Below, piece by piece: positions 1-64,000 of a stretch of DNA of 64,000 nucleotides. The position numbers and the translations under genes were made by a program. Numbering within the stretch: position 1 is the stretch's first letter; every line of letters starts with the position of its first letter. The notes under the pieces are model-generated. The model was given only the letters and a program-made list of their open reading frames with translations, made no database searches and had not been told where the DNA came from. Origin of the DNA: an uncultured Mycoplasmatota bacterium (GTDB taxonomy: Bacteria > Bacillota_I > Bacilli_A > Izemoplasmatales > Izemoplasmataceae). The DNA is taken from the NCBI GenBank assembly GCA_913062645.1, contig CAJXVW010000001.1, positions 1-64,000 of the forward strand. The letters are read 5' to 3'.

Positions 1-11
1 TCTTGATGACA

Positions 12-37
12 AGGCACCGCAATTTGCGGTGCTTTTA
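12..37 (+). terminator. Rho-independent terminator of an upstream gene
   Basis: A perfect 7-bp stem (GCACCGC at 14-20, GCGGTGC at 26-32) with a 5-base loop is followed by TTTTA. It ends a transcript that enters from the left edge; the gene itself lies outside the window. Confidence 0.75.
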
Positions 38-61
38 TCTTTATAAAACGAATTTTTTTGC

Positions 62-67
62 TATAAT
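62..67 (+). promoter_or_regulatory. -10 box of the 96-314 gene
   Basis: A perfect TATAAT lies about 29 bases before the start codon, just after the preceding terminator. No convincing -35 hexamer sits 17 bases upstream. Confidence 0.5.
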
Positions 68-95
68 ATAAGCAACAAAAACATAGGAGGAACAC

Positions 96-314
96 ATGGC
101 AGCAAAAACCAACAAAGCGTATTTGAAACAACCATTCATCGTTTCATTGATTCTCGCGATCATCCCGATCACCAATGTAGTACTCGGCATCGTGTATCGT
201 CTGGGCAAAGGCAATTTGATTCTGGCTGTGCTGAACCTGCTTCTCGCGCCGGTCTTCTACGTTGTCGATCTGGTTTCGGTCATTCTCAACAACGACCTGA
301 AATTCCTGGTGTAA
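96..314 (+). CDS. Small two-helix membrane protein, unknown function
   Basis: This 72-residue protein has two hydrophobic segments, roughly residues 14-34 and 40-64, joined by a short basic turn (YRLGKG). The start is well supported: TAGGAGG at 84-90 lies 5 bases before the ATG. It is monocistronic, with its own TATAAT box and a bidirectional terminator right after the stop. I do not recognise a family. Size and layout fit the many small integral membrane proteins of Bacillota; an enzymatic role is unlikely because no polar motif is present. Confidence 0.8.
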   Translation: MAAKTNKAYLKQPFIVSLILAIIPITNVVLGIVYRLGKGNLILAVLNLLLAPVFYVVDLVSVILNNDLKFLV

Positions 315-347
315 GAAAAAAAGCATCCTCGGAAGGATGCTTTTTTT
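315..347. terminator. Bidirectional terminator between convergent genes
   Basis: The stem GCATCCT/AGGATGC (323-329, 334-340) is flanked by an A-run on the left and a T-run on the right, so it works on both strands. It closes the small membrane protein gene and the M3 peptidase gene that converge here. Confidence 0.85.
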
Positions 348-351
348 GTGC

Positions 352-2043
352 TTACAGTTTGGTGTCGTCGATGTTATCGAGGTAGGCGCGGATTGGTTTG
401 ACGATGGTTTTGACGGTGCCTTGTTCGAACGGGTTCTTCAGTTCGGCGGCTTCGAGCAGCACGACGAAGCTCTTGGATCCGCCGAGCTTGCAGAGATTGA
501 TGTAGGACTCGAGGGCTTTGGCATGATCCTCTTGGCTTTTCACCCAGTATTGGAATGCACAGACTTGGGCTAGGGTGTAATCGATGTAGTAGAACGGAAC
601 ACCGAAGATGTGACCCTGGCGATACCAGAAGGTACCTTTGTCAAGGAATGCGTCATCATCGTAATCTTTGAACGGGAGGTATTTCTTCTCGACTTCTCGC
701 CACCATGCTTTGCGCTCGTCGGGTGTCATGTCGGGATTCTCGTAGATGCCATGCTGGAACTCGTCGACTGCAACGCCGTACGGCAGGAAGCTGAGTGCAC
801 CGGCGAGGTGACTGAACTTGTACTTGGCGGTGTCGTCTTCGAAGAATCCGTGAATCCATGGCCAGGCGAGGAACTCCATGCTCATCGAGTGGATTTCCGC
901 CGCTTCGAGCGTCGGCCAGCGGTAGCTGGGGATGTTGTGACGGCTGGAATAGACCTGGAAAGCGTGCCCGGCTTCGTGGGTGAGGACGTCAACGTCACCG
1001 CTGGTGCCGTTGAAGTTGGCGAAGATGAAGGGGGATTCAAAGGTCGGGAAGTACGTGCAGTAGCCGCCGCCTGATTTGCCTTCCTTGGCATCGAGTTCCA
1101 GCAGATCGCGATCGATCATGAAGTTGATGAACTCACCGGTTTCCGGAGACATTTCCTCATACATGTTCTTGGCGATGGCGAGTTGCCATTTGCTGTTGCC
1201 TTTGGGAGTCGGGTTGCCGGTTGTGAACTGCAGCGGCAGATCGTAGGATTTGGGATCCTCGATGCCGATGCGTTTGCCTTTGCGAGCGGTGAGTTCCGTG
1301 ACGACGGGAACGACGTCACGGAAGATCTGATCACGGTAGGTTTTGACTTCGGCCGGTCCGTAGTCGGTTCGTCCGAGACGGTCATATCCGAGTTGAACGA
1401 AGTTGTCATAACCAAGTTTTACAGCCATCTGATGGCGTTCTTTCACCATTTCATCGTAGATGCGATCGATTTCCGCTTCGTTGGCTTCGAACCATGCGGA
1501 TACGACCAGTTGTGCCTCGTGACGGGTCTCGCGATCAAGATCCTGCGTGAAAGGACGCATTTGCGAGAGATTGTATTCACCGTCTTTAAACTTGATTCTG
1601 GCGCTCGACAGTAGTTTCTGATACTCCATCGAGAGATTGTTCAATTTCTGTAGTTCGGGAATGATCTCGGGGCTGAACGTTTTCTGGGCCAGTTCGGCCT
1701 GATCGAACAACAGGCTGCCGAGTTCCTGTTCCAGGGCTGCGCGGTTTTTCGATTCGAGCAACTGCTTCATGAAGGCTTGTTCGTACTGTTGGAGATGGGG
1801 GACGTTCTCGTTGAAAAACTTCTGTTCGGTTTCGTAGAACTCGTCCCGAGTGTCGATGCTGTGGCGGGTTGAAACGAGCGAAGCCATCGTGCTGATCTGA
1901 TCCTCCAGATCGAAAAACTTCTGAACGAGCTTCCGTTCTTCGTCGACGGTTAGATCTTGTTTCAACTCTTCCAAAAGCGCCGTGACAGTCTCCTTGTATT
2001 GATCGAGATTTGGGCGCTCATAGGGATATTCACTGAATTTCAT
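352..2043 (-). CDS. M3-family oligoendopeptidase
   Basis: A 563-residue cytosolic zinc metallopeptidase of family M3. The catalytic HEAGH motif (HExxH) is near residues 356-360. The long helical N-terminal part and C-terminal catalytic half match the shorter PepF-like M3 group (about 550 residues) rather than 600-residue PepF itself. It should hydrolyse short peptides in the cytoplasm. AGGAGG six bases before the ATG supports the start, and a minus-strand TATAAT lies at 2074-2079. The gene stands alone and ends in the bidirectional terminator. Function as a general oligopeptidase is inferred from family; substrate cannot be told. Confidence 0.93.
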   Translation of the reverse strand: MKFSEYPYERPNLDQYKETVTALLEELKQDLTVDEERKLVQKFFDLEDQISTMASLVSTRHSIDTRDEFYETEQKFFNENVPHLQQYEQAFMKQLLESKNRAALEQELGSLLFDQAELAQKTFSPEIIPELQKLNNLSMEYQKLLSSARIKFKDGEYNLSQMRPFTQDLDRETRHEAQLVVSAWFEANEAEIDRIYDEMVKERHQMAVKLGYDNFVQLGYDRLGRTDYGPAEVKTYRDQIFRDVVPVVTELTARKGKRIGIEDPKSYDLPLQFTTGNPTPKGNSKWQLAIAKNMYEEMSPETGEFINFMIDRDLLELDAKEGKSGGGYCTYFPTFESPFIFANFNGTSGDVDVLTHEAGHAFQVYSSRHNIPSYRWPTLEAAEIHSMSMEFLAWPWIHGFFEDDTAKYKFSHLAGALSFLPYGVAVDEFQHGIYENPDMTPDERKAWWREVEKKYLPFKDYDDDAFLDKGTFWYRQGHIFGVPFYYIDYTLAQVCAFQYWVKSQEDHAKALESYINLCKLGGSKSFVVLLEAAELKNPFEQGTVKTIVKPIRAYLDNIDDTKL

Positions 2044-2190
2044 GGGATTCCTCCTTGTTTGATTTCCACTTTAATTATAGACCAAACGAGCGCCATTCAA
2101 AAGCATAACGACACATCAAATGAAATTGTCTACCGGAACCGACGTTGCCAGCATCTTGTAAACTACCATATTTTCAGGTCGAAACATTAG

Positions 2191-2216
2191 TCTTGATGTC
2201 AAGATTGTAGTATAAT
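2191..2216 (+). promoter_or_regulatory. Promoter with palindromic operator before the ABC exporter
   Basis: TATAAT at 2211-2216 is preceded by the inverted repeat TCTTGA-TG-TCAAGA at 2191-2204, which lies between the expected -35 and -10 positions. Almost the same sequence occurs at 24636-24655, before another gene, which suggests a shared repressor. Confidence 0.5.
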
Positions 2217-2235
2217 TGGTCTCGAGGTGAATCAA

Positions 2236-4491
2236 ATGCTGCTACTAAAAGACATTGTAAAAGACTATCGCGTCGGGGAGCGGATTTTCCGCGCCCTGAA
2301 AGGAATCAACCTGGAATTTCATCAAGGAGAGTTTGTCGCCATTCTCGGCCCTTCGGGCTGCGGTAAGACGACGACGCTGAACATCATCGGCGGACTCGAC
2401 CGTTACACCAGCGGTGATCTCGTCATCAACGGGACGTCGACCAAAAACTTCAAAGAACAGGACTGGGATGCGTATCGCAACAATTCGATCGGTTTCGTGT
2501 TCCAATCCTACAACCTGATCAGTCATCTGAGCGTGCTTGACAACGTCGAGCTCGGTATGAAACTGTCCGGCATCGGCGCCGCCGAACGTCGCGAAAAAGC
2601 AATGGCGGTGTTGAAACGCGTCGGCTTGGAAAGCCAAGTGCACAAACGCCCGACCAAATTGTCCGGCGGAGAGAAACAGCGTGTCGCCATCGCACGTGCG
2701 CTGTTGAACGATCCTGACATCATTCTCGCCGACGAACCGACGGGAGCGCTGGACAGCACCACGGCCCATGAAATTCTTAATCTGATCCAAGAGATCAGCA
2801 AAGAAAAACTCGTCATCATGGTTACCCATGCGCGAACCTACGCAGAGGAATATGCATCGCGCATCGTCGAACTGAAAGATGGTGAAGTGATCGCCGACAG
2901 CGGTTCGACCGTTCCGCCTTGTCCGGATGAAGGATATGAGCCGAAAAAGACGTCGATGAGTTTCTTCACGGCGTTGAAACTGTCGTTCAACAACCTGCGA
3001 ACCAAGAAGTTTCGCACCGTGGTAACCGCCTTGGCATCCAGCATCGGCATCATCGGCGTCGGACTCGTTCTGTCCATTTCCAATGGATTCAGCAATCAGT
3101 TGTCGGAGATTGAACAAGAACAATTGGTCGGACTTCCGATTCTGATCGGTCGTGAACAGATGTCGATCGGGTTCGATCAGGCGGGAGCGACCGCGTACAT
3201 CCCCGAAGACCCAGAAGAAAACGAAATCGTGGTGTGGGATCCCGACAGTACGTTGCATACCAATGTCTTCACCGCCGAGTTCCTGAACCACCTGGAGTCC
3301 CTGGATGAAGAGGTCTATACCAACATCCACTATGAGTTCGGCTATATTCCGACGATTCTCACCGAACGTGACGGTACCCCGGAAATCATGGACTTGTCCC
3401 AGCTCGGGTTCAGTAATTTCGTTGTCCCGGAAGATGATTTGGCCCGGTACTACGATCTGAAGGCGGGCACGTTCCCGACCAATCCCACGGAAGTCGTGTT
3501 GTTGATGGACGAGTACAGCGTACTGGAGCGAGACATCATCGAAGCGCTCGGATACGATCCGGACGAAACGCTCTATTATGAAGACGTCCTTGGCAAAGAA
3601 CTCTACGTCGCACTCAACGATGACCTGTACGTCGAGCAAGCCGGTGGCGTATTCCTGCCCAACTTCACCGATCTGCAGAGCGTCGTCGACGGTGGCGTGA
3701 CAATCACCATCGTCGGTTTGGTCGAAGCAACCGAAGACGCGCTCGAATACGGCAATGAGGGCATCAAGTACCTGTACGACCTAAAGACCGACCTATTGGC
3801 GCAAAACAGCGGATCCGACATCTGTGTCGCACAACAGAACAGCAATCAGTCGGTATTTGATCTCACTGCGCTCACCGACGAAGAAAAGGAACAGGTATTG
3901 TCGTTCATTGGCTGCAACGACAGCAATCCGTTCCTGATTCAAATCTATACCGACAGCGTTGAACACAAGGAAGCGATCAAGGAACACATTGCGCTGTTCA
4001 ATGCGGATCGCGACATCGATGACAAGATCTTCGAGACCGATCTCGCCGAAGCCATCGGCGAAACGCTCGGAACCCTGATCACCTCGATCAGCGTCGTTCT
4101 GTCGGCCTTCGCCTCGATCTCGCTGGTCGTATCCAGCGTGATGATCGGCGTCATCATCTACATCAGCGTGCTCGAGCGAACCAAGGAGATCGGAATCATC
4201 CGGTCGCTTGGCGGACGGAAGAAGGACATCAGCCGCGTGTTCAACGCGGAAAGCGTCATCATCGGTGCGTTCGCCGGATTGCTCGGTATCGCGATCACCT
4301 TCGTGCTCACCTTCCCGATCAACGCGCTGGCCGTCAACTATGACGAAAGCCTCGCTAACGTGGCCCAAGTCAATGTAATCCATCTGATTCTCTTGGTCAT
4401 CATCTCGACGATCCTGACCTTCATCGGTGGGTTCATCCCCTCGCGTCTCGCCGCCCGGAAAGACCCGGTCGAAGCGCTGCGCGTCGAGTAA
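2236..4491 (+). CDS. ABC transporter, ATPase fused to FtsX/MacB-like permease
   Basis: A 751-residue fusion. The N-terminal ATPase has Walker A GPSGCGKTT (about 38-46), signature LSGGEKQR (about 142), and Walker B ending LADEPTGALD (about 165-174). One membrane helix near 260-282 is followed by a 320-residue extracytoplasmic domain and three C-terminal helices (about 612-735) with the FtsX-type RTKEIGIIRSLGG segment. Such MacB-type proteins act mechanically on envelope substrates, peptides or drugs. I chose ATG 2236 over GTG 2227 because the GTG lies inside the ribosome site GAGGTGA (2224-2230). The gene is monocistronic with its own terminator. Confidence 0.92.
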   Translation: MLLLKDIVKDYRVGERIFRALKGINLEFHQGEFVAILGPSGCGKTTTLNIIGGLDRYTSGDLVINGTSTKNFKEQDWDAYRNNSIGFVFQSYNLISHLSVLDNVELGMKLSGIGAAERREKAMAVLKRVGLESQVHKRPTKLSGGEKQRVAIARALLNDPDIILADEPTGALDSTTAHEILNLIQEISKEKLVIMVTHARTYAEEYASRIVELKDGEVIADSGSTVPPCPDEGYEPKKTSMSFFTALKLSFNNLRTKKFRTVVTALASSIGIIGVGLVLSISNGFSNQLSEIEQEQLVGLPILIGREQMSIGFDQAGATAYIPEDPEENEIVVWDPDSTLHTNVFTAEFLNHLESLDEEVYTNIHYEFGYIPTILTERDGTPEIMDLSQLGFSNFVVPEDDLARYYDLKAGTFPTNPTEVVLLMDEYSVLERDIIEALGYDPDETLYYEDVLGKELYVALNDDLYVEQAGGVFLPNFTDLQSVVDGGVTITIVGLVEATEDALEYGNEGIKYLYDLKTDLLAQNSGSDICVAQQNSNQSVFDLTALTDEEKEQVLSFIGCNDSNPFLIQIYTDSVEHKEAIKEHIALFNADRDIDDKIFETDLAEAIGETLGTLITSISVVLSAFASISLVVSSVMIGVIIYISVLERTKEIGIIRSLGGRKKDISRVFNAESVIIGAFAGLLGIAITFVLTFPINALAVNYDESLANVAQVNVIHLILLVIISTILTFIGGFIPSRLAARKDPVEALRVE

Positions 4492-4500
4492 AAACAACAA

Positions 4501-4529
4501 AAGGCTCCCTATTCATGGAGCCTTTTTTA
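4501..4529 (+). terminator. Terminator after the ABC exporter
   Basis: The stem AAGGCTCC/GGAGCCTT (4501-4508, 4517-4524) is followed by a run of T. Confidence 0.85.
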
Positions 4530-4610
4530 TGTCGTTTGAATCGATTGTTCGTATGCACAAAGAGATTGTTGTGATACAATTGAACTAACTTGAGAACGCG
4601 AGGTGAAACC

Positions 4611-5201
4611 ATGAGCGGATTCGTCATCTACATCCTCGTTTCGATCTTCACGCCCGGACCGAATAACATTTTCGCCTCGGCCTCGAGCGCCAAGGTTGGT
4701 TTTCGGCGGACGCTTCCGTTCATGTTCGGGGTGCTCGTCGGAACGTTCATCGTGTTTTACGTCACCGGATTGTTCAACGTGTATCTGTATGAAAACGTGC
4801 GGATCATCAATCAAGTGATCGGTTTCGCCGGTGGGGCATTCATCCTGTATCTCGGATGGGCGATGTTTCATGCCCGTTTCGAGGACGACAAGATGATGAT
4901 CCAAAACGACAAATACTTTGTCATGGCGGTGTTGCTGACGCTAATCAACCCCAAAGCACTCATTTTCGGTCTGACCGTGGCGACGTTCTACCTGCAACTT
5001 GGATTGCCGCCGGACGGGATGCTCCTGTTGGCGGTGATCAATGCCGTGTTGTGCTTGCTCAGCGTCTTTGTCTGGGGGTTCTTCGGGCGCACCTTTCGCC
5101 AATATCTGGAACGCTACCAGGTCGTCTTCAACATTGTCATGGCGTTGTTGCTGGCCTACAGTGGAGCCCTGATCATCTACGAAACCATTCAGTCCTTGTA
5201 A
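4611..5201 (+). CDS. LysE/RhtB-family amino-acid exporter
   Basis: A 196-residue integral membrane protein with about six helices. The N-terminal segment FTPGPNN is the LysE/RhtB family hallmark (TPGPN), and NPKAL in the middle is the second family motif. These proteins export amino acids or related solutes. The start is ATG 4611, with GCGAGGTG at 4598-4605; the upstream TTG at 4590 lies before the ribosome site. A TACAAT box is at 4575-4580. It is a single-gene unit ending in a bidirectional hairpin. Substrate is unknown. Confidence 0.9.
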   Translation: MSGFVIYILVSIFTPGPNNIFASASSAKVGFRRTLPFMFGVLVGTFIVFYVTGLFNVYLYENVRIINQVIGFAGGAFILYLGWAMFHARFEDDKMMIQNDKYFVMAVLLTLINPKALIFGLTVATFYLQLGLPPDGMLLLAVINAVLCLLSVFVWGFFGRTFRQYLERYQVVFNIVMALLLAYSGALIIYETIQSL

Positions 5202-5202
5202 A

Positions 5203-5231
5203 AAAAAGAGCACGCGCGGCGTGCTTTTTTC
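5203..5231. terminator. Bidirectional terminator
   Basis: The stem AGCACGC/GCGTGCT (5209-5215, 5219-5225), with A-run left and T-run right, separates the LysE gene from the convergent 5230-5793 gene and overlaps that gene's stop region. Confidence 0.8.
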
Positions 5232-5793
5232 ATCGTCTGCGGCGGAGAAACAGAAACAGGATGTAAAGAAACAGAAATGGTGAGAAACTGAACAAGATCT
5301 GTACGATGTTGAACAGGAAGACGTGGACGCCCAGGAAGTACAGCGTGACACCAACGAGAATGATGATGACGGTGTTGCGTAACCGCGGATGCGTGGCGAC
5401 GAACTCACTGGCCTGTTCGACCTTGTCATTGGAGGGACGAATCAGCTCGCGAATCTCATTCAAGTCTTGTTTCGCTGTCTCAAGAGCGTCTGTCGTATCG
5501 GCGAAAATGGTGTAATGAACGTTGTTGACACCATCGTTGTTGGAGTTGATCTCAAGCTGCGTGTCATCTCGTTCGAACTTGATCCGAATACCGTAGTAAC
5601 CGCCTTTTTTTCGAAACGTGTCATCGATCTCGTCGTAGGTTTCGGCAAACACGAAATAGCTCGGTTCACCGAGAACGAGTTCCTTGAAACGATATCCCTT
5701 GTCGATCATCGCATCGATGATCGAACGGATCAACGCCTGCTTTTTCCACAGGCGATGCTTGGTGCACAAGACATTGGTTTCGTTGAGATCCAT
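5230..5793 (-). CDS. Membrane-anchored protein of unknown function
   Basis: A 187-residue protein with a soluble N-terminal domain of about 130 residues (mixed alpha/beta, rich in charged residues) and two C-terminal hydrophobic helices near 140-180, ending in an arginine cluster that should stay cytoplasmic. No lipobox or signal peptide is seen, so the soluble domain probably lies inside the cell. I do not recognise the family. An AGAAGGA ribosome site precedes the ATG, and a perfect minus-strand TATAAT (5827-5832) abuts the upstream gene's terminator. Confidence 0.75.
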   Translation of the reverse strand: MDLNETNVLCTKHRLWKKQALIRSIIDAMIDKGYRFKELVLGEPSYFVFAETYDEIDDTFRKKGGYYGIRIKFERDDTQLEINSNNDGVNNVHYTIFADTTDALETAKQDLNEIRELIRPSNDKVEQASEFVATHPRLRNTVIIILVGVTLYFLGVHVFLFNIVQILFSFSPFLFLYILFLFLRRRR

Positions 5794-5832
5794 GCGGCGT
5801 TCCTTCTTTCATGGTCCTATGTAGTCATTATA

Positions 5833-5863
5833 CAAAAAAACTTGGTTTGCACCAAGTTTTTTG
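5833..5863 (-). terminator. Terminator of the 5873-6226 gene
   Basis: The stem ACTTGGT/ACCAAGT (5840-5846, 5851-5857) has A- and T-runs on both sides. On the minus strand its T-run leads straight into the -10 box of the next gene, a very compact terminator-promoter junction. Confidence 0.8.
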
Positions 5864-5872
5864 ACTGTCGGT

Positions 5873-6226
5873 TCAGATCAGTTGGAAAATGATGTGAATC
5901 AAGATTGCCACCATGGCGAGTGGTCCGGCGATGCGGTGGAGCGGATAGAGCTGTTTCTTTTTCGTTTTGAAGAACGCGCCGCCTAGCGTACCGGTCGTGA
6001 TCAACAGAATCAACGCAATCAGGCCGAGCGGGTTGGTGTTGCCGTTGATCAAATTGACAATCAGATGAACGACGGCGGTCAGCGTGGCCGCGAGTCCGAA
6101 CAACTTGTGTTGTTTGGCGATGGCACGCACCACCTTGTTCTTGGTGTAGCGTTTCAATCCGTTGGTTGCCGCAAGCAGGAAGAACGCTACTGCGGTGTAA
6201 CCGAGAATGTGTGCGAGAATACTCAT
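5873..6226 (-). CDS. Four-helix membrane protein with two spaced His pairs, possible b-type haem protein
   Basis: A 117-residue protein with about four hydrophobic helices. Two helices each begin and end with histidine at the same spacing (H-x13-H): HKLFGLAATLTAVVH and HRIAGPLAMVAILIH. Paired histidines near the two ends of neighbouring helices are how cytochrome b561 and ferric-reductase-type proteins hold haem, so a small membrane electron carrier is plausible but unproven. I chose ATG 6226 because AAAGGGGG lies 8 bases upstream; the ATG at 6244 has no ribosome site. Single gene with its own terminator. Confidence 0.75.
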   Translation of the reverse strand: MSILAHILGYTAVAFFLLAATNGLKRYTKNKVVRAIAKQHKLFGLAATLTAVVHLIVNLINGNTNPLGLIALILLITTGTLGGAFFKTKKKQLYPLHRIAGPLAMVAILIHIIFQLI

Positions 6227-6331
6227 CAATAATCCCCCTTTCATGAATCATTCTACAATAACAGTATATCGCAATCACGACTTAACCGCCATAGAAACCG
6301 GTCGAACACAATGAAAAAATTCCAAAGAAAC

Positions 6332-6378
6332 GATACAATAAAGAATGTTTTGTATCATTACTCCGGATAGGGTATAAT
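6332..6378 (+). promoter_or_regulatory. Promoter of the serine-palmitoyltransferase-like operon, with inverted repeat over -35
   Basis: TTGTAT at 6350-6355 and TATAAT at 6373-6378 are 17 bases apart. The inverted repeat GATACAA (6332-6338) / TTGTATC (6350-6356) covers the -35 box, a likely operator position. Confidence 0.6.
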
Positions 6379-6410
6379 GAAACTAACAATTTTACCGAGG
6401 AGTGGCAGCC

Positions 6411-7628
6411 ATGGATCTGTTTGACAAATGCTATCGCTACACCGATGTCAAGGAAGCCAAAGCAATGGACTTATATCCGTATTTCCATGCGCTGGAATCG
6501 ATGCAGGACATCGAAGTCGTGATGGAAGGCAAACGCCGCATCATGATCGGCTCAAACAACTATCTTGGCCTTACCGGAGATCCCCGTGTCATCGCCGCCG
6601 GCAAGCAGGCCATTGACGAATATGGAAGCGGCGTGTCCGGTTCCCGTTTTCTGAATGGAACGTTGCACCAGCACATCCAACTGGAACAGGAACTGGCGGA
6701 GTTTCTCGGCAAGGAAGCGGCATTGACGTTTTCCACGGGCTTCCAGAGCAATCTTGGTATCATCAGCGCGTTGGCCGGACGCAATGACATCATATTTTGC
6801 GATCGGGAAAACCATGCAAGCATCTATGACGCGATCCGGCTTAGTTATGCACAGATGGTCCGTTACAACCACAACGACATGAATGACCTGGCCAAGAAAC
6901 TTGCGAGCGCTGATCCGCAAAAAGGCAAACTGATCGTCACGGACGGCGTCTTCAGCATGTCGGGCGATATCGCCGACTTGCCGGGGATCGTCAAACTTGC
7001 AAATGAGTTTCATGCTCGTGTGATGGTAGATGACGCCCATGGATTCGGCGTGCTCGGCGACCATGGCCGCGGTACAGCGGAACACTTCGATCTCGAAGAT
7101 GACGTCGACATCATCATGAGCACCTTCAGCAAGTCGCTGGCCAGTCTAGGCGGTTTCATGGCTGCGGACGCACAAGTTGTCGAATACGTCAAACACAAAT
7201 CTCGTCCGTTCATCTTCAGTGCCGCGATTCCACCGGCCAACACCGTAACCGCGCTGACGGCGTTGAACATCCTCAAGCAGGAGCCGGAGCGCCCTAGACG
7301 GTTGCTAGAGGTATCCAAACACATGCGCGACCGTCTGACAGATTTTGGTTTGCCCCTGGGACCGGATACGATTGCACCGATCATACCCATTTATACCTAT
7401 TCGAAACTACGAACCTTATATGCCGTCAAGCTGTTGTACGATCGCGGTGTTTACGTCAATCCCGTGCTGCCGCCGGCCGCACCGGAGGGAGAATGTTTGA
7501 TCCGTACCAGCTACATGGCCACTCATACCGAAGACATTTTGGATGAGGCGGCAGCGATCATCCATGAAGTGTTGTCCGAACTGCCGATGGACGACAAAGC
7601 CATCATTGAGTTGATCGAACGTGGCTAG
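6411..7628 (+). CDS. Serine palmitoyltransferase-like alpha-oxoamine synthase
   Basis: A 405-residue PLP enzyme of the alpha-oxoamine synthase family, which joins an amino acid to an acyl-CoA or acyl-ACP with loss of CO2. The PLP lysine is K241 in STFSKSLASLGG and the cofactor-binding DDAHG is at 207-211. The stretch around K241 and the following KSRPFIFSA resemble bacterial serine palmitoyltransferases more than 2-amino-3-ketobutyrate CoA ligase or KAS biotin enzymes; the N-terminal LYPYF also fits. ATG 6411 follows GAGGAG by 8 bases. It overlaps by 8 bases the reductase gene that would perform the next sphingoid-base step. Kbl remains the alternative. Confidence 0.82.
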   Translation: MDLFDKCYRYTDVKEAKAMDLYPYFHALESMQDIEVVMEGKRRIMIGSNNYLGLTGDPRVIAAGKQAIDEYGSGVSGSRFLNGTLHQHIQLEQELAEFLGKEAALTFSTGFQSNLGIISALAGRNDIIFCDRENHASIYDAIRLSYAQMVRYNHNDMNDLAKKLASADPQKGKLIVTDGVFSMSGDIADLPGIVKLANEFHARVMVDDAHGFGVLGDHGRGTAEHFDLEDDVDIIMSTFSKSLASLGGFMAADAQVVEYVKHKSRPFIFSAAIPPANTVTALTALNILKQEPERPRRLLEVSKHMRDRLTDFGLPLGPDTIAPIIPIYTYSKLRTLYAVKLLYDRGVYVNPVLPPAAPEGECLIRTSYMATHTEDILDEAAAIIHEVLSELPMDDKAIIELIERG

Positions 7629-8406
7629 CGTCATTCTCATCACAGGTGCCAGCAGCGGCATCGGGCGTGCGCTCGCCGAACGACTCCATGCCAAAGGCGA
7701 CATCGTCATCGGCGTGTCCCGCAGTCGACCGGAAGATGTGGACTTCGCTTACATGACCGCGGATGTAATGAAGCCGGAACAGGTTACGCGCTTAATTCAG
7801 GACATATCCAATCAATACGACCACATCGACGCGCTTGTCAACTGTGCTGGTGTTGGTACGGGAGGAGCCTTGGAGGAAGTACCCGAAACTGATTTCGACT
7901 GGGTCATGGATGTCAATGTCACCGGAGCGGTGCGAATGATCCGTGCCTGTTTGCCAATGTTGAAGAAAACAAGAGGAAAAATCATCAACGTCGGGAGCGT
8001 CGCTGGTGAAATCACCATCCCTTATCAGATATCGTATTCCATGAGCAAATCGGCGCTGCATCGCTTGAGCGAAGGCTTGCGCCTGGAACTGAAGCCGTTT
8101 GGCGTTGACGTCACGACCGTGCTTCCCGGTGATACGAAAACGGGATTTACCGTCAATCGCAAGGTCATCAATCGCGAGGACAGCCCGTATCACAAAGCCG
8201 TGGAACGCAGCATCGCAAAAATGGCCAAGGATGAACAAAAAGGCGTGTCACCGGACAAGGTGGCGCGCGTCATTGAGAGACTATTGAACAAGCGACGGAT
8301 GCCGCGCCAACGAATCGTCGGATGGGATTACCAACTGCTTGTCGGGCTCAGTCGGTGGTTGCCCGGACGCATCACGGAGGCAATCGTACGAAAACTCTAT
8401 GGATAG
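7621..8406 (+). CDS. Short-chain dehydrogenase/reductase, candidate 3-ketosphinganine reductase
   Basis: A 261-residue classical SDR: TGASSGIG at 8-15 binds NAD(P)H, NCAG follows, and the catalytic YxxxK is Y139/K143. A hydrophobic-basic C-terminal tail (about 230-261) could touch the membrane, as in reductases of long-chain substrates. The start is GTG 7621, inside the end of the preceding gene (8-base overlap), implying translational coupling. Pairing with the oxoamine synthase suggests it reduces that enzyme's keto product. The family alone does not fix substrate. A hairpin terminator follows directly. Confidence 0.82.
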   Translation: MASVILITGASSGIGRALAERLHAKGDIVIGVSRSRPEDVDFAYMTADVMKPEQVTRLIQDISNQYDHIDALVNCAGVGTGGALEEVPETDFDWVMDVNVTGAVRMIRACLPMLKKTRGKIINVGSVAGEITIPYQISYSMSKSALHRLSEGLRLELKPFGVDVTTVLPGDTKTGFTVNRKVINREDSPYHKAVERSIAKMAKDEQKGVSPDKVARVIERLLNKRRMPRQRIVGWDYQLLVGLSRWLPGRITEAIVRKLYG

Positions 8407-8430
8407 ACGGACCGCCCGGTTCGTCTTTTT
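8404..8430 (+). terminator. Terminator of the SPT-SDR operon
   Basis: An imperfect stem (8405-8414 with 8417-8426, one mismatch) is followed by TTTTT and overlaps the stop codon region. Confidence 0.7.
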
Positions 8431-8517
8431 GTTTGTACAAGTTTCTAAACTGGCCGTTGCGTATCACAACACCGGCCTTCCTTGACATCATATAATGGGA
8501 CCAAGGAGGTGATGTCG

Positions 8518-9879
8518 GTGGACAAAGCAGATCTTACCATAGGTGACATCAAACGACATTTTCGGACCATCAGCATCCCCGCTTCGATTGGATTTCTATT
8601 CAATACATTGTTCAATGTCGTCGACTCCTTTTATGCCGGTCGACTTGGCACCGACGTGCTCGCGGGAATGGCGATTTCCTTCCCGATCTTCTTCCTGATA
8701 CTATCCATCAGCAGCGGCGTCGGAAACGGCGCTACGGCCCTGTCGGCGATTGCCATCGGCAAACGCGACAAGATCTATTTTCACGCCATTGCCAAGAATG
8801 CAATCCTGCTGGCGGTGATCTTCGGGATCGTTCTACCGGTCCTGTCACCGCTCTACCTCGGACCCTTGTTCCGTCTGGCTGGGGCCGAAGGGGAAGTGCT
8901 CGCCGTCGGTATTCGCTATACGGAAGTCATTCTGATCGGTTCGGTGTTCTTCATTCTCAATTTCGTATTCAACGGAATTCTCAACTCACAGGGCAACACG
9001 AAACCTTTCCGCAACTATCTCGTCGCGGGGTTCCTGGCCAATCTGATTCTGGATCCGCTGTTCATCTTCGGGTGGTTCGGACTTCCGGAAATGGGCGTCG
9101 CTGGGGTGGCATTGGCCACCGTCGTCGTGCAATTCGGCGGTAGCGTGTATCTCTTCTACCACGTATTGAAAAGCGAAATATTCGAGATGGACATATTCCG
9201 CGAAGTCAAAATACGATTCGATGCGATCAAAGACATTCTCAGTCAAGGAATTCCCTCCTCGATCTCGAGTGCGACGATTGCGCTGGGCGTATTCATCATC
9301 AACTATTTCGTACTCCAGTACGGTGGCAGTGACACCGTGGCCGCCTACGGCGTCTCGATGCGCATCGAACAGATCGCCTTGATCCCGACGATCGGACTCA
9401 ATGTCGCGGTGTTGTCAATCGCCGGTCAGAACTACGGCGCCGACAACATCGACCGCGTTCGTGAAGCCCGTCGCAAAGGCACGCTCTATGGGGTCATCAT
9501 CATGTTGGTGGGAACCGTACTGATCGTTCCCCTCGCGCCGTATCTGATCGCGTTCTTCGATCCGAGTGAATCGGTCGTGGAAGCGGGAACGACGTATCTC
9601 CGCATTGAAGCGATCGCCTTTACGACTTACGTATTTCTCAACATCAATATATCCACGCTTCAGGGCATCAAGAAACCGCAGTTCGCGATCTGGATCGGCG
9701 TGTATCGTCAGGTTCTCCCCTTCGCCATTTTCTATTTCCTCGGTACAACACTTGGCTGGGGCATCTTCGGCGTCTGGTGGGGCATTGTCATCATCAACTG
9801 GAGTGCCGTAGTGATTTCCACCTTGTACACCAATTACAAACTCAATCAAGCAGAAAAAAATCCTAGCCACTCAGGCTAG
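8518..9879 (+). CDS. MATE-family multidrug efflux protein
   Basis: A 453-residue protein with about twelve hydrophobic helices, a repeated half-structure and MATE-type segments (FNVVDSFYAGRLGTDVLAG near the N terminus). It should export cationic drugs or metabolites using a Na+ or H+ gradient. The best start is GTG 8518, 8 bases after AAGGAGG (8503-8509); ATG 8512 is only 2 bases away and TTG 8482 precedes the -10 box (TATAAT 8491-8496). The stop codon lies inside the terminator stem and overlaps the stop of the convergent gene by the shared CTAG. Confidence 0.92.
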   Translation: MDKADLTIGDIKRHFRTISIPASIGFLFNTLFNVVDSFYAGRLGTDVLAGMAISFPIFFLILSISSGVGNGATALSAIAIGKRDKIYFHAIAKNAILLAVIFGIVLPVLSPLYLGPLFRLAGAEGEVLAVGIRYTEVILIGSVFFILNFVFNGILNSQGNTKPFRNYLVAGFLANLILDPLFIFGWFGLPEMGVAGVALATVVVQFGGSVYLFYHVLKSEIFEMDIFREVKIRFDAIKDILSQGIPSSISSATIALGVFIINYFVLQYGGSDTVAAYGVSMRIEQIALIPTIGLNVAVLSIAGQNYGADNIDRVREARRKGTLYGVIIMLVGTVLIVPLAPYLIAFFDPSESVVEAGTTYLRIEAIAFTTYVFLNINISTLQGIKKPQFAIWIGVYRQVLPFAIFYFLGTTLGWGIFGVWWGIVIINWSAVVISTLYTNYKLNQAEKNPSHSG

Positions 9880-9886
9880 GATTTTG
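9853..9886. terminator. Bidirectional terminator containing two overlapping stop codons
   Basis: The 9-bp stem ATCCTAGCC/GGCTAGGAT (9860-9868, 9874-9882) with A- and T-runs on both flanks serves both convergent genes. The plus-strand TAG (9877-9879) and minus-strand TAG (9876-9878) both lie in the right arm. Confidence 0.88.
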
Positions 9887-10889
9887 TTTGCGCGGGGGTC
9901 ATCCACTTGTTCTTAATGACATATGGTAAGTAGATGGCGTAGACGAACACGAAAATCAACACATAATCAATCACGGGGATGCGGAAGATTTCATTGATGT
10001 CGACGAATGTGCGGTCGCCGATCAGACCGGAGTAGGTGACGAGCGCGATCAGGACGAAGACCGCCTGGGACGCGTGAATCACCCATTTTTTCAGTCCGAG
10101 ACCATAGATCTGGGTAATGAAGAAGATGGCGGCGAAACCAAACAGGAACATCGCCCAGGGGGCGTTCTGCGTCGTGAAGGCGACCACCGTTCCGTGAACG
10201 AGAACGAGGATCTCCAGGGTGAACTTCCAGTAGAGGTTGTTGTGAATCTTCGTTCTTGTCAACGAGGACTGGATGAACAGAAGATACATATAAAGGAAAC
10301 CGATTGTGTGGCTCCATGTGAACTCCATCGGATGAAACCAGAAGGTGAAGATCGTGGCCAATGTGATGTACATGCCGTGGTGTTTGGTTACAAAACGGAC
10401 ACTCTCCTTGGGAAACGGCATCTTTTTGCCGAAGAACAGTCCGCGTCGATTGTTTTCGAGGATGAGGATCAGAATCAGCATCACGATGACGCTGCCTTGG
10501 GACGACCAGACCGGAGTGTCGGCGGCAAGCGCGTCATACCAGATGGTCGTATGCACGAAGTGAAGCACGATGTAGAACAGATTCACCAGCAACAGATAGA
10601 TGTTGTACTTGGAGTATTCGGTGCCCTTTTCCTTGGGATTGTGGCGCAACTTGACGATGAAGTACGCGACGGTGACGAAATGCAGTGCGAAGAAGCTCCA
10701 CGCAGTGATGCGGGCGACGATGTCCTTGTGTTCGGGCAGGAATCGCCAGTAGTAGTAACTCCCGCCGGTGTCGTTGAGGGCGGGATTGGCGTAAAAATCA
10801 TCGATGGACGTGGGAATCAGGTAGATGGCCAGGGTCAGGACGATGGCGCTGACGATGGAAATCCAAAATACGCGTTTGACAGATGGCAT
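9876..10889 (-). CDS. Polytopic membrane protein of unknown function
   Basis: A 337-residue protein with about nine to ten hydrophobic helices and several histidines within or next to them (for example FALHFVTVAYF, YIVLHFVHTTIW, TKHHGMYITL). I do not recognise the family. It is longer than the YwaF-type proteins found elsewhere in the window, but similar in style. The start is ATG 10889 with AAGGAGG seven bases upstream; the 32 extra upstream codons contain the promoter (minus-strand TATAAT 10917-10922). It is transcribed divergently from the acyltransferase gene. Confidence 0.78.
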   Translation of the reverse strand: MPSVKRVFWISIVSAIVLTLAIYLIPTSIDDFYANPALNDTGGSYYYWRFLPEHKDIVARITAWSFFALHFVTVAYFIVKLRHNPKEKGTEYSKYNIYLLLVNLFYIVLHFVHTTIWYDALAADTPVWSSQGSVIVMLILILILENNRRGLFFGKKMPFPKESVRFVTKHHGMYITLATIFTFWFHPMEFTWSHTIGFLYMYLLFIQSSLTRTKIHNNLYWKFTLEILVLVHGTVVAFTTQNAPWAMFLFGFAAIFFITQIYGLGLKKWVIHASQAVFVLIALVTYSGLIGDRTFVDINEIFRIPVIDYVLIFVFVYAIYLPYVIKNKWMTPAQTKS

Positions 10890-11020
10890 GGGGATCCTCC
10901 TTGATGTGTTATCTCCATTATATAGAACGCGAGTCGAAAAAACAATATGCGTTTTCCGGTCGCGATGATATAATGATAACAACACGGGATGAAGGGGAAA
11001 TCTTGAGTGCGAGGTGTCAC

Positions 11021-12289
11021 ATGAAGATCAGCGATGTTGTATACACGACGATGGATGAGCTGAATGAAATGGATCGGTTCGATTTGTTGGAACCGCCGCG
11101 CAAAGCCAAATGGTATCTTCAGATAGTCGCCTGGCTGTTGGCGTTTCCGGAAACCATCGCGGTCCGTGCGAAGGTTCGCAAGTTTCGCATGAATGGCGTC
11201 AAACCGCCCTATGTCTTACTTGTCAACCACAATAGTTTCCTGGATTTCAAGGTGGCGACCAAAGCCGTTTTTCCCCATCGTTCCAACTACATCGTGGCGA
11301 TCGACGGGTTCATCAACCGCGAACAGCTGTTGCGCAATGTCGGCTGCTTCGGCAAACGCAAGTTCGTCTCCGATTCGTCGATGTATCGGATGATCAAACA
11401 CAGTCTCGATGTCAATCAAACAATCTGTCAAATCTATGCCGAAGCTCGATATTCGCTGATCGGCACGACGGCGATTCTGCCGGATTCGCTTGGCAAGCTC
11501 GTCAAGAAACTGGGTCATCCGGTGGTGACCTTGATCAACCATGGCCACCACCTGCGACAACCGGTCTGGAATCTGAACAAGCGCAAGATCCGTACCACCA
11601 GCGACATGACGTTGTTGCTCGACAAAGAAGACCTCAAGACACTCTCGGTTGAAGCGATCAATGCGCGCATCCGTGCCGCATTCGAGTATGACGACTACAA
11701 GTATCAGTACGATCACAAGATCAAAATCACCTACCCGAAGCGCGCCGAGAACTTGCATAAAATCCTCTATCAGTGCCCCAATTGTGGAGCGGAGTTCCAG
11801 ATGCACAGCGAAGGCAATCGAATCTGGTGCGACGCCTGCGGCGAGACCCATGAAATGGACGAGTACGGTCAACTGCACAATACGGCGGGGGCCACGATCT
11901 TCTCGCACATTCCCGATTGGTTCGAATGGATTCGCACCCAGGTGCGCCAGCAAATCGACGACGGAACGTACTGTGTTGATATCGATGTGAACGTCGACGC
12001 GCTACCCAACAGCACCGGATACTATCGGTTGGGTGTCGCAAATCTACGTCACGACGGACAAGGGTTCCACCTCAAAGGCGAATGGGACCACGGTAGTCTC
12101 GATCTCCACAAGCCCGTTTTGGCCAATTACGGCGTTCATGTCGAATACGCCTACTTCGGCAAAGGCGATTGCGTCAGCTTCTCGACGACCAATGACACGT
12201 ATTACCTGTTTCCCGTCGATCAGACGTTCGCCGTCACCAAACTGCATTTCGCTGTTGAGGAATTGTACAAGAAAGCAACCAAAAAGTGA
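11021..12289 (+). CDS. PlsC-like acyltransferase fused to a zinc ribbon and C-terminal domain
   Basis: A 422-residue fusion. The N-terminal part has the acyltransferase motif NHNSFLD (NHx4D, residues 69-75) and a later YAEARYSLIG block in the place of the FPEGTRS motif, so it probably acylates a lysophospholipid or related acceptor. A zinc ribbon with CPNC and CDAC pairs follows near 252-274, then about 140 residues without a recognised domain. The glutamate-glycine-threonine part of motif III is altered (EAR), so substrate may differ from PlsC. GAGGTGTCAC precedes ATG 11021; TATAAT is at 10969-10974. Confidence 0.85.
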   Translation: MKISDVVYTTMDELNEMDRFDLLEPPRKAKWYLQIVAWLLAFPETIAVRAKVRKFRMNGVKPPYVLLVNHNSFLDFKVATKAVFPHRSNYIVAIDGFINREQLLRNVGCFGKRKFVSDSSMYRMIKHSLDVNQTICQIYAEARYSLIGTTAILPDSLGKLVKKLGHPVVTLINHGHHLRQPVWNLNKRKIRTTSDMTLLLDKEDLKTLSVEAINARIRAAFEYDDYKYQYDHKIKITYPKRAENLHKILYQCPNCGAEFQMHSEGNRIWCDACGETHEMDEYGQLHNTAGATIFSHIPDWFEWIRTQVRQQIDDGTYCVDIDVNVDALPNSTGYYRLGVANLRHDGQGFHLKGEWDHGSLDLHKPVLANYGVHVEYAYFGKGDCVSFSTTNDTYYLFPVDQTFAVTKLHFAVEELYKKATKK

Positions 12290-12310
12290 GGTCCTAGCCT
12301 CACTTTTTTT
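12281..12310. terminator. Bidirectional terminator overlapping a stop codon
   Basis: AAGTGAGG/CCTCACTT pairs around a 5-base loop, with A5 left and T-run right. The acyltransferase stop TGA is inside the left arm; the same hairpin can end the 12370-13116 gene. Confidence 0.82.
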
Positions 12311-12369
12311 GATATGAGAAGGAATGAATCGTCACTCCTTGTTGGTATGAGATGGTTGTATTTGATCTG

Positions 12370-13116
12370 TCAACTATCGGTATCTTTGCCTTTGTTGTGA
12401 GCATAGAAGGGGATGCCGTAGATGTATCCGAGCAAAGCGGCGATGCCGATCCATACGACGGCGTACACGACTCCGTTGAAATCGTGGATCAAGTCGAGAA
12501 ACGGATTGTTGACGGCTGGTTGCAGCATGTAGAACATGTTGAGATTCTCGACATCGTCGATGATCCAACTGAACGCACCGCCAATCAAGGCCATCGCGGT
12601 TGTCACGTAGAAGTAGATGCGCCAGTCCTTCTTGTAGATTTTGAAGTCGTGGACGTTCATCATGTACAAGGCGACGCCGACGATCAGGGCGTGGCGGATG
12701 AAATACTGATAGAAGAACCACCGATCCGGTCCTTCGAGAATGTTGGGCGCGAACAAGGCGGTGAATGCGCCCCAGCCCCAGAAATAGGTCAGAACAAAGG
12801 TCGTGCGGTTCTTGGTGAATATCGTGTAGATGCCGAGATAAATCGACCAACCGCAGGTCGCCTCCGGTAAAAACATGTACCAGGGCATGTCATATTCAAT
12901 GAAGTAGGTCCATTTGTATATTGTGGTGAAAATCAGGAATGCTGCGATCACATAGCGAACGATCGGTTCGTGATCTGATTTGCGGATCCACGGGAGTACG
13001 AGATAGAACAAATACAGCAACATCAAGGATGCCAGCAACGCGACGTAATATGTCAGGGAAAACAAGGTGAATTCCGGTGCGCCTCCCGGTGGGATGCGAT
13101 CAAAGAATGCCAACAT
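12370..13116 (-). CDS. YwaF/TIGR02206-type integral membrane protein (copy 1)
   Basis: A 248-residue protein with about seven helices. The blocks around FWGWGAFTALFAPN and the YQYFIRHALIVGVALY segment match the TIGR02206 (YwaF) pattern, in which a conserved core helix is followed by a His-containing helix. Function of the family is unknown. Two further members flank a glucosyltransferase at 49607-52259. ATG 13116 follows GAGGTGAT; a minus-strand TATAAT lies at 13138-13143. It forms a single-gene unit. Confidence 0.82.
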   Translation of the reverse strand: MLAFFDRIPPGGAPEFTLFSLTYYVALLASLMLLYLFYLVLPWIRKSDHEPIVRYVIAAFLIFTTIYKWTYFIEYDMPWYMFLPEATCGWSIYLGIYTIFTKNRTTFVLTYFWGWGAFTALFAPNILEGPDRWFFYQYFIRHALIVGVALYMMNVHDFKIYKKDWRIYFYVTTAMALIGGAFSWIIDDVENLNMFYMLQPAVNNPFLDLIHDFNGVVYAVVWIGIAALLGYIYGIPFYAHNKGKDTDS

Positions 13117-13239
13117 GCGATCACCTCTCTCAATACTATTATAATGTAGTTTGTTTGCGAATTTCAATCGCTATCGTCAAATCGCATTCAAGCCCTTTGT
13201 CCAGCCGGGGCAAGAAAAATAATAAAAAATAATTAATTG

Positions 13240-13268
13240 TTGATTTTAATTAATTTCAAGGTTATAAT
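13240..13268 (+). promoter_or_regulatory. Promoter of the ybjQ-type operon
   Basis: TTGATT (13240-13245) and TATAAT (13263-13268) have ideal 17-base spacing, in a very AT-rich tract that contains two AATTAATT palindromes (13231-13238 and around 13249-13256). Confidence 0.75.
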
Positions 13269-13313
13269 ATGGGTGTAGTTACCAATCTCAAATCAAATGA
13301 AAGGAGCATCATC

Positions 13314-13640
13314 ATGATTACACGTACAGAATTATTGACGCTCAACGAGTATCCCGGACGTCAAATCAAAGAAGTGCTGGGTTACGTCAAAGGTTCCACC
13401 GTGCAGACCAAGAACGTCGGCAAAGACATTCTGGCCGGATTCAAGAGTCTGATTGGCGGCGAAATCACATCGTATACGGATATGATGAATGAAGCGCGTC
13501 AAATCGCAACCGAACGGCTGTTGCGCGAAGCGGATGAAATGGGCGCCGACGCAATCGTTGGATTCCGTCTGCAGACATCCGCCGTCATGGGCGGAGCCGC
13601 GGAAATCATCGCTTACGGAACGGCTGTGAAGCTCGACTAG
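13314..13640 (+). CDS. YbjQ/UPF0145 family protein
   Basis: A 108-residue cytosolic protein of the YbjQ family: the segment GADAIVGFRLQTS followed by an IxAYGTAVKL end is diagnostic. Members form oligomers and have been linked to heavy-metal binding, but function is not established. ATG 13314 follows AAAGGAGC; the upstream ATG at 13269 directly follows the -10 box and is rejected. It is first of a likely five-gene unit running to 15984, with gaps of 10-24 bases and then overlaps. Confidence 0.9.
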   Translation: MITRTELLTLNEYPGRQIKEVLGYVKGSTVQTKNVGKDILAGFKSLIGGEITSYTDMMNEARQIATERLLREADEMGADAIVGFRLQTSAVMGGAAEIIAYGTAVKLD

Positions 13641-13650
13641 GAGGTGTCTC

Positions 13651-14088
13651 ATGCACAGCATGGACAACACACCCAGAATCATCACCATCATCGGTCTCAT
13701 TTTCGAGGGACTGGGGGTACTGGGATCGTTTTTCGGCGGGTGGGTGCTCCAAAACATTGAGAGCATCCCGTTCATGACCGCCGACATGGCGGATTTGCCA
13801 CAAGACGAGTTTGACGAGATGATTGCGTTGCTTGAATGGCTTGGCGGCATCATCTACGGGCTTGCCATCGTACTTGCCGTCGTCTTCGTCATCAACTTGG
13901 TTCTTTTCGTTCGTTTGATTGGAAGTAGATATACCGAAGAACAGGCCAAAAAGGTCTATTTGTATCAAGCGATCTGGGGTGGCGTCAACATCCTGTTCAA
14001 CCAGGTCACCGGTATTCTCTATCTGATCAGCGGCGTCAGCGGCTACAGCGGACACCGTGAGGAACGAAACATCAGGGAAGGAATTTAG
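13651..14088 (+). CDS. Membrane protein of unknown function (DUF4064-like)
   Basis: A 145-residue protein with four hydrophobic stretches: about 10-30, 62-90, 103-118 and 120-130. The N-terminal NTPRIITIIGLIFEGLG and the extracytoplasmic acidic loop resemble small Bacillota membrane proteins of the DUF4064 type, but I am not certain. AGGAGGTG lies 7 bases before the ATG, 10 bases after ybjQ. It sits in the operon with a PLDc_N-type protein and an ABC transporter. Confidence 0.75.
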   Translation: MHSMDNTPRIITIIGLIFEGLGVLGSFFGGWVLQNIESIPFMTADMADLPQDEFDEMIALLEWLGGIIYGLAIVLAVVFVINLVLFVRLIGSRYTEEQAKKVYLYQAIWGGVNILFNQVTGILYLISGVSGYSGHREERNIREGI

Positions 14089-14112
14089 ATTACTCCAAGG
14101 AGGACATGACAC

Positions 14113-14316
14113 ATGCTTGAATCACTGCAAGAATTACTACCATTGCTAATCCCGATTCTGATCATCGAACTCGGATTTCGGATCTTCGCGATCATCGACA
14201 TCGTCAAAGAAGACCGCCGGGTCAAGATTCAGAACAACAAGATCATCTGGGTGTTGATCGTCGCCCTTGTCACATTTGGTTGGGCGATTTACTTCCTGTT
14301 CGGGAGAGACGACTGA
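14113..14316 (+). CDS. PLDc_N-type small membrane protein, YxlE-like
   Basis: A 67-residue protein with two helices. The pattern of a polar IVKEDRR turn after the first helix and a WxLIVALVxFGWAIYFLFGR second helix is that of the phospholipase-D nuclease N-terminal domain found alone in YxlE. In Bacillus subtilis YxlE is encoded next to the YxlF ATPase and YxlG permease, the same order as here. CCAAGGAGG precedes the ATG. Its stop overlaps the ATPase start (TGATG). It is probably an accessory subunit of the exporter. Confidence 0.85.
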   Translation: MLESLQELLPLLIPILIIELGFRIFAIIDIVKEDRRVKIQNNKIIWVLIVALVTFGWAIYFLFGRDD

Positions 14317-15236
14317 TGTATGCGATCGAAACATCCGGATTAACCAAGCAGTATCCGTCGCAGCTGGCGCTCGATCACCTCGACCTCAAGGTCAAAAAGG
14401 GCGAGGTGTACGGCTTCATCGGTCGTAACGGCGCCGGCAAGACGACAACCATCAATCTCATTTTATCGCTGATCCACGCGACCGAAGGAACCGTTGCCAT
14501 CAATGGCGATACGGTCCGTTTCAGCGATGCCGCTTACAAACGTCAGATCGGGTTCGTACCCGACGTCCCCGTCTTTCCGAATTACATGACGGCGGCGCAG
14601 TATGTCACGTATGCCTGTGAAATGAACGGTGTTCCCCAAGCGGACATCAAGCAGCGCGTTGACGATGTGCTGGCGTTCGTCGATCTGCCAAACAACAAGA
14701 AAACGATCGGCGGATACTCGCGCGGCATGAAACAACGGCTGGCGATCGCTCAGGCACTCGTTCATGATCCGAATATCATCATCATGGACGAACCGACCAG
14801 TGCGCTCGATCCGATCGGCCGCAAAGATGTCATGAACATCATCCTGAAACTCAAGGGCGAGAAGACGATCTTCTATTCGACGCACATTCTCGACGACGTC
14901 GAGAAGGTGTGCGATCGCATCGGCCTTTTGGAAAAAGGCAAACTGGTTCTGGAGGATTCGATTGAGGCGATACAGAAGCACTACTATCAGAATCAGATGC
15001 TGATCCTTACCAAAGAGCCGAAAGAAGAAGTCTTTGAACTGCTTCAAAAGAAGCAAGTCAAGAACAACATCGAACTGACGGAACAGGGCGTGCTGTGCGA
15101 ACTGCACGGCGAAACCAACGCACAAGAAATACTTGAGATCCTGATTGCGGCGAAGATCACGATCATCGAGTTTAAGAAACGCAACGCATCACTGGAAGAC
15201 GTATTCGTGAGGGTTACCAATGAAGAAACTGCTTAA
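14316..15236 (+). CDS. ABC transporter ATP-binding protein, YxlF-like
   Basis: A 306-residue ATPase: Walker A GRNGAGKTT (about 36-44), signature YSRGMKQR (about 135-142, a common variant of LSGGQ), Walker B MDEPTSALD (about 157-165) and a C-terminal domain that usually contacts the permease. ATG 14316 overlaps the previous stop; the ATG at 14280 lies inside the upstream gene without a ribosome site. It overlaps the permease gene by 17 bases. The system probably exports a lipid, peptide or antibiotic. Confidence 0.92.
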   Translation: MYAIETSGLTKQYPSQLALDHLDLKVKKGEVYGFIGRNGAGKTTTINLILSLIHATEGTVAINGDTVRFSDAAYKRQIGFVPDVPVFPNYMTAAQYVTYACEMNGVPQADIKQRVDDVLAFVDLPNNKKTIGGYSRGMKQRLAIAQALVHDPNIIIMDEPTSALDPIGRKDVMNIILKLKGEKTIFYSTHILDDVEKVCDRIGLLEKGKLVLEDSIEAIQKHYYQNQMLILTKEPKEEVFELLQKKQVKNNIELTEQGVLCELHGETNAQEILEILIAAKITIIEFKKRNASLEDVFVRVTNEETA

Positions 15237-15984
15237 ATACGATTTCTTTTATCTGTGGAAGACGCAGAAGTTCACGGTCTTCGCCGGCGTGTTCATCTTC
15301 TTCTCGATTCTGTCACCGCTCACGGCTCGTTATCTCCGCGAAATCCTCGAGTATTTCCTCGGAGAAGAAGGACTCGGTTTGCCGATTCCCGATCCGGATG
15401 TGTATTCCGCCTATGGACAATACATTTCCGACATGTTTGAAACGGTCTTCTTCGTCATCTTGTTCGTCGCCGTGGCGGTGTTCATCCGCGACAAGACGAA
15501 AGGACTGGCGCAACTGGTTTTTTCCAAACCGATCAATCGTACCCACTACCTTGTCTCGAAATACATCACGTTCCTGGTACTCGTGATCGTTGCGACACTG
15601 GTCGGCTATCTGGTGTTCTCGTATTACACCTATTTCCTGTTTGATGAACTATTCTTCGCCAAGGGACTTGGCATGATGGCGTTGTTCGTGCTGTATATCG
15701 CGTTCATTTCGGCCATCGCGCTGTTCGCGGCAGTTTACATGAGCAGTTATCTGACGGCCGTCGTCGTCACCTTCGGCGCTTACATTTTCTTCAGCATCCT
15801 GACGATTCTCGATCAGGTGGCCGTCATCAAACATTTTCCGGGATCGATCGTTCAGTCGATTTCGAACATCCTGATGGATGTCGCCGATACCGGTGATGTC
15901 GTCTGGAACATCGTCTTCACGCTGTTGTTCACGGGCGTATTCGTCGGCCTCGCCATCCACAAGGTGCAGCAACAAGACATCTAG
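15220..15984 (+). CDS. ABC-2-type permease, YxlG-like
   Basis: A 254-residue protein with six hydrophobic helices, typical of ABC-2 exporter permeases. The cytoplasmic RDKTKGLAQLVFSKPINR segment after the second helix is the usual coupling region (the part that meets the ATPase). It overlaps the ATPase gene by 17 bases, so the two are translated together. It ends the operon; no clear hairpin follows before the next promoter near 16010. Confidence 0.9.
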   Translation: MKKLLKYDFFYLWKTQKFTVFAGVFIFFSILSPLTARYLREILEYFLGEEGLGLPIPDPDVYSAYGQYISDMFETVFFVILFVAVAVFIRDKTKGLAQLVFSKPINRTHYLVSKYITFLVLVIVATLVGYLVFSYYTYFLFDELFFAKGLGMMALFVLYIAFISAIALFAAVYMSSYLTAVVVTFGAYIFFSILTILDQVAVIKHFPGSIVQSISNILMDVADTGDVVWNIVFTLLFTGVFVGLAIHKVQQQDI

Positions 15985-16038
15985 GAGTTTGCGTCACGGC
16001 TCAAATGATGATACAATGACAGCAAGAGGAGGGGAATC

Positions 16039-16281
16039 ATGCCACAAAATCAGATGAAAATCATGTCGCGTGCCGAAAGCAAGGTCAAGTCACGTCACGA
16101 AAATCCGCAGTCGTCGATGCAACGCACCGGTGGTTCGCGTTACGACTTGAAACCGACCAACCCGAAGGACATTCCCGGAACCACCGGGGGAATGACTCGA
16201 TGGCTGATCATGACGGCAATCTTCCTTGTTGTCGGCATCGGTGCCATCTGGCTGTTGCTGATTGTCGCTGAAAACATGTAA
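16039..16281 (+). CDS. Small single-helix membrane protein, unknown
   Basis: An 80-residue protein: about 50 polar, basic, disordered-looking residues followed by one membrane helix (about 54-78). Positive charges before the helix predict the N terminus inside the cell. AGAGGAGGGG precedes the ATG and a TACAAT box lies at 16013-16018. No family is recognised. A good hairpin follows. Confidence 0.7.
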   Translation: MPQNQMKIMSRAESKVKSRHENPQSSMQRTGGSRYDLKPTNPKDIPGTTGGMTRWLIMTAIFLVVGIGAIWLLLIVAENM

Positions 16282-16288
16282 TTACAAG

Positions 16289-16316
16289 AAAAGGCCATCC
16301 AACGATGGCCTTTTGT
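16289..16316. terminator. Terminator between 80-residue gene and mgsA
   Basis: The stem AAGGCCATC/GATGGCCTT (16291-16299, 16304-16312) is followed by TTTT on the plus strand; the minus strand has a weaker T-run. Confidence 0.8.
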
Positions 16317-16678
16317 TATTGCAAGGTTTTGAAGAACAGTTCCGCGGTGTTGATGTTGGAAGCCAGCGGAATCTTGTAGACGTCGGACAGGCGAAACAAG
16401 GCACTGACATCCGGTTCATGCGGTTGCGCGGTAAGTGGGTCGCGGAAAAACAGGATCAGATCGATGTCGCCGTTGGCGACACGGGCGCCGATTTCCTGGT
16501 CGCCGCCCAGCGGGCCGCTGCGGAAACAATGGATGATGAGCCCGGTCGCTTCCATGACCTTGTGTCCGGTGGTTCCTGTGGCGTAGAGCTGGTGGCGCTT
16601 GAGAATGTTCTTGTGGCGGCTACAGAATTCGATCATTTCTTCTTTCTTCTTGTCGTGCGCGATTATTGCTATTTTCAT
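16316..16678 (-). CDS. mgsA: Methylglyoxal synthase
   Basis: A 120-residue cytosolic enzyme that converts dihydroxyacetone phosphate to methylglyoxal and phosphate, a bypass of lower glycolysis when phosphate is scarce. The family blocks are complete: [19 protein letters not shown], and [12 protein letters not shown] with the catalytic aspartates and histidine. Length is slightly shorter than E. coli MgsA (152), as usual in Bacillota. GAGGTGATACC precedes the ATG. Single-gene unit. Confidence 0.96.
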
Positions 16679-16773
16679 GGTATCACCTCATTACCAGTAT
16701 ACACCATGTGGTGGGAATTGATTTCGCATAATTGTCAATTTATTGTATAATGATAAACAAGGAGTGATTTATC

Positions 16774-17757
16774 ATGAAACAACGACGATTTGGCAAAACC
16801 GGCATCAACGTGTCGGAAATCAGTCTCGGTTGCTGGCAACTTGGAAGCCGTTGGGGCGAACCCTTCGACGCCGATGTGGCCAGGAACACCCTCAAGGCGG
16901 CGGTCGATCAAGGCATCAACTGTTTGGACACGGCCGACGTGTATCAAGGCGGCATGAGCGAACGCGCCATCGGCGAATTCTTGAAAACCGTGGATGACAA
17001 ACCGTTTGTCATCACCAAGATGGGGCGGCAGCTCAGTCCGCACGTGGCCAACCACTACACCGAACCGAACCTACGCAAGTTCGTCAAACAAAGTCTTGAT
17101 CGACTGGATGTCGATCAGCTCGATTTGACGCTTTTGCACTGCCCTCCGACCGAAGTCTATTACGACCCGGACGTCTTCGCCACACTTGACAAGTTCAAGG
17201 AAGAAGGCCTGATCAAACATTACGGCGTCAGTGTCGAAAAGGTCGAAGAAGGCTTGAAAGCGATCGAGTACGACGGCGTTGCCGCGATCGAAGTGATTTT
17301 CAACATGTTCCGTCTGCGCCCGATGGAACTGCTGTTTGAACAAGCCAAGAAACGGGATGTCGCGATCATCGTCCGCGTCCCGCTCGCCAGCGGACTGTTG
17401 TCCGGGAAGTATGACATGGAAACGAAGTTCGCACAAGGCGATCATCGCACCTTCAACCGCGATGGTGAAGCATTCGACAAGGGCGAAACCTTCAGCGGTG
17501 TCGATTATGAAACCGGACTGGAAGCCGTTCGTGAACTCAAGAAGGTATTTCCCGATCAGAACCTGGCCCAAGTAGCATTGCGCTGGATTCTGATGTTCGA
17601 CGCCGTCAGCACCGTCATCCCCGGTGCGTCGAAACCCGAACATATCCTGTCAAACGCCAAAGCGAGCGACATTGATCCGTTGACGGATGAGCAAATGGAA
17701 CAAGTGAAAACCATATACGACAACTACATCAAAGATCCTGTTCATCATCTGTGGTAG
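16774..17757 (+). CDS. Aldo/keto reductase
   Basis: A 327-residue TIM-barrel NADPH oxidoreductase. The catalytic tetrad is intact: D52, Y57, K82 and H122. The C-terminal IPGASKPEHI block binds the cofactor. It reduces or oxidises a sugar or aldehyde; being divergent from mgsA, a methylglyoxal or other aldehyde substrate is conceivable but is only inference. AAGGAGTG precedes the ATG, with TATAAT at 16746-16751. The next gene begins 21 bases after its stop. Confidence 0.92.
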   Translation: MKQRRFGKTGINVSEISLGCWQLGSRWGEPFDADVARNTLKAAVDQGINCLDTADVYQGGMSERAIGEFLKTVDDKPFVITKMGRQLSPHVANHYTEPNLRKFVKQSLDRLDVDQLDLTLLHCPPTEVYYDPDVFATLDKFKEEGLIKHYGVSVEKVEEGLKAIEYDGVAAIEVIFNMFRLRPMELLFEQAKKRDVAIIVRVPLASGLLSGKYDMETKFAQGDHRTFNRDGEAFDKGETFSGVDYETGLEAVRELKKVFPDQNLAQVALRWILMFDAVSTVIPGASKPEHILSNAKASDIDPLTDEQMEQVKTIYDNYIKDPVHHLW

Positions 17758-17778
17758 GATCGGGAAAGGGGAAGAAAC

Positions 17779-18030
17779 ATGGGACGACGCATTTCCAGCA
17801 GTAGAAGCCGAGGATTCTCCAGCGGCGGATTCAAAGCGAGTTCATTCCGCAGTTCCTCGCGCTCCACGGGATTCCGTCCGAGCGCATCGCGGAACATCGG
17901 AGGATATCGGTATCGATACCGTCCGTATCGACGCAATTACTTTTTCCACAGTCTGGGACCGACGGGCAAGATCATCTACATCATTCTGGTCATCGTGTTC
18001 TTCATTATCATCACCTTCATGGGGTACTAA
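17779..18030 (+). CDS. Ser/Arg-rich small membrane protein
   Basis: An 83-residue protein: the first 50 residues are low-complexity Ser, Arg, Gly and Tyr (net strongly basic), then one hydrophobic helix at about 62-82. The basic part should be cytoplasmic and could bind nucleic acid or anionic lipid, but this is a guess. A GGGGAAG site precedes the ATG; the short gap suggests co-transcription with the aldo/keto reductase. No family recognised. Confidence 0.7.
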   Translation: MGRRISSSRSRGFSSGGFKASSFRSSSRSTGFRPSASRNIGGYRYRYRPYRRNYFFHSLGPTGKIIYIILVIVFFIIITFMGY

Positions 18031-18058
18031 AAAAAAAGGATGCGCACAGCATCCTTTT
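18031..18058. terminator. Bidirectional terminator
   Basis: The stem AAGGATGC/GCATCCTT (18036-18043, 18049-18056) has an A8 run left and T-run right, between convergent genes. Confidence 0.85.
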
Positions 18059-18371
18059 ATTTTTGATACATGTCAATCAGGCGTTCGATCTTGGCGTAGT
18101 TGATGTAGCGGGATTCCCGCAAGAGTTCTTTTCCGTTGGAGAAAATCAACACCGTCGGCACGCTGAAGATCAGATGATCGCCGCGGAACTTGTCGATGTC
18201 GTCGATGTAGATGTTGTAGATGTCGATCTGGTCCAGGTTCTTGACGTTGTGCTTGAGCATATTCAGCATCGCCTGACAGGCAGTACATGTGTGGGTCTTG
18301 GCCAAGATCATCACAAAGTCCTGATCCAAAACCGCTTGGATATCCTTGTACGTTGTTATGGTATGTTCCAT
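18057..18371 (-). CDS. Thioredoxin-fold protein
   Basis: A 104-residue thioredoxin-family protein with redox motif CTAC (C29, C32) and the cis-proline loop SVPT (P72). The classical WCGPC is replaced by TCTAC, which points to a specialised reductase or a YtpP-like thioredoxin. No signal peptide, so it is cytosolic. GGAGGCGATTTCC precedes the ATG. Single-gene unit sharing the bidirectional hairpin. Confidence 0.87.
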   Translation of the reverse strand: MEHTITTYKDIQAVLDQDFVMILAKTHTCTACQAMLNMLKHNVKNLDQIDIYNIYIDDIDKFRGDHLIFSVPTVLIFSNGKELLRESRYINYAKIERLIDMYQK

Positions 18372-18455
18372 GGAAATCGCCTCCGTGATGGGGATGGTTT
18401 CATTATACTATGAACGCATCGATATTCGAACGATAGTTAGTATACAAAATATAAT

Positions 18456-18472
18456 ATTGATTGTCAATCAAT
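18456..18472. promoter_or_regulatory. Inverted repeat upstream of the copper operon
   Basis: A perfect inverted repeat ATTGATTG-T-CAATCAAT, about 50 bases upstream of the arsR-type promoter. It could be a second operator, or belong to the divergent thioredoxin gene. Confidence 0.35.
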
Positions 18473-18508
18473 CAGTTTAGAAAGTCCGCTTCCAGATTAG
18501 AATGCACC

Positions 18509-18546
18509 GTATATTCCTTGAATGGAATATACTGAAGTGGTAATAT
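18509..18546 (+). promoter_or_regulatory. Promoter and operator of the arsR-copA operon
   Basis: The inverted repeat GTATATTCC-TTGAAT-GGAATATAC (18509-18532) has perfect 9-bp arms. Its centre, TTGAAT (18518-18523), is a -35 box exactly 17 bases before TAATAT (18541-18546). A repressor bound here would block RNA polymerase, the usual arrangement for ArsR/SmtB proteins. Confidence 0.75.
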
Positions 18547-18565
18547 AAGTTTGCGAGGTGATACC

Positions 18566-18934
18566 ATGAAAAGCCTGAATCACTTGAAAGGCATCAGCAA
18601 CAACACCAAACTGCGGCTGGTGAGTCTGCTTCTGGAGAACGAACTGTGTGTTTGTGAACTGGAGGAGATCACCCACATCCGCCAAGCCAACATATCCAAG
18701 AATCTGATCAGCTTGAAAGACAGCGGCATCGTCGATGTCCGGCGCGACAAGCAACGAGGGTTCTATTTTCTCACGGAATCCTTTTTGTCCAACGTCCACT
18801 TGATGAGTCATCTCAGGGAACTGAAACTGAAGGAGCCACAACTGGAAAAGGATTTTCAAGAATTCCTGAAACACGAAGAAGTCAAAGACGAAAACATCTA
18901 CGTATGCAGTGCATACCGAAATGAGGCAAGTTGA
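18566..18934 (+). CDS. ArsR/SmtB-family metal-responsive repressor
   Basis: A 122-residue winged-helix repressor. The ELCVCEL motif at 26-32 (C28, C30) is the classic ArsR/CadC metal box in the recognition helix region; another cysteine lies near the C terminus (YVCSAYRN). Metal binding should release it from the palindrome covering its own promoter. The start is ATG 18566 after GCGAGGTGA; TTG 18551 lies before that site. It is directly followed, 3 bases later, by copA, so it most likely controls copper efflux, although ArsR types usually sense As, Cd or Zn and copper sensing would be unusual. Confidence 0.92.
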   Translation: MKSLNHLKGISNNTKLRLVSLLLENELCVCELEEITHIRQANISKNLISLKDSGIVDVRRDKQRGFYFLTESFLSNVHLMSHLRELKLKEPQLEKDFQEFLKHEEVKDENIYVCSAYRNEAS

Positions 18935-18937
18935 ACA

Positions 18938-21325
18938 ATGGTTAAGAAAATCATGAAAGTCAATGGCATGACCTGTGCCATGTGTGCGAAAACCATCACC
19001 AACACCTTTGATTACTATGAAGGCATCAGCGCCAACGTCAACGTCGGCGCCGGCAAAGTCATCTTCAACTATGACGAAGACAAGTATACGCTGGTCGACA
19101 TCGCCAACATCGTCGAACAGGCAGGATACGAACCGGTGCTTGAGGAGTCGCTGGACGATAACAAGAAAGAACGCGTCCGGATGCGCCGGGAAATCTACAT
19201 CGCATCGGCCTTCAGCGTTCCTTTGCTGTGGGCGATGTTCAGTCACATCGCGTTCTTCAGCTTTGTCTGGGTGCCGGCCATTCTGACCAACGGGTTCTTC
19301 CAGTTGGCGATCGCCGGCGTGGTCCAGTTCTACGTCGGACGACGCTTTTATGTCGCGGCGTGGAAGAGCATCAAGAAGAGAGTGCTCGGGATGGACATCT
19401 TGGTCGTGATGGGAACGACGGCGGCCTATGGCTACAGCCTGTATCTTCTATATGAACAGCAAGTAAACCCCGTCATGCATCCCGTGTACTATTTCGAAAT
19501 CAGCGCCCTTATCATCACGATGGTGCTGATCGGCAACTACATCGAACACATCGCCAAAGAACGTACCACCGACGCCCTTGTCGAACTGATGAACCTCGGC
19601 GCCAAAGAGGCTCGTGTCCTGCGCGACGGTAAGGAAGTCATGGTGGACATTGCGGAGGTATTTGAAGGAGACCAGCTCATCGTACTGGCAAATGAGAAAA
19701 TCCCGGTTGACGGCAAAGTCGTCAAAGGCACCAGTTATGTCGATGAATCGATGATGACCGGAGAAAGTTCACCGGTTCCAAAAACGACCGAATCCAAAGT
19801 CATCGGCGCAACCATCAACCTCCGTGAGCGACTTGTCATCGAAGCGACCAAGATCGGCAGTGACACGATGCTTGCTCAAATCATTCAGCACGTCGAAGAA
19901 GCGAGCGCCGACAAACCGCCGATCCAACGGACTGCCGACAAGATCGCGTCATGGTTCGTGCCGGCCGTCGTATCGATTGCCATTCTCAATCTGATCGTTC
20001 AGTTCGGGTTCTTAGGCGTCCCCTTCGGAACCGCCTTCGAACGCACGATAGCTATTCTCGTCATCAGTTGTCCCTGCGCGCTTGGCCTCGCTACACCGAC
20101 CAGCATTCTCGTCGGCAACGGCAAAGCCGCGCAGAACCACATCCTGTACAAGGGCGGCGAATTCTTCGAACTCGCCAACAAGATCGAAGCGATTGCGTTT
20201 GACAAGACCGGCACGCTCACCATCGGGAAACCGATCGTGACCGACTACGTTGGCAACGAAGATGTCAAGGACGTCCTATACTCCCTCGAAAAGGACAGCA
20301 ATCACCCGATCAGCGGCGCGGTCATCGATTATATGAACGATCACGACATTAAGGCGCTTGAGGTATCCGGCTTCGAAACCATCGAAGGCAAGGGACTCAA
20401 GGGTGTCGTCAAGGACCAGACGGTTCACGTCGGAAGCGTCAAACTGTTGAATGACTTGAACCTCGACAATCCATTCCAAGATGAATACGATCGCCTGCTT
20501 GCAGGCGCCAAGACCGTCAACTTCGTCATCGTTGACAACAACGTCGAAGCAATGTATGCGGTCCGCGACGAGATCAAGGATACGTCCAAACTCGTCATAT
20601 CGGAAATGAAACAGCGCGGACTTACGCCTTACATGATCACCGGCGACAACAAGGTCGTCGCCAATCAGATCGCCAAAGAACTCGGCATCGAGCATGTCTA
20701 CAGCGAAGTTCTGCCTCATGAGAAGGCGAAAATCGTCGAAGAGATCCAGGCCAGCGGTAAAGTCGTCGCCTTCGTCGGCGACGGCATCAACGACGCCCCG
20801 GCCTTGAAACTAGCCGATGTCGGCATCGCCATGGGTCACGGCACCGACGTTGCGATTGACTCCAGCGACGTCACCCTGATGAGTTACGATCTGGGACTGG
20901 TGATCAAGGCGATCGACATGTCGAAAGCAACGCTGCGCAACATCTATCAGAACTTCGGATGGGCGTTCAGTTACAATCTGATCGCGATTCCGCTCGCCGC
21001 CACCGGCCGTCTGTCGATGGTCGTCGCTGCCGCGGCGATGGCATTCAGCAGTATCACCGTGGTGCTTAACGCACTACGTCTCAAAGCATACAAACTACCC
21101 GAATTCCAAGTCACCAAAGAAGGAGGAGACATCATGAAACTCACCGTCACCAACATGACCTGCAATCACTGCAAGATGACGATTGAGAAAACCTTGCAGC
21201 AAAACGGCTTCACCAACGTCGACATCGATCTCGACAACAAAGTGGTGGAGTTCGACCTCAACGGAAACACCGAGGATCTGGCTAAGAAAGTCATTGAAGA
21301 AAAAGGCTACGAAGTCAGTAGCTAA
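18938..21325 (+). CDS. copA: Copper-exporting P1B-type ATPase with C-terminal CopZ-like domain
   Basis: A 795-residue Cu+ pump. The N-terminal heavy-metal domain has GMTCAMC (C13, C16); the membrane metal site is CPC at 378-380; D422 in DKTGT is phosphorylated; TM7 has YN and TM8 MAFSS, the signature of Cu+ (P1B-1) pumps. Unusually, a second metal domain forms the C terminus, MTCNHC (C742, C745), from Met733 on. The linker to it is encoded by a perfect ribosome site (AAGGAGG, 21120-21126) seven bases before the in-frame ATG 21134, as if copA and copZ became joined by loss of a stop codon. Confidence 0.95.
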   Translation: MVKKIMKVNGMTCAMCAKTITNTFDYYEGISANVNVGAGKVIFNYDEDKYTLVDIANIVEQAGYEPVLEESLDDNKKERVRMRREIYIASAFSVPLLWAMFSHIAFFSFVWVPAILTNGFFQLAIAGVVQFYVGRRFYVAAWKSIKKRVLGMDILVVMGTTAAYGYSLYLLYEQQVNPVMHPVYYFEISALIITMVLIGNYIEHIAKERTTDALVELMNLGAKEARVLRDGKEVMVDIAEVFEGDQLIVLANEKIPVDGKVVKGTSYVDESMMTGESSPVPKTTESKVIGATINLRERLVIEATKIGSDTMLAQIIQHVEEASADKPPIQRTADKIASWFVPAVVSIAILNLIVQFGFLGVPFGTAFERTIAILVISCPCALGLATPTSILVGNGKAAQNHILYKGGEFFELANKIEAIAFDKTGTLTIGKPIVTDYVGNEDVKDVLYSLEKDSNHPISGAVIDYMNDHDIKALEVSGFETIEGKGLKGVVKDQTVHVGSVKLLNDLNLDNPFQDEYDRLLAGAKTVNFVIVDNNVEAMYAVRDEIKDTSKLVISEMKQRGLTPYMITGDNKVVANQIAKELGIEHVYSEVLPHEKAKIVEEIQASGKVVAFVGDGINDAPALKLADVGIAMGHGTDVAIDSSDVTLMSYDLGLVIKAIDMSKATLRNIYQNFGWAFSYNLIAIPLAATGRLSMVVAAAAMAFSSITVVLNALRLKAYKLPEFQVTKEGGDIMKLTVTNMTCNHCKMTIEKTLQQNGFTNVDIDLDNKVVEFDLNGNTEDLAKKVIEEKGYEVSS
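21120..21136 (+). promoter_or_regulatory. Internal ribosome-binding site and start codon inside copA
   Basis: AAGGAGG (21120-21126), 7 bases, then ATG (21134-21136) in the copA frame. It could start a free 63-residue CopZ-like copper chaperone (MKLTVTNMTCNHC...) from the same message. Confidence 0.6.
21134..21325 (+). CDS. Possible internally started CopZ-like copper chaperone
   Basis: Nested in copA and in the same frame, this would be a 63-residue heavy-metal-associated domain with the metal loop MTCNHC (C10, C13 of the short product). Size, ferredoxin-like alpha/beta pattern and its own strong ribosome site match free CopZ proteins of Bacillota, which deliver Cu+ to CopA. Whether the short form is really made cannot be told from sequence; the site may be a relic of an ancestral separate gene. 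Confidence 0.45.
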   Translation: MKLTVTNMTCNHCKMTIEKTLQQNGFTNVDIDLDNKVVEFDLNGNTEDLAKKVIEEKGYEVSS

Positions 21326-21350
21326 GCGGAGAATCTCTCCGCTTTTTCTT
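21325..21350 (+). terminator. Terminator of the arsR-copA operon
   Basis: The stem AGCGGAGA/TCTCCGCT (21325-21332, 21336-21343) starts at the last base of the stop codon and is followed by TTTTCTTTTTT. Confidence 0.85.
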
Positions 21351-21353
21351 TTT

Positions 21354-21382
21354 TTGAAATCGATTTTGAAATATTGTATAAT
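21354..21382 (+). promoter_or_regulatory. Promoter of the candidate small RNA
   Basis: TTGAAA (21354-21359), 17 bases, TATAAT (21377-21382). The spacing and hexamers are near consensus; the -35 box begins in the T-run of the copA terminator. Confidence 0.75.
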
Positions 21383-21388
21383 ATCTCA

Positions 21389-21569
21389 TGTGACGTAAGA
21401 AATCGCCTCCAAACCGGTTGCTTCGTCACAGGGAAGGAGGGACAGCATTTGAGGGTATGAAACACGACAATACAAACGCAATGAACGAAACGCAAGGAGG
21501 ATTCAAGGATTAGGGGTAAGGGATGGTTCACCAAGCACTGGAGCCGTGCACGCGCACGGCTCCCTTTTC
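21389..21569 (+). ncRNA. Candidate small RNA of about 180 nt
   Basis: A near-consensus promoter and a strong terminator enclose this stretch, which has no convincing gene. Its 5' part folds into a hairpin: GTGACG (21390-21395) plus AAG pairs with CTT plus CGTCAC (21421-21429), exposing a loop with CCTCC (21406-21410), complementary to ribosome sites. An A-rich, unstructured middle carries two copies of AAACGCAA (21474-21481, 21488-21495) and two GGAGG tracts. It matches no RNA class I can name (not 6S, SRP, tmRNA, T-box or SAM riboswitch). The only ORF is 18 codons at 21457 without a usable ribosome site. Confidence 0.5.
21540..21569 (+). terminator. Terminator of the candidate small RNA
   Basis: A perfect 10-bp GC-rich stem, GGAGCCGTGC/GCACGGCTCC (21540-21549, 21554-21563), is followed by TTTTCTTTG. 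Confidence 0.88.
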
Positions 21570-21583
21570 TTTGTTTAAAACCA

Positions 21584-21612
21584 TTGATTTAATCAAATGG
21601 GTTTGCTATAAT
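21584..21612 (+). promoter_or_regulatory. Promoter of the tRNA-Tyr/tRNA-Trp unit
   Basis: TTGATT (21584-21589), 17 bases, TATAAT (21607-21612). The -35 region forms the odd palindrome TTGATT-T-AATCAA. Confidence 0.8.
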
Positions 21613-21644
21613 ATAATAGCGCTCAAGACGAGCCCCATTTACGT

Positions 21645-21729
21645 GGGAGGGTAGCGAAGTGGTTAAACGCGGCAGACTGTAAATCTGTTCCCTCAGGGTT
21701 CGATGGTTCAAATCCGTCCCCTCCCACCA
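21645..21729 (+). tRNA. tRNA-Tyr (anticodon GTA)
   Basis: An 85-nt tRNA with acceptor stem GGGAGGG/CCCTCCC, anticodon GTA at 21679-21681, a long variable arm as expected for bacterial tRNA-Tyr, T-loop GGTTCAAATCC and an encoded CCA end. Confidence 0.96.
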
Positions 21730-21734
21730 CTTTT

Positions 21735-21809
21735 AGGGGTGTGGTGTCAATGGTAGCACAGCGGTCTCCAAAACCGTTAGTACGGGTTCGAATCCTGTCA
21801 CCCCTGCCA
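21735..21809 (+). tRNA. tRNA-Trp (anticodon CCA)
   Basis: A 75-nt tRNA with acceptor stem AGGGGTG/CACCCCT, discriminator G, encoded CCA and anticodon CCA at 21768-21770. It reads only UGG, consistent with UGA being used as a stop codon in this genome. Confidence 0.96.
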
Positions 21810-21819
21810 ACAAACAACA

Positions 21820-21847
21820 AAAGTAACCTCGCGAGGTTACTTTTTTT
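21820..21847 (+). terminator. Terminator of the tRNA unit
   Basis: The perfect palindrome GTAACCTCGCGAGGTTAC (21823-21840) is followed by T7. Confidence 0.85.
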
Positions 21848-21892
21848 CACTTCACTTTAGAGCTTGTGCTATACTATTCACGAGGTGATACG

Positions 21893-22339
21893 ATGAACGA
21901 TACGGCAATGAGATTGGAACAACTCAAACAACGATTCACGGAGAAACAGCAGAAGAAGTACAAAATCGAAGTGTTCATTCGACTCTGCAAGAAGCTGGAA
22001 GAGTTGGATCCCGAAGGCATCCAGTCCATGATGGACGAGGCACTTGAGCTCTTGATTCAGTTGAGTGAGGACGACCATGAGCTGAAACCGTCACAGTACA
22101 TAAAATCCTTCACCAAACTGCAAAAGGAAGTAAGACGGCAACTGGGATTCACCGAAGAAGGACAGATCCGAAGTGAGTACGTGGGGATCGGGATCGCCCT
22201 CGGTGTTGCGCTCGGAACGCCGTTTGTCGCGATCAACCCGGCATTCATCGGAATCGGCTTGCCAATCGGTTTGGCCCTTGGCGCGGGAATTGGCGATCAA
22301 AAAGAAAAAGCGGCGGCCGCAGAAGGAAAAGTGTATTGA
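21893..22339 (+). CDS. Coiled-coil protein with glycine-zipper membrane tail, unknown
   Basis: A 148-residue protein. The first 90 residues are charged and helical, probably coiled coil; residues about 97-137 are a Gly/Ala/Ile-rich hydrophobic stretch (GIGIALGVALG, then GIGLPIGLALGAGIG) resembling a glycine zipper, which tends to insert in membranes as a helical pair. Function unknown. ATG 21893 follows CGAGGTGATACG; the ATG/TTG at 21866 overlaps the promoter (TATACT near 21870). It overlaps the next gene by 4 bases, implying coupling. Confidence 0.75.
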   Translation: MNDTAMRLEQLKQRFTEKQQKKYKIEVFIRLCKKLEELDPEGIQSMMDEALELLIQLSEDDHELKPSQYIKSFTKLQKEVRRQLGFTEEGQIRSEYVGIGIALGVALGTPFVAINPAFIGIGLPIGLALGAGIGDQKEKAAAAEGKVY

Positions 22340-22890
22340 ACAAGTACAAAGCGGATGCCCGCGATTCATTGATGCTCATTGTGAGGCAACATCTTGCGGA
22401 GTATCCCGCCATGGAGGCACAAGACATCGTCAAACTGCTCTATCAGAGCTGCTTCGGGCCGCGACATCTCCACCAAACTCCGAATCGCGATCAGGTGATG
22501 CGGTACTTGGTGTCCGAGATGAAGGACGTTGACGCAAAGCGGCGATTCGTGGAAGACATCGGCAACGGATACGTCCGCGTGTATCTGGATGCCGTCCGGA
22601 ATGGCTATTTGATCCCGGATGATTTGGCCGACGTGTTTCTTCGATCGATGCGCGCTAATGTGAATGTTGAACAGGCAAAACAAATGTTTCTAGAGGCGAT
22701 TGATGATGTCACCGCGATGATTCGTACCAAGATCATTTCATTTGACGACGCAACATGGACTACATTTGTAGAAGAGTACTTGGAGGGCGGCATTCGAGCG
22801 GTTCACCATTCGCGAACCTACAAGGAAAGATACCATCCGCACTACCGCGTCGTTTTGGAGAAATATCTGAAACTCGAGGTGACACCCTGA
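22336..22890 (+). CDS. Conserved-looking protein of unknown function
   Basis: A 184-residue soluble protein with recognisable block patterns: LLYQSCFGPRHLH near residue 40, an IGNGYVRVYLDA centre, and a C-terminal VHHSRTYKERYHPHYRVV. I recall similar blocks in uncharacterised Bacillota proteins but can assign no function. Clustered His residues might bind metal. The start is TTG 22336, inside the previous stop, with AGAAGGAAAA just upstream, so it is coupled to the coiled-coil gene. Confidence 0.72.
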   Translation: MNKYKADARDSLMLIVRQHLAEYPAMEAQDIVKLLYQSCFGPRHLHQTPNRDQVMRYLVSEMKDVDAKRRFVEDIGNGYVRVYLDAVRNGYLIPDDLADVFLRSMRANVNVEQAKQMFLEAIDDVTAMIRTKIISFDDATWTTFVEEYLEGGIRAVHHSRTYKERYHPHYRVVLEKYLKLEVTP

Positions 22891-23084
22891 CAACTTGAGA
22901 CACGCTGTCCGTCATCAACTATCACCAGGTAACACATTGTCGAAATTGCTTATTTAGAAAATAAATGAATATCTTGTTGTGTGGAATCGCAACCAAAGAA
23001 CAAACGCACCAGAACGGAACCCCTCTTATTTATAAGAATTAGGGTTACGAGCCGATTCGAACCTTGAGAATGATCTGGAATAAC
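22891..23084. other. Intergenic stretch without a recognised gene
   Basis: About 195 bases, locally AT-rich (22945-22985), with no ORF, promoter or tRNA I can support. A GATTCGAACC at 23053-23062 looks like a tRNA T-loop in reverse but has no matching stems. Confidence 0.5.
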
Positions 23085-23111
23085 GAGAAGTCGCAAAGAC
23101 TTCTTTTTTTC
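23085..23111 (+). terminator. Terminator upstream of the lipoprotein gene
   Basis: The stem AGAAGTC/GACTTCT (23086-23092, 23098-23104) is followed by T7; probably the end of the 21893-22890 transcript. Confidence 0.78.
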
Positions 23112-23172
23112 TTGTTTGTAATGTGTTATAATTTCATTCGAATCATGGGAACAAAGGAAGGAGCATTACAAC

Positions 23173-24030
23173 ATGAAAAAACTCACTGCATTACTCGTTG
23201 TCGTAATGTCGATTCTGTTGAGCGGTTGCGAACTGCTCGGCATGTCCGAACTTGCCGTTGCGCTGCGCAACATGGACAAGCTGGACAGCTACCGAATGGA
23301 CATGGATTATTACTATCAGGACCAGAAACTGATGTCGAGCTATGCCAAGGTCGCCGCCAACTACCAACAGATTCACATCGAGGGCGAAGTCATCTCCATC
23401 TATGAGATCGATGGTGATTATTACACGGTCGAAGACTACATGGGCTTTCCGGTGTTGATGTTGGATGAGGAATACGGCGATGACGAAGAGGATTACGATG
23501 ATTTCAATCTGTTGTTGGATGCCGACTTTGAAGAAGACGGCGATTATTACGTACTGAGCGGCGACTTGTTTGAAGATGTGTCGGAAATCCGCATCAAAGT
23601 CGAAGACCGCTACGTCATTGAAATGCAGTTCGACATTTATCTCGACGGACTCGACTTGGAGGTCGTCATCGAGTTTTCCGATTTTGATGACACCGATGTC
23701 CGTTTCGAATACTACATCACCAACACCGAAAAAGCGCAACTCGAGTCGCATGCCACCGTCAACGGCGTGAACGACATCATGACGCATCTGGACGGATTCT
23801 CTGTCTTCAGCGACATCGTTGCCGATTGCGACATGATTGACATGACATGTTTTCTAGAGGCCGAGCCTGGGTTGGATTACGATCTGGACAGTCAGGAAGT
23901 TCGTCTCCAGGATATCGGTACATGGCAACCCTACATCAGCTTCGTTGATACGATTGATTCCGATGACATCACCGTCGAATATTTTGAGATGTTGAATTTC
24001 GTAGCCGAACTCTACGACAAATACAAATAA
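23173..24030 (+). CDS. Acidic lipoprotein of unknown function
   Basis: A 285-residue exported lipoprotein. The signal peptide ends in the lipobox LLSGC with lipidated C19. The mature part is very acidic, with a beta-rich pattern of short strands (for example SYRMDMDYYYQ and DVRFEYYITN). It resembles lipid- or ligand-binding LppX/YjiK-type shells only superficially, and I do not name a family. AAGGAAGGAGC precedes the ATG; TATAAT lies near 23126. A single-gene unit. Mature cysteines near residues 222 and 229 could form a disulfide. Confidence 0.82.
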   Translation: MKKLTALLVVVMSILLSGCELLGMSELAVALRNMDKLDSYRMDMDYYYQDQKLMSSYAKVAANYQQIHIEGEVISIYEIDGDYYTVEDYMGFPVLMLDEEYGDDEEDYDDFNLLLDADFEEDGDYYVLSGDLFEDVSEIRIKVEDRYVIEMQFDIYLDGLDLEVVIEFSDFDDTDVRFEYYITNTEKAQLESHATVNGVNDIMTHLDGFSVFSDIVADCDMIDMTCFLEAEPGLDYDLDSQEVRLQDIGTWQPYISFVDTIDSDDITVEYFEMLNFVAELYDKYK

Positions 24031-24057
24031 AAAAAGAAGCCGCCGGCTTCTTTTTTT
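24031..24057. terminator. Bidirectional terminator
   Basis: The stem AGAAGCC/GGCTTCT (24035-24041, 24045-24051) has A-run left and T-run right. Confidence 0.83.
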
Positions 24058-24591
24058 CTATTTCATGTTGGATTCGAGCGTATTGAAGACATCGGACAGT
24101 ACACCATCGATGAATTCAGGATCGATGTTGCCTTGATTGTCGATGGACTGGGCTGGCTTGTGAATGCCGACGTAGCCGCTATCCGGCATATCGAAGCGTT
24201 TCAACAGCGTTGCCAGGTGTTGGCTTGCCCATTTGGCGCCGCGTCCACCGTAGCCGACGATGGCGAAGGGCTTGTTGGTCCATTCATGATACAGGAAATC
24301 CACGGCGTCTTTGATGGAACCGGGAAAGAATCCGTTGTATTCGGGAGTAACGAACACGAACGCGTCGTACTGTTTGACGGTATCGCTCCACATGCGCGTT
24401 TTGGCATGGGTGTAGTTCTGGTTGGTACGCGGGCTGCCGGGTTCGTTGTAATGCGGGAGATTGATCTCGCGCAAATCGATGATGTCGTAGGATGCGTTGC
24501 GGTCATTGGCTTGTGATAACACCCATTTACCAACAGTCAGGCCGCGTCGCGGTTCGCGGACGCTGCCGATGATGATGCCGATTCGTTTCAT
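24058..24591 (-). CDS. NADPH-dependent FMN reductase
   Basis: A 177-residue flavodoxin-fold reductase: the phosphate loop GSVREPRRG near residue 9 and the FMN-binding TPEYNGFFPG block near 80 are those of the NADPH-dependent FMN/quinone reductase family (YhdA/azobenzene reductase type). It likely reduces quinones, azo compounds or flavin for stress protection. ATG 24591 follows AGGAAGTG; GTG 24600 falls in that site. The promoter has a minus-strand TATAAT (24624-24629) preceded by the palindrome TTGATATCAA shared with the ABC exporter promoter at 2191. Confidence 0.9.
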   Translation of the reverse strand: MKRIGIIIGSVREPRRGLTVGKWVLSQANDRNASYDIIDLREINLPHYNEPGSPRTNQNYTHAKTRMWSDTVKQYDAFVFVTPEYNGFFPGSIKDAVDFLYHEWTNKPFAIVGYGGRGAKWASQHLATLLKRFDMPDSGYVGIHKPAQSIDNQGNIDPEFIDGVLSDVFNTLESNMK

Positions 24592-24623
24592 ATTGATCAC
24601 TTCCTGATTTGATGTCCATGTGT

Positions 24624-24647
24624 ATTATAAATGATTTGATATCAAGA
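24624..24647 (-). promoter_or_regulatory. Promoter and palindromic operator of the FMN reductase
   Basis: Minus-strand TATAAT (24624-24629) lies 6 bases from the perfect palindrome TTGATATCAA (24636-24645). The 20 bases 24636-24655 match 2193-2212 at 18 positions. Confidence 0.5.
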
Positions 24648-24749
24648 TTGTTGTAAAACGCTTGATGGTTTTTATGGACCGGGAGTATTATCGATACAGT
24701 GAAGGAATGGATGGGGTATAATGATTATGTATGACAAGGAGTGAAACGG

Positions 24750-25139
24750 ATGACTGTCGACAAAAAATTGAATGTGTTTGAGCCGTTCTTGGCTAGCGTG
24801 AAGAACGTTGCCAATCAAGAGAAATTACGTGATGTGCTTGCCTGGGTGCTGCGTGAGTTTCCCATGCTGGAGCCGGCGATCAAATGGAATCAGCCGATGT
24901 TCACGCACCACGGGACCTTCATCATCGCCTTCAGTGTTTCAAAATCGCACTTCGCCGTCGGCACCGAAGGCGTCGAAATCGAGGTGTTCAAAGACGCCAT
25001 TGCAGCTGCCGGTTATAAAGCCTCGAAGATGTTGTTCCGGATCAAATGGACCGACGATGTGAACTATGACCTATTACAACGCATCATCGCATACAACATG
25101 GATGAAAAGGCCGAGTGCAAGACATTCTGGCGAAAATGA
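24750..25139 (+). CDS. DUF1801-family protein (YdhG-like)
   Basis: A 129-residue cytosolic protein of the DUF1801/YdhG type: IKWNQPMFTHHGTFIIAFS followed by KSHFAVGTEG is the usual core, and KASKMLFRIKW the second block. Relatives are suggested iron-handling or frataxin-like proteins, though function is poorly known. ATG 24750 follows AAGGAG (24736-24741); TATAAT lies at 24717-24722. Divergent from the FMN reductase. Confidence 0.88.
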   Translation: MTVDKKLNVFEPFLASVKNVANQEKLRDVLAWVLREFPMLEPAIKWNQPMFTHHGTFIIAFSVSKSHFAVGTEGVEIEVFKDAIAAAGYKASKMLFRIKWTDDVNYDLLQRIIAYNMDEKAECKTFWRK

Positions 25140-25163
25140 AAAGGAAGCCGACGGCTTCCTTTA
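25139..25163. terminator. Terminator (same hairpin as 27750-27777)
   Basis: The 21-base hairpin with arms AAGGAAGCC/GGCTTCCTT (25141-25149, 25153-25161) and loop GAC is identical to that at 27754-27774. Confidence 0.82.
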
Positions 25164-25628
25164 TTCGTTTTTCGCCCAGTTGATGAACTGTTCCATTTTT
25201 TCGGAGTTGTTGATTTCTTCATCGTGTTTGATGCCGAGACGGCGGCGGACGATGAACTTCTCCTTCAGGGAGAGATTCTTGTATTTGATGCGACCACCGC
25301 AATGAACGATTTTCGCTTCATAGAAGATGTCGGGAGGCATACTCTCTTGAACGGCATAATTGAATTCTTCTGTGTTCATCCCGGCACAGAAGATGCCAAG
25401 CCGTTTTTTCATGAGCTTCAGTTTGTGAATCGAGAAATATCGCGATGTGTAGTGTTCGATTTCTCCTTCATAGATCGGTGCCCCGATCAAAATCGTTTCG
25501 AAATCGTTGATGTCAAACTCGTCGGAATGAATGTCCATCATGACACTGTCCGGGATTTGGTTTTTAATGGTACGAGCGCATTCCTCTGTGAACCCACTCT
25601 TGGTCTCGTAGATGATTAAGGTTTTCAT
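25161..25628 (-). CDS. Flavodoxin-domain protein
   Basis: A 155-residue flavodoxin-type protein. The FMN phosphate loop TKSGFTEECA is at residues 9-18 and GAPIYEGEI (about 49-57) matches the second FMN loop of the flavodoxin_5/HemG-like group. It could be a protoporphyrinogen-oxidase-like or general electron-transfer flavoprotein; no other haem genes are near, so the former is unsupported. GGAGGAATCCC precedes the ATG, and its stop overlaps the shared terminator. Confidence 0.85.
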   Translation of the reverse strand: MKTLIIYETKSGFTEECARTIKNQIPDSVMMDIHSDEFDINDFETILIGAPIYEGEIEHYTSRYFSIHKLKLMKKRLGIFCAGMNTEEFNYAVQESMPPDIFYEAKIVHCGGRIKYKNLSLKEKFIVRRRLGIKHDEEINNSEKMEQFINWAKNE

Positions 25629-25777
25629 GGGATTCCTCCAAAATAGTTCGACTGATAACTATATTATATATATAATTTGTTCAAAAGGAAAGCCTTTTCC
25701 CGACAATCACGAGTATTGGTTGCCAGGAGGAGCGTGATCAATGGTATAATGGGATTGATGAAAAGGAAGTGACGTTC

Positions 25778-27145
25778 ATGAAACAAGCGATAGTGATTTT
25801 TGGTTCAACTGGAAATCTGATGTTCAAAAAACTGATTCCCGCACTGGACCGTCTCTTGAACCAGGAGCGACTGGACCCAGACGCCCGAATCTATTGTGTG
25901 GCACGGCGCGACTGGACGTTCGATGATTACGTCGAACATGCCAAAGAGGAAGTTGACAAACAGGTCGATTGGACTCGTTTGACGGCCCGCATGACCTACA
26001 TCAAACTCGACATCGATTGCCAGAATGATTACGATCAATTGCAGGACACGATGGCCAAGGACGGAATTGACGATGCGATGGTCTATCTCGCGGTTCCACC
26101 ACAACTTTTTCCGGCAATCGCCAAAGGCGTCTCGCAAGCCGGTATCGTCACCAAGGGCGATGAGCATGCGCGCATCGTGTTTGAGAAACCTTTCGGCGAA
26201 GATCTTGCCAGCGCCAAGGAGATCAACCGCGATCTGTGGCAGTACTTCGACGAGTCGCAGATCTACCGCATCGATCATTACCTGGGCAAGGAAATGATCC
26301 AAAACATTCTCATTGTTCGATTTGCGAACAAGATATTTGAGGATTCTTGGAATCACGACACGATCGAAGACGTCTACATCATCGCCAAAGAAGAAGAAGG
26401 GGTGATGACCCGGGGCGGCTATTACGACGAGATCGGCGCATTGAAGGACATGTTGCAGAGCCATTTGTTGCAGATGGCGTCGCTGGTTGCGATGGAGAAA
26501 CCGGATACCTACTCGTCCGAAGACATCAAGAATGAGAAAGTCAAAGTCTTCCAAGACATCAAGATCCGTCCCAAAGACGTCATTCTCGGTCAGTATGACG
26601 GCTATCTCGATGCTGTCAAAGTCGCCGCGGACTCGACGACCGAAACCTTCGTCTTCGCCGAAGCGTCGATCAACAACGACCGTTGGAAGGGCGTTCCGTT
26701 TTACTTCCTTACCGGGAAGAAACTCGATGAGAAACGCTCGGAAATCATCGTCAACTTTAAGAACGACAATGGTGCGAGAAGCCTCTGGCCCGATACCTAC
26801 AAACCCAAGAACCAGCTGATCATCAAGGTTGCACCGGACGACGGCGTAAAGTTCCAGTTCAACGTCAAGGAACCGGGTCTGTCCGACAACATCGTACCGG
26901 CGGAACTCGATTACTGTCATTCGTGTCATTCGCTCGAGAACACACCGGAAGCCTATGAAAAGCTGTTGCTTGATCTGATCAACAAGAACCGCACGCTGTT
27001 CACACGTTGGGATGAGATCGAGTCCACCTGGCGGATCGTCGAACAACTCAAGGAAAAACTGGACAAACCGCACACCTATTCATCCTATGCACAGATGAAA
27101 CAATTGATTTCAACACGATTCGGGGAGGATTTCGATGATTTATGA
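25778..27145 (+). CDS. zwf: Glucose-6-phosphate 1-dehydrogenase
   Basis: A 455-residue enzyme making 6-phosphogluconolactone and NADPH, first step of the oxidative pentose phosphate path. The N-terminal cofactor fold has IFGSTGNLMFKKLIPAL (the usual GATGDLAxRKLxPAL, with TGN instead of TGD), and the active site RIDHYLGKE is intact. It is about 30-40 residues shorter than typical Zwf. ATG 25778 follows AAGGAAG; GTG 25769 lies in that site. TATAAT is near 25745. It overlaps the next gene by 11 bases. Confidence 0.95.
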   Translation: MKQAIVIFGSTGNLMFKKLIPALDRLLNQERLDPDARIYCVARRDWTFDDYVEHAKEEVDKQVDWTRLTARMTYIKLDIDCQNDYDQLQDTMAKDGIDDAMVYLAVPPQLFPAIAKGVSQAGIVTKGDEHARIVFEKPFGEDLASAKEINRDLWQYFDESQIYRIDHYLGKEMIQNILIVRFANKIFEDSWNHDTIEDVYIIAKEEEGVMTRGGYYDEIGALKDMLQSHLLQMASLVAMEKPDTYSSEDIKNEKVKVFQDIKIRPKDVILGQYDGYLDAVKVAADSTTETFVFAEASINNDRWKGVPFYFLTGKKLDEKRSEIIVNFKNDNGARSLWPDTYKPKNQLIIKVAPDDGVKFQFNVKEPGLSDNIVPAELDYCHSCHSLENTPEAYEKLLLDLINKNRTLFTRWDEIESTWRIVEQLKEKLDKPHTYSSYAQMKQLISTRFGEDFDDL

Positions 27146-27749
27146 CATTTCGATGAACGTCAACGAAGCTGTTCAGGTCTACAAGAACGCCGACGACAAG
27201 AAACCATCGTTTGAAGCGCAATACACCCACGCCGACAAACCGGTCCATGAAACGAAACTGCACATCAACATGCATACCGGAACCCACGTCGACTACCCGC
27301 TCCACATGATCGACGGCGGCAAAACCTCCGACGACTACGACCTGTCCCCTTTCATCGGCACGGCTAAACTGTTCGACATGACGCATGTCCAAGACGGCAT
27401 CACCAAAGCCGACATCGAACATCTGGCGATTGAGGAAGGCGACATCGTGCTGTTCAAAACCACGAACAGTTTCGAAGACACGTTTAACTACGAGTTCGTC
27501 TACGTCAAGGAAGACGCCGCCCGTTATCTGAAGGGAAAGCGGATCAAATCCGTCGGCATCGACGGACTCGGCATCGAACGCTCGCAAGCTGGACATCCGA
27601 CGCACAAGATCCTCTTGTCAAACGACATCCTCATCATTGAGGGACTGCGTTTTCGAGATGTACCGGAAGGTACCTACACGTTGTATTGCCTGCCACTCAA
27701 GCTGGACCATGTCGAAGCCGCGCTGGCGCGCGCGATACTGGTGAAATGA
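27135..27749 (+). CDS. Cyclase/kynurenine-formamidase-like metal hydrolase
   Basis: A 204-residue protein with the metal-binding motif HTGTHVDYPLH (H47, H51, D53, H57) of the cyclase family, which includes bacterial kynurenine formamidase and many uncharacterised amidohydrolases or lactonases. No tryptophan-degradation gene is nearby. Its 11-base overlap with zwf implies co-expression; a lactonase-like role acting on the zwf product is a speculative thought, since no 6-phosphogluconolactonase is seen. GGGGAGGA precedes the ATG. Confidence 0.9.
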   Translation: MIYDISMNVNEAVQVYKNADDKKPSFEAQYTHADKPVHETKLHINMHTGTHVDYPLHMIDGGKTSDDYDLSPFIGTAKLFDMTHVQDGITKADIEHLAIEEGDIVLFKTTNSFEDTFNYEFVYVKEDAARYLKGKRIKSVGIDGLGIERSQAGHPTHKILLSNDILIIEGLRFRDVPEGTYTLYCLPLKLDHVEAALARAILVK

Positions 27750-27777
27750 AAAAAAGGAAGCCGACGGCTTCCTTTTA
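27750..27777. terminator. Bidirectional terminator (same hairpin as 25139-25163)
   Basis: AAGGAAGCC-GAC-GGCTTCCTT at 27754-27774, with A-run left and TTTTATAT right. Confidence 0.83.
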
Positions 27778-28458
27778 TATTTTGATCGAATCGCGCGGCT
27801 GGAGAATGACGACCGTCGCGTCCTTGACCTTGGATCGGAACTCCTCAGGATCGGCTTTGATCAGCGGGAAGGTGTTGTAATGCATCGGGACGACTTGTTT
27901 CGGTTTGATGAACGTCACGGCCTTGACGGCGTCCTTGATGTCCATCGTGTAGTTGCCGCCAATCGGCAAGAACGCGACATCGACGTGTTCGTCGGCGAGC
28001 AGTTGCATGTCCATGATCAGTCCGGTGTCGCCGGCGTGATAGAGCGTTTTACCGTTGATCGTGATCAGGAATCCACCGGGATTGCCGCCGTCGTGCGAGC
28101 CATGCTCGTCCTGATAGGAACTGCCGTGAACGGCTGGTGTCATCTTGACGCGGCCGAAGGGAAAGGTGAAACTACCGCCGATGTGCATCGGATGCAGTTT
28201 CAGTTCTTTGTCATGCTGGTGGAAGGCGCTTGCCAGTTCCGCATTGGAAATGATCAGCGCATCGTTCGCCTTGGCGATGTCAAGCGCGTCGCCGACATGG
28301 TCGCGATGGCCGTGCGTGATGAAGATGTGCGTGACGCCTTCGATGTCATAGCGGTTTTTCTTGTAGAGCGGATTGCCTGTCAGATAGGGGTCAATCAGCG
28401 CTTTGAAGTTGATGTCTTCGACCAACAGGGCGGCGTGGCCCAAAAAGGTTATTTTCAT
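27775..28458 (-). CDS. Metal-dependent hydrolase, UPF0173 (MBL fold)
   Basis: A 227-residue metallo-beta-lactamase-fold protein of the UPF0173/YtkL type: HGHRDH at 49-54, a conserved AVHGSS middle, GDTGL and a final PMHYNTFP with the last histidine ligand. Substrate is unknown. It starts 9 bases after the membrane-GNAT gene stop (28468), with AGGAGGACACC before the ATG, so they form one operon. Confidence 0.92.
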   Translation of the reverse strand: MKITFLGHAALLVEDINFKALIDPYLTGNPLYKKNRYDIEGVTHIFITHGHRDHVGDALDIAKANDALIISNAELASAFHQHDKELKLHPMHIGGSFTFPFGRVKMTPAVHGSSYQDEHGSHDGGNPGGFLITINGKTLYHAGDTGLIMDMQLLADEHVDVAFLPIGGNYTMDIKDAVKAVTFIKPKQVVPMHYNTFPLIKADPEEFRSKVKDATVVILQPRDSIKI

Positions 28459-28467
28459 GGTGTCCTC

Positions 28468-29850
28468 CTATAGTTTCTTGACGAAGTAGTAGCCTTCGAT
28501 GGCGACGTTTTTCTGACGAATGAAGATGGTCGTCGGCGACAGGGCGAAATTCAGTTTGCGCCACAGATTAATCGCTTCGATCTTGTCATCGGAAGACCAT
28601 CCCCGCAGTTGTTTGATGCCTTTTCTGCGGAAGTATTGTTCCGTTCTGGCAACGAGTTCGGAGGCGATGCCCAGTTTGCGGAAGCCGGGGGCCACTTCGA
28701 TGATATTCATGTAGGCTTCCAGCTCGGCTTCGAGTGGTGAAGTCAAGGGCCTGACGTAAGTGGAGACGAAACCGATGATACGTTCGCCTTCCAAGGCGAC
28801 AAGGGAACAATCCTCCTCGTCAAGCGAAATGTGGTTGTAGGCCACTTCACCATATTTGGTCTTGATCAGTTCCTTGTCCTCGAAGGTGCAGGGGCGGAAC
28901 GTGAACTGATCGAGCGCAGATGGTTCGTCCGCTTCCTCTTTGACGTGCAGGAGCGATTTGAGGATGTTGACACCAAGCGACACGTACGTGACGACCACCA
29001 TCAAGGCCAGGAGGCCTTCGTCGGCGCGGCCGTAGTAGAAGAACTGTTCTTCGCTTAGCAACGACCAAAGCAGCAAAAACGTCGACGTGCGAATGTAAAA
29101 CAGGAGAATCTTGTGCGTGTAGGTTTTGTTGACGATAGAAACGATGAAATCCAACACGAGAAAGAATCCGCCACCGATGAAGAGCGTTCCAATCAGCTTT
29201 TCATCGGCATCGAAGTTGCGTTGAATGGCGATCGAGATTGCGACGACGATCGCCATGTTGACGATACCGAAGAAGGTGTATCGTTTGTACAGGTAAATCT
29301 TGTAACCGTAGTACCCGATCGTGGTGACGGCGATCAGTACATAGAGGAAATACAACCACCCGTATCCACCTTGATTGGGATAACAGACCGTTCCGATGTT
29401 GGTGAATCCGCATCCGCTGATGAGCAGATGCAGGGTGTCGACGGCAAGGAAGATCGGAAGCAGGATCCACAGTTCATAAACGACGATCTTGCGGGTGATG
29501 AGCAGCACCCGCACGGCGAGAACGATGAGCAAGATCAGATAGATGGTGATGATGTTCTGGATCTCCATCATGTTTTGGAACGTGTAGAAATAAACGACAA
29601 CGTTGCCAACCAATCCAAAGGCCAGCTGTTTGTACTCGTTGGTGTTGGGTACATGGAGTTTGTCGTATTTGATCAAGAGAACAATGACGAATCCGATCAC
29701 CGCCAGGACGATCAGATTGACGAACAGACTGATGACGTGAATCTCGAGCCGCGGATTCTCGGCATAAAGCGCCACCAGACCCCAGATGAACGGGGGCAGG
29801 ATGAAAAAGACGTAACTCAGTATGAAGTACAGCCTCTGCAGACGTTTCAT
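28468..29850 (-). CDS. Polytopic membrane protein fused to a GNAT acetyltransferase domain
   Basis: A 460-residue fusion. About nine hydrophobic helices occupy residues 1-300, and a GNAT domain fills about 310-445: FRPCTFEDKELI start, the acetyl-CoA loop VAPGFRKLGIASELV and a NLWRKLNF end. The membrane half has no family I know. Layout suggests acetylation of a membrane-associated or lipid-linked substrate. I chose ATG 29850 because AAGGAGG is 8 bases upstream; ATG 29856 is only 2 bases away. Confidence 0.82.
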   Translation of the reverse strand: MKRLQRLYFILSYVFFILPPFIWGLVALYAENPRLEIHVISLFVNLIVLAVIGFVIVLLIKYDKLHVPNTNEYKQLAFGLVGNVVVYFYTFQNMMEIQNIITIYLILLIVLAVRVLLITRKIVVYELWILLPIFLAVDTLHLLISGCGFTNIGTVCYPNQGGYGWLYFLYVLIAVTTIGYYGYKIYLYKRYTFFGIVNMAIVVAISIAIQRNFDADEKLIGTLFIGGGFFLVLDFIVSIVNKTYTHKILLFYIRTSTFLLLWSLLSEEQFFYYGRADEGLLALMVVVTYVSLGVNILKSLLHVKEEADEPSALDQFTFRPCTFEDKELIKTKYGEVAYNHISLDEEDCSLVALEGERIIGFVSTYVRPLTSPLEAELEAYMNIIEVAPGFRKLGIASELVARTEQYFRRKGIKQLRGWSSDDKIEAINLWRKLNFALSPTTIFIRQKNVAIEGYYFVKKL

Positions 29851-29998
29851 ATGCATTACCTCCTTTCTACTTTCATTATACTCCTTTTATCCGGAAAACA
29901 CCATCGCCGATTGATTGCATATAGTTAGCAAGCAAACTAATTGATTTTCCCGTTGATATGGGCGATAATGAAGTGAACGAAAAAGGAGTGTGACACAC

Positions 29999-30703
29999 AT
30001 GAAAATCGAACTCTGGAGCGACTTTGCCTGCCCCTTCTGTTACATCGGCAAGAAGCGCTTCGAACAAGCACTGGACGCGTTTCCCCACAAAGACAAGGTC
30101 GAACTCGTCCTGAAGGCGTATCAACTGAACCCCAACGCCCCCAAAGAAATGAAAGAGAGCGCCGCCGAGACCTTCGCAAAAGGACATCGGATGAGCGTTG
30201 ACAAAGCCAAGGAACGGTTCGCGATGTTCCAAGAACAGGCCAAGACCGTCGGTCTCACCTACAACTACGACATCATCCAGATGACCAACAGTTTTGACGC
30301 CCACCGCCTTGCCAAATGGGCCAACCAGTACAACCTGGAATACCAACTCACTGGTCGTCTGATGAAAGCGTATTTTACCGATGGACGCAACATCGCCGAC
30401 ACCGACACGCTGGTGGAACTGGCGGAAGAACTGGGCTTGGACGGCACCGAAGCCAGACGGATTCTTGACAACGGAGAATTCGCCGACCAAGTCAAAAGCG
30501 AAATCACCGAAGCGCGTCAGATCGGCGTGCAAGGCGTACCGTTCTTCGTGCTCAACCGCAAATACGGCGTCAGCGGCGCACAACCCGTTGAATATTTTAC
30601 GGCCGTGTTGGAAAAACTATGGGACGAGGAAAAGCCCCAGTTTGAATCCATTGATGGCGCCGACAAGGGCGCAACCTGTACCGACGACACCTGTGAAATC
30701 TAG
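29999..30703 (+). CDS. DsbA-family oxidoreductase, FrnE-like
   Basis: A 234-residue thioredoxin-fold protein with an inserted helical domain. The redox motif CPFC (C11, C14) and GVQGVPFFVLNRKYGVSGAQ are those of FrnE-type DsbA proteins. No signal peptide, so cytosolic disulfide chemistry. The C-terminal extra CTDDTC pair could act as a second redox site, as in Deinococcus FrnE. ATG 29999 follows AAAGGAGTG; GTG 29990 overlaps it. A hairpin follows. Confidence 0.92.
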   Translation: MKIELWSDFACPFCYIGKKRFEQALDAFPHKDKVELVLKAYQLNPNAPKEMKESAAETFAKGHRMSVDKAKERFAMFQEQAKTVGLTYNYDIIQMTNSFDAHRLAKWANQYNLEYQLTGRLMKAYFTDGRNIADTDTLVELAEELGLDGTEARRILDNGEFADQVKSEITEARQIGVQGVPFFVLNRKYGVSGAQPVEYFTAVLEKLWDEEKPQFESIDGADKGATCTDDTCEI

Positions 30704-30731
30704 AAACCGATCGATTCGGTTTCTTTTTTTT
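30702..30731 (+). terminator. Terminator of the FrnE gene
   Basis: GAAACCGA/TCGGTTTC (30703-30710, 30716-30723) followed by T8; the stop TAG abuts the stem. Confidence 0.83.
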
Positions 30732-30753
30732 GCGAAAATGAGCCATCATGTCG

Positions 30754-30770
30754 GTATATATCTATGAAAC
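30754..30770 (+). promoter_or_regulatory. Motif shared with the lipoprotein promoter (copy 1)
   Basis: GTATATATCTATGAAAC; the second copy at 32532-32548 differs at three of 17 positions. Both lie before genes of the sigma/anti-sigma/lipoprotein locus, so this may be a shared promoter or operator. A separate TATAAT for the sigma gene is at 30807-30812. Confidence 0.4.
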
Positions 30771-30833
30771 GTCAGTAACGTGCATTGTCCAACGCACATC
30801 AAGTGATATAATAAAGACGAAAGGATGATGCGT

Positions 30834-31376
30834 ATGGACGATCTCCAAGTGATCCGCCTCGTACTGCAAGGCAAGACGGACCATTACGGCCAACTTATGG
30901 AACGCTACCACAATGAGATGTTCTCATTCGTTTTCAACATGGTCGGCCAGTATCAGGACACCGAAGACCTGGTGCAGGAGATCTTTTTCAAAACCTACGA
31001 GAACTTGTCCAAATACGATCCTGACAAATCGGCGTTTCGAACCTGGCTCTACCGCATCGCCTCGAATCATACGATCAACTACTTGAACTCCGCCTTTCAC
31101 CGCAAACACACAGCGAGTGACATCGACACCTCGTTTCTCGAAGATGAGACCGACATTGAAGCGGAGGCAATCAAGGCGGAACGGATACGGATGATCGTCG
31201 CCGCGATGAAGAAGCGATTGTCCAAAAAGCACCAGAACATCGTCGCGTTGCATTATTTCTCCGGTCTCAGCGTCAAGGAGATCAGCGAGACGCTCGACAT
31301 ACCCGACAAGACCATTTACAAAGCACTCAAATCCAGCATTGACAAAATCAAACAGGAGGTGACGATCGATGGATAA
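30834..31376 (+). CDS. ECF-type RNA polymerase sigma factor
   Basis: A 180-residue group 4 sigma factor. Region 2 (MERYHNEMFSFVFNM through QDTEDLVQEIFFKTY and FRTWLYRIASN) recognises the -10 element; region 4 near the C terminus (HYFSGLSVKEISETL, then a helix-turn-helix) recognises -35. Length is normal for ECF factors. ATG 30834 follows AAAGGA by 8 bases. It overlaps the next gene, a single-helix membrane protein, by 8 bases; that partner is the presumed anti-sigma factor. Confidence 0.93.
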   Translation: MDDLQVIRLVLQGKTDHYGQLMERYHNEMFSFVFNMVGQYQDTEDLVQEIFFKTYENLSKYDPDKSAFRTWLYRIASNHTINYLNSAFHRKHTASDIDTSFLEDETDIEAEAIKAERIRMIVAAMKKRLSKKHQNIVALHYFSGLSVKEISETLDIPDKTIYKALKSSIDKIKQEVTIDG

Positions 31377-32505
31377 ACTGAATCGCCGCATCAATCCCGA
31401 AGCTCTCGAGGCATCGAAACATCGTACGATGACCGCGGTCATGGACAAGATCCAGGAACGCGAACGCAGGTCGTCCGTTTTACGTCGCCTTGTGACACCG
31501 GCGCTCGTGCCGGCATTCATTCTCATCTTCGCACTTGTCATCGTGTTTTCACCCGGTGCCACCACCCCCGACGACGGCCATGGCGACATCAGTGCCTACG
31601 AATCGGAACGACTGGCCGAGATTTCGTATCTGTCCGCCAGTTTCATCGGCGCCGATCTGACGGTGTCGGATCCGCTCTTCCGGTTCTTGAACGACACCGA
31701 TACTACACAGTTCGAGACCAATGATGAAACGATCAACTTCTATTTTGACACGCTGCGCGTATTCCTGGACGAGGATGCCTTCGCCCAGTCGATCGCATTC
31801 ACCGAACTTGAGGATTCCGAGTTCGACTACCTCATCACGTTTGACATCAATGGCATTCCCCATGAGTTCTACCTCGTCATCATCGACGGCGAGATTTCCG
31901 GACAACTGGTTGTCAACGCGGCCGTGTTTCTTGTCACCGGATCGTACGAAGAGACCGACACGGAAACAACCATTGAGATTGACGCCGTTCGCGGTGACGA
32001 TCATGTCATCATCCGCTACAGCCGCGAATCCGACGAGGATTTGGAAACCAAGTACGAAGTCCAAACCCGCATCAACGGCATCGAAACCGAGCGCAACATC
32101 AAGCTCTCCATCGAGGACGACGAAGCCAAAGTCGACATCGAGGAGGGAGACAACTCCTATCAGCTTAAGAAAGAAACCGAAGACGGCGTCATCGAATACA
32201 AGCTCGAATACACGCTCAACGGTGTCAGCGGACAAGCCCGCATTACGGAAACGACCGATGCGTTCGGACAACCTCTTTATTCCTACCAGGTTCAGGAAAA
32301 CGGCAAAGAGGTGGAGGTTACCCGCGGACGCCCGAACTACGATTATGATGACAACCCGGGGAACAACGACGATGACAATCCGGGAAACAACGACGACAAC
32401 CCCGGCAACAGCGATGACAATCCCGGCAACAGCGGCAACCCAAGCAACAATCCCAGTCAACAATCTTACGACCAAGAATACGACCTATCAAAAAATATTG
32501 CGTAA
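31369..32505 (+). CDS. Membrane anti-sigma-like protein with external sensor domain
   Basis: A 378-residue protein: about 42 basic cytoplasmic residues, one membrane helix (about 44-60), and a large external part. The cytoplasmic end lacks the HxxxCxxC zinc anti-sigma motif, yet position and topology argue for sigma binding. The external part has two modules (about 80-205 and 208-320) that recur, in order, in the lipoprotein encoded next. A tail with four DNPGN repeats (about 324-350) ends the protein, a flexible, possibly wall-spanning linker. AGGAGGTG precedes ATG 31369, overlapping the sigma gene. Confidence 0.8.
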   Translation: MDKLNRRINPEALEASKHRTMTAVMDKIQERERRSSVLRRLVTPALVPAFILIFALVIVFSPGATTPDDGHGDISAYESERLAEISYLSASFIGADLTVSDPLFRFLNDTDTTQFETNDETINFYFDTLRVFLDEDAFAQSIAFTELEDSEFDYLITFDINGIPHEFYLVIIDGEISGQLVVNAAVFLVTGSYEETDTETTIEIDAVRGDDHVIIRYSRESDEDLETKYEVQTRINGIETERNIKLSIEDDEAKVDIEEGDNSYQLKKETEDGVIEYKLEYTLNGVSGQARITETTDAFGQPLYSYQVQENGKEVEVTRGRPNYDYDDNPGNNDDDNPGNNDDNPGNSDDNPGNSGNPSNNPSQQSYDQEYDLSKNIA

Positions 32506-32531
32506 TCAGTAGAAAATCGTCGACCCATTTT

Positions 32532-32548
32532 GTATGTATCTATGAAGA
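32532..32548 (+). promoter_or_regulatory. Motif shared with the sigma-factor upstream region (copy 2)
   Basis: GTATGTATCTATGAAGA, similar to 30754-30770 (14 of 17 identical), 23 bases before the lipoprotein start codon. Confidence 0.4.
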
Positions 32549-32571
32549 CCCATCTAAAAAGGAGCGGAATC

Positions 32572-33720
32572 ATGAAGAAATTATTGACATTCATCATCGC
32601 ATTTGCAGCAACATTGACGCTTGCCGCTTGCGGCAGCGGAACCGAACAAGACATCGTAGCAGATAATCTGTCCAGCGAGGAAAGCCTCGCGACCTTGAGT
32701 TATCTCTCGGCCGGCTTTCTCGATTTCAGCACCCCGACCAACGTACAAACCGGTCTGGTGTTCCTGAATGACGAAGACACGACCGTCATCGAAGAAGAAC
32801 TCGATGACGTAAATCTCTATTTCGACCGTCTCAAAGGCATGATCGACAACGGTGTGGAATCCTTCGGCAGTGTTGTCGAAGAGGCGAGTGACAATGAACT
32901 CTATGAATACAAACTGACGTTCACCGTCAACGAAGAAGTCTACCTGATCTACTACAACCTCGACGACGTCACCGGCGAAATGACCGGCATCATCATTGTC
33001 GGCGATCAGGAGTACACCTTCGAAGTCGTCGACAACATGCGCGAGTACAAATACGGCGAACAAGAGAAAAACGAGAACGCCCAGCAGAGCTCCGAACAGA
33101 ACGCCAACCAGAACAACGACGGCGGCGGCGCTCAGAATCAGGATCAGGAAGACGAGCAGAACGGCAACGCCAACCAACAAAATCAAGATGACGACGTCGA
33201 CACCGAAGACGAGGTAGACGACGAGGTCGATACCGAAGAGGAAGACGACGAAGACGACGCCAACGAAACCAAGATGATGTTGGTGGCGCACAGTGGCGAC
33301 GACACGATCAAGATCATGTACAAGACCGAAGTCGAAGACGATGAAACCACCACCAAGTTCGACATGGAACAGACCATCGCCGGCGTCACCACCCAGATTC
33401 GTCTGAAGATCTCGATGGAAGAAGATGAATACAAGATCGACATTGAAGACGGCGAAGACCGCTACACCTTCAAACAAGAAGTCGAAGACGACGCCATCGT
33501 CTACAAACTGACGTATCAGGTCGACGGCGTCAGCGGCACCGTCCGCATCACCGAAACCGTCGATGAAAATGGCGAAACCGTCTACGAATACCGCATTCAG
33601 GAAGCCGGCAAACAGCGCAACGCTGAACGCGGACGTCCCGAATCGAAAGGATTCGACGATGACGATGACGAAAGCGAAGACAATGAAGAAGATACCGAGG
33701 ACGACAGCAACGAAGCATGA
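32572..33720 (+). CDS. Lipoprotein that duplicates the anti-sigma external domain
   Basis: A 382-residue lipoprotein: signal peptide with lipobox TLAAC (C20), module 1 (about 38-165, LSYLSAGF and NLYFDRLKG), an acidic Asn/Gln-rich linker (about 165-235), module 2 (about 238-352, KLTYQVDGVSGTVRITET) and an acidic tail. Modules 1 and 2 align with the anti-sigma-like protein: LSYLSAGF versus ISYLSASF, LNDEDTT versus LNDTDTT, VDGVSGTVRITET versus LNGVSGQARITET, and both end module 2 with RGRP. ATG 32572 follows AAAAGGAGCGG. It may compete with or report to the anti-sigma sensor. Confidence 0.85.
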   Translation: MKKLLTFIIAFAATLTLAACGSGTEQDIVADNLSSEESLATLSYLSAGFLDFSTPTNVQTGLVFLNDEDTTVIEEELDDVNLYFDRLKGMIDNGVESFGSVVEEASDNELYEYKLTFTVNEEVYLIYYNLDDVTGEMTGIIIVGDQEYTFEVVDNMREYKYGEQEKNENAQQSSEQNANQNNDGGGAQNQDQEDEQNGNANQQNQDDDVDTEDEVDDEVDTEEEDDEDDANETKMMLVAHSGDDTIKIMYKTEVEDDETTTKFDMEQTIAGVTTQIRLKISMEEDEYKIDIEDGEDRYTFKQEVEDDAIVYKLTYQVDGVSGTVRITETVDENGETVYEYRIQEAGKQRNAERGRPESKGFDDDDDESEDNEEDTEDDSNEA

Positions 33721-33733
33721 TATCCTCCCCACG

Positions 33734-33761
33734 AAGACGATGGCAACATCGTCTTTTTTTT
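33734..33761 (+). terminator. Terminator of the sigma-factor locus
   Basis: AAGACGATG-GCAA-CATCGTCTT (33734-33755) followed by T8, which runs directly into the next promoter (TATAAT 33764-33769). Confidence 0.86.
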
Positions 33762-33791
33762 GGTATAATTGAAGTGAAAGAAGGTGGGACC

Positions 33792-35300
33792 ATGACACGA
33801 CAGCAAATTGTCAGCGCCCAGGAAATGAAACAACTTGATCAACTCACCATGAAAGAACAGGGCATCAGCTCCTATGATTTGATGCGGCGAGCTGGAAAAC
33901 GGATCTTCGAACATCTCTTGAACGAAGGCCACGGTAACCTGGATGAACGACTGCTGGTGGTTGCCGGTAGCGGCAACAACGGCGGCGACGCGATGGTCGT
34001 CGCATATCATCTGTTGGAACTCGGATTGCATGTCGACATCGTCATCGTGGGAAGCCAATCGTCACAGAGCGAGGAATCTAAGCGGATTCTGAAAGAACTG
34101 GAAGCGATCGATGCATCCATCCTTCGGGTTTCATCCGAAGCAGATTTGTCGGAGTTCGAGACGGTGCTGGAACATGCCACTATCGTTCTTGACGGTTTGT
34201 TCGGCATCGGTCTGTCACGTGATGTCGAAGGCCTGCATCACAATGTCATCACCCGCATCAACGCCAGTTATGCGACCACCATCAGCATTGACATCCCATC
34301 GGGTCTGAACGCCGACAACGGGTGTGTCATGGGGGTGGCGATCCACGCCGATCATACGATTGTCATCCAGAACTTCAAACAGGGCAATCTTCTCAATGAT
34401 GCGATGGATCATTCCGGAGAGATGACATTGTTGGATGTTGGCATCCTGCAGATGATCTTTCCCGATGAACAAACCTTGCTTCCGTTGTCCTACCTGAACA
34501 ACAAGATCCCCAAGCGACCACGCAACTCCTACAAGTACATGTTCGGAGACGTGATGACCATTGGCGGTTCCAAAGGCATGATGGGAGCTCCACTGTTGTG
34601 CGCCTGCGCCGCGCTTCGCAGCGGTAGCGGACTGTCGCGACTCCTGTATCACGAGAAGTATCTGGCCCACGTCCACAATCCCTATCCCGACGTCATGGTT
34701 GACACCTATGGCGGGATCGAGGAGATTCCGCAAATGGTACGCAAACTGGATGCGATCGTGTTCGGACCTGGATTGGGGCGCAATGACGACTACAATCTGG
34801 AGGTACTCCAGTATTTGCTCTCCACCGACATCCCGTTGGTTGTCGATGCGGATGGCATATTCTATCTGAAACAATTGTTGAAGGACTACAGCGAACGACC
34901 GAACATCATCATCACGCCGCACTACAAGGAGATGGCAAATTTCCTCGGCGTATCCACCAATGACGTTCGCAAGGAACCGATCCTGTATGCCCGTAACATT
35001 GCTCACAAGTACAATCTCACGGTTGTGTTGAAGGGAACCTGCACGATCATCACCGACAACGAACAAACTTTCTTCAGCAACCACGGCAACACCGGACTTG
35101 CGACCGCCGGTACCGGCGATGTGCTGTCCGGCATCATCGGCAGTCTCCTGGGACGTTCCATGGACCCGCTGGAAGCAGCCAAACTCGGCGTGTTGATCCA
35201 CTCGTTCGCCGCCCGCTTGACGCGCGATGTCCATGGTGAAGAGTCGATGATCGCCTCCGATCTGATATCGGCGTTGCCGGAGGTTCTAAAACGTGTCTGA
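33792..35300 (+). CDS. nnr: Bifunctional NAD(P)H-hydrate epimerase / ADP-dependent dehydratase
   Basis: A 502-residue fused repair enzyme for damaged NAD(P)H hydrates. The N-terminal epimerase domain (about 1-210) shows GSGNNGGDAM, and the C-terminal ribokinase-like dehydratase (about 225-500) shows GPGLG and GTGDVLSGIIGSLLGR, the ADP/ATP site. Bacillota often fuse both activities. ATG 33792 is preceded by AAGGTGGG; 25 upstream codons contain promoter and terminator. The next gene's GTG overlaps its stop. Confidence 0.95.
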   Translation: MTRQQIVSAQEMKQLDQLTMKEQGISSYDLMRRAGKRIFEHLLNEGHGNLDERLLVVAGSGNNGGDAMVVAYHLLELGLHVDIVIVGSQSSQSEESKRILKELEAIDASILRVSSEADLSEFETVLEHATIVLDGLFGIGLSRDVEGLHHNVITRINASYATTISIDIPSGLNADNGCVMGVAIHADHTIVIQNFKQGNLLNDAMDHSGEMTLLDVGILQMIFPDEQTLLPLSYLNNKIPKRPRNSYKYMFGDVMTIGGSKGMMGAPLLCACAALRSGSGLSRLLYHEKYLAHVHNPYPDVMVDTYGGIEEIPQMVRKLDAIVFGPGLGRNDDYNLEVLQYLLSTDIPLVVDADGIFYLKQLLKDYSERPNIIITPHYKEMANFLGVSTNDVRKEPILYARNIAHKYNLTVVLKGTCTIITDNEQTFFSNHGNTGLATAGTGDVLSGIIGSLLGRSMDPLEAAKLGVLIHSFAARLTRDVHGEESMIASDLISALPEVLKRV

Positions 35301-36063
35301 GCTGCGCATCCTGTCACTGAACCTGCATTGTCTGGTGGAAGCGGACCTGGATGCCAAACAACGACGCATCGCCCGTGAGATTCACGATCGCGACATCGAT
35401 GTCGTCTGTCTGCAAGAAGTGGCTCAGTCCATGGATCAACCCCTGGTTCATGACAACATCAAGGCCGACAATTACGCCTTGACACTGCAACGGTTGCTCC
35501 ACGATCTTGGCAAGCACTATCATCTTGCCTTTGTTCCATTCAAAATGTCGTTCAACAAGTACGATGAGGGGTTGGCGATTTTGTCCCGACACACGTTGCA
35601 CAATGTCGCGCATGCCTATCTGTCCAAAGGTCGCGACTATGCCGATTGGACAACCCGCAAGATCCTGGTCGCGGATATCCATCTCGAAGAGAACGTTCTA
35701 TCGGTGGCTACGACGCATTTTGGCTGGACCGACGACAATGAAACCTTCGAGGATCAGGTTGACACCGCGATGAGACTGCTCCAGCGGGACAATCCCGTGC
35801 TCCTTGCCGGCGATTTCAACGTTCGACCGAATACCACGGAGTTTCAACATGTTCTGAGCCACGGGTTTCACGATGTCTTCGCCGACGATCCGATGTTGTC
35901 CACCCATCCCACGCATGGTGGCATGTACGTGCATGAAACGGCGTCGAGAATTGATTACATCGTTGTCAATCGCCCGCATGAACGTCTGGATGGAGCGATT
36001 TTGTTTACGGAGGAACCAGTTAGCGATCACTATGGAATTTATGCTCGAATCAAACTCAAATAG
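35293..36063 (+). CDS. Endonuclease/exonuclease/phosphatase-family protein
   Basis: A 256-residue protein of the EEP superfamily (DNase I, sphingomyelinase, inositol phosphatases): LSLNLHC at the N terminus, the metal-binding glutamate in DVVCLQEV, GDFNV in the middle and the catalytic SDHYG at the C terminus. No signal peptide, so it is cytosolic; substrate might be a phosphodiester or nucleic acid. GTG 35293 follows GGAGGT by 8 bases and overlaps the nnr stop. Confidence 0.9.
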   Translation: MSELRILSLNLHCLVEADLDAKQRRIAREIHDRDIDVVCLQEVAQSMDQPLVHDNIKADNYALTLQRLLHDLGKHYHLAFVPFKMSFNKYDEGLAILSRHTLHNVAHAYLSKGRDYADWTTRKILVADIHLEENVLSVATTHFGWTDDNETFEDQVDTAMRLLQRDNPVLLAGDFNVRPNTTEFQHVLSHGFHDVFADDPMLSTHPTHGGMYVHETASRIDYIVVNRPHERLDGAILFTEEPVSDHYGIYARIKLK

Positions 36064-36086
36064 AGTGCGACCGCACTCTATTTCTA
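36059..36086 (+). terminator. Terminator after the EEP gene
   Basis: TAGAGTGC/GCACTCTA (36061-36068, 36073-36080) with a weak T-run; the stop codon is the first three bases of the stem. Confidence 0.65.
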
Positions 36087-36120
36087 TGTTATAATGGGGG
36101 TAAGAATGAGGTGGTATCGG

Positions 36121-36678
36121 ATGAGAGTATTTATCGCCGTCGAGTTCGACGATGACATCAAACGCTATCTGAAGCAAGTCCAGGATATCGTCAAGACCAC
36201 GACCGTCAGCGGAAACTTCACGCACTATTCCAACTTCCATCTCACCTTGAAATACATCGGAAACATCTACAACGGTGAGTATGAGGAATTGTGTCAATGC
36301 ATCGATGACGCCTGTTCTCGCACGGCACCGTTTTCCATACGAATCGGGGACATTGGGGCCTTTCACAAGAAGAACTCCAGCATCCTCTGGGTCGCCGTCA
36401 CGGAAGGACGAAGCGAGCTGAAACGACTCTTTGAGCGGATCGAGACGGAAGTTGTCGAATCGGGATTCGAGCCGGACAACCGCAAATACCGCCCGCACAT
36501 CACGATCGGCAAGAAGATTGTCTTTTCCAATGGATCCTTCACCAACGGATTGCCGTATTATGATCGGGACATCCCGGTGACCGGACTGACGCTGTATCAA
36601 TCGCATCGCGTGGATGGTGTTCTGACTTACACGCCCTTGTACCGCAGACCATTTGAACAGGAGTACAACAATGAATGA
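36121..36678 (+). CDS. thpR: RNA 2',3'-cyclic phosphodiesterase
   Basis: A 185-residue 2H phosphoesterase. Two HxTx catalytic motifs are intact: HLTL at H40 and HITI at H126. It opens 2',3'-cyclic phosphates on RNA ends to 2'-phosphates; it was first described as an archaeal or E. coli 2'-5' RNA ligase. GAGGTGG precedes ATG 36121. TATAAT lies near 36090. It overlaps the next gene by 8 bases. Confidence 0.95.
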   Translation: MRVFIAVEFDDDIKRYLKQVQDIVKTTTVSGNFTHYSNFHLTLKYIGNIYNGEYEELCQCIDDACSRTAPFSIRIGDIGAFHKKNSSILWVAVTEGRSELKRLFERIETEVVESGFEPDNRKYRPHITIGKKIVFSNGSFTNGLPYYDRDIPVTGLTLYQSHRVDGVLTYTPLYRRPFEQEYNNE

Positions 36679-37003
36679 CAACGAGACCAGAAGCATCTTT
36701 CAAGACAATCCGCAAGCCGTCCAGAACCTGTTGGTGTATGGATCGATTCTGACGACCAATCTGCTCTATGTGCTGATCGTGTGGATTCTGATTTACTTCA
36801 CGGACGGCAGTTTTGCATTCACCGGATTCTACCTGTTTCTCATCCTCAACGGCATGTCGTTTGCGGGGATGTTGTTCATCACCCGCAACGCGCTGATCAA
36901 CGACGCCGACCGCACCAAAACGATCACGCATCTGGCGGTCGCACACGTGCCCTGTCTGATCGGACTGACGTATGTCATGTTTGAGTACTTCATACTGTTA
37001 TGA
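36671..37003 (+). CDS. Small multi-helix membrane protein, unknown
   Basis: A 110-residue protein with three to four helices (about 24-45, 50-70 and 87-108) and a polar N terminus (NDNETRSIFQD). I do not recognise it. ATG 36671 follows CAGGAG by 7 bases. It overlaps thpR by 8 bases and shares ATGA with the thioesterase gene, so it belongs to a three-gene unit. Confidence 0.75.
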   Translation: MNDNETRSIFQDNPQAVQNLLVYGSILTTNLLYVLIVWILIYFTDGSFAFTGFYLFLILNGMSFAGMLFITRNALINDADRTKTITHLAVAHVPCLIGLTYVMFEYFILL

Positions 37004-37404
37004 AACATCGCTACGAACTGCAGTTGCGCTACAGCGACAGCGATCAGATGGGCGTCGTCTACCACGCCAATTATTTCTCATTTTTCGAACTTGGTCGCAC
37101 GGCGATGCTGCGCGAACACGGTATTGATTATTACGACATCGAACGACGCGGGTTCATGTTCCCGGTCCGTGACGTGGATTGCACCTACTTGAAACCGATC
37201 ACGCTCGGCGAGCAGATCTTCTGTGAGACCGAACTGGTGGAACTGACAAAGGTGAAGATCGTGTTTGAACACAAACTTCTCGACCAAGCTGGAGAAATCA
37301 AAGCCATCGGCCATAGTTCCATTGTTGCCGTTCGCAAGGACGACTTCCGGATCATCCGGATGGACGAGCACTTGCCGGACGTCTTCGCTCTCAAGGATAT
37401 CTAA
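37000..37404 (+). CDS. Hotdog-fold acyl-CoA thioesterase (YbgC/FadM-like)
   Basis: A 134-residue hotdog thioesterase. The active-site block YSDSDQMGVVYHANYFSFFE carries the catalytic aspartate of the 4-hydroxybenzoyl-CoA thioesterase group. It probably releases fatty acid from acyl-CoA or acyl-ACP. Starts in the ATGA overlap with the membrane protein gene. A clean hairpin follows. Confidence 0.93.
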   Translation: MKHRYELQLRYSDSDQMGVVYHANYFSFFELGRTAMLREHGIDYYDIERRGFMFPVRDVDCTYLKPITLGEQIFCETELVELTKVKIVFEHKLLDQAGEIKAIGHSSIVAVRKDDFRIIRMDEHLPDVFALKDI

Positions 37405-37428
37405 CAGACGGGAAACCGTCTTTTTTTG
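37405..37428 (+). terminator. Terminator of the thpR unit
   Basis: AGACGG-GAAA-CCGTCT (37406-37421) followed by T8. Confidence 0.85.
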
Positions 37429-37445
37429 TGGTTCATACTTTACCA

Positions 37446-37513
37446 CTTTATCGGTATAAAGCGCTCCATTAAGCCATTTTAACCTTTTCTATGAATGTCT
37501 TTTATAGTATAAT
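37446..37513 (+). promoter_or_regulatory. Promoter region of the hut operon
   Basis: TATAAT at 37508-37513 lies 28 bases before hutH. An inverted repeat CTTTAT-CGGT-ATAAAG (37446-37461) further upstream may be an activator or repressor site. No hut regulator gene is in the window. Confidence 0.55.
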
Positions 37514-37540
37514 AAACGTACGAAGGATGAGGTGATTTCA

Positions 37541-39061
37541 ATGGTTCGACTCAACGGCAACGGATTGTCTTTGGAGCGATTCATGAAGGTGGTTCGCGAC
37601 TTCGAGACAGTCGTGATTTCCGAGGAACAACAAGCGTTGGTTCGCGATGCGAATCAGCTGGTTCGCAAGATCGTCGAAGACGAGCAACCGGTCTATGGCA
37701 TCAACACCGGATTCGGCAAACTCGCCGACGTCCCCATCAATAAATGCGACACTGCGACCCTGCAGGAGAATCTACTGAAAAGTCATGCCTGCGGCGTCGG
37801 CGAACCGCTGTCCGAAGAAATCGTTCGCGGGATGATGCTGCTCCGCATCAATGCGTTGGTGCGCGGCAACAGCGGCATTCGGCTAAAAGTCGTCGAGAAA
37901 CTGGTGGAGATGCTCAACAAGCAGGTTCATCCGGTTGTGTTTGAGAAAGGCAGCCTTGGGGCCAGTGGAGATCTGGCTCCGCTTTCGCACATGAGTCTGC
38001 CGATTATCGGACTTGGGGAGTGCTTTGTAGATGGCGAACGGATGACAACACAAAGAGCCTTCACCATCAAGAACATCGATGCCATTCCCCATCTGGAAGC
38101 CAAAGAAGGGCTGTCTCTGATCAATGGCACGCAGGCGATGACAAGCATTGGTGCGATCGCCTTGTTTGACGCTTTTCGTCTGGCACGCCTGGCGAACGTT
38201 TCATTGGCGATGACGATGGAGGCGACTGGCGGAATCATCGACGCCTACGATCCTCGCGTTCACAAGGTCCGTGGTCATCTTGGCCAGATAGCCGTCGCCG
38301 CCGAAGTTTTGGAACATCTCAACGGCAGTCGACACGTCACCTGCCAGGGCGAAGAACGCGTTCAGGATGCGTACTCGATTCGCTGCGCTCCGCAAGTTCA
38401 TGGGGCGACGATCGATGCCCTTTTGTTCATTCGCGAGAAGGTCGAAATCGAAATGAACGCCGTTACCGACAACCCGATCCTGTTCACCGAGGACGGTGCG
38501 GCGATCAGCGCCGGTAACTTTCACGGCCAACCATTGGCGTTGCCGTTTGACTACCTGGGCATCGCTCTGAGTGAACTGGCCAACATATCGGAACGCCGCA
38601 TCGAGCGGATGGTGAATCCGGCCCTTTCCAATGGATTGCCGCCATTCCTTGTCAAGAATCCAGGATTGAACTCCGGGTTCATGATCGTGCAATACAGTGC
38701 TGCCTCGTTGGTCAGTGAGAACAAAGTGCTGGCCCATCCGGCTTCGGTCGACAGCATCCCCTCTTCCGCCAATCAGGAGGATCACGTGTCAATGGGTACG
38801 ATCGGCGCCCGCAAGGCGTATGACATACTGAAAAATGCCCGTCGCGTCGTGGCGATGGAACTGATGACGGCCTGTCAGGCGATCGATCTGAAACCGCACA
38901 TGGCACTTGGCCGCGACACCGAAAGGGCGTATAATGAAATTAGGAAACATGTACCGTTCGTGGAAGACGACGAGATCATGTATCATCACATCCACAAGAT
39001 GGAACAACTGTTGTCGTCGGGCGAACTGGAATCCGCATTGTTCAAGGAGGAAACGGAATGA
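37541..39061 (+). CDS. hutH: Histidine ammonia-lyase
   Basis: A 506-residue enzyme that turns histidine to urocanate and ammonia, first step of histidine degradation. The Ala-Ser-Gly that forms the MIO cofactor is A141-S142-G143, in GSLGASGDLAPLSH; length is typical. GATGAGGTG precedes ATG 37541; GTG 37532 lies inside that site. First gene of a five-gene unit; its stop overlaps the hutU start (ATGA). Confidence 0.97.
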   Translation: MVRLNGNGLSLERFMKVVRDFETVVISEEQQALVRDANQLVRKIVEDEQPVYGINTGFGKLADVPINKCDTATLQENLLKSHACGVGEPLSEEIVRGMMLLRINALVRGNSGIRLKVVEKLVEMLNKQVHPVVFEKGSLGASGDLAPLSHMSLPIIGLGECFVDGERMTTQRAFTIKNIDAIPHLEAKEGLSLINGTQAMTSIGAIALFDAFRLARLANVSLAMTMEATGGIIDAYDPRVHKVRGHLGQIAVAAEVLEHLNGSRHVTCQGEERVQDAYSIRCAPQVHGATIDALLFIREKVEIEMNAVTDNPILFTEDGAAISAGNFHGQPLALPFDYLGIALSELANISERRIERMVNPALSNGLPPFLVKNPGLNSGFMIVQYSAASLVSENKVLAHPASVDSIPSSANQEDHVSMGTIGARKAYDILKNARRVVAMELMTACQAIDLKPHMALGRDTERAYNEIRKHVPFVEDDEIMYHHIHKMEQLLSSGELESALFKEETE

Positions 39062-41082
39062 CCCATTCACAATCCTTCACCCTCGCTGACATTTTCCCCA
39101 AGCTGCCGGAGTACCCGGCGTTTCAAGATGGCATCCGTCGCGCCCCCAAGCGCACGTTTGTCCTGAGCGAAGAAGAAACCGCGCTGGCGCTCAAGAATGC
39201 ACTGCGTTACGTCCCCCAAGAATGGCATGACACGCTGGCCCCGGAGTTTCTGGATGAACTCCTGACCAGAGGACGCATCTACGGCTACCGTTTTCGTCCC
39301 GAAGGACGGATCTGGGGCAAACCGATCGATCGATACGAAGGCAACACCATCGAAGGCAAAGCGTTCCAGGTGATGATCGACAACAATCTGGATTTTGACA
39401 TCGCGCTCTATCCCTACGAACTCGTCACCTATGGAGAAACCGGTCGTGTGATGCAGAATTGGATGCAGTATCATCTCGTCAAGAAGTACCTTGAAGTGAT
39501 GAACGACACGCAGACGCTGGTGCTGATGAGCGGACATCCGCTCGGGCTGTTCGCCACCCACAAGAATGCACCACGAGTGATTCTCACCAACGGTCTGATG
39601 ATCGGCCAGTTCAATGACATCGACAACTGGAACCGCGCCGCTCAACTAGGGGTCGCCAGTTACGGTCAGATGACGGCCGGTGGCTGGATGTACATCGGTC
39701 CCCAAGGCATCGTCCACGGGACTTATTCAACATTACTCAATGCCGGTCGCAGTAAACTCGGCATTCCCGAAACCGACAACCTTGCCGGCAAACTGTTCGT
39801 ATCCTCCGGACTCGGAGGCATGAGTGGTGCGCAGGGCAAGGCCATTGAAATCTGCGGTGGTGTCGGCATCATCGCCGAAGTCGACAAGTCGCGCATTGAC
39901 ACGCGACACGAGCAAGGCTGGGTGTCGGTCGTTGTCGACACTCCGGAAGATGCGTTTCAACGCGCCAAAGCGGCACAAGCCAACAACGAAGCGCTTGCGA
40001 TTGCCTTCTACGGCAACATCGTCGATCTCTTGGAATATGCTGCGAAGGAACACATCCACATCGATCTGCTCAGTGACCAAACCAGTTGTCACGCCGTGTA
40101 TGACGGCGGTTATTGCCCGGTTGGCGTGACGTTTGAAGAACGCACGGAACTGTTGCAACACGACAAAAAACGGTTCAAACAACTGGTGGACGAGGGATTG
40201 AAGCGTCATTATGAAGCGATTCAAACCATCACCGACCAAGGGACCTATTTCTTTGATTACGGCAATAGTTTCATGAAGGCGATCTACGACAGCGGCATCG
40301 CCTCGATTTGTAAGAACGGCGTCAACGATCTGGATGGATTCATCTGGCCCAGTTACGTCGAAGACATCATGGGACCACTGTTGTTCGATTATGGGTACGG
40401 TCCGTTCCGCTGGGTCTGTCTGTCGGGGAAAGACGAAGATCTCGACAAGACCGATCAAGCTGCGATGGCTTGCATCAATCCCGACCGACGGTTCCAGGAT
40501 CGCGACAACTACAACTGGATTCGCGATGCCAAACAAAACCGGTTGGTCGTTGGAACCAAGGCACGGATTCTCTATCAGGATGCCTACGGCCGTCTGAACA
40601 TCGCACTGAAGTTCAATGACATGGTTCGCAACCATGAGATCGGACCCGTCATGCTCGGTCGCGATCATCACGATACCGGCGGCACCGACAGTCCGTTCCG
40701 CGAAACATCCAACATCAAGGATGGCAGCAACGTCATGAGTGAAATGGCGACCCATGTCGCCCTTGGCAACGCCTCCCGCGGCATGAGCCTCGTCGCTCTC
40801 CACAATGGCGGCGGCGTCGGTATCGGCAAGGTCGTCAACGGTGGCTACGGCATGGTTCTCGACGGCAGTTCCCGGGTCGATGAAATCCTCAAGACGGCAA
40901 TGCTGTTCGACGTGATGGGCGGTGTCAGCCGCCGTGCCTGGGCACAGAACGATCACGCCGTATCGACCGCCGCGGACTACAACGACATCGACAACAATTC
41001 GATGATCACGTTGCCGCACGCTTCCGATGAATCGCTCATCCGTGAACTCGTCAAGACCCATTACGTCAAAGGAGGAAAATGA
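39058..41082 (+). CDS. hutU: Urocanate hydratase
   Basis: A 674-residue NAD-dependent urocanase, giving 4-imidazolone-5-propanoate. It belongs to the long type (about 670 residues) seen in some Bacillota and Bacteroidota rather than the 555-residue HutU. SGHPLGLF, SGLGGMSGAQGKA and SDQTSCHAVYDGGY (with the conserved cysteine) are all present. It starts within the hutH stop and is followed closely by ftcD, whose ribosome site overlaps its end. Confidence 0.96.
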   Translation: MTHSQSFTLADIFPKLPEYPAFQDGIRRAPKRTFVLSEEETALALKNALRYVPQEWHDTLAPEFLDELLTRGRIYGYRFRPEGRIWGKPIDRYEGNTIEGKAFQVMIDNNLDFDIALYPYELVTYGETGRVMQNWMQYHLVKKYLEVMNDTQTLVLMSGHPLGLFATHKNAPRVILTNGLMIGQFNDIDNWNRAAQLGVASYGQMTAGGWMYIGPQGIVHGTYSTLLNAGRSKLGIPETDNLAGKLFVSSGLGGMSGAQGKAIEICGGVGIIAEVDKSRIDTRHEQGWVSVVVDTPEDAFQRAKAAQANNEALAIAFYGNIVDLLEYAAKEHIHIDLLSDQTSCHAVYDGGYCPVGVTFEERTELLQHDKKRFKQLVDEGLKRHYEAIQTITDQGTYFFDYGNSFMKAIYDSGIASICKNGVNDLDGFIWPSYVEDIMGPLLFDYGYGPFRWVCLSGKDEDLDKTDQAAMACINPDRRFQDRDNYNWIRDAKQNRLVVGTKARILYQDAYGRLNIALKFNDMVRNHEIGPVMLGRDHHDTGGTDSPFRETSNIKDGSNVMSEMATHVALGNASRGMSLVALHNGGGVGIGKVVNGGYGMVLDGSSRVDEILKTAMLFDVMGGVSRRAWAQNDHAVSTAADYNDIDNNSMITLPHASDESLIRELVKTHYVKGGK

Positions 41083-41083
41083 C

Positions 41084-42046
41084 ATGGCCCGCATCATCGA
41101 ATGCGTCCCCAATTTCAGTGAAGGGCGCGACAAGAAGATCATTGAAGCAATTGTCGCCCCCCTCAAGAACAAGCCTGGATTCACACTCGTCAGCTACGAG
41201 CCGGATGCCGACTACAACCGCACGGTCGTGACCTTGATCGGCGAACCAGAGCCGATTCTCGATGCACTCATGCCGTTTGTCGAAGCAGCATTGCAGCACA
41301 TCGACATGAACCACCAAAGCGGTGAACACCCGCGGATGGGTGCCGTCGACGTGATTCCGTTCATTCCGATTGAAGATGTCACCATGGAAGAATGCGTCGC
41401 GTACGCCAACGAGATTGCGAAACGCATCTGGGACACCTGTCACATCCCCAGTTTCTTGTACGCAGAAGCGGCTACCAAGAAGAATCGCGTCAAACTTCCC
41501 ACCATCCGCAAGGGGGAGTTCGAAGGCATGAAAGACAAAATCAAAGATCCCGAATGGACACCGGACTACGGGACCAACGAGATTCATCCGACGTTCGGCG
41601 TCATCGGCATCGGGGCCCGCATCCCCTTGATCGCCTACAACATCGATCTGGCGACTGAGAACACCAAAATCGCATCCTCGATTTCTCGAGCGATTCGGTT
41701 CTCCAGTGGCGGCTTCCGCCACATTCAGGCGGGACCGGTCTATCTCGACAGTCGTCAGCACGTGCAAGTGACGATGAACATTCTCGACTACAAAAAAAAT
41801 CCGCTCTACCGCATTCTCGAAACCGTGCGGATGGAAGCAAGACGATATCATGTCGACGTTCCGTCCTGCGAACTGGTCGGACTGATTCCCAAACAGGCGC
41901 TTCTCGATTCCTTGCGCTATTATTTGGAAGCGGCCGGCGAGTCGTTCGACAAGAACATGTCGTTTGAAGACATCGTCCGCTACAGCAAACACTACATCGG
42001 ATTCCGCGACTTCGATCAAGACAAGATCATCGAAGCGAACATATAA
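41084..42046 (+). CDS. ftcD: Glutamate formimidoyltransferase
   Basis: A 320-residue enzyme that moves the formimino group from formiminoglutamate to tetrahydrofolate. ECVPNFSEGRDKK at the N terminus and MGAVDVIPFIP are diagnostic. It is the stand-alone transferase; the cyclodeaminase is a separate gene at the operon end. ATG 41084 follows AAAGGAGG. Its presence means histidine degradation here ends through folate, not by HutG or HutF. Confidence 0.96.
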   Translation: MARIIECVPNFSEGRDKKIIEAIVAPLKNKPGFTLVSYEPDADYNRTVVTLIGEPEPILDALMPFVEAALQHIDMNHQSGEHPRMGAVDVIPFIPIEDVTMEECVAYANEIAKRIWDTCHIPSFLYAEAATKKNRVKLPTIRKGEFEGMKDKIKDPEWTPDYGTNEIHPTFGVIGIGARIPLIAYNIDLATENTKIASSISRAIRFSSGGFRHIQAGPVYLDSRQHVQVTMNILDYKKNPLYRILETVRMEARRYHVDVPSCELVGLIPKQALLDSLRYYLEAAGESFDKNMSFEDIVRYSKHYIGFRDFDQDKIIEANI

Positions 42047-42060
42047 AAGGAGGGATGCGC

Positions 42061-43314
42061 ATGCGCGCAGATACGATCATCTACAACATCAAGACCTTGT
42101 ACACGCCACACCGGTCGCTGTTGCACCGGGGCACCGAAATGTCCCAGCTGGAAGTGGTACCCGGAGCATTCATTGCGATCAAGGACGGCAAGATCCTCGA
42201 TTATGGACAAGGCAACTACTCCAAGTACATTCAGGACAACACGTATTTCCACAACGCCGAGAACAACATCGTCATTCCCGGTCTCATCGATTCCCACACG
42301 CACCTCGTGCACGCCGGTACGAGAGAGAAGGAATTTCGTAAAAAGCTTCAGGGCATCAGTTATCTCGACATCCTGAAAAAAGGCGGTGGGATTCTCTCGA
42401 CCGTTCAGGCCACGCGGCAAGCGTCGCATCAGGAACTGTTCGACAAAGCCGTGCGTTCGCTCAACGAGATGCTCTTGTTCGGCGTCACCACCATCGAAGC
42501 CAAGAGCGGCTATGGACTCAACACGGAAACCGAACTGAAGATTCTTGAAGTGATGCGCGATCTTCAGGACAATCATCCGATGACGATTTCAACGACCTAT
42601 CTCGGTGCTCATGCGATTCCCCATGAGTACAAGGACGATCACACCGGTTACGTGGATCAGATCATTCACGACCTGCCGATCATCAAGTCGCACAATCTCG
42701 CCGAAAGCGTCGATGTGTTCTGCGAAGATGGGGCATTCACCATTGACGAAACCAGACGAATTTTGGAAGAAGCCGCCAAATACGGCTATCACATCCGCGT
42801 CCACGCCGATGAGATGGAACCGATGGGCGGCGCCGGTCTTGCCGTTGAGATGAATGCGTCCAGTGCCGATCATTTGATGATGGCGTCCGACGAAGACATT
42901 AAAAAACTCGCCAAGAGCAAGACCGTTGCCAATTTGCTTCCCGGTACCTCCTTCTATCTCGGCAAGGACTACGCCGATGCGCGCAAGATGATCGATGCCG
43001 GATGCATCGTCAGCATCAGTTCGGACTACAATCCCGGCAGCAGCCCGAGTGAAAACTTTCAGCTCACCATGCAACTCGCCGCCAACAAACTGCGGATGAC
43101 ACCGTATGAAGTACTCGTTGCTTCCACCATCAATCCCGCCTATTCGCTCGGACTCAAGGAACGCATCGGTTCGATCGCGCGCGGCAAGAATGCTGATCTG
43201 GTCATCCTGAATGCGCCAAATCTAGACTATATCCTTTATCATTACGGTGTCAACCACACCAAAGATGTGTTCAAAAACGGCAAACTCGTCGTAAAGGATC
43301 GTGAGGTAGTATGA
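42061..43314 (+). CDS. hutI: Imidazolonepropionase
   Basis: A 417-residue amidohydrolase giving N-formimino-glutamate. The metal motif in GLIDSHTHLVHAG (HxH), the middle AKSGYGLN and HADE, and SDYNPGSSP near the end mark HutI. ATG 42061 is 6 bases after AAGGAGGG; ATG 42055 abuts that site. It overlaps fchA by 4 bases. Confidence 0.97.
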   Translation: MRADTIIYNIKTLYTPHRSLLHRGTEMSQLEVVPGAFIAIKDGKILDYGQGNYSKYIQDNTYFHNAENNIVIPGLIDSHTHLVHAGTREKEFRKKLQGISYLDILKKGGGILSTVQATRQASHQELFDKAVRSLNEMLLFGVTTIEAKSGYGLNTETELKILEVMRDLQDNHPMTISTTYLGAHAIPHEYKDDHTGYVDQIIHDLPIIKSHNLAESVDVFCEDGAFTIDETRRILEEAAKYGYHIRVHADEMEPMGGAGLAVEMNASSADHLMMASDEDIKKLAKSKTVANLLPGTSFYLGKDYADARKMIDAGCIVSISSDYNPGSSPSENFQLTMQLAANKLRMTPYEVLVASTINPAYSLGLKERIGSIARGKNADLVILNAPNLDYILYHYGVNHTKDVFKNGKLVVKDREVV

Positions 43315-43952
43315 AACTGATCGAACAATCGTTGCAAGATGTATTGGATCAAATTGAATCGAAACAACCCGCTCCCGGCGGAGGCAGTGTCAGCGCCTTG
43401 GCCGGTGCCCTCGGCACGTCGTTGGCGCGGATGGTCGGACATCTCACCACCGGCAAGAAGGCTTACGCCAAGGAAGATCAGAAACACCGTGACGCCTTTG
43501 AGCACGCACTGGAAGAACTGCATGAATTTCGGTATCATCTGATTCGACTCGTTGATGAGGACACGATTGCCTTCAAGGAAATCATGAAGGCATACAAGCT
43601 GCCTAAGGAAACCGAGGCGGAACAGGCCAAGCGAGCCAGCGCCATTGAAGAGGCCACCAAACAGGCGATTCGCGTCCCGTATGAAGTTGCCCAGTTGTCG
43701 TTGCGGGCGCTCAAGACGCTCGACATCATCGAGCAACTCGGCAACAAGAATGCGCTCAGCGACGTCGGTGTTGCCGCCCTCCAACTGGGTGCGGCCGTCG
43801 AAGGAGCCTTGTTGAACGTGCTGATCAACCTTCCCGGTTTATCGGACGAATCGGCTCGTGAGATGTACCATCGCCAAGCCGATCTGATTCGAGAAACCGC
43901 ACGCGAACTGACACGCAAACGGGTCGCTTCGATCACCGACAAACTCCAATGA
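43311..43952 (+). CDS. fchA: Formiminotetrahydrofolate cyclodeaminase
   Basis: A 213-residue all-helical enzyme that converts 5-formimino-THF to 5,10-methenyl-THF and ammonia. APGGGSVSALAGALG at about 21-35 is the family signature. It overlaps hutI and closes the operon, so histidine yields glutamate, ammonia and a one-carbon unit on folate. Bidirectional hairpin follows. Confidence 0.96.
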   Translation: MKLIEQSLQDVLDQIESKQPAPGGGSVSALAGALGTSLARMVGHLTTGKKAYAKEDQKHRDAFEHALEELHEFRYHLIRLVDEDTIAFKEIMKAYKLPKETEAEQAKRASAIEEATKQAIRVPYEVAQLSLRALKTLDIIEQLGNKNALSDVGVAALQLGAAVEGALLNVLINLPGLSDESAREMYHRQADLIRETARELTRKRVASITDKLQ

Positions 43953-43980
43953 AAAAAGATGAGATCATCTCATCTTTTTC
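43952..43980. terminator. Bidirectional terminator of the hut operon
   Basis: AAAGATGAGA/TCTCATCTTT (43955-43964, 43968-43977). The loop TCA is the stop codon of the convergent ferredoxin gene. Confidence 0.87.
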
Positions 43981-44192
43981 TTTTCTTCCTCAATGATGTC
44001 TTCCACGAACGGTTGACAGAGGCCGCAACTGCTGGCGGCGCCGGTGATCCGTTTGACGCTGACGAATCGACGGTGTCCGGCTTGAACGGCTTTGCGGATT
44101 TTTCGATCGCTGACTTGCTTGCATAGACAGACAACGCCGTCTTGTTGAGCTTGCTGGAGACGTTGTTCGATATAGAGTTCACGTTTTCCCAT
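43965..44192 (-). CDS. BFD-like [2Fe-2S]-binding protein
   Basis: A 75-residue protein with the four-cysteine pattern of BFD domains: C22-x-C24 and C56-x2-C59, spaced by 31 residues. Such domains hold a [2Fe-2S] cluster and occur as bacterioferritin-associated ferredoxin (iron release) or as modules of oxidoreductases. No bacterioferritin is nearby. GTGGTGAATCG precedes the ATG; a minus-strand TATACT is at 44229-44234. Confidence 0.88.
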   Translation of the reverse strand: MGKRELYIEQRLQQAQQDGVVCLCKQVSDRKIRKAVQAGHRRFVSVKRITGAASSCGLCQPFVEDIIEEEKKKMR

Positions 44193-44268
44193 CGATTCAC
44201 CACATTTCCGTTGGTTTGTTGTATAATAAGTATATCACATGCGGCATCATTTGGTAAGGATGGTTTTC

Positions 44269-45285
44269 ATGTCTCGATTCGCCTATGTCACCTTCATCAT
44301 CCGCAACGACTCGTATCTCCCCGGGGCGTTGGTCTTTGCCTATGCGCTCCGTCTTCAGAAGACCGAGCACGATCTGGTCTGCATCGTCTCGGAACAGGTG
44401 TCCGAACAGGCGATCGACGCATTGCGTGAACTGTATGACGATGTTCTTGTCATCGACGAAGTGTTCGTTCCGCACAAGCGCCGTCATGAGCGTCAGGATC
44501 GTCCGTTTCTATTTTCTCGGTTCAATGCGTTCCGACTTGGCCCGGATGGGGATCTGGGTCGCACATATGATAAGATCCTAATTGCCGACTGCGATGTGCT
44601 GCCGCTGCGCGACTATGACACCTTGTTTCAGGTGCCGGCACCAGCTGGCATCATCAACGAGAAGAAGGAATATTGTATGGAGTACGTGAACAACGTCTAT
44701 ACGATTCCCAGCAGTGTCGATGAGGACGGGACGTGGATCTGGCATCGGATATATCATGATGTTCCACATGGAACATTGATTCCCCAACACATCACCGATC
44801 GCGTCACCGACGATCCCGAAAATATGGGCGTCAATGCCTCGCTATACTTGTTTGAGCCATCGATGGCGATGTATCACGACATCATCGATGATGTATTGGA
44901 TGACGATGCCGTGGACACGATATCATCCTACAATTGGCCGGAGATGCAGTACATCACCAAAAAGTTGAGTGGGACGTGGCACAACATCGATCTTCGATAC
45001 TCTTCGTTCAACGGATATCCCAAGGTGGACGTCCTCTATGGCATTCATTTTGCGGGATTGAAACCATGGGCGATCAACAACAAAAGCGTCAAGTCGTTTG
45101 CCAAGTTCGAGGACTACCAACTTTGGTTTCACACCTACCAGCGCATGATGACCGATCATCCTGTCTTCACCCGTGTGGGACGATTGCGTCGCATTGCGGA
45201 GTTTGTAGATTCGCTATTGATCCAGGACAAGTATCGATTCCGCAAACGAGATTTGCCTTTCTTACAACATTTCTTCCGATCATGA
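44269..45285 (+). CDS. GT8-like glycosyltransferase
   Basis: A 338-residue cytosolic glycosyltransferase of the glycogenin/GT8 type: a Rossmann-like start (FAYVTFIIRNDSYLPGA), sugar-nucleotide- and Mn-binding DCD at 107-109 (IADCDVLPLRD), and YGIHFAGLKPW near the C terminus, with the terminal histidine ligand. The acceptor is unknown. ATG 44269 follows TAAGGA; upstream ATG 44239 lacks a site. TATAAT at 44222-44227. Single-gene unit with hairpin. Confidence 0.85.
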   Translation: MSRFAYVTFIIRNDSYLPGALVFAYALRLQKTEHDLVCIVSEQVSEQAIDALRELYDDVLVIDEVFVPHKRRHERQDRPFLFSRFNAFRLGPDGDLGRTYDKILIADCDVLPLRDYDTLFQVPAPAGIINEKKEYCMEYVNNVYTIPSSVDEDGTWIWHRIYHDVPHGTLIPQHITDRVTDDPENMGVNASLYLFEPSMAMYHDIIDDVLDDDAVDTISSYNWPEMQYITKKLSGTWHNIDLRYSSFNGYPKVDVLYGIHFAGLKPWAINNKSVKSFAKFEDYQLWFHTYQRMMTDHPVFTRVGRLRRIAEFVDSLLIQDKYRFRKRDLPFLQHFFRS

Positions 45286-45311
45286 AACGGCTGCGGTCGT
45301 TTCTTTTTTTC
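45283..45311 (+). terminator. Terminator of the GT8 gene
   Basis: GAAACG/CGTTTC (45284-45289, 45298-45303) followed by T7; the stop TGA overlaps the stem. Confidence 0.75.
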
Positions 45312-45391
45312 TGGTACGATTACCTTGACAGATAGAGTAATCCTGTGTTAAATTATTATGTGTGATAGAGTAATAAGGAAAGGGGACCACC

Positions 45392-46015
45392 ATGAGAAAG
45401 ACATCATTGGGCGAACTGATCGCCAACGCCATCTCCCATGGCGTAGGCGCACTGGTGGCGATTGCGATTCTGGTGTTGTTGCTGGTTCGTGCCGACGGCA
45501 CACCGGAGGTCCTGTCCGCGCTTGCCTTTGGCATCGCGATGGTCGTGCTGTACTTCTCCAGTACGCTGTTCCATTCGTTTCCAGAGAAGATGCGACGGGT
45601 CTATACCGTGTTCCAACGCTTGGATCACGCCAGCATTTTCCTGCTCATCACCGGGACCTACACACCGTTTCTGGTGTTGGTCGCAAACAGCACCAAGGGA
45701 TATGTGTTGCTTGCAAGTCTGTGGTTCATCACGATCGTTGGCATCGTGTTCAAATCAATATGGATTCAAAAATACCATACCGTTCATCTCGCATTGTATG
45801 TGCTGATGGGCTGGAGCATCGTCTTCGTTGGCTCTGATGTCTTCGCCGGTCTACAGAACAGCTTCTGGTTTGTTTTGTTGGGCGGCGTCAGTTATACGCT
45901 GGGCGTCGGGTTCTACGTGGCCAAGTTCAAGTACGCGCATTTCGTGTGGCACTTGTTCGTGCTCACCGGCAGCATCCTGCACTTCTTTGCGGTTTGGATC
46001 GTACTGGGATTCTAG
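45392..46015 (+). CDS. Haemolysin III / PAQR-family membrane protein
   Basis: A 207-residue seven-helix protein. The metal-binding residues of the PAQR/CREST family are present: S and H in SSTLFHSF, the aspartate in LDHASIF, and two histidines in HFVWHLF. CREST relatives are predicted lipid amidohydrolases (ceramidase-like), notable given the sphingolipid-like pair at 6411. AAAGGGGACC precedes the ATG. Eleven bases after it begin two DegV genes, so an operon with fatty-acid binding proteins is likely. Confidence 0.93.
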   Translation: MRKTSLGELIANAISHGVGALVAIAILVLLLVRADGTPEVLSALAFGIAMVVLYFSSTLFHSFPEKMRRVYTVFQRLDHASIFLLITGTYTPFLVLVANSTKGYVLLASLWFITIVGIVFKSIWIQKYHTVHLALYVLMGWSIVFVGSDVFAGLQNSFWFVLLGGVSYTLGVGFYVAKFKYAHFVWHLFVLTGSILHFFAVWIVLGF

Positions 46016-46025
46016 GAGGAAAGAC

Positions 46026-46871
46026 ATGACATTCAAAGTAGTAGTGGACAGCACATTCTATCTGTCCGAAGAACAGTTCAAGGAAACCGGGGTAAAACGA
46101 GCCAGTCTCAATGTCATTGAGGGAGATAAGACCCATAAAGAACTGGAGATCGAGAACCAGTTCGTGTTCGATGCGCTCAAGCACGGACACCGCCTGACGA
46201 CCAGTCAGCCGTCACCGGCGGAGTTTCTCGAGTTGTATGAGGAAGCCATCGCCGAAGGAGCGGATCGCGTCTTCGTGATGACCCTTGCGGAACCGCTGAG
46301 CGGGACCTATCAAAGCGCACTGTTGGCGCAAAAGATGTTGGACGACCCTGACAAGGTCTACTTGTTCCGGTCGCGGATGGCCGCATTCGGCAACGAGATG
46401 CTGCTGTTGGAGTTGATCAACATGATCAATGCCGGAAAGAGCGAACAGGAGATCATCGATCGCATCAACCATCTCAACAGCACATCGTATGTGATGTTCA
46501 CGATCGAAAACCTCATTCACCTGATGCGTTCGGGACGCCTGTCTCGCGCCAAAGCATTGGTCGGAACGGTGTTGCGTGTCAAGCCGATTCTCCACACCGT
46601 GGAAGGCAAACTGGAACTCGCCGGATCGTCGCGGACCCATAAAAAGGTCATGGCGACACTTCTCGATCGCATGAAGGAAACGACACAAGGAGCGAAAAAG
46701 ATCTTCGTCCGCGTCATCAGCAAGAATTCTCTGGAACATGCCAAAACGCTGGAACAATTGATCCGTGACACCTTCGACAACATTGAACTGACGTTCACCG
46801 AATACGTCGGACCGGTCTTCAGCATTCATTTGGGCACCAACGCCTATGGCGTGTCCTGGTGTTCGGAATAG
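46026..46871 (+). CDS. DegV-family fatty-acid-binding protein (copy 1)
   Basis: A 281-residue DegV/FakB protein: VVDSTFYLSEE, TSQPSPAEFLE with the ligand-binding serine, and a C-terminal GPVFSIHLGTNAYG. FakB subunits present fatty acids to the kinase FakA for phosphorylation and lipid synthesis. AGGAGGAAAGAC precedes ATG 46026. No fakA is in the window. Its stop is 8 bases before the second copy. Confidence 0.93.
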   Translation: MTFKVVVDSTFYLSEEQFKETGVKRASLNVIEGDKTHKELEIENQFVFDALKHGHRLTTSQPSPAEFLELYEEAIAEGADRVFVMTLAEPLSGTYQSALLAQKMLDDPDKVYLFRSRMAAFGNEMLLLELINMINAGKSEQEIIDRINHLNSTSYVMFTIENLIHLMRSGRLSRAKALVGTVLRVKPILHTVEGKLELAGSSRTHKKVMATLLDRMKETTQGAKKIFVRVISKNSLEHAKTLEQLIRDTFDNIELTFTEYVGPVFSIHLGTNAYGVSWCSE

Positions 46872-46879
46872 GAGAAACC

Positions 46880-47728
46880 ATGAGCAAATTCGCCATTTTG
46901 ATCGACAGCACCGTCTACATTCCGGAGCAACTCATCAAAGACAACGACATCCGCGTCGTCTCACTCAACGTCATCGACGGCACCGAGACCTATCGCGAAA
47001 TCGACGTCGACAATGAGTTCATCTGGAAGAAACAGGACGAGGGCGCGCAGTGGAAAACCAGCCAACCGGCTCCGGGAGACTTCCTGGAAGCCTACAAGGA
47101 CCTCATCGAGCAGGGTGCAGATACGATTTTCTGCGTACTCCTCTCGAAAAACATCAGCGGTACCTATCAAAGCGCTCTTCTCGCCAAGAACATGCTGGAT
47201 GAACCCGACAAGGTTCATCTGTTCGACACGATGCTCTGTGCCTACGGCACGGAAATGATCGCGCTGGAACTGATCGACATGGTGAATGCAGGCAAGACCA
47301 AGGACCAGATTGTCGCGCGCATCACGGCGATCATCGAATCCTCGGAACAGATGTTCACCGTCGAGAATCTGTTCTCACTCACCAAGGGCGGACGACTGTC
47401 CGTGGCCCGCGCCGCCATTGGCACGGTGCTACGCATCAAACCGGTCATCCGCATCATTGACGGCAAGCTCGAACTTGTTAAGAGCGAACGCACCTACAAA
47501 AAGATTCATCAATACTTCATCAATGAAATCAAAGCATCGCTGAATGGCAAGTCATCGGTCACATTCTATGTCACCAGCCAGCACTCGCTGGATACGGCAA
47601 CCGACGTCAAGGATCTCTTGCTGTCCGAATTCCCCGGCAGCAAACTGACCTTCACCGAGTATCTCGGCCCGGTCTTCAGCATCCATGTCGGTAAAAAAGG
47701 ATATGGCATCAGCTGGTTCACCGAATAA
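46880..47728 (+). CDS. DegV-family fatty-acid-binding protein (copy 2)
   Basis: A 282-residue tandem paralogue of the preceding protein, sharing IDSTVYIPE, TSQPAPGDFLE and GPVFSIHVGKKGYG. Two FakB proteins with different fatty-acid preferences (saturated versus unsaturated) are common in Bacillota. GGAGAAACC precedes ATG 46880. A strong hairpin ends the HlyIII-DegV-DegV unit. Confidence 0.93.
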   Translation: MSKFAILIDSTVYIPEQLIKDNDIRVVSLNVIDGTETYREIDVDNEFIWKKQDEGAQWKTSQPAPGDFLEAYKDLIEQGADTIFCVLLSKNISGTYQSALLAKNMLDEPDKVHLFDTMLCAYGTEMIALELIDMVNAGKTKDQIVARITAIIESSEQMFTVENLFSLTKGGRLSVARAAIGTVLRIKPVIRIIDGKLELVKSERTYKKIHQYFINEIKASLNGKSSVTFYVTSQHSLDTATDVKDLLLSEFPGSKLTFTEYLGPVFSIHVGKKGYGISWFTE

Positions 47729-47730
47729 CA

Positions 47731-47757
47731 AAAAAAGCCCCGAAATCGGGGCTTTTA
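47731..47757. terminator. Bidirectional terminator
   Basis: AAAGCCCCG/CGGGGCTTT (47734-47742, 47747-47755), A-run left, T-run right; it overlaps the stop of the convergent ferredoxin gene. Confidence 0.87.
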
Positions 47758-48900
47758 CTTTAACAGACGAAGGCCGTAGGCGACTTTCCCGAGCAGCGGG
47801 GTTTTGGTTTCGATGGCGTGATAGGGACACATTTCCTGACAGCAATAACAGCGGATGCACTTGTCGTAATCGTAGATTGGTGGAATTGATTTGTCGTCCT
47901 CATCCCAATTGACGGCTTTGTCTTCGAGCGGACAGACATCGACGCACACGCCGCACTTGCGACAGGTGTCTTGTTTGATGTAGGGTCGACGGATGACATG
48001 CTTGCGGAGTAGGGTGAACTTGCTTTTCTCACTACGTTTGATGGTATCGCGATCGATATCGAAGGTTCGATTGATGAAGTTGTCTATGGCATCGCCGACG
48101 ACCTCGATGTCTTCGTAATTCCCGATGCCTTGCTTGTGACCGTAGGTAATCGTGGGGATCAGTTTGGGATTCAGGTTCACCATCTGGCAGAACAAGGTAT
48201 CGATGGCGACTGGATCGGTCGACATCATGATCACATTCATCGGCACGGGTTTGCCGTTTCGCGGGCCGTTGCCTTCCATTGCCACAATGCCGTCCATGAT
48301 ATGGAAATCGACCTTGAGGTACCGATTGAGATCCACCAGCATCTCGGCGAAATGATAGGCATCGGTATAACGACCATGCATCAAGCCCTTTTGAAAGCCG
48401 ACAACACAGCCGAACGGATTCTTGATGGCGCCCGTGATGCGCTGAAACGCGTGTGATTTCATCTTGGCCAGATTGATGATCGCGTCCGATTCAAAGACCG
48501 CATTGGCGATTTCAAACTGTTTTGCGATCACCCCGTCCGGAAAGTGGACGGTTTTGCCGTTGGAGAAGTCAGCAAGCGACAAACCATAGCGCTCACCGAC
48601 ATCGAGCATGCCAGTCTTGCGGGCGACCCATTTGGGATTGCCGAAACCGGGTGAGTCACCATAAATAACGCGATAATCATGTTCGACAAGCAAACGCACG
48701 AGCGCCTCAAAGACCGCCGGATGCGTGGTTGCGGCGGCCGCTGGATCGATGGCGACCAGCATGTTTGGATTGACAAGAATCGTCTTGTCTTTGGCGATGA
48801 TGGATTCGATGCCGCCGAGTTGATCGAAACCGTAACTCAGTTTTTGATACAGTTGTTCCACATCGTAGGTTTCTGCACGCAATACAACCACTTTGGCCAT
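47755..48900 (-). CDS. DUF362 protein with two [4Fe-4S] ferredoxin motifs
   Basis: A 381-residue protein: DUF362 domain over about 280 residues (DNA-independent, with KMKSHAFQRITGAIKN block) and a C-terminal 2[4Fe-4S] ferredoxin domain, CRKCGVCVDVCPL and CIRCYCCQEMCPY. It is a predicted redox or metal-cluster-carrying protein of unknown reaction, found mainly in anaerobes. A GGTGTGATGA site precedes the ATG. This supports an anaerobic or facultative life. Confidence 0.9.
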   Translation of the reverse strand: MAKVVVLRAETYDVEQLYQKLSYGFDQLGGIESIIAKDKTILVNPNMLVAIDPAAAATTHPAVFEALVRLLVEHDYRVIYGDSPGFGNPKWVARKTGMLDVGERYGLSLADFSNGKTVHFPDGVIAKQFEIANAVFESDAIINLAKMKSHAFQRITGAIKNPFGCVVGFQKGLMHGRYTDAYHFAEMLVDLNRYLKVDFHIMDGIVAMEGNGPRNGKPVPMNVIMMSTDPVAIDTLFCQMVNLNPKLIPTITYGHKQGIGNYEDIEVVGDAIDNFINRTFDIDRDTIKRSEKSKFTLLRKHVIRRPYIKQDTCRKCGVCVDVCPLEDKAVNWDEDDKSIPPIYDYDKCIRCYCCQEMCPYHAIETKTPLLGKVAYGLRLLK

Positions 48901-48986
48901 TTCATCACACCCTTTGCAACCATTATATCAAAGAACGGTGTGTTGAAAAAGAACATTTTCGTGATACAATGGGACAGGTGATTTTC

Positions 48987-49559
48987 ATGACGATCGAAAC
49001 CCTCTTGCATCGACTGCAACAAGGCATTCCGACGATTCTAGCGATCGATGGACCGTCCGGGTCGGGAAAGACCACCATCGCCAACGAACTGGCAGATCGA
49101 TTTCACGCCACGTTGGTCCGTACCGACGACTATTTCCTGCCGGCGGTGCGTAAGACTCCGGAACGATTGGCGGAACCGGGTGGCAATCTGGATTACGAAC
49201 GAATGGAAGATGAGATTTTCCATCGTTTGAACGACGTTGCCATCGTTTCCCGTCACTTCAACTGCATGACGGAAGCGTTGGAGCAGCGCGATCCCATCAA
49301 ACGTCAACCGATCGTGATCGTGGAGGGTGTCTATTCGATGCACCCGAGATTTCAGAAGTATTATGATGTGACCTTGTTTCTTGATGTGGATCCCCATGAG
49401 CAACTACGACGCATCGAAATGCGGAGCGGAACGTCTATGTTGGAACGTTTCAAGCGGGAATGGATCCCCCTCGAGAATCAATATTTTGCGTTTTTCGCCA
49501 TTCGCGACTTGGTCGACATTTATGTCTCGGACATATCAAAATTCCGTGAATCGATGTGA
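48987..49559 (+). CDS. Uridine-kinase-like P-loop phosphotransferase
   Basis: A 190-residue P-loop kinase of the uridine kinase/phosphoribulokinase group: Walker A GPSGSGKTT at 22-30, a TDDYFLP substrate segment and a VIVEGVYSMHP Walker-B-like strand. It phosphorylates a nucleoside, pantothenate-like or sugar substrate; identity is open. ATG 48987 follows CAGGTGAT; ATG 48969 overlaps the -10 box TACAAT (48965-48970). Confidence 0.85.
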   Translation: MTIETLLHRLQQGIPTILAIDGPSGSGKTTIANELADRFHATLVRTDDYFLPAVRKTPERLAEPGGNLDYERMEDEIFHRLNDVAIVSRHFNCMTEALEQRDPIKRQPIVIVEGVYSMHPRFQKYYDVTLFLDVDPHEQLRRIEMRSGTSMLERFKREWIPLENQYFAFFAIRDLVDIYVSDISKFRESM

Positions 49560-49606
49560 CAAGTTGTGGTATAATGGTTTCACAATATGACCGATGAGGT
49601 GACCTC

Positions 49607-50371
49607 ATGTTGTTGTTTGATTTCATCAATCCTTATGTCGTCTTCATGACGATTGTCCTCGCGTTTTCGTACTGTGTCTATGCGATGTTCACGAAACGCG
49701 AATGGATACGGCGCCACAAACGAACGATTCTCATCTTTGTTGCGGTGCTTTTGGCGTGGACGCAGGTTGCCCGTTACATCGGCGTGTTCTTTCAGCAAGA
49801 TCAATCCTGGAGCATCGGGTTCTTGAATTTCCGCATTCTCGCGTTTCAATGGGAATCGCATCTGCCGTTTTACATTTGTCGGTTGAGCGTCCTCGTTCTC
49901 CTGTATTATGTCATCACCAAAGACCGACGAGTAGAGTCGTTTTTGTTCTACTGGGGGGCGACGGGACTGGCGGGAATCATCTATCCCAATGGCCCGATCG
50001 ACAACATCGCAACCCTTACCGAAACCTTCTATCTCGATCATTTCCTGCTTGGTCTGACACCGGTGTTCCTGGTGTTGTACCAAGGCTATGAGCCGGTTCG
50101 CCGGGATCTCTTCGTCATTACCGGCGTGATGTTTGTCATTCTCGCCGCGTTCATACCAATCAACTTGTGGGCCAATCAACTGCTTGGTCTCGATGGTGCG
50201 GTGGACTACTTCTACGTCAGCGACCAGAGCATCTTCGGGGACATTTTCCCCAATCAACCGAGCATCGTGTTCGTGTTCGTGCACACATTGGTTGCGTTCG
50301 GATACTTCACGGTTCTGTATCGCTTCTTCAACAGCAAGCAATTTGCCTGGACAAGGCAGGTGACAGCATGA
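49607..50371 (+). CDS. YwaF/TIGR02206-type integral membrane protein (copy 2)
   Basis: A 254-residue protein with seven helices and the TIGR02206 pattern (WESHLPFYICRLSVL, LFYWGATGLAGIIYP, YLDHFLLGLTPVFLVLY). Unknown function. GAGGTGACCTC precedes the ATG; TATAAT lies near 49570. It shares ATGA with the following glucosyltransferase gene, which in turn shares ATGA with a third YwaF-type gene. Confidence 0.85.
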   Translation: MLLFDFINPYVVFMTIVLAFSYCVYAMFTKREWIRRHKRTILIFVAVLLAWTQVARYIGVFFQQDQSWSIGFLNFRILAFQWESHLPFYICRLSVLVLLYYVITKDRRVESFLFYWGATGLAGIIYPNGPIDNIATLTETFYLDHFLLGLTPVFLVLYQGYEPVRRDLFVITGVMFVILAAFIPINLWANQLLGLDGAVDYFYVSDQSIFGDIFPNQPSIVFVFVHTLVAFGYFTVLYRFFNSKQFAWTRQVTA

Positions 50372-51531
50372 GAATCGGACTGTTCACAGAAGCCTATTTC
50401 CCGATCATCAGCGGGGTTTCGATCAGCGTTCGCACGCTCAAACACGAACTGACGAAACTAGGTCACACCGTTTACGTCATCACCAACGATCACGAACATG
50501 CCGAAGCGGAGGACAACGTGCTGCGACTGGGCGGGTACCGCTTGCCGATGAAGGGGTTGCGTGAATACCGCATCGGCAAAGTGACACGCAAGAAAGTACG
50601 GGAAGTCGGAGCCCTTAAGCTCGATCTGGTTCATTGCCACACCGAGTTCACGATGGGTCGTCTCGGTCGCCGCGTGGCACGCAAGTACAATCTGCCGGTG
50701 GTTCACACCTACCACACCATGTACGAAGACTATGTGCATTTCGTCTCCAGGACGCTGGCGTTGCCGCTTCGTTTCGCTTCGAAGATCTTCAGTCGCAGTT
50801 TCGCCAACAGCGCGGATCTGGTCGTGTTTCCGACGATCAAGGTCAAACGCACCTTTGAGAAATACGGATTCACCAAGCCTTCCTACATCGTTCCCACCGG
50901 GATCTATCTGGAACGGTTCCGCAAGATCAACTTCGATAAGCGCAATCTGACCGACATACGCCATCAACTCGGTCTGTTACCGGAGGATTTCGTCTGTTTG
51001 TTCCTGGGTCGTCTATCTCGTGAGAAATCAATTGATGATTTGATTGAACAGTTCGCCAAGATTGATGAAGAACAGGTGAAACTGGTGCTTGTCGGCGGTG
51101 GACCAGACAAAGATGCGTTCGCCGAACGGGCGAAACGACTCAAGATCCCCCACCGTGTCAAGTTCACGGGCATGATCGATCCCACCGAGGTAGGCAAGTA
51201 CTACCAGATCGCCGATCTGTTTGTCAACTTCAGTGTCACCGAAACGCAAGGTCTCACCTACATCGAGGCGTTGGCGAGCGGTGTACCGTTGCTTGTGAAG
51301 TACGATGACAACCTCGAAGGTGTCGTTGAGAATGGATACAACGGCTTCACGTTCCGAAAGAACGAGGAGTTTGTAGGACTCTTTGAACGCATCTTCGACA
51401 ATCCGATTCTGCTCAGTCAGCTTACCAGCAACGCCAATAAGGCGATTCAAAAATATTCCGCAGCGACATACGCCAAGAAGATGAATGAGCTATATCTGAC
51501 ATTGTTTCCACAAGAAGGAGAGGTCCGATGA
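50368..51531 (+). CDS. GT4 glycosyltransferase, diacylglycerol 3-glucosyltransferase-like
   Basis: A 387-residue GT-B enzyme closely resembling Acholeplasma alMGS-type diacylglycerol glucosyltransferases: start MRIGLFTEAYFPIISGV, the HTYHTMYEDY acceptor region with HCHTEF before it, and the E-x7-E donor motif ETQGLTYIE near 290-299. It should put glucose on diacylglycerol on the inner membrane face, making the glycolipid that anchors LTA. ATG 50368 is inside the previous stop. The flanking YwaF-type genes overlap it on both sides. Confidence 0.9.
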   Translation: MRIGLFTEAYFPIISGVSISVRTLKHELTKLGHTVYVITNDHEHAEAEDNVLRLGGYRLPMKGLREYRIGKVTRKKVREVGALKLDLVHCHTEFTMGRLGRRVARKYNLPVVHTYHTMYEDYVHFVSRTLALPLRFASKIFSRSFANSADLVVFPTIKVKRTFEKYGFTKPSYIVPTGIYLERFRKINFDKRNLTDIRHQLGLLPEDFVCLFLGRLSREKSIDDLIEQFAKIDEEQVKLVLVGGGPDKDAFAERAKRLKIPHRVKFTGMIDPTEVGKYYQIADLFVNFSVTETQGLTYIEALASGVPLLVKYDDNLEGVVENGYNGFTFRKNEEFVGLFERIFDNPILLSQLTSNANKAIQKYSAATYAKKMNELYLTLFPQEGEVR

Positions 51532-52259
51532 ACTTTTTCGCCTACGAGTACGATCCCGCCGTCAAGTTTGACATGTACACACCGATGCATCTTCTGATGC
51601 TGGGCATCACGTTGGTTGTGGTCGTGGTGTTCTTCCTGTTCAGCAAGCGCATTGCCAACTCACCGCACGAACAGACGATTCGCCGTTCGTTCGCCGGATT
51701 CTTCATCGTGTTGCTGATTGGGCTGATGATCGTGGATGGGTCAGGGGGCCACATCTGGTTGCCGCTTCATCTGTGTTCGATCAGTTATCTGCTGACGATC
51801 GCCTTGCTCATCACCGACAACAAACGGATCTTCAAATACGTGTTTTTCACCGGCATCATCGGTGGTCTTGTCACGTTCGCGATCCCTGATCTCGCTCATT
51901 CCGGCTACAATCGATTCCGCTTCTATGAGTTCATCATCGCCCATACGGCGCTGATCGTGTTTCCGATCTATTACCTCGTCCATCGCAAGTTCGAAATCAC
52001 CCGACGTGATGCGATCATGGCGATCGTCATCACCAACGTCATCGGGTTTGCGATGATCCCCGTCAACATCCTGCTCGACCGAACGGGCATCGTGCCCGAC
52101 GCCAACTACATGTTCGTGATGAATCCGCCGGAAGACGTGCAGGCGGTGTTCGGAACATTCCCGTGGCACATGCTTACGTTCGAACTGGTGCTCCTCGTGA
52201 CCTTTTTCGGACTCTACGCCATCGCGGCGTGGTATCAACGCAAACAAAAAGCGGCTTAG
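51528..52259 (+). CDS. YwaF/TIGR02206-type integral membrane protein (copy 3)
   Basis: A 243-residue seven-helix protein with the clearest family match: HIWLPLHLCSISYLLTIALL, FRFYEFIIAHTALIV, NYMFVMNPP and a GTFPWHMLTFELVLL end. It starts in the ATGA overlap with the glucosyltransferase gene (51528-51531), with GGAGAGGTCC upstream. The third gene of the operon; a partner in glycolipid handling, for example flipping, is plausible but unproven. Confidence 0.88.
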   Translation: MNFFAYEYDPAVKFDMYTPMHLLMLGITLVVVVVFFLFSKRIANSPHEQTIRRSFAGFFIVLLIGLMIVDGSGGHIWLPLHLCSISYLLTIALLITDNKRIFKYVFFTGIIGGLVTFAIPDLAHSGYNRFRFYEFIIAHTALIVFPIYYLVHRKFEITRRDAIMAIVITNVIGFAMIPVNILLDRTGIVPDANYMFVMNPPEDVQAVFGTFPWHMLTFELVLLVTFFGLYAIAAWYQRKQKAA

Positions 52260-52270
52260 CCGCTTTTTTT
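52246..52270. terminator. Bidirectional terminator containing a stop codon
   Basis: AAAAGCGGC/GCCGCTTTT with the plus-strand stop TAG at 52257-52259 in the loop; it also serves the convergent LTA-synthase-like gene. Confidence 0.83.
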
Positions 52271-54218
52271 AATCGTCTTCGTCGAAATAGTCGTACTCGA
52301 GAATGAGCAGGTTGTACATGTAGTTGTTCATGAACGTTCGATTCATCGTGAACAGATAGAGTTCGGTCACGCTGTTGTCGTAGATCGTGACGTTTTCACT
52401 GAGCGAGTCGTAACGGAAATGCTCGGATACGAAACTACCGTCGGCGAAGCGAACGATGTTGTCGCGATTGGCGAGCGCGTCGTTGCCGAAGACGGTGCGA
52501 TAGTTGAGACGAAGACCGAACAGATTGGCGATCGTCGGCATGACGTCGATCGTCGACATGTACTCGGTTTTGACGCCCCGCATGAACCCGGAACTGCTGA
52601 TGATCATCATTGGTACGTTGTGGATGTCGAGTTCATCGCCGTCGATCTTGTACTCGTTCTCGTAATCCCAGATGTCGTCGTTGTCAATGCCATATGCGTA
52701 GTGGTCGCCGAAGATCATGATCACGGTGTCGTCCATCTTGCCGGCCTCTTCGAGTTGGTCGATGAGGTAGGCGATGGCGCGATCGACTTCCATGTGAATG
52801 GCAAGATAGTACAGGATGTCGTCGGTGTACTCGACGGGCTCGGCGAGCGAGTCGAAATAATCCTGGACGGCTTGGACGTATTCGGGCCGGGCCATCTCAT
52901 GGTTCTCATTGTAGTTGAAATGGCCACTGACGGTGAGCATGTTGACGAAGAACTTGTCGTCGTTGATGAACTTGGGTATGGCTTTTTGCATCATTTCGTA
53001 GTCGCTTTCCCAGACGTGGTTGATGATTACTCGATCGGGATCGAAACCAGCGGTGATGCCGAGTTCTTCGCTGCCCCAGAACTGATCGTATCCAAGCGCG
53101 TTGCGATGGAACTCGCCACGGGGGTAGAAGTAATCGAAGTAGTTGTGGAACGAATAGGTCGAATACCCTTCGGCCTCGAACAACTTCGGCAAGGTGTTGG
53201 GGTAGGTGTTGTCCATGTAGGCTTCCATTGTTAATGTGACGTTCTTGTCGGGATACAGGGACGTCTGGACGAGAAATTCGCTGTCGGCGGTCGAGCGGTA
53301 ATACAGTGGCGAGTAGAAGTTCTCGAAATAGGCGTAGTCCTGTTTCAACTGCCACAAGGTCGGAGTAAGTTCTTCGTGGATGGCGAAGGTGTCCAGGCTT
53401 TCGGCCATGATCAGAATGAAGTTCTTGTCGCGAAAGATGCTGGTGTAGGTGTTGACGGGGTGGGTGTCGCGGTTCTCCAGGAAATCATCAATGAGGACTT
53501 CATACGCTTCCTGGCTGAGCGGATTGCTTCGAAATAGCCGGAAGAAATCGCGTTGCGTGTAGGTCAAGAGCCCGAATTTTTTGAGCGCATCCTGGCTGTT
53601 GTACATGTACGTGTAGAGGTCCATGTCACTGTACGAGATGAGCGTACCGAGATTGTCCAGTGTCACCGGGGTTTCCTCGGCTGTTTCACTACGGATTTCC
53701 GTTGTCTCATCGATGGTTTGAACCGCCAGGAAGAAGATCAACACGGAGCTGATCATGAAATACAGCGGCTGTCGCAGTCCGCAGTACTCAACATCGAACT
53801 TGAGGATTTTGTAATACGCCATTGCGGCCATTGCCGCAATGGGCAGGGCATACGAAATGTGTCCGAAACGGAAGGCCGTGAAGTAGTCGCTGAAGAACGA
53901 CAATCCTGCGGTGAAATCACCGATGACCGTCAGCGAATAGAACCCTTCGACAAAACTGCTGTAGATCTCCTGGTTGAGGTAGAGGAAGGTGATGACGGGA
54001 ATCAAGACATAAGTTGTGATGCGGACGGCCTTTTCACCAAAGAACTTCAGCAGGAACAGAATCATCAATGCATAGGCCATGCTGAATAGGACGATGCGCA
54101 TCAGATCGTCATCAAATGCAAACGAAAGAACCCGGATCTTGAACAGAATTTCCAGGTAGAGGATGGTGAACAGATAGAACAAATACAGATACAATGTGTT
54201 GAGCAGTTTCTGTTTCAT
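52269..54218 (-). CDS. LTA synthase-family sulfatase membrane protein
   Basis: A 649-residue protein with five N-terminal helices (about 8-190) and an external alkaline-phosphatase-like domain. ILIMAESLD holds a metal glutamate, RSTADSEFLVQTSLYP the catalytic threonine region of LtaS, and IFGDHYAYG the late metal site. It probably transfers glycerol-phosphate from phosphatidylglycerol to a glycolipid or polymer, using the glucolipid made by the neighbouring GT. ATG 54218 follows GGGAGTGCC; the ATG at 54236 does not have a site. Confidence 0.9.
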   Translation of the reverse strand: MKQKLLNTLYLYLFYLFTILYLEILFKIRVLSFAFDDDLMRIVLFSMAYALMILFLLKFFGEKAVRITTYVLIPVITFLYLNQEIYSSFVEGFYSLTVIGDFTAGLSFFSDYFTAFRFGHISYALPIAAMAAMAYYKILKFDVEYCGLRQPLYFMISSVLIFFLAVQTIDETTEIRSETAEETPVTLDNLGTLISYSDMDLYTYMYNSQDALKKFGLLTYTQRDFFRLFRSNPLSQEAYEVLIDDFLENRDTHPVNTYTSIFRDKNFILIMAESLDTFAIHEELTPTLWQLKQDYAYFENFYSPLYYRSTADSEFLVQTSLYPDKNVTLTMEAYMDNTYPNTLPKLFEAEGYSTYSFHNYFDYFYPRGEFHRNALGYDQFWGSEELGITAGFDPDRVIINHVWESDYEMMQKAIPKFINDDKFFVNMLTVSGHFNYNENHEMARPEYVQAVQDYFDSLAEPVEYTDDILYYLAIHMEVDRAIAYLIDQLEEAGKMDDTVIMIFGDHYAYGIDNDDIWDYENEYKIDGDELDIHNVPMMIISSSGFMRGVKTEYMSTIDVMPTIANLFGLRLNYRTVFGNDALANRDNIVRFADGSFVSEHFRYDSLSENVTIYDNSVTELYLFTMNRTFMNNYMYNLLILEYDYFDEDD

Positions 54219-54325
54219 GGCACTCCCTACTTTCACAACATAACATTATACCCTAAAACATTTCAAAAACCAACTTTTAACATCAAAATCACAGTTTCAC
54301 CGGTACAAGAAAGAATTGAAATGAC

Positions 54326-54354
54326 TTGACAATTGACACCCTATTGCATACAAT
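54326..54354 (+). promoter_or_regulatory. Promoter of the tRNA-His/Gln/Leu unit
   Basis: A perfect TTGACA (54326-54331), 17 bases, TACAAT (54349-54354): the strongest consensus promoter seen in the window. Confidence 0.88.
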
Positions 54355-54383
54355 GTATATAGTCTCTGAAACGAGATGTTCAT

Positions 54384-54460
54384 GGCGATCGTGGCGAAGT
54401 GGTTAACGCACCGGATTGTGGCTCCGGCATTCGTGGGTTCGATTCCCATCGGTCGCCCCA
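54384..54460 (+). tRNA. tRNA-His (anticodon GTG)
   Basis: A tRNA with the extra G-1 at 54384 opposite discriminator C73 (54457), the tRNA-His hallmark; acceptor stem GCGATCG/CGGTCGC, anticodon GTG at 54418-54420 and an encoded CCA. Confidence 0.95.
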
Positions 54461-54463
54461 TAT

Positions 54464-54538
54464 TGGGCTATGGCCAAGCGGTTAAGGCACCGGACTTTGA
54501 CTCCGGGATCGATGGTTCGAATCCATCTAGCCCAGCCA
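54464..54538 (+). tRNA. tRNA-Gln (anticodon TTG)
   Basis: A 75-nt tRNA with acceptor stem TGGGCTA/TAGCCCA, discriminator G, encoded CCA, anticodon TTG at 54497-54499. Three bases after tRNA-His. Confidence 0.95.
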
Positions 54539-54541
54539 TGT

Positions 54542-54625
54542 GCGGGTGTGGCGGAATTGGCAGACGCGCTAGATTTAGGATCTAGTTCCTACGGAGTGCA
54601 GGTTCAAGTCCTGTCACCCGCACCA
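54542..54625 (+). tRNA. tRNA-Leu (anticodon TAG)
   Basis: An 84-nt tRNA with acceptor stem GCGGGTG/CACCCGC, anticodon stem CTAGA/TCTAG, anticodon TAG at 54576-54578, a long class II variable arm and encoded CCA. Confidence 0.95.
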
Positions 54626-54631
54626 ATTTTC

Positions 54632-54661
54632 ACAAAGACGTGCTAGGATGTCTTTTTTTTT
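54632..54661 (+). terminator. Terminator of the tRNA unit
   Basis: AAAGAC/GTCTTT (54634-54639, 54650-54655) followed by T9. Confidence 0.75.
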
Positions 54662-54724
54662 GAGTAAATTTGACGATATTCGCAACCGCGAAGTTGTGGT
54701 ATACTATATAGTGAGGTGAGCAAC

Positions 54725-56029
54725 ATGGTATTTGAGATGGATTATAGTTACAGCATGTACATCGATGACCTGACGGGACTTCCTAATCTGAAGGGTCTGT
54801 ATCGTGATTTCTACGAGGAGCCGCTTGACGGGTTCCATTTCATCTATGTCGACATTGACGACTTCAACAAAATGAACATCATCTTCGGCGTGGACACCGT
54901 CGATGACATGCTGATTGGATTGGCGGCGACTTTGCAGGACTACTGCGGGCGCTCGAGTGTGTACCGCGTCGGCAACGACCAGTTCATGTTGGTGACGCAG
55001 AGTCAGATCATATGCGAACCGACTGAGCTTCAACGCATTCTGAAAACCCCGTTTCAACACCATCACATCCAATACGTCATCAACGCCAGTGTGTGCGTCA
55101 TCGATTATGATGATTTCAAGGGCGATACGCTTGATGACATCATCAAACTCGCCCACATCACCGTCGACAAATCCAAGGATGACGGCCGCAACACGCTGAT
55201 TTACGCCACCCAGAAACACAAACAGGACTATCTTGACATCATTGAGATGGAAACCAACATCTACCGCGCCATGGAAGATGGACAGTTCTTTCCGAAATAC
55301 CGGCCGTTCGTCGATACGTTCACGCTCGAAGTCATCGGTTTTGAATCCGTCAGTCGCTGGGAACTCAACGGGCGTGTCCTCAAACCTCATGATTACCTTG
55401 AGATCGCGGAATGGACCGGCATCATCTACGAACTCGACATGTACATTTTCGAAGAAGCGATGAAGTTCTATCACGAACTGCGTACCAATAAGCAGATCAA
55501 GTTGTCGTCCCGGTTCAAGGCGGGCGTCAACTTCTCGCACTACACGTTGATCCGCATCGAGATTCAGGAAATCATCGACATGCTTACCAAATACGATGTG
55601 TTCGCCAAGGACGTCATCATTGAAATCCAGGAATCCAACATCACCGACAAAGCGGTTTATCAAAAGGTTCAGAACCTCTATGAACTCGGCTTTGTCGTGG
55701 TTCTCGACAATTATTCCAACACCACCTCGTCGCTCAGTTATCTCGCCGACCTCAAGGTCGACGTGCTGAAATTGTCCGAATCGCTGCTGGAAGAAGTCAA
55801 CCAGTCGCAGGAATACAAGCACATGATGAGCGTGTACAAGTTCTTCGTCGACATCAGCAAGAGATTCGATTTGTCAGTCGTATCGTCGGGCATCGAAGAC
55901 AAACGGGATCTCGATCTCGTCAAGGATCTCGGTGTCAACATCGGTACCGGCAACTATTTCTCACGGGCCGTCGTGAAAGACGAATTCGTCACCTATCTCG
56001 TTGAGTCGAAGAAACGGAAGAAACGCTAG
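54725..56029 (+). CDS. Degenerate GGDEF-EAL protein
   Basis: A 434-residue protein with a GGDEF domain (DLTGLPN at 15-21) and an EAL domain (about 185-425). Both active sites are altered: GGDEF reads GNDQF (near 82-86), EAL reads ESV (207-209), the DDFGTGYSSL loop reads DNYSNTTSSL, and the late QGY reads TGN. It is therefore probably not a working cyclase or phosphodiesterase, but a binding or regulatory protein. No membrane helix or sensor domain. ATG 54725 follows GTGAGGTGA. The antiporter gene begins 3 bases after its stop. Confidence 0.87.
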   Translation: MVFEMDYSYSMYIDDLTGLPNLKGLYRDFYEEPLDGFHFIYVDIDDFNKMNIIFGVDTVDDMLIGLAATLQDYCGRSSVYRVGNDQFMLVTQSQIICEPTELQRILKTPFQHHHIQYVINASVCVIDYDDFKGDTLDDIIKLAHITVDKSKDDGRNTLIYATQKHKQDYLDIIEMETNIYRAMEDGQFFPKYRPFVDTFTLEVIGFESVSRWELNGRVLKPHDYLEIAEWTGIIYELDMYIFEEAMKFYHELRTNKQIKLSSRFKAGVNFSHYTLIRIEIQEIIDMLTKYDVFAKDVIIEIQESNITDKAVYQKVQNLYELGFVVVLDNYSNTTSSLSYLADLKVDVLKLSESLLEEVNQSQEYKHMMSVYKFFVDISKRFDLSVVSSGIEDKRDLDLVKDLGVNIGTGNYFSRAVVKDEFVTYLVESKKRKKR

Positions 56030-56032
56030 ATC

Positions 56033-57349
56033 ATGTTTCTCCTTTCATCCGGAACCGAAGAAGCTGGAGGACTTTGGCATTGGTTCGCCACGGTCGGCGA
56101 ACACCTGTACGAAAACCCCATCTTCGGCGTATCGATTCTCATCATTTTCGGGTTGCTCGGCGGCAAGCTGATCAGCCTCATCAAGTTTCCTCGGGTCACC
56201 GGCTACATCCTGATCGGGATTCTGATCGGACCGTCGGTATTGAAACTGTTGTCGCACGAAATGGTTGAGGCGTTCACCGTCATCCGCCAAGTCGCCATCG
56301 GTTTCATCGGCTACACGATCGGTCTTGAACTGCGCTTCAGCAAGCTCAAGAAGACCGGGAAACAAGTTACCATCATCACCTTTGCGCAGGCGTTGACGAC
56401 AGCGATTCTCGTTTGCCTCGCAACGGTGGCGTATCTGACCCTGACGGGTCGTGATCACGTATGGACCTATGCGCTCATTCTCGGGGCGATCGCCACGGCG
56501 ACCGCACCCGGACCCATTGTTGCGGTTGTCAAGAGCTACCGCACCAAGGGGCCTGTCACCGACGTATTGTTGCCGCTTGTGGCATTGGATGACGCGATCG
56601 GCATCATGTTGTTCGCAGTCATGCTGTCGCTTGGAACGTCGCTTTTGAGCGGCCCCATCAGCATCGGCCACATGCTTCTCGACCCGGCTTTGGAAATCTT
56701 CTTGTCGATCGGTATCGGTGCCGCCATCGGCGCCGTCGTGACGTTGATTGCCAAGCGGTTCAATCGCGAAAGTGACAACTTCCTGATGATGGTCATCATC
56801 GGCTTCGTGTTTTTCGGGATCGGCATCGGCCAAGCGGTTCACGCCTCGGCGATTCTGTTGCCGATGACGATCGGCATCTTTCTGACCAACTCCATCGATG
56901 AGAAGTACGAACATCGGCTGACGCAGACCACCGATCTGTTCAGCGCGCCCATCCTGTTGGCATTCTTCACCATCGCCGGAGCGGAGTTGCAACTGTCTCT
57001 GCTCGCTCAGATCGGTGTGCTTGGTGTCATTTATCTACTGGTTCGGGTCATCGGGAAAGTCAGTGGCGCATTCGTCAGCGCCCACGCCGTACGCGCCCCC
57101 AAGACCGTTGTCAAATACCTGGGATTCACCTTGATCCCGCAAGCCGGCGTCGCCATCGACATGGCACTCACAACCCAACTCCGGTTTGAAACCACTGCGG
57201 CGCTGGAACCGTTCATCGAAATCGGCGCGGTGATCATGACGATTGTGCTCGCAGCAACCGTCATCTACGAGGTGTTCGGCTTGATCGTCGTCAAAACAGC
57301 CCTCAGCAAAGCCGGCGAAATCGACGCCGCAGTCGGGGACTGGGATTGA
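56033..57349 (+). CDS. CPA2-family cation:proton antiporter (copy 1)
   Basis: A 438-residue protein with about twelve helices: FPRVTGYILIGILIGPSVL, the ion-binding aspartate pair in LVALDDAIGIML, and ATATAPGPIVAV. It exchanges Na+ or K+ for H+. It has no C-terminal TrkA domain. The start ATG is 3 bases after the GGDEF-EAL stop and has only a weak site (GGAAG), suggesting translational coupling. A strong hairpin follows. Confidence 0.92.
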   Translation: MFLLSSGTEEAGGLWHWFATVGEHLYENPIFGVSILIIFGLLGGKLISLIKFPRVTGYILIGILIGPSVLKLLSHEMVEAFTVIRQVAIGFIGYTIGLELRFSKLKKTGKQVTIITFAQALTTAILVCLATVAYLTLTGRDHVWTYALILGAIATATAPGPIVAVVKSYRTKGPVTDVLLPLVALDDAIGIMLFAVMLSLGTSLLSGPISIGHMLLDPALEIFLSIGIGAAIGAVVTLIAKRFNRESDNFLMMVIIGFVFFGIGIGQAVHASAILLPMTIGIFLTNSIDEKYEHRLTQTTDLFSAPILLAFFTIAGAELQLSLLAQIGVLGVIYLLVRVIGKVSGAFVSAHAVRAPKTVVKYLGFTLIPQAGVAIDMALTTQLRFETTAALEPFIEIGAVIMTIVLAATVIYEVFGLIVVKTALSKAGEIDAAVGDWD

Positions 57350-57363
57350 TTCAACTACAAATG

Positions 57364-57394
57364 AAAAAGGGTTTCATCCGGAAACCCTTTTTTT
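57364..57394 (+). terminator. Terminator after antiporter copy 1
   Basis: AAAGGGTTTC/GAAACCCTTT (about 57366-57375, 57381-57390) followed by T7. Confidence 0.85.
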
Positions 57395-57474
57395 CTATTT
57401 CCCCTTGAAAAAAGCGATGTCGAGGAGTACAATATGTCTTGCGTGCATTACTAATATGAAAGAAGTGACCTGCA

Positions 57475-58755
57475 ATGCTTTATCATCTGTTGAGTACGGA
57501 TGTATCATTCACCTATGAATCACTCCTCGTCCTGGCCCTGGTGCTCCTGTTTGGGCTCTATGCCGGACGATGGTTCGAAAAGATCAAACTGCCTCACATC
57601 ACGGGCTATATCATCATGGGCATCATCGTCGGCTTGACGCTGGTGATGCTCAATCTCACTGAAACCGTGGAACATCTGACCATCGTCTCGAGTGTCGCAC
57701 TGGGCTTCATCGCCTTTGGCATCGGGACGGAACTCGAGTTTGGAAAACTGAAGAAAAGCGGCAAGGAAGTGGTCGTCATCACGATCATCCAAGCCGTTGC
57801 GGCATCGGTTGTGACGATGCTCGGACTACTGGTAATCGGTACCTCGCTGCCGGTTGCGTTGGTACTCGGAGCGATTGCCACCGCCACCGCACCCGCGCCG
57901 ATCATGTTGCTGACGCGAAAATACAAGGCCAAGGGACCGCTCACGGAAACCCTGTTGCCGCTCGTTGGCATGGACGACGCCGTCGGCATCGTACTGTTTG
58001 GCGTGTTGCTTGCCATCGCGGATGCGATGCGTACGGGAGCCGGGTTGTCGGTTGCTGAAATGATCGAAGAACCCGCCTTGGAACTGTTGTTTTCAGCCAT
58101 CACCGGGGTGTTGATCGGTTTGCTTGCAGCCTTTTTGATCCGTGGTATCAATAGCAAAGATTCGCAGAAAGAGGAAGTGTTTCTCGCGGTTGCCGTGTTT
58201 GCGGTGTTCACGACGGTGGCACTGGCGAACATCCATTTCCACATCGGCCATCTGCCCATTCATCTGTCGCCGATTCTGACCCCGATGATCATGGGTGTCA
58301 TCCTTACCAATACACTTACACGTGTCCGTGCGCATGACGTGAACCACAGCGTCGAGTCGTTCAGCGCCCCCATTCTGGTTGCGTTCTTCACACTTGCGGG
58401 CGCGGAACTCGTCGTCGCGTTCGCCGACAACACCGATGTTGCTTACGGTAGCATCATCGGCATCACCGCCATCTACATCCTGTTCCGCATCGTCGGTAAG
58501 ATGGGTGGCGCGGCACTTGGCGGCAAGCTCATGAACTCGCACCGCAACGTCAAGAAGTTCCTGGGACTCTGTCTGTTGCCGCAGGCCGGAGTTGCGCTTG
58601 GTATGGCCTACCAGGCGAAAACCGACTTTGGTGAAGAAGGCATCACGATTCTCATCGTCGTCTTGATTGCGACGCTAATTTATGAATTGTTCGGTCCGAT
58701 TGGAGTCAAGATCGCACTCGAACAGTCCAATGAGATTCATCACGAACTGCTCTAA
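57475..58755 (+). CDS. CPA2-family cation:proton antiporter (copy 2)
   Basis: A 426-residue paralogue of the preceding gene with the same blocks: LPHITGYIIMGIIVG, ATATAPAPIMLL and LVGMDDAVGIVLFG (aspartate pair retained). It is transcribed separately, since a terminator and about 80 bases lie between. Gene duplication followed by divergence is likely; copy 2 lacks the GGDEF-EAL partner. AAAGAAGTGACC precedes the ATG. Confidence 0.92.
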   Translation: MLYHLLSTDVSFTYESLLVLALVLLFGLYAGRWFEKIKLPHITGYIIMGIIVGLTLVMLNLTETVEHLTIVSSVALGFIAFGIGTELEFGKLKKSGKEVVVITIIQAVAASVVTMLGLLVIGTSLPVALVLGAIATATAPAPIMLLTRKYKAKGPLTETLLPLVGMDDAVGIVLFGVLLAIADAMRTGAGLSVAEMIEEPALELLFSAITGVLIGLLAAFLIRGINSKDSQKEEVFLAVAVFAVFTTVALANIHFHIGHLPIHLSPILTPMIMGVILTNTLTRVRAHDVNHSVESFSAPILVAFFTLAGAELVVAFADNTDVAYGSIIGITAIYILFRIVGKMGGAALGGKLMNSHRNVKKFLGLCLLPQAGVALGMAYQAKTDFGEEGITILIVVLIATLIYELFGPIGVKIALEQSNEIHHELL

Positions 58756-58759
58756 CGCA

Positions 58760-58790
58760 TAAAAAAAATCAGTGCAAACTGATTTTTTTA
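58760..58790. terminator. Bidirectional terminator
   Basis: AAATCAGT/ACTGATTT (58766-58773, 58778-58785), A8 left and T7 right, overlapping the bcp stop region. Confidence 0.85.
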
Positions 58791-59225
58791 TAGGTCATTG
58801 AGAACGGTCTCGGCGTGACCTTTGGCTTTGACTTTACGGTATTCTTTGACGGTATTGCCGTCTTCATCGAGAATGAAGGTGCTGCGTTCGATGCCCATGT
58901 AGGTCTTGCCGTACATCGATTTTTCCTTGAGCACATCGAAGGCCTTGACAAGCAGTTCGTCTTCGTCGGACAGCAACAATAGGTTGAGATCCTGTTTGTC
59001 GATGAACTTTTTGTGCGATTTGATGCTGTCGCGGGACACACCGATGATGCGATATCCCTTGTCGAGAAACTCGCGCTGAAGGCTGGTGAAGTCCTTGGCC
59101 TCGAGGGTGCAGCCCGAGGTGTTGTCTTTGGGATAGAAGTACAGAACGATGCGTTCACCGGCGAAATCGCGAAGCGCGTAACTGTTGTCGTCGCTGGCGG
59201 GGAGTTTGATGTCAAGATAGGTCAT
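58788..59225 (-). CDS. bcp: Thiol peroxidase of the Bcp/PrxQ type
   Basis: A 145-residue peroxiredoxin that reduces hydrogen peroxide and lipid peroxides in the cytosol. [17 protein letters not shown] carries the peroxidatic cysteine; the usual resolving cysteine five residues later is a lysine (AKDF), so this is the 1-Cys variant. AAGGAAG precedes ATG 59225, and the stop of yidD overlaps it (ATGA). Confidence 0.93.
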
Positions 59226-59458
59226 GGTTGATTCTTCCTTTCTTTGCGTGGTCTGGGGACGGGATCGTATCCGCCTTTGGAGAGTGGATTGCAGCGCAGG
59301 ATCCGCCATACCGAAAGCAATGTCGCATACAAAATGTTGTGTGTTTGATACGCTTCCTTGGCATAATTGCTGCACGATGGGTGATATCGACAGGTTGGAT
59401 TGGAGTTTCTGGTCTGATGCTGGTACCATTCGATCAGTTTCACCATCAACTTGCGCAT
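59222..59458 (-). CDS. yidD: Membrane protein insertion efficiency factor YidD
   Basis: A 78-residue protein with an N-terminal amphipathic part and the family block [14 protein letters not shown]; then GGYDPVP near the end. YidD helps insertion of membrane proteins. ATG 59458 follows GGGAGGTGAT; ATG 59467 is upstream of it. Overlaps bcp. Confidence 0.94.
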
Positions 59459-59572
59459 GCGGATCACCTCCCATTAAAAATTGTAGCACTCTTGCGGCCT
59501 TCCGACAAGAAAAGTGATTATCAATAGACAAAGAAATGACCTTGGATTATAATGAAGTTTGTGGTGGTAATG

Positions 59573-60508
59573 ATGAGCAAATCCAACATCGAACGGTTGT
59601 ACGACTATTATGACGCGGTTGCCGACCGTTTGTATCACAAGTATCAGAAGAGCTATCTGGAAGGCATGAATGAAGCGTTCAATTTGTTGCTGGACGATGC
59701 CTTTGAAGGAACTTACGAGGAAACCGACATACAAGAGTTGCGGGCTCTTCGCGATGCGATTGCGAATGTCTCATTCGAACGCGAAGACATTCGCAAGGGG
59801 ATTCAGCTCGGGATGCTGAAAGGCTACAAGCACGCCTACCGCTCCAATGCGGAGATCACGCCCGACACGATCGGCATCTTCATCGCCTACTTGATTCGCA
59901 AACTATGCGATGAAACAAGCCTTGAAACAATCATTGATCCGTTGGTCGGGTCCGGGAATCTGGTTTTCACGGTTGCCAATCATCTGACATTCAACGGGCG
60001 CATCCACGGTGTGGACAACGATCTTGTGAAATGTCATCTGGCCCGCAATCTCGGTGATTTGATGGAATACGACAACGAGATGTTCTATCAGGACAGTCTG
60101 ACCTTCATGCAAAGTGGATACGATCTGATGGTCTGCGACCTGCCGATTACCGATCAAGACCCGTATCCACCCTATCAACTGCTCAATCATCATCTGCCGT
60201 CGCTGAAGCCGGGCGCATTCGCGTTCGCCGTCATCGAAAACGACTTCTTTGCTCGCGATGGCAACGACATCTTCAAACAGGAAATTGAAAAACACAGTCA
60301 TGTATTCGGATTGGTGAAACTGAGTGACAGCTTGTTTCAAACCCATCCCAAAAGCATATTGATCTTCCGTCGCAAGGGACCGGATGTGACACCACTCAAG
60401 GAATTCATGCTGGTGGATCTGCCCAGTTTCAACGACCACGACGGAATGGAACAAACAATCGCACAGATTGATCGGTGGATTGCCGAAAGAAAGGATGATC
60501 TGACATGA
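59573..60508 (+). CDS. YtxK-like class I SAM-dependent methyltransferase
   Basis: A 311-residue N6-adenine-methylase-like protein: IDPLVGSGNLVFTVANHL is the SAM-binding motif I; the catalytic (N/D)PP(Y/F) tetrad is DLPI (CDLPITD), so activity is uncertain. A YtxK-type gene immediately before ackA is the Bacillus arrangement. First ATG 59552 lies in the -10 box (TATAAT 59548-59553); I chose ATG 59573 after GTGGTGG, with 59570 the alternative. It overlaps ackA by 4 bases. Confidence 0.88.
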   Translation: MSKSNIERLYDYYDAVADRLYHKYQKSYLEGMNEAFNLLLDDAFEGTYEETDIQELRALRDAIANVSFEREDIRKGIQLGMLKGYKHAYRSNAEITPDTIGIFIAYLIRKLCDETSLETIIDPLVGSGNLVFTVANHLTFNGRIHGVDNDLVKCHLARNLGDLMEYDNEMFYQDSLTFMQSGYDLMVCDLPITDQDPYPPYQLLNHHLPSLKPGAFAFAVIENDFFARDGNDIFKQEIEKHSHVFGLVKLSDSLFQTHPKSILIFRRKGPDVTPLKEFMLVDLPSFNDHDGMEQTIAQIDRWIAERKDDLT

Positions 60509-61695
60509 AAATCATTGCCGTAAATGCCGGCAGTTCGTCGCTCAAGTTCAAACTGTTCGACATGCCTGAGGAGAAGAAACTCGTCAGTGGCGTCGTCGAA
60601 CGGATCGGTCTTAAGGATTCGATCTTCTCGATGAAACAAAACGGCGAAACGGTCAAGGAAATCGTCAATATCCCCAACCATACGGTTGCCGTCAATCTCC
60701 TCCTGAAACGCTTGGTTGACAAGGGCATTGTCGATTCACTCGATGAGATTCAAGGCGTCGGTCATCGGGTCGTCCACGGTGGTGAATCGTTCAAGGACTC
60801 GGTCATCATTGATGAGGACGTGCTCCGCGAGGTACATCGTTTGAGCGACCTCGCGCCACTCCACAATCCCGCCAATCTGGTTGGCATTCGGGCGTTTCAA
60901 AAAGCATTGCCGGACGTACCGGCGGTCGCGGTCTTCGATACGGCTTTCCATCAGACGATGGAGCCGGTGGAATACATGTACAGCGTTCCGTATGAATGGT
61001 ACACCAAATACGGCGTACGCAAATACGGATTCCACGGAACGTCTCACAAGTACGTCAGCATCCGCGCCGCGGCGATGTTGGAAAAACCGCTCGATGAGTT
61101 GCGCGTGATCGTGTGCCACATCGGCAACGGCGCCAGTCTCTGCGCCATCAAGGATGGCAAGAGTGTCGACACTTCCATGGGCTTCACCCCACTGGCCGGG
61201 ATTGCGATGGGAACCCGCAGCGGCGACATCGATCCGGCAATCGTGCAGTTCATATCCGAAAAAGAAGGAAAGCGACTCGACGAGGTCATCAGCGAACTCA
61301 ACCGCAAATCCGGGTACCTCGGGCTGAGTGGGCTGTCCAGCGATTCGCGAGATCTCTGGGAAGCCGTTGAACGCGGGGACCAGAAATCGATTCTGGCCGT
61401 CGAAAAACAGGCCAAGATGATCGCCGACTACATCGGTGCCTACTTCATCCAGCTGGGCGGCTGCGATGCGATCTGTTTCACCGCCGGCATCGGCGAGAAC
61501 GCATCGGAAACGCGCAAGCTGATTGTGGATCGACTCGGTGCGCTCGGTGTCGAACTGGATTACGAGAAGAACCTGTCTCGCGGCAAGGAAACTGTCATTT
61601 CCAAGGACACGTCAAAGATCAAGATCCTGTTGATTCCAACCAACGAAGAAGTGATGATCGCTCGCGACACGATGCGATTGATGAATCAAAACTAA
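60505..61695 (+). CDS. ackA: Acetate kinase
   Basis: A 396-residue enzyme that makes ATP and acetate from acetyl phosphate. VNAGSSSLKFKL at the N terminus, GHRVVHGGE, and GFHGTSHKYV with the catalytic region are intact. Length is canonical. It starts in the ATGA overlap with the ytxK-like gene. No pta is in the window. Supports mixed-acid fermentation. Confidence 0.97.
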   Translation: MKIIAVNAGSSSLKFKLFDMPEEKKLVSGVVERIGLKDSIFSMKQNGETVKEIVNIPNHTVAVNLLLKRLVDKGIVDSLDEIQGVGHRVVHGGESFKDSVIIDEDVLREVHRLSDLAPLHNPANLVGIRAFQKALPDVPAVAVFDTAFHQTMEPVEYMYSVPYEWYTKYGVRKYGFHGTSHKYVSIRAAAMLEKPLDELRVIVCHIGNGASLCAIKDGKSVDTSMGFTPLAGIAMGTRSGDIDPAIVQFISEKEGKRLDEVISELNRKSGYLGLSGLSSDSRDLWEAVERGDQKSILAVEKQAKMIADYIGAYFIQLGGCDAICFTAGIGENASETRKLIVDRLGALGVELDYEKNLSRGKETVISKDTSKIKILLIPTNEEVMIARDTMRLMNQN

Positions 61696-61748
61696 ACGAG
61701 TAAAAGACAACGGATGACGGTAATATACTCTATGAAGGAGGGATTACC

Positions 61749-63017
61749 ATGAAATCTGTTGTTTTTTTCTTTTTGTTGTTATTGGTGCTGCCCGTGCAGG
61801 CAGTATCCGCCGAGAGTGTCTACCGCCATTCGTTCCCCGGGTATGACATTCAATTGACGTATCAAGCCGACGACAACGGCAACCGCGGGTATCGAGTCGA
61901 CAAGATCGGCCAGGAGCCGTTTTCTACGATGTTGATGTATGAGGATACCTGGCTCGGAATCACCGGTGTCACCGAAATCGAAGGCAATCATGTTCTTTAC
62001 GGTTATGTCCACGAAGACGGTGCGGAGACCTTTTATGAAGGGTTGATCATCGTGTTGTCACCAAGTGGTGAGACGCTTCACAAGCTGGTGTTGGACGAAG
62101 GGGTTCTGGAAGAGGTCCTGGGCGTGTATGTCATCGATCAGCTCGTATTCGTCTACATGGCCGGTAGTCGCATCGAGGAACGCGACATCGTGATGGATCG
62201 TTCGGTGTTCTACACGTTCGACTACAACTACGAAGCAATCGATCGTTTGGAGCTCTTTGAAATCTATGAAGAGTACGAAGCGACCGATCGTCTGTTTGTC
62301 TTCAATCGTGCTCACGATCATTGTTTCGATGGCGCCATAACGCCGCAACTTGAGGTCATCGAACGTTCCGACCCGCTCTCGATCGCGACCGATCAGGTGT
62401 TTGAGGGCGAAATTTTCATTCCATTCGTAGACAAGGCGACGCTCAACCGCGATGTTATCTATCACGGAGTGACCATCGATTACCCCGGCAACTATGAGCT
62501 CAGTTACAATGGTCGTACGTATCCGTTCACACTTCGTGCGACAGTCACCGGAATCGAGGATGGTGCGACGTACTCCGACTCCGTCACTCCGGTCGTCCCA
62601 GCCGGCAACGTTCATCTCAACGGCGATCTGTTCGTGTCCGGAACGGAGATTTCCGAACCGGGGTTCTACGAGCTTGCGGTGCGGGGTGTCAACGGCTATC
62701 GCGAGGTATGGCGTTTCACGATTGTCGCCAACGTGTCCGGGGTCATTCACAACCAGCGCTATGAAGATTCCGTCGAAATCACCTTCCAAGGCGACGGGTA
62801 TCTCAACAACAACTATGTCGAATCACCGTTGCTCATCGAGGATCCCGGCGAGTACATCTTGCGTGTCACGGGCGCCAACGAGTACGAAGAACGCTATCAT
62901 TTCGCCATCGTGGAGCCACCCGTCGAACGCACGTTCATGGGGTTCTTACAGGACTACGATCTCGTTCTGCTGGGGGTCACCGTGGTTGCTGGATTGCTGG
63001 TTTTGAAGAAAAAGTAA
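61749..63017 (+). CDS. Exported membrane-anchored protein with repeated beta domains
   Basis: A 422-residue surface protein: signal peptide (cleavage after VSA, about residue 21), a beta-propeller-like middle of short strands, then two or three Ig-like repeats of about 80 residues (SGTEISEPGFYELAVRG and LLIEDPGEYILRVTG are equivalent), and a C-terminal helix followed by KKK that holds it in the membrane. No family assigned. AAGGAGGG precedes the ATG and TATACT is at 61724-61729. Confidence 0.85.
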   Translation: MKSVVFFFLLLLVLPVQAVSAESVYRHSFPGYDIQLTYQADDNGNRGYRVDKIGQEPFSTMLMYEDTWLGITGVTEIEGNHVLYGYVHEDGAETFYEGLIIVLSPSGETLHKLVLDEGVLEEVLGVYVIDQLVFVYMAGSRIEERDIVMDRSVFYTFDYNYEAIDRLELFEIYEEYEATDRLFVFNRAHDHCFDGAITPQLEVIERSDPLSIATDQVFEGEIFIPFVDKATLNRDVIYHGVTIDYPGNYELSYNGRTYPFTLRATVTGIEDGATYSDSVTPVVPAGNVHLNGDLFVSGTEISEPGFYELAVRGVNGYREVWRFTIVANVSGVIHNQRYEDSVEITFQGDGYLNNNYVESPLLIEDPGEYILRVTGANEYEERYHFAIVEPPVERTFMGFLQDYDLVLLGVTVVAGLLVLKKK

Positions 63018-63040
63018 AACACCATACTTTTTCTATTTTT
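63009..63040 (+). terminator. Weak terminator before dnaE
   Basis: AAAAAGTA/TACTTTTT (63009-63016, 63025-63032), AT-rich stem, overlaps the stop codon and is followed by CTATTTTT. Confidence 0.45.
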
Positions 63041-63078
63041 CGGGGAACTTATGGTATAATTTTTACGGTGGTGATACC

Positions 63079-64000
63079 ATGTCTTTCACACCCCTGTACA
63101 TCGAAACCAACTATGCACTCAATGGCTCGACGATTCGCATCGACGAGCTGATCGAACACGCCGTACGCAACAAGTACGGCGCTTTGGCGATTGCGGAAGA
63201 ACGGATGTACGGGGCGATCAAGTTCTACAAAGCCTGTCGCAAAGCTGGCATCAAACCAATCCTTGGCCTTCGCATCATTGTCGAGGGACTGTTCCCCGAC
63301 AGCAAGAATGCGCTTTTGCTGTATGCCAAAAACGATGGCGGATACCACAATCTGTTGCAGTTGGCCAGCCTGTATGCCACGGACAACCTAGTGTCATGGA
63401 CACAGTTGAAACAGCACAAGGATGGACTTGTCACCATCGTTCTGAGCGATCAGAGTGAACTCGTCGGCCATCATCGCAACCACCAGGATAAAGCCATTCA
63501 GGAGTTTGCCAGTTTCCTGGAAACCCATACGGAAACAAGTTATCTTTCGCTATCTGCAAACGACGACTTCAACCGCGCCATGCAAGAACGATTTCCACTT
63601 GTTGCGGTACCGCGCATTCAATATCTGGATCCCGAAGATCATGACGTATTCGATGTGCTCAGTCGGATTTTTCAACAGTCATCCGACTTGCTCGGAGATG
63701 CGATCGATCGTCATTTCCCATCACCCATCGAGGTGAAACGACGGTTCGCCGCGTATCCCGAAGCGATTAGCAATACGAACCGAATCGCCGACATGTGTGA
63801 TGTTGTCATTGATTTTGATACCACGCATCTGCCGTCGTACATCCTTGACAAAACCGTCAGTGCCAAGGATTATCTTCGTGCACTTGCGCTCAAAGGTTTG
63901 GAAAAACGCTTGAATGGACGCAAGGTCGATCGTAAAGCCTATTACGAGCGACTCGAATACGAACTGTCGGTCATCGATCAGATGGGCTACAACGACTATT
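63079..64000 (+). CDS. dnaE: DNA polymerase III alpha subunit, 5' part
   Basis: An open frame from ATG 63079 to the window edge (307 codons, no stop). YGALAIAEERMYGAIKFYKACRKAGIKPILGL is the N-terminal PHP domain of DnaE. The usual HxH and DH metal ligands are replaced (IETNY and AEER), so the PHP domain is catalytically dead, as in Bacillus DnaE. It should be the replicative or lagging-strand polymerase; PolC has a different N terminus. GTGGTGATACC precedes the ATG and TATAAT is at 63055-63060. Confidence 0.9.
   Translation, partial: MSFTPLYIETNYALNGSTIRIDELIEHAVRNKYGALAIAEERMYGAIKFYKACRKAGIKPILGLRIIVEGLFPDSKNALLLYAKNDGGYHNLLQLASLYATDNLVSWTQLKQHKDGLVTIVLSDQSELVGHHRNHQDKAIQEFASFLETHTETSYLSLSANDDFNRAMQERFPLVAVPRIQYLDPEDHDVFDVLSRIFQQSSDLLGDAIDRHFPSPIEVKRRFAAYPEAISNTNRIADMCDVVIDFDTTHLPSYILDKTVSAKDYLRALALKGLEKRLNGRKVDRKAYYERLEYELSVIDQMGYNDY

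Follow-up and report, generated by a model that had tools for sequence, protein, structure and literature searches.

Comparative evidence that a fused copA-copZ gene may encode both a copper pump and a free CopZ-like chaperone

In the window analyzed here (the whole stretch of DNA, 64,000 nucleotides in length), the reading frame of a copper pump gene, copA, runs without interruption into a CopZ-like domain, and the junction carries what resembles a complete ribosome-binding site (RBS) followed by an in-frame ATG. This raises the question whether one message could give rise to two products, a CopA-CopZ fusion and a free CopZ, as proposed in an earlier note on this DNA, and how such an arrangement is distributed among related bacteria.

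The fused gene and its internal start site

The copA frame extends from the ATG at 18938 to the stop codon at 21323–21325. Its product combines a DKTGT (residue 422) and CPC (residue 378) core with a TIGR01511 score above the cut-off, as characteristic for P1B-type copper ATPases (CopA), and is hence predicted to be a Cu(I) pump. Pfam HMA matches the protein twice, at the N-terminus (CAMC at residue 13) and, beyond the last TM-like segment (residues 692–710), at 21140–21313 (43.3 bits in the PF00403 search of the genome, cut-off 24.8). The latter match contains CNHC at residues 742–745 and thereby bears out the extra C-terminal heavy-metal domain (C742, C745) described in the earlier note, whose perfect AAGGAGG, seven bases and in-frame ATG at the junction also proved correct (21120–21126, 21127–21133 and 21134). 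The features of the locus are:

18551–18934, plus strand: ArsR/SmtB-family regulator gene, 3 nt upstream of copA and its probable operon partner (open reading frame; Pfam HTH_5; NCBIfam HTH_metalloreg above cut-off)
18938–21325, plus strand: fused copA-copZ open reading frame, 795 aa, predicted Cu(I)-type P-type ATPase with N- and C-terminal HMA domains (open reading frame; Pfam; TIGR01511, 562 bits against a cut-off of 397)
18953–19132, plus strand: N-terminal HMA domain with CAMC (PF00403, 49.9 bits, cut-off 24.8)
21086–21133, plus strand: variable 16-residue linker AYKLPEFQVTKEGGDI from the last conserved ATPase residues to the C-terminal HMA domain (alignment of fused C-termini, reading of the junction)
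21120–21126, plus strand: internal Shine-Dalgarno (SD) sequence AAGGAGG, -11.7 kcal/mol with the anti-SD (sequence, anti-SD energy)
21134–21325, plus strand: internal open reading frame for a putative 63-residue CopZ-like HMA protein beginning with Met733 (sequence, profiles, fold prediction)
21161–21172, plus strand: codons of the CNHC metal-binding motif, residues 742–745 (sequence)
21324–21344, plus strand: intrinsic terminator directly after the fused stop, predicted to end the transcript (9-pair stem and T run; fold z = -3.1)

Since the regulator gene lies this close upstream and the terminator directly follows the stop codon, the transcription unit is probably arsR-copA(copZ). A small thioredoxin-like gene (Pfam Thioredoxin; 18057–18371, minus strand) adjoins the copper operon on one side. 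Directly 3' of the terminator, a promoter-like TTGAAA-17-TATAAT (21354–21382, plus strand) is followed by a brief stretch containing several strings similar to AGGAGG and then by tRNA-Tyr (21645–21729) and tRNA-Trp (21735–21809). The stretch between terminator and tRNAs is perhaps a small leader region; apart from the two tRNAs, Rfam gave no match near copA.

The 63-residue product would contain the entire HMA domain. With its match to the HMA profile, its CxxC motif and a predicted ferredoxin-like fold, it has the hallmarks of the HMA superfamily and of Atx1-like proteins. The AlphaFold2 model built with 19 family members reached a pLDDT of 95.2, and its top Foldseek matches were Atx1 of Synechocystis, a Bacillus copper-binding protein and CopZ (TM 0.84–0.89), pointing to a complete CopZ/Atx1 fold. 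Because its scores stay below the curated NCBIfam cut-offs for CopZ (50.8 against 91, 45 against 85 and 41.7 against 62), we refer to it as “CopZ-like” and not as a member of one of these named CopZ families. A search for HMA domains in the whole genome (1.99 Mb, 99.7% complete) gave three matches, two in the fused CopA and one in another ATPase, and no stand-alone HMA protein elsewhere.

According to the proposed mechanism, ribosomes starting at 18938 would synthesize the pump with both of its HMA domains, N- and C-terminal, and ribosomes entering at the internal RBS (21120–21126, ATG 21134) would release the free 63-residue CopZ, which would carry Cu(I) to the pump. As the internal SD outscores the copA SD in 18 of the 19 family members scored, the soluble chaperone would be expected to outnumber the pump, both being made from one message. 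The tethered HMA copy may be a tolerated by-product or act as local copper donor. Internal initiation, a stable product acting as copper chaperone and the product ratio are what we infer from sequence.

In the window, the SD energy is -11.7 kcal/mol at the internal site against -5.6 kcal/mol at the start of copA itself, with the usual anti-SD applying because the 3' end of the 16S rRNA in this genome is canonical. The window's open reading frames of at least 150 aa contain 280 internal in-frame ATGs, of which five reach -8 kcal/mol and only the one at 21134 reaches -11 kcal/mol. Shuffling of the linker codons attained the energy of the site in 0.19% of trials, and synonymous recoding, applied to the eight codons upstream of the ATG, in 31% (not significant), since Lys-Glu-Gly-Gly nearly forces GGAGG. 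No special mRNA structure was found at the internal RBS, where the fold is no better than that of shuffles (z 0.4). Taken alone, the site of the window is suggestive and not decisive; with recoding reproducing it this often, the decisive evidence has to come from comparison.

The junction in related and distant genomes

In 49 genomes of the same GTDB family, 24 distinct fused copies were read. The HMA domain of 21 of them begins with an ATG or GTG preceded by an SD of -6.5 to -12.6, despite varying length and sequence of the linker; the three copies without the site all come from genus g9. The codons that form the site differ, e.g., AAA GAA GGA GGA in the window, ATC AAG GAG GAA in L021 and ATA AAG GAG GGA in L022. 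The same RBS is retained in unfused relatives (L020, L025, L026, L027 and several g18 copies from a sister family), where copA and copZ meet in an ATGA overlap (L020) or are separated by a TGA just after GGAGG (L025, L026) or a TAG just before it (L027).

On a tree of full-length CopA sequences from the window's order and some named records, built without the C-terminal domain, the unfused lineages (L020, L025/L026, L027, g18) are scattered among the fused ones. The label “unfused” requires five changes on this tree, all forced by starred branches with the outgroup included, where changes are counted and not their direction and the two outgroup rows are long branches. From this scatter, fusion and separation appear to have switched several times, the start site usually persisting (g9 excepted). 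A recent loss of the stop codon in this genome can be rejected, as fused copies occur throughout the family. Of the history sketched in the earlier note, i.e., a lost stop codon that fused two genes while the start of the second was retained, the retained start agrees with the wider comparison (213 of 261 fusions, see below), and the stop codon may have been either lost or gained. The fusion is neither private to this genome nor recent. Unfused relatives with the same RBS exist, as it had expected of the ancestor, but they lie scattered among fused ones.

The unfused g18 CopA, from another family, branches within the CopA clade of the window's family, a placement suggestive of gene transfer or an uneven rate. 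In L011 (G025:C21), a separate copZ-like frame (locus positions 837–1019) lies just upstream of a fused copA with a weaker internal site (-8.7).

For a wider sample, a profile of the fused C-termini (alignment A1) was run on three sets of genomes: the window's class (395 genomes), the class to which a Tissierellia record, G435, belongs (341) and that of a Spirochaetales record, G430 (248). From the first two sets and named records 198 distinct fusions were read, and from the third 63 more. These 261 fusions come mainly from Bacilli, Clostridia and the G430 class, the profile was made from fusions, and mostly best-scoring matches were read: 30 and 60 loci of the G435 class (Clostridia), best-scoring first, and 67 of 76 loci of the G430 class, in each case among the matches listed. 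Duplicates of the same genes (L039–L042, L119–L133, L233, L331–L334) were left out of the counts, as was L227, a cut gene with an incomplete profile match whose junction does carry SD and ATG. Stops between the domains or a failed profile span removed L135–L137, L228 and unfused relatives from the first set, 12 of 90 loci from the Clostridia set and L341, L352 and L357 of 70 from the G430 class.

An ATG, GTG or TTG 4–15 residues before the CxxC methionine was taken as start codon. By this criterion, the HMA domain begins with a start codon in 247 of 261 fusions; the SD before it reaches -6 kcal/mol in 213 and -8 kcal/mol in 188, counts that represent related sequences and not independent events. 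Here, GTG (8 of 158) and TTG (1 of 158), both usual start codons, replace ATG. After clustering at 70% identity 102 of 133 fusions, and at 60% 54 of 70, still reach -6, so near-copies are not the source of the signal.

The first set (121 fusions, Bacilli and seven from other groups) comprises 112 with a start codon, of which 87 reach -8; synonymous recoding gave on average 30.4 of 112 (maximum of 300 trials 40) and codon shuffling 4.5 (maximum 12). For Clostridia (78 fusions, 76 with a start codon), 51 at -8 compare with 15.3 (maximum 24) and 3.0 (maximum 8), and for the G430 class (63 new fusions, 60 with a start codon), again 51 with 16.8 (maximum 23) and 3.8 (maximum 10). In each of the three sets, the observed number thus lies at about 3 times recoding and about 10–20 times shuffling, and was matched by none of the 300 trials.

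The position of the signal was controlled as well. With the start codon chosen by position alone, 134 of 182 sites reach -8 kcal/mol; of the 1454 in-frame ATGs that precede this codon in the fused frames, 16 do so. Across all anchored fusions, the mean anti-SD energy remains close to zero up to about 14 nt before the start, then drops to -8.3 and rises again, with the dip confined to 4–9 nt before the start. Internal N-terminal HMA domains, which need no start of their own and were drawn largely from other taxa, feature a start codon in 14 of 56 cases and an SD of -6 or stronger in none of 56. Finally, GGAG occurs in two codon phases, phase 2 (47 of 97) and phase 0 (39 of 97) in the first set and phase 2 (41 of 62) and phase 0 (12 of 62) in the Clostridia set; the same nucleotides hence encode different residues, which argues that it is the nucleotides that are selected.

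The junction therefore has the make-up of a gene within a gene, i.e., a conserved in-frame start codon with an RBS inside a longer reading frame. The proposal of the earlier note that one message gives both a CopA-CopZ fusion and a free CopZ finds strong support in this comparison (213 of 261 at -6), and we regard it as likely that the gene of the window has two products, pump and free CopZ.

Fusions without the site and alternative readings

In 14 of the 261 fusions, the searched stretch holds no start codon, and in 34 more a start codon is present with an SD weaker than -6. Relatives with the C-terminal domain that lack a ribosome site, which the earlier note had named as speaking against its reading, accordingly exist as a minority of about 18% (48 of 261). 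SD and start codon tend to vanish together, as only two (L188 and L297) of 16 unanchored fusions have a nearby 9-mer of -6 or stronger.

We considered whether loss of the site is offset by a free CopZ. In genus g9, each of the three genomes whose fusion lacks the site has a short HMA frame (69–106 aa). The idea was dropped, as G091 and G168 have site-less fusions and no other obvious free HMA gene, and short HMA frames also occur in many genomes with the site. The former two cases imply that a free CopZ is not always needed. In L324 (G163:C37), a site-less fusion is directly followed by a separate copZ, its ATG a single base downstream of the copA stop.

Tandem C-terminal HMA domains, two or three in number, occur in five genomes of a single family (G254, G360, G101, G190, G243), and no start site of -6 or stronger was found before the later copies. 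The respective loci (L319–L323) encode CopA proteins of 911–1007 aa without an internal start site and have another gene closely downstream, the start of which resembles CsoR, as we presume.

As an alternative to internal initiation, the RBS could be a relic of separate genes or a by-product of linkers rich in Lys, Glu and Gly, with the fused pump as sole product. The site-less fusions indeed indicate that the fused domain can work alone, and SD-like strings arise from Lys-Glu-Glu and Glu-Gly-Gly codons alone, as reflected by the 30 of 112 obtained by recoding. However, the excess over recoding and shuffling in all three sets, the maintained spacing and the joint loss of SD and start codon are at odds with this view, and a relic would be expected to decay over the distances between these classes; we therefore consider it improbable. 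A separate short transcript arising from an internal promoter or from processing could also deliver free CopZ from the same RBS, as the E. coli case was reported with differential transcript formation in addition to frameshifting. Within the reading frame, however, there is one weak promoter-like match (20463–20491, 9 of 12), and the number of matches of this kind is close to chance (5 found, 2.6 expected), which makes this route very unlikely, compatible as it is with the main explanation. Least probable is an elongation slow-down that aids insertion or folding: the SD-like string does follow shortly after the last TM-like segment, but its distance from this helix varies with the linker, and the start codon, fixed spacing and coincidence with the domain border are all seen and none is needed for pausing.

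Start codon, spacing, domain border, either codon phase and joint loss are, in our reading, as selection for internal initiation would predict, and as neither a pause site nor chance linkers would. Extending this to the copper pumps with a C-terminal HMA domain of Bacilli, Clostridia and spirochaetes, it is likely that dual-product genes are the rule, with the copZ start site as the conserved unit and the intervening stop codon as a dispensable element gained and lost repeatedly. The lack of copZ reported for gut Bacillota and other genomes would then be explained, at least partly, by annotation that lists the fused pump only.

Implications and comparison with known systems

Regarding this absence, PMC4938975 calls it noteworthy that CopZ is missing from the CsoR regulon of gut Firmicutes and reports that, of ten abundant Clostridiales genera, a single one had a CopZ homolog; the matter can now be re-examined. 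If the proposal is true, the chaperone is encoded invisibly inside the pump gene in many of the bacteria described as lacking it, and two ribosome sites on the same message determine how much pump is made relative to chaperone. The gene would also be an unusually broad example of selected internal initiation, and one that is easy to test.

In its domain layout, the fused protein is like CopA of Archaeoglobus, a copper ATPase with HMA domains at both ends; we know of no internal start in ATPases of this type. The gene order is that of separate copA-copZ operons of Bacillota, such as that on the Staphylococcus epidermidis plasmid SAP110A (L329), where copZ has the RBS GAAAGGAGGTGA and a TTG start just after copA. 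There, however, copA stops 33 nt before copZ, whereas the spacer is translated as a linker in the window.

CopA(Z) of E. coli represents the N-terminal HMA domain of CopA. Meydan reportedly described in 2017 that pump and small HMA chaperone come from this one gene, and Drees is said to have attributed this in the same year to differential transcript formation and programmed frameshifting. The likeness to E. coli drawn in the earlier note holds at the level of function, in that pump and small HMA chaperone would in both cases derive from a single copper-pump gene, but the mechanism differs: the chaperone is made by frameshifting in E. coli (PMC10187127), whereas the C-terminal domain considered here continues the copA frame without a break and has an RBS and an ATG of its own. 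The candidate gene would hence provide a third route to making pump and chaperone together, after separate genes and the E. coli frameshift.

Searches of an open-access full-text library, which lacks most subscription papers, gave no account of copA and copZ fused in frame around an internal start. Internal in-frame initiation as such is already known, e.g., from cases in E. coli (PMC11005335) and from cas8b of Haloferax volcanii, where Cas11b derives from an internal start (PMC11899642). As in Cas11 from cas8, the start in copA would free the C-terminal part of a larger protein; the proteins are unrelated, Cas11 being a subunit of a defence complex and the product here a predicted metal chaperone.

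Follow-up and report, generated by a model that had tools for sequence, protein, structure and literature searches.

A conserved ECF sigma factor locus of wall-less Bacilli whose adjoining lipoprotein resembles the anti-sigma sensor and is probably a core sigma target

What does it mean for an ECF sigma factor gene to stand beside the genes of two surface proteins of the same kind, one a likely membrane anti-sigma factor and the other a lipoprotein? Envelope stress switches are mostly known from walled bacteria, and the question arises here in a window of 64,000 nucleotides from an uncultured Mycoplasmatota bacterium (contig CAJXVW010000001.1, positions 1 to 64,000). Two intrinsic terminators found by a terminator scan, one after an upstream dsbA-like gene (30702–30724) and the other at 33733–33756, enclose three genes (window 30702–33756), all on the forward strand as are the other features of this unit: an ECF sigma factor gene, the gene of an anti-sigma-like membrane protein and a lipoprotein gene. 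Elsewhere in the window, on the minus strand (28468–29856), a single protein combines a long, apparently multi-helix hydrophobic part with a C-terminal GNAT acetyltransferase domain.

The sigma factor (183 aa; 30825–31376, with an alternative start possible at 30834) matches Sigma70_r2 (2.3e-18) and Sigma70_r4_2 (6.4e-8) in Pfam and sigma70-ECF (2.2e-30) in NCBIfam. The matches span residues 4–180 and cover regions 2 and 4 and no other, which at about 180 aa places the protein among the ECF (group 4) sigma factors. The gene that follows (378 aa; 31369–32505) shares 8 bases with it (31369–31376), confirming an overlap claimed from the sequence beforehand. Its product has a cytoplasmic N-terminus (residues 1–40) with the motif K-NR-ID...SK-RT-...VM--I, one transmembrane helix (about residues 41–61), a large acidic external part and a DNPGN-repeat tail. 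BLASTP and a structure model divide the external part into module 1 (31597–31938), made of helices and then the first strands, and module 2 (31945–32334), made of ten antiparallel strands; the tail (32347–32502), whose repeats are plain in the sequence, is predicted to be disordered (pLDDT under 50). A single helix encoded beside a sigma gene is characteristic of transmembrane anti-sigma factors, and this arrangement is conserved in an alignment of 16 orthologues and at about 60 loci; we infer that the protein holds its cognate sigma factor at rest. Its cytoplasmic part of about 40 aa matched no anti-sigma model in Pfam or NCBIfam, and the HXXXCXXC motif of ZAS (class I) anti-sigma factors is absent, residues 1–60 having no Cys and the orthologue alignment no such motif. 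Pfam likewise detected no RsgI domain, N-terminal or central, in this protein.

The third gene encodes a 382-aa protein (32572–33720) with a signal peptide and a LAAC lipobox at residues 17–20, and its lipid-attachment residue Cys20 (32629–32631) is invariant in 22/22 aligned homologues, as expected of a bacterial lipoprotein. The open reading frame had been listed from an upstream TTG at 32530; the likely start is the ATG at 32572. Module 1 (32674–33036) and module 2 (33256–33627) of the lipoprotein are separated by an inserted acidic Asn/Gln-rich linker (33037–33255), evident in the alignment and modelled with pLDDT under 50. The sequence-only reading had contrasted the two proteins in both anchor and linker. 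The anchors do differ, a membrane helix in the anti-sigma protein versus the lipobox in the lipoprotein. Both linker-like stretches exist as well, but they are not equivalent: the DNPGN repeats form a C-terminal tail after module 2, whereas the Asn/Gln stretch lies between the lipoprotein modules.

How alike are the two external parts? Their likeness, module by module and in the same order, proved stronger in BLASTP searches and shuffling than had been claimed. The two modules 1 are 35% identical (E 2e-11) and the two modules 2 42% identical (E 1e-28). Over 500 shuffles, the module 1 pair scored 139 against a shuffle mean of 36 and maximum of 60, and the module 2 pair 290 against a mean of 42 and maximum of 78, whereas cross pairs of module 1 with module 2 scored inside their own shuffle range. 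Since only like pairs stand far above their shuffles, the likeness does not come from common acidity, and chance is ruled out with it. AlphaFold models gave both proteins the same architecture, with no module folding differently: helices, five strands and ten strands, 15 antiparallel strands in total and in the same order, the acidic linker of the lipoprotein being placed after the fifth. Mean pLDDT was 72.7 for the anti-sigma model (strands mostly 85–94) and 60.1 for the lipoprotein model (strands 72–84). On these models, the external parts of the two proteins probably share one barrel-like fold. The surface domain family that they form is undescribed. No convincing Pfam or NCBIfam family matched the modules (the best was an LptA model, E 0.0056, at 16 bits versus a cut-off of 234), nothing convincing matched the lipoprotein among PDB sequences, and Foldseek returned no match at E up to 0.001. 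VIA-align gave Z scores of 8–10 to many unrelated barrels, lipid-binding and membrane barrels among them; with such a spread and an empty Foldseek result, we rejected the fold as a guide to the ligand. The LolA-like fold of RseB/MucB was not among the fold matches, which were weak throughout.

How widely is the trio conserved? A search with the window protein found homologues in 23/120 relatives, and a profile search found them in 55/90 genomes of the order and 87/395 sampled genomes of the class. The trio occurs across wall-less relatives in class Bacilli, with Candidatus Izimaplasma and other Mycoplasmatota among the named records, and the orders of these relatives are reported to lack peptidoglycan (PMC10868615). 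A survey of gene neighbourhoods, proposed earlier as a check, placed lipoprotein homologues consistently beside sigma genes and not away from them: 82 lipoprotein genes had flanks long enough to judge, and at 63 of them a sigma gene lies no more than 2.6 kb away. At 56 of the 82, a model-detected anti-sigma gene is present as well; at seven, the model missed the gene after the sigma gene; where that gene was read, it encodes another single-helix protein, whose external part is on sequence inspection recognisably alike though more diverged. The order is sigma–anti-sigma–lipoprotein at 30 loci, lipoprotein–sigma–anti-sigma at 25 and divergent at 1; because the trio stays together in several orders, the linkage has outlived rearrangement. 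Stand-alone genes account for 19/82, several of them in larger genomes of another family (L240–L243, L246, L250) and several in genomes that yielded no anti-sigma copy; the lipoprotein thus also serves a purpose beyond the circuit. The window's own genome holds a solo paralogue (L075; G000:C2:539306–540190) without the promoter described below and without a nearby sigma gene. Solo genes lend some weight to a purely historical account, in which the anti-sigma protein borrowed a stable surface domain from the lipoprotein, binding now differs between the two, and a general envelope-stress sigma factor has the lipoprotein among its ordinary targets. We regard this account as improbable in view of the promoters and trees considered below.

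Are the sigma and lipoprotein genes controlled together? Co-control had been suggested from a 17-base motif before both transcripts, and the motif is real: with up to 1 mismatch, GTATNTATCTATGAA occurs exactly twice in the 1.99-Mb genome, at 30754 and 32532. It is not a complete element, however, but only the -10 half of a two-part promoter; the -35 half, GAAAAT, starts at 30734 and at 32512. The promoter of the sigma gene (30734–30761, GAAAAT-N13-GGTATATAT) has 1 mismatch to the clade consensus and is conserved before the sigma genes of relatives, and that of the lipoprotein gene (32512–32539, GAAAAT-N13-TGTATGTAT) is conserved before orthologous genes. The promoter of the window's clade consists of GAGAAAA and then TTGTATATAT at one fixed distance; other clades have CCAATAA-N15-CGTATA. 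When nine spacings were allowed in the window's clade, a single one was found, and when 17 were allowed, one value held at 30/32 sites, the remaining two differing only via an alternative anchor. With 17 spacings allowed in the other clades, a spacing of 15 held at 68/80 sites before lipoprotein and sigma genes. Promoter sites precede 72/118 lipoprotein genes, 33/79 sigma genes and only 1/64 anti-sigma genes, the last serving as the control set; the share is lower for sigma genes because in the lipoprotein–sigma–anti-sigma order the sigma gene sits downstream in the operon. Across 14 genomes the exact window-clade pattern matched at 26 sites, and 21 of these belong to sigma or lipoprotein genes; the reversed control matched once. 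The same promoter also precedes unlinked paralogue lipoprotein genes (L071, L072, L074).

Sigma factors with the window-type promoter form one clade (100/100), and the sequence before the sigma gene is of the two-part, fixed-spacing kind by which ECF sigma factors autoregulate. Just three sites in the window's genome come within 1 mismatch of the pattern, and two of them lie at this locus; thus, on co-occurrence and clade matching, the sigma factor very probably drives its own gene and that of the lipoprotein as its core output. A conserved, fixed-spacing promoter before both genes therefore supports the proposed co-control. Within the window's clade the lipoprotein appears to be the near-sole conserved target, a near-constant status that the historical account leaves unexplained. 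The third genomic site (C1:331127–331154; L090) has 1 mismatch and shares GGTATATAT with the sigma promoter; no clear target follows it directly. Two other explanations of the motif were discarded: as an RNA element it has no Rfam match, and as a sigma-70 promoter it fails because the sole sigma-70-like match before the sigma gene lies elsewhere, at 30785–30812. This housekeeping-type site, TTGTCC-N16-TATAAT with TG before the second hexamer, was found by consensus scan and could serve basal sigma expression; the same kind of scan found no sigma-70-like site upstream of the lipoprotein gene.

Some regulons reach further. CCAATAA-N15-CGTATA precedes the gene of a secreted subtilase (Peptidase_S8) in G056 (L289), G054 (L286), G068 (L294) and G050 (L290); three of these proteins carry List_Bact_rpt repeats, and the one in G050 is truncated at a contig end. 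The promoter-linked subtilase may serve the same switch as a site-1 protease or as a clean-up protease. The same promoter precedes the gene of a secreted DUF2202 protein in G052 (L288) and G074 (L301), in the latter close to the lipoprotein gene and on the opposite strand, and a looser window-class site lies before the gene of a ferric-reductase-like membrane protein (G002). These extra targets suggest envelope functions and lack conservation across clades; the subtilase and DUF2202 genes give some other-class regulons a general-stress-like content, a point for the historical account. Two further sites are worth recording. One, with 3 mismatches to the window class (L147; G027:C4, near 25573–25609), belongs to a lipoprotein with an RsgI central domain (RsgI_M, PF23750, 1.5e-24), a second case of a lipoprotein bearing an anti-sigma external domain. 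The other, a perfect window-class promoter (L126; G012:C13, near 17660), directly follows a gene whose product looks like a degenerate ECF domain joined to a membrane helix with an external part, and leads within about 90 bases to a terminator-like hairpin with no gene; it is possibly a small RNA or a remnant. Both promoter classes, each with its own sigma and lipoprotein genes, occur within G050 (L062/L225), G052 (L063/L205), G056 (L064/L224), G060 (L056/L212) and G084 (L060/L209), which apparently hold two parallel, insulated ECF switches.

The trees bear on whether sensor and lipoprotein came to match once or repeatedly. In the window's clade, anti-sigma ectodomains (97/89) and lipoproteins (94/89) form two groups that join as sisters (100/100) and leave the copies of the other clade outside. 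One ancient duplication with two clean clades, as the tree of close relatives had suggested, was rejected on wider sampling. The AU test rejects a tree that unites every anti-sigma ectodomain in a single clade (p 4e-46, or 1.5e-8 once the four oddest loci are removed), with the caution that long branches and skewed composition may affect this test, and strongly supported branches alone force at least two type changes. Thus, the match between sensor and lipoprotein was made or re-made more than once, which a single borrowing, as the historical account has it, leaves unexplained. Pairing within loci was also dropped as a general rule: a first tree showed it at three distant loci, but with more taxa orthologues were nearest in most loci, so we narrow the claim to match events at the base of clades. 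Judged by branch lengths, divergence is faster on the anti-sigma side than on the lipoprotein side in most loci. The re-matching fits selection that would keep sensor and output alike.

How, then, might the switch work? In the sequence-only reading the lipoprotein may be a decoy, a co-receptor or a feedback ligand, roles for which the predicted fold offers no functional match. The model we prefer, to which we give an even chance, is a self-amplifying ECF switch with negative feedback through its own product, in which sensor and output would bind the same ligand. At rest, the membrane anti-sigma factor would keep the sigma factor bound. An outside signal would act on its barrel-like ectodomain, and the anti-sigma factor would either let go of the sigma factor or be proteolysed off it; an M50 site-2 protease gene in the window's genome could supply the latter. 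The freed sigma factor would transcribe its own operon and the lipoprotein gene from the matching promoters. The lipoprotein, carrying the same ectodomain on a lipid anchor, would engage the same ligand, a compound of the surface, the membrane or the environment; having become abundant, the lipoprotein would lower the free ligand so that the anti-sigma factor re-captures the sigma factor. This model starts from features read directly in the DNA (ectodomain homology, conserved linkage, the fixed-spacing promoter, near-exclusive targets in the window's clade and repeated re-matching), and it would require that the sigma factor reads these promoters, that both barrels share a ligand, that the feedback acts negatively and, in one variant, that proteolysis brings about the release. 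These features also allow a simpler reading, in which the lipoprotein may be a ligand-handling output and the anti-sigma ectodomain a derived copy that monitors the ligand. Against the model, there is no confident fold relative to hint at a ligand, 19 lipoproteins are solo, and homotypic contact between the two proteins would yield the same sequence pattern.

Such contact is the basis of the main rival, an RseB-like co-inhibitor scheme, which we consider possible though rather unlikely. The lipoprotein would dock like-with-like on the anti-sigma ectodomain and shield it from a site-1 protease, a stress ligand would remove it, and newly made lipoprotein would re-seal the complex. A homotypic interface would predict the re-matching seen in separate lineages, the promoter pattern makes the lipoprotein a very probable sigma target, and a site-2 protease gene is present. 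On the other hand, RseB is not known to be homologous to the RseA ectodomain, searches of Pfam and NCBIfam with E values up to 1 gave no RseB/MucB match for the proteins of the locus, and the faster divergence of the anti-sigma protein in most loci is unlike a tight obligate interface. There is a precedent in E. coli, where RseB, bound to the external part of RseA, prevents its cleavage (PMC8103513). Ectodomain likeness and co-control would also suit a decoy with a positive effect, the lipoprotein competing with the anti-sigma ectodomain for an inhibitory partner and so prolonging the response, but no candidate partner gene is conserved beside the trio and positive autoregulation of the sigma factor already provides amplification; we think this very improbable. 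A broader and doubtful idea is that the sensor is repeatedly re-made from its own output gene and that the barrels pair directly, perhaps by sharing strands. The lipoprotein would then be product, feedback ligand and sensor template at once, and this self-measuring design would be general among wall-less Bacilli, a single cell holding insulated copies with GAGAAAA-type and CCAATAA-type promoters in parallel.

The locus defines a conserved ECF switch of reportedly peptidoglycan-free bacteria, together with its promoter, an undescribed surface domain and what appears to be a near-sole conserved target. Since this target copies the sensor, what an ECF anti-sigma factor senses becomes directly testable: the ligand of the easily made lipoprotein would be the first candidate ligand of the sensor too. 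The recurrent matching between sensor and output provides a natural test of feedback by a common ligand, and genomes with both promoter classes offer a naturally insulated pair of ECF switches.

In a literature search with most subscription journals outside its scope, we found no described system of this arrangement, although several share parts of it. The RseA–RseB/sigma-E system of E. coli likewise encodes an ECF sigma factor, a membrane anti-sigma factor and an external protein in one operon, with an autoregulated sigma factor. RseB, however, is periplasmic and without known likeness to the RseA ectodomain, whereas its counterpart in the present locus is a lipoprotein with homology to the sensor, in a host from a single-membrane, wall-less group. 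In the sigE operon of Streptomyces, loss of the lipoprotein CseA raises sigE expression (PMC10771440). This is again a lipoprotein gene in an ECF operon, but SigE is considered to work without an anti-sigma factor, under the control of a two-component system, and no sensor copy is described. Class I/II ECF anti-sigma factors are single-helix membrane proteins encoded beside the ECF gene, with a short cytoplasmic N-terminus (PMC7406223); the anti-sigma protein here shares all three traits and differs in a cytoplasmic part of ~40 aa without zinc motif or anti-sigma model match and in its undescribed ectodomain family. In Clostridium thermocellum, SigI is autoregulated and the external carbohydrate-binding module of RsgI is of the same kind as those in SigI-controlled secreted proteins (PMC4711584). 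SigI is not a typical ECF sigma factor, the modules bind carbohydrate and the targets are many enzymes, whereas the present locus repeats the entire ectodomain in a single dedicated, adjoining lipoprotein that appears to be nearly the sole conserved target. ECF sigma factor, anti-sigma factor and lipoprotein are therefore all of known kinds; what seems new is a dedicated, adjoining lipoprotein that copies the sensor and would be a core target of the sigma factor.
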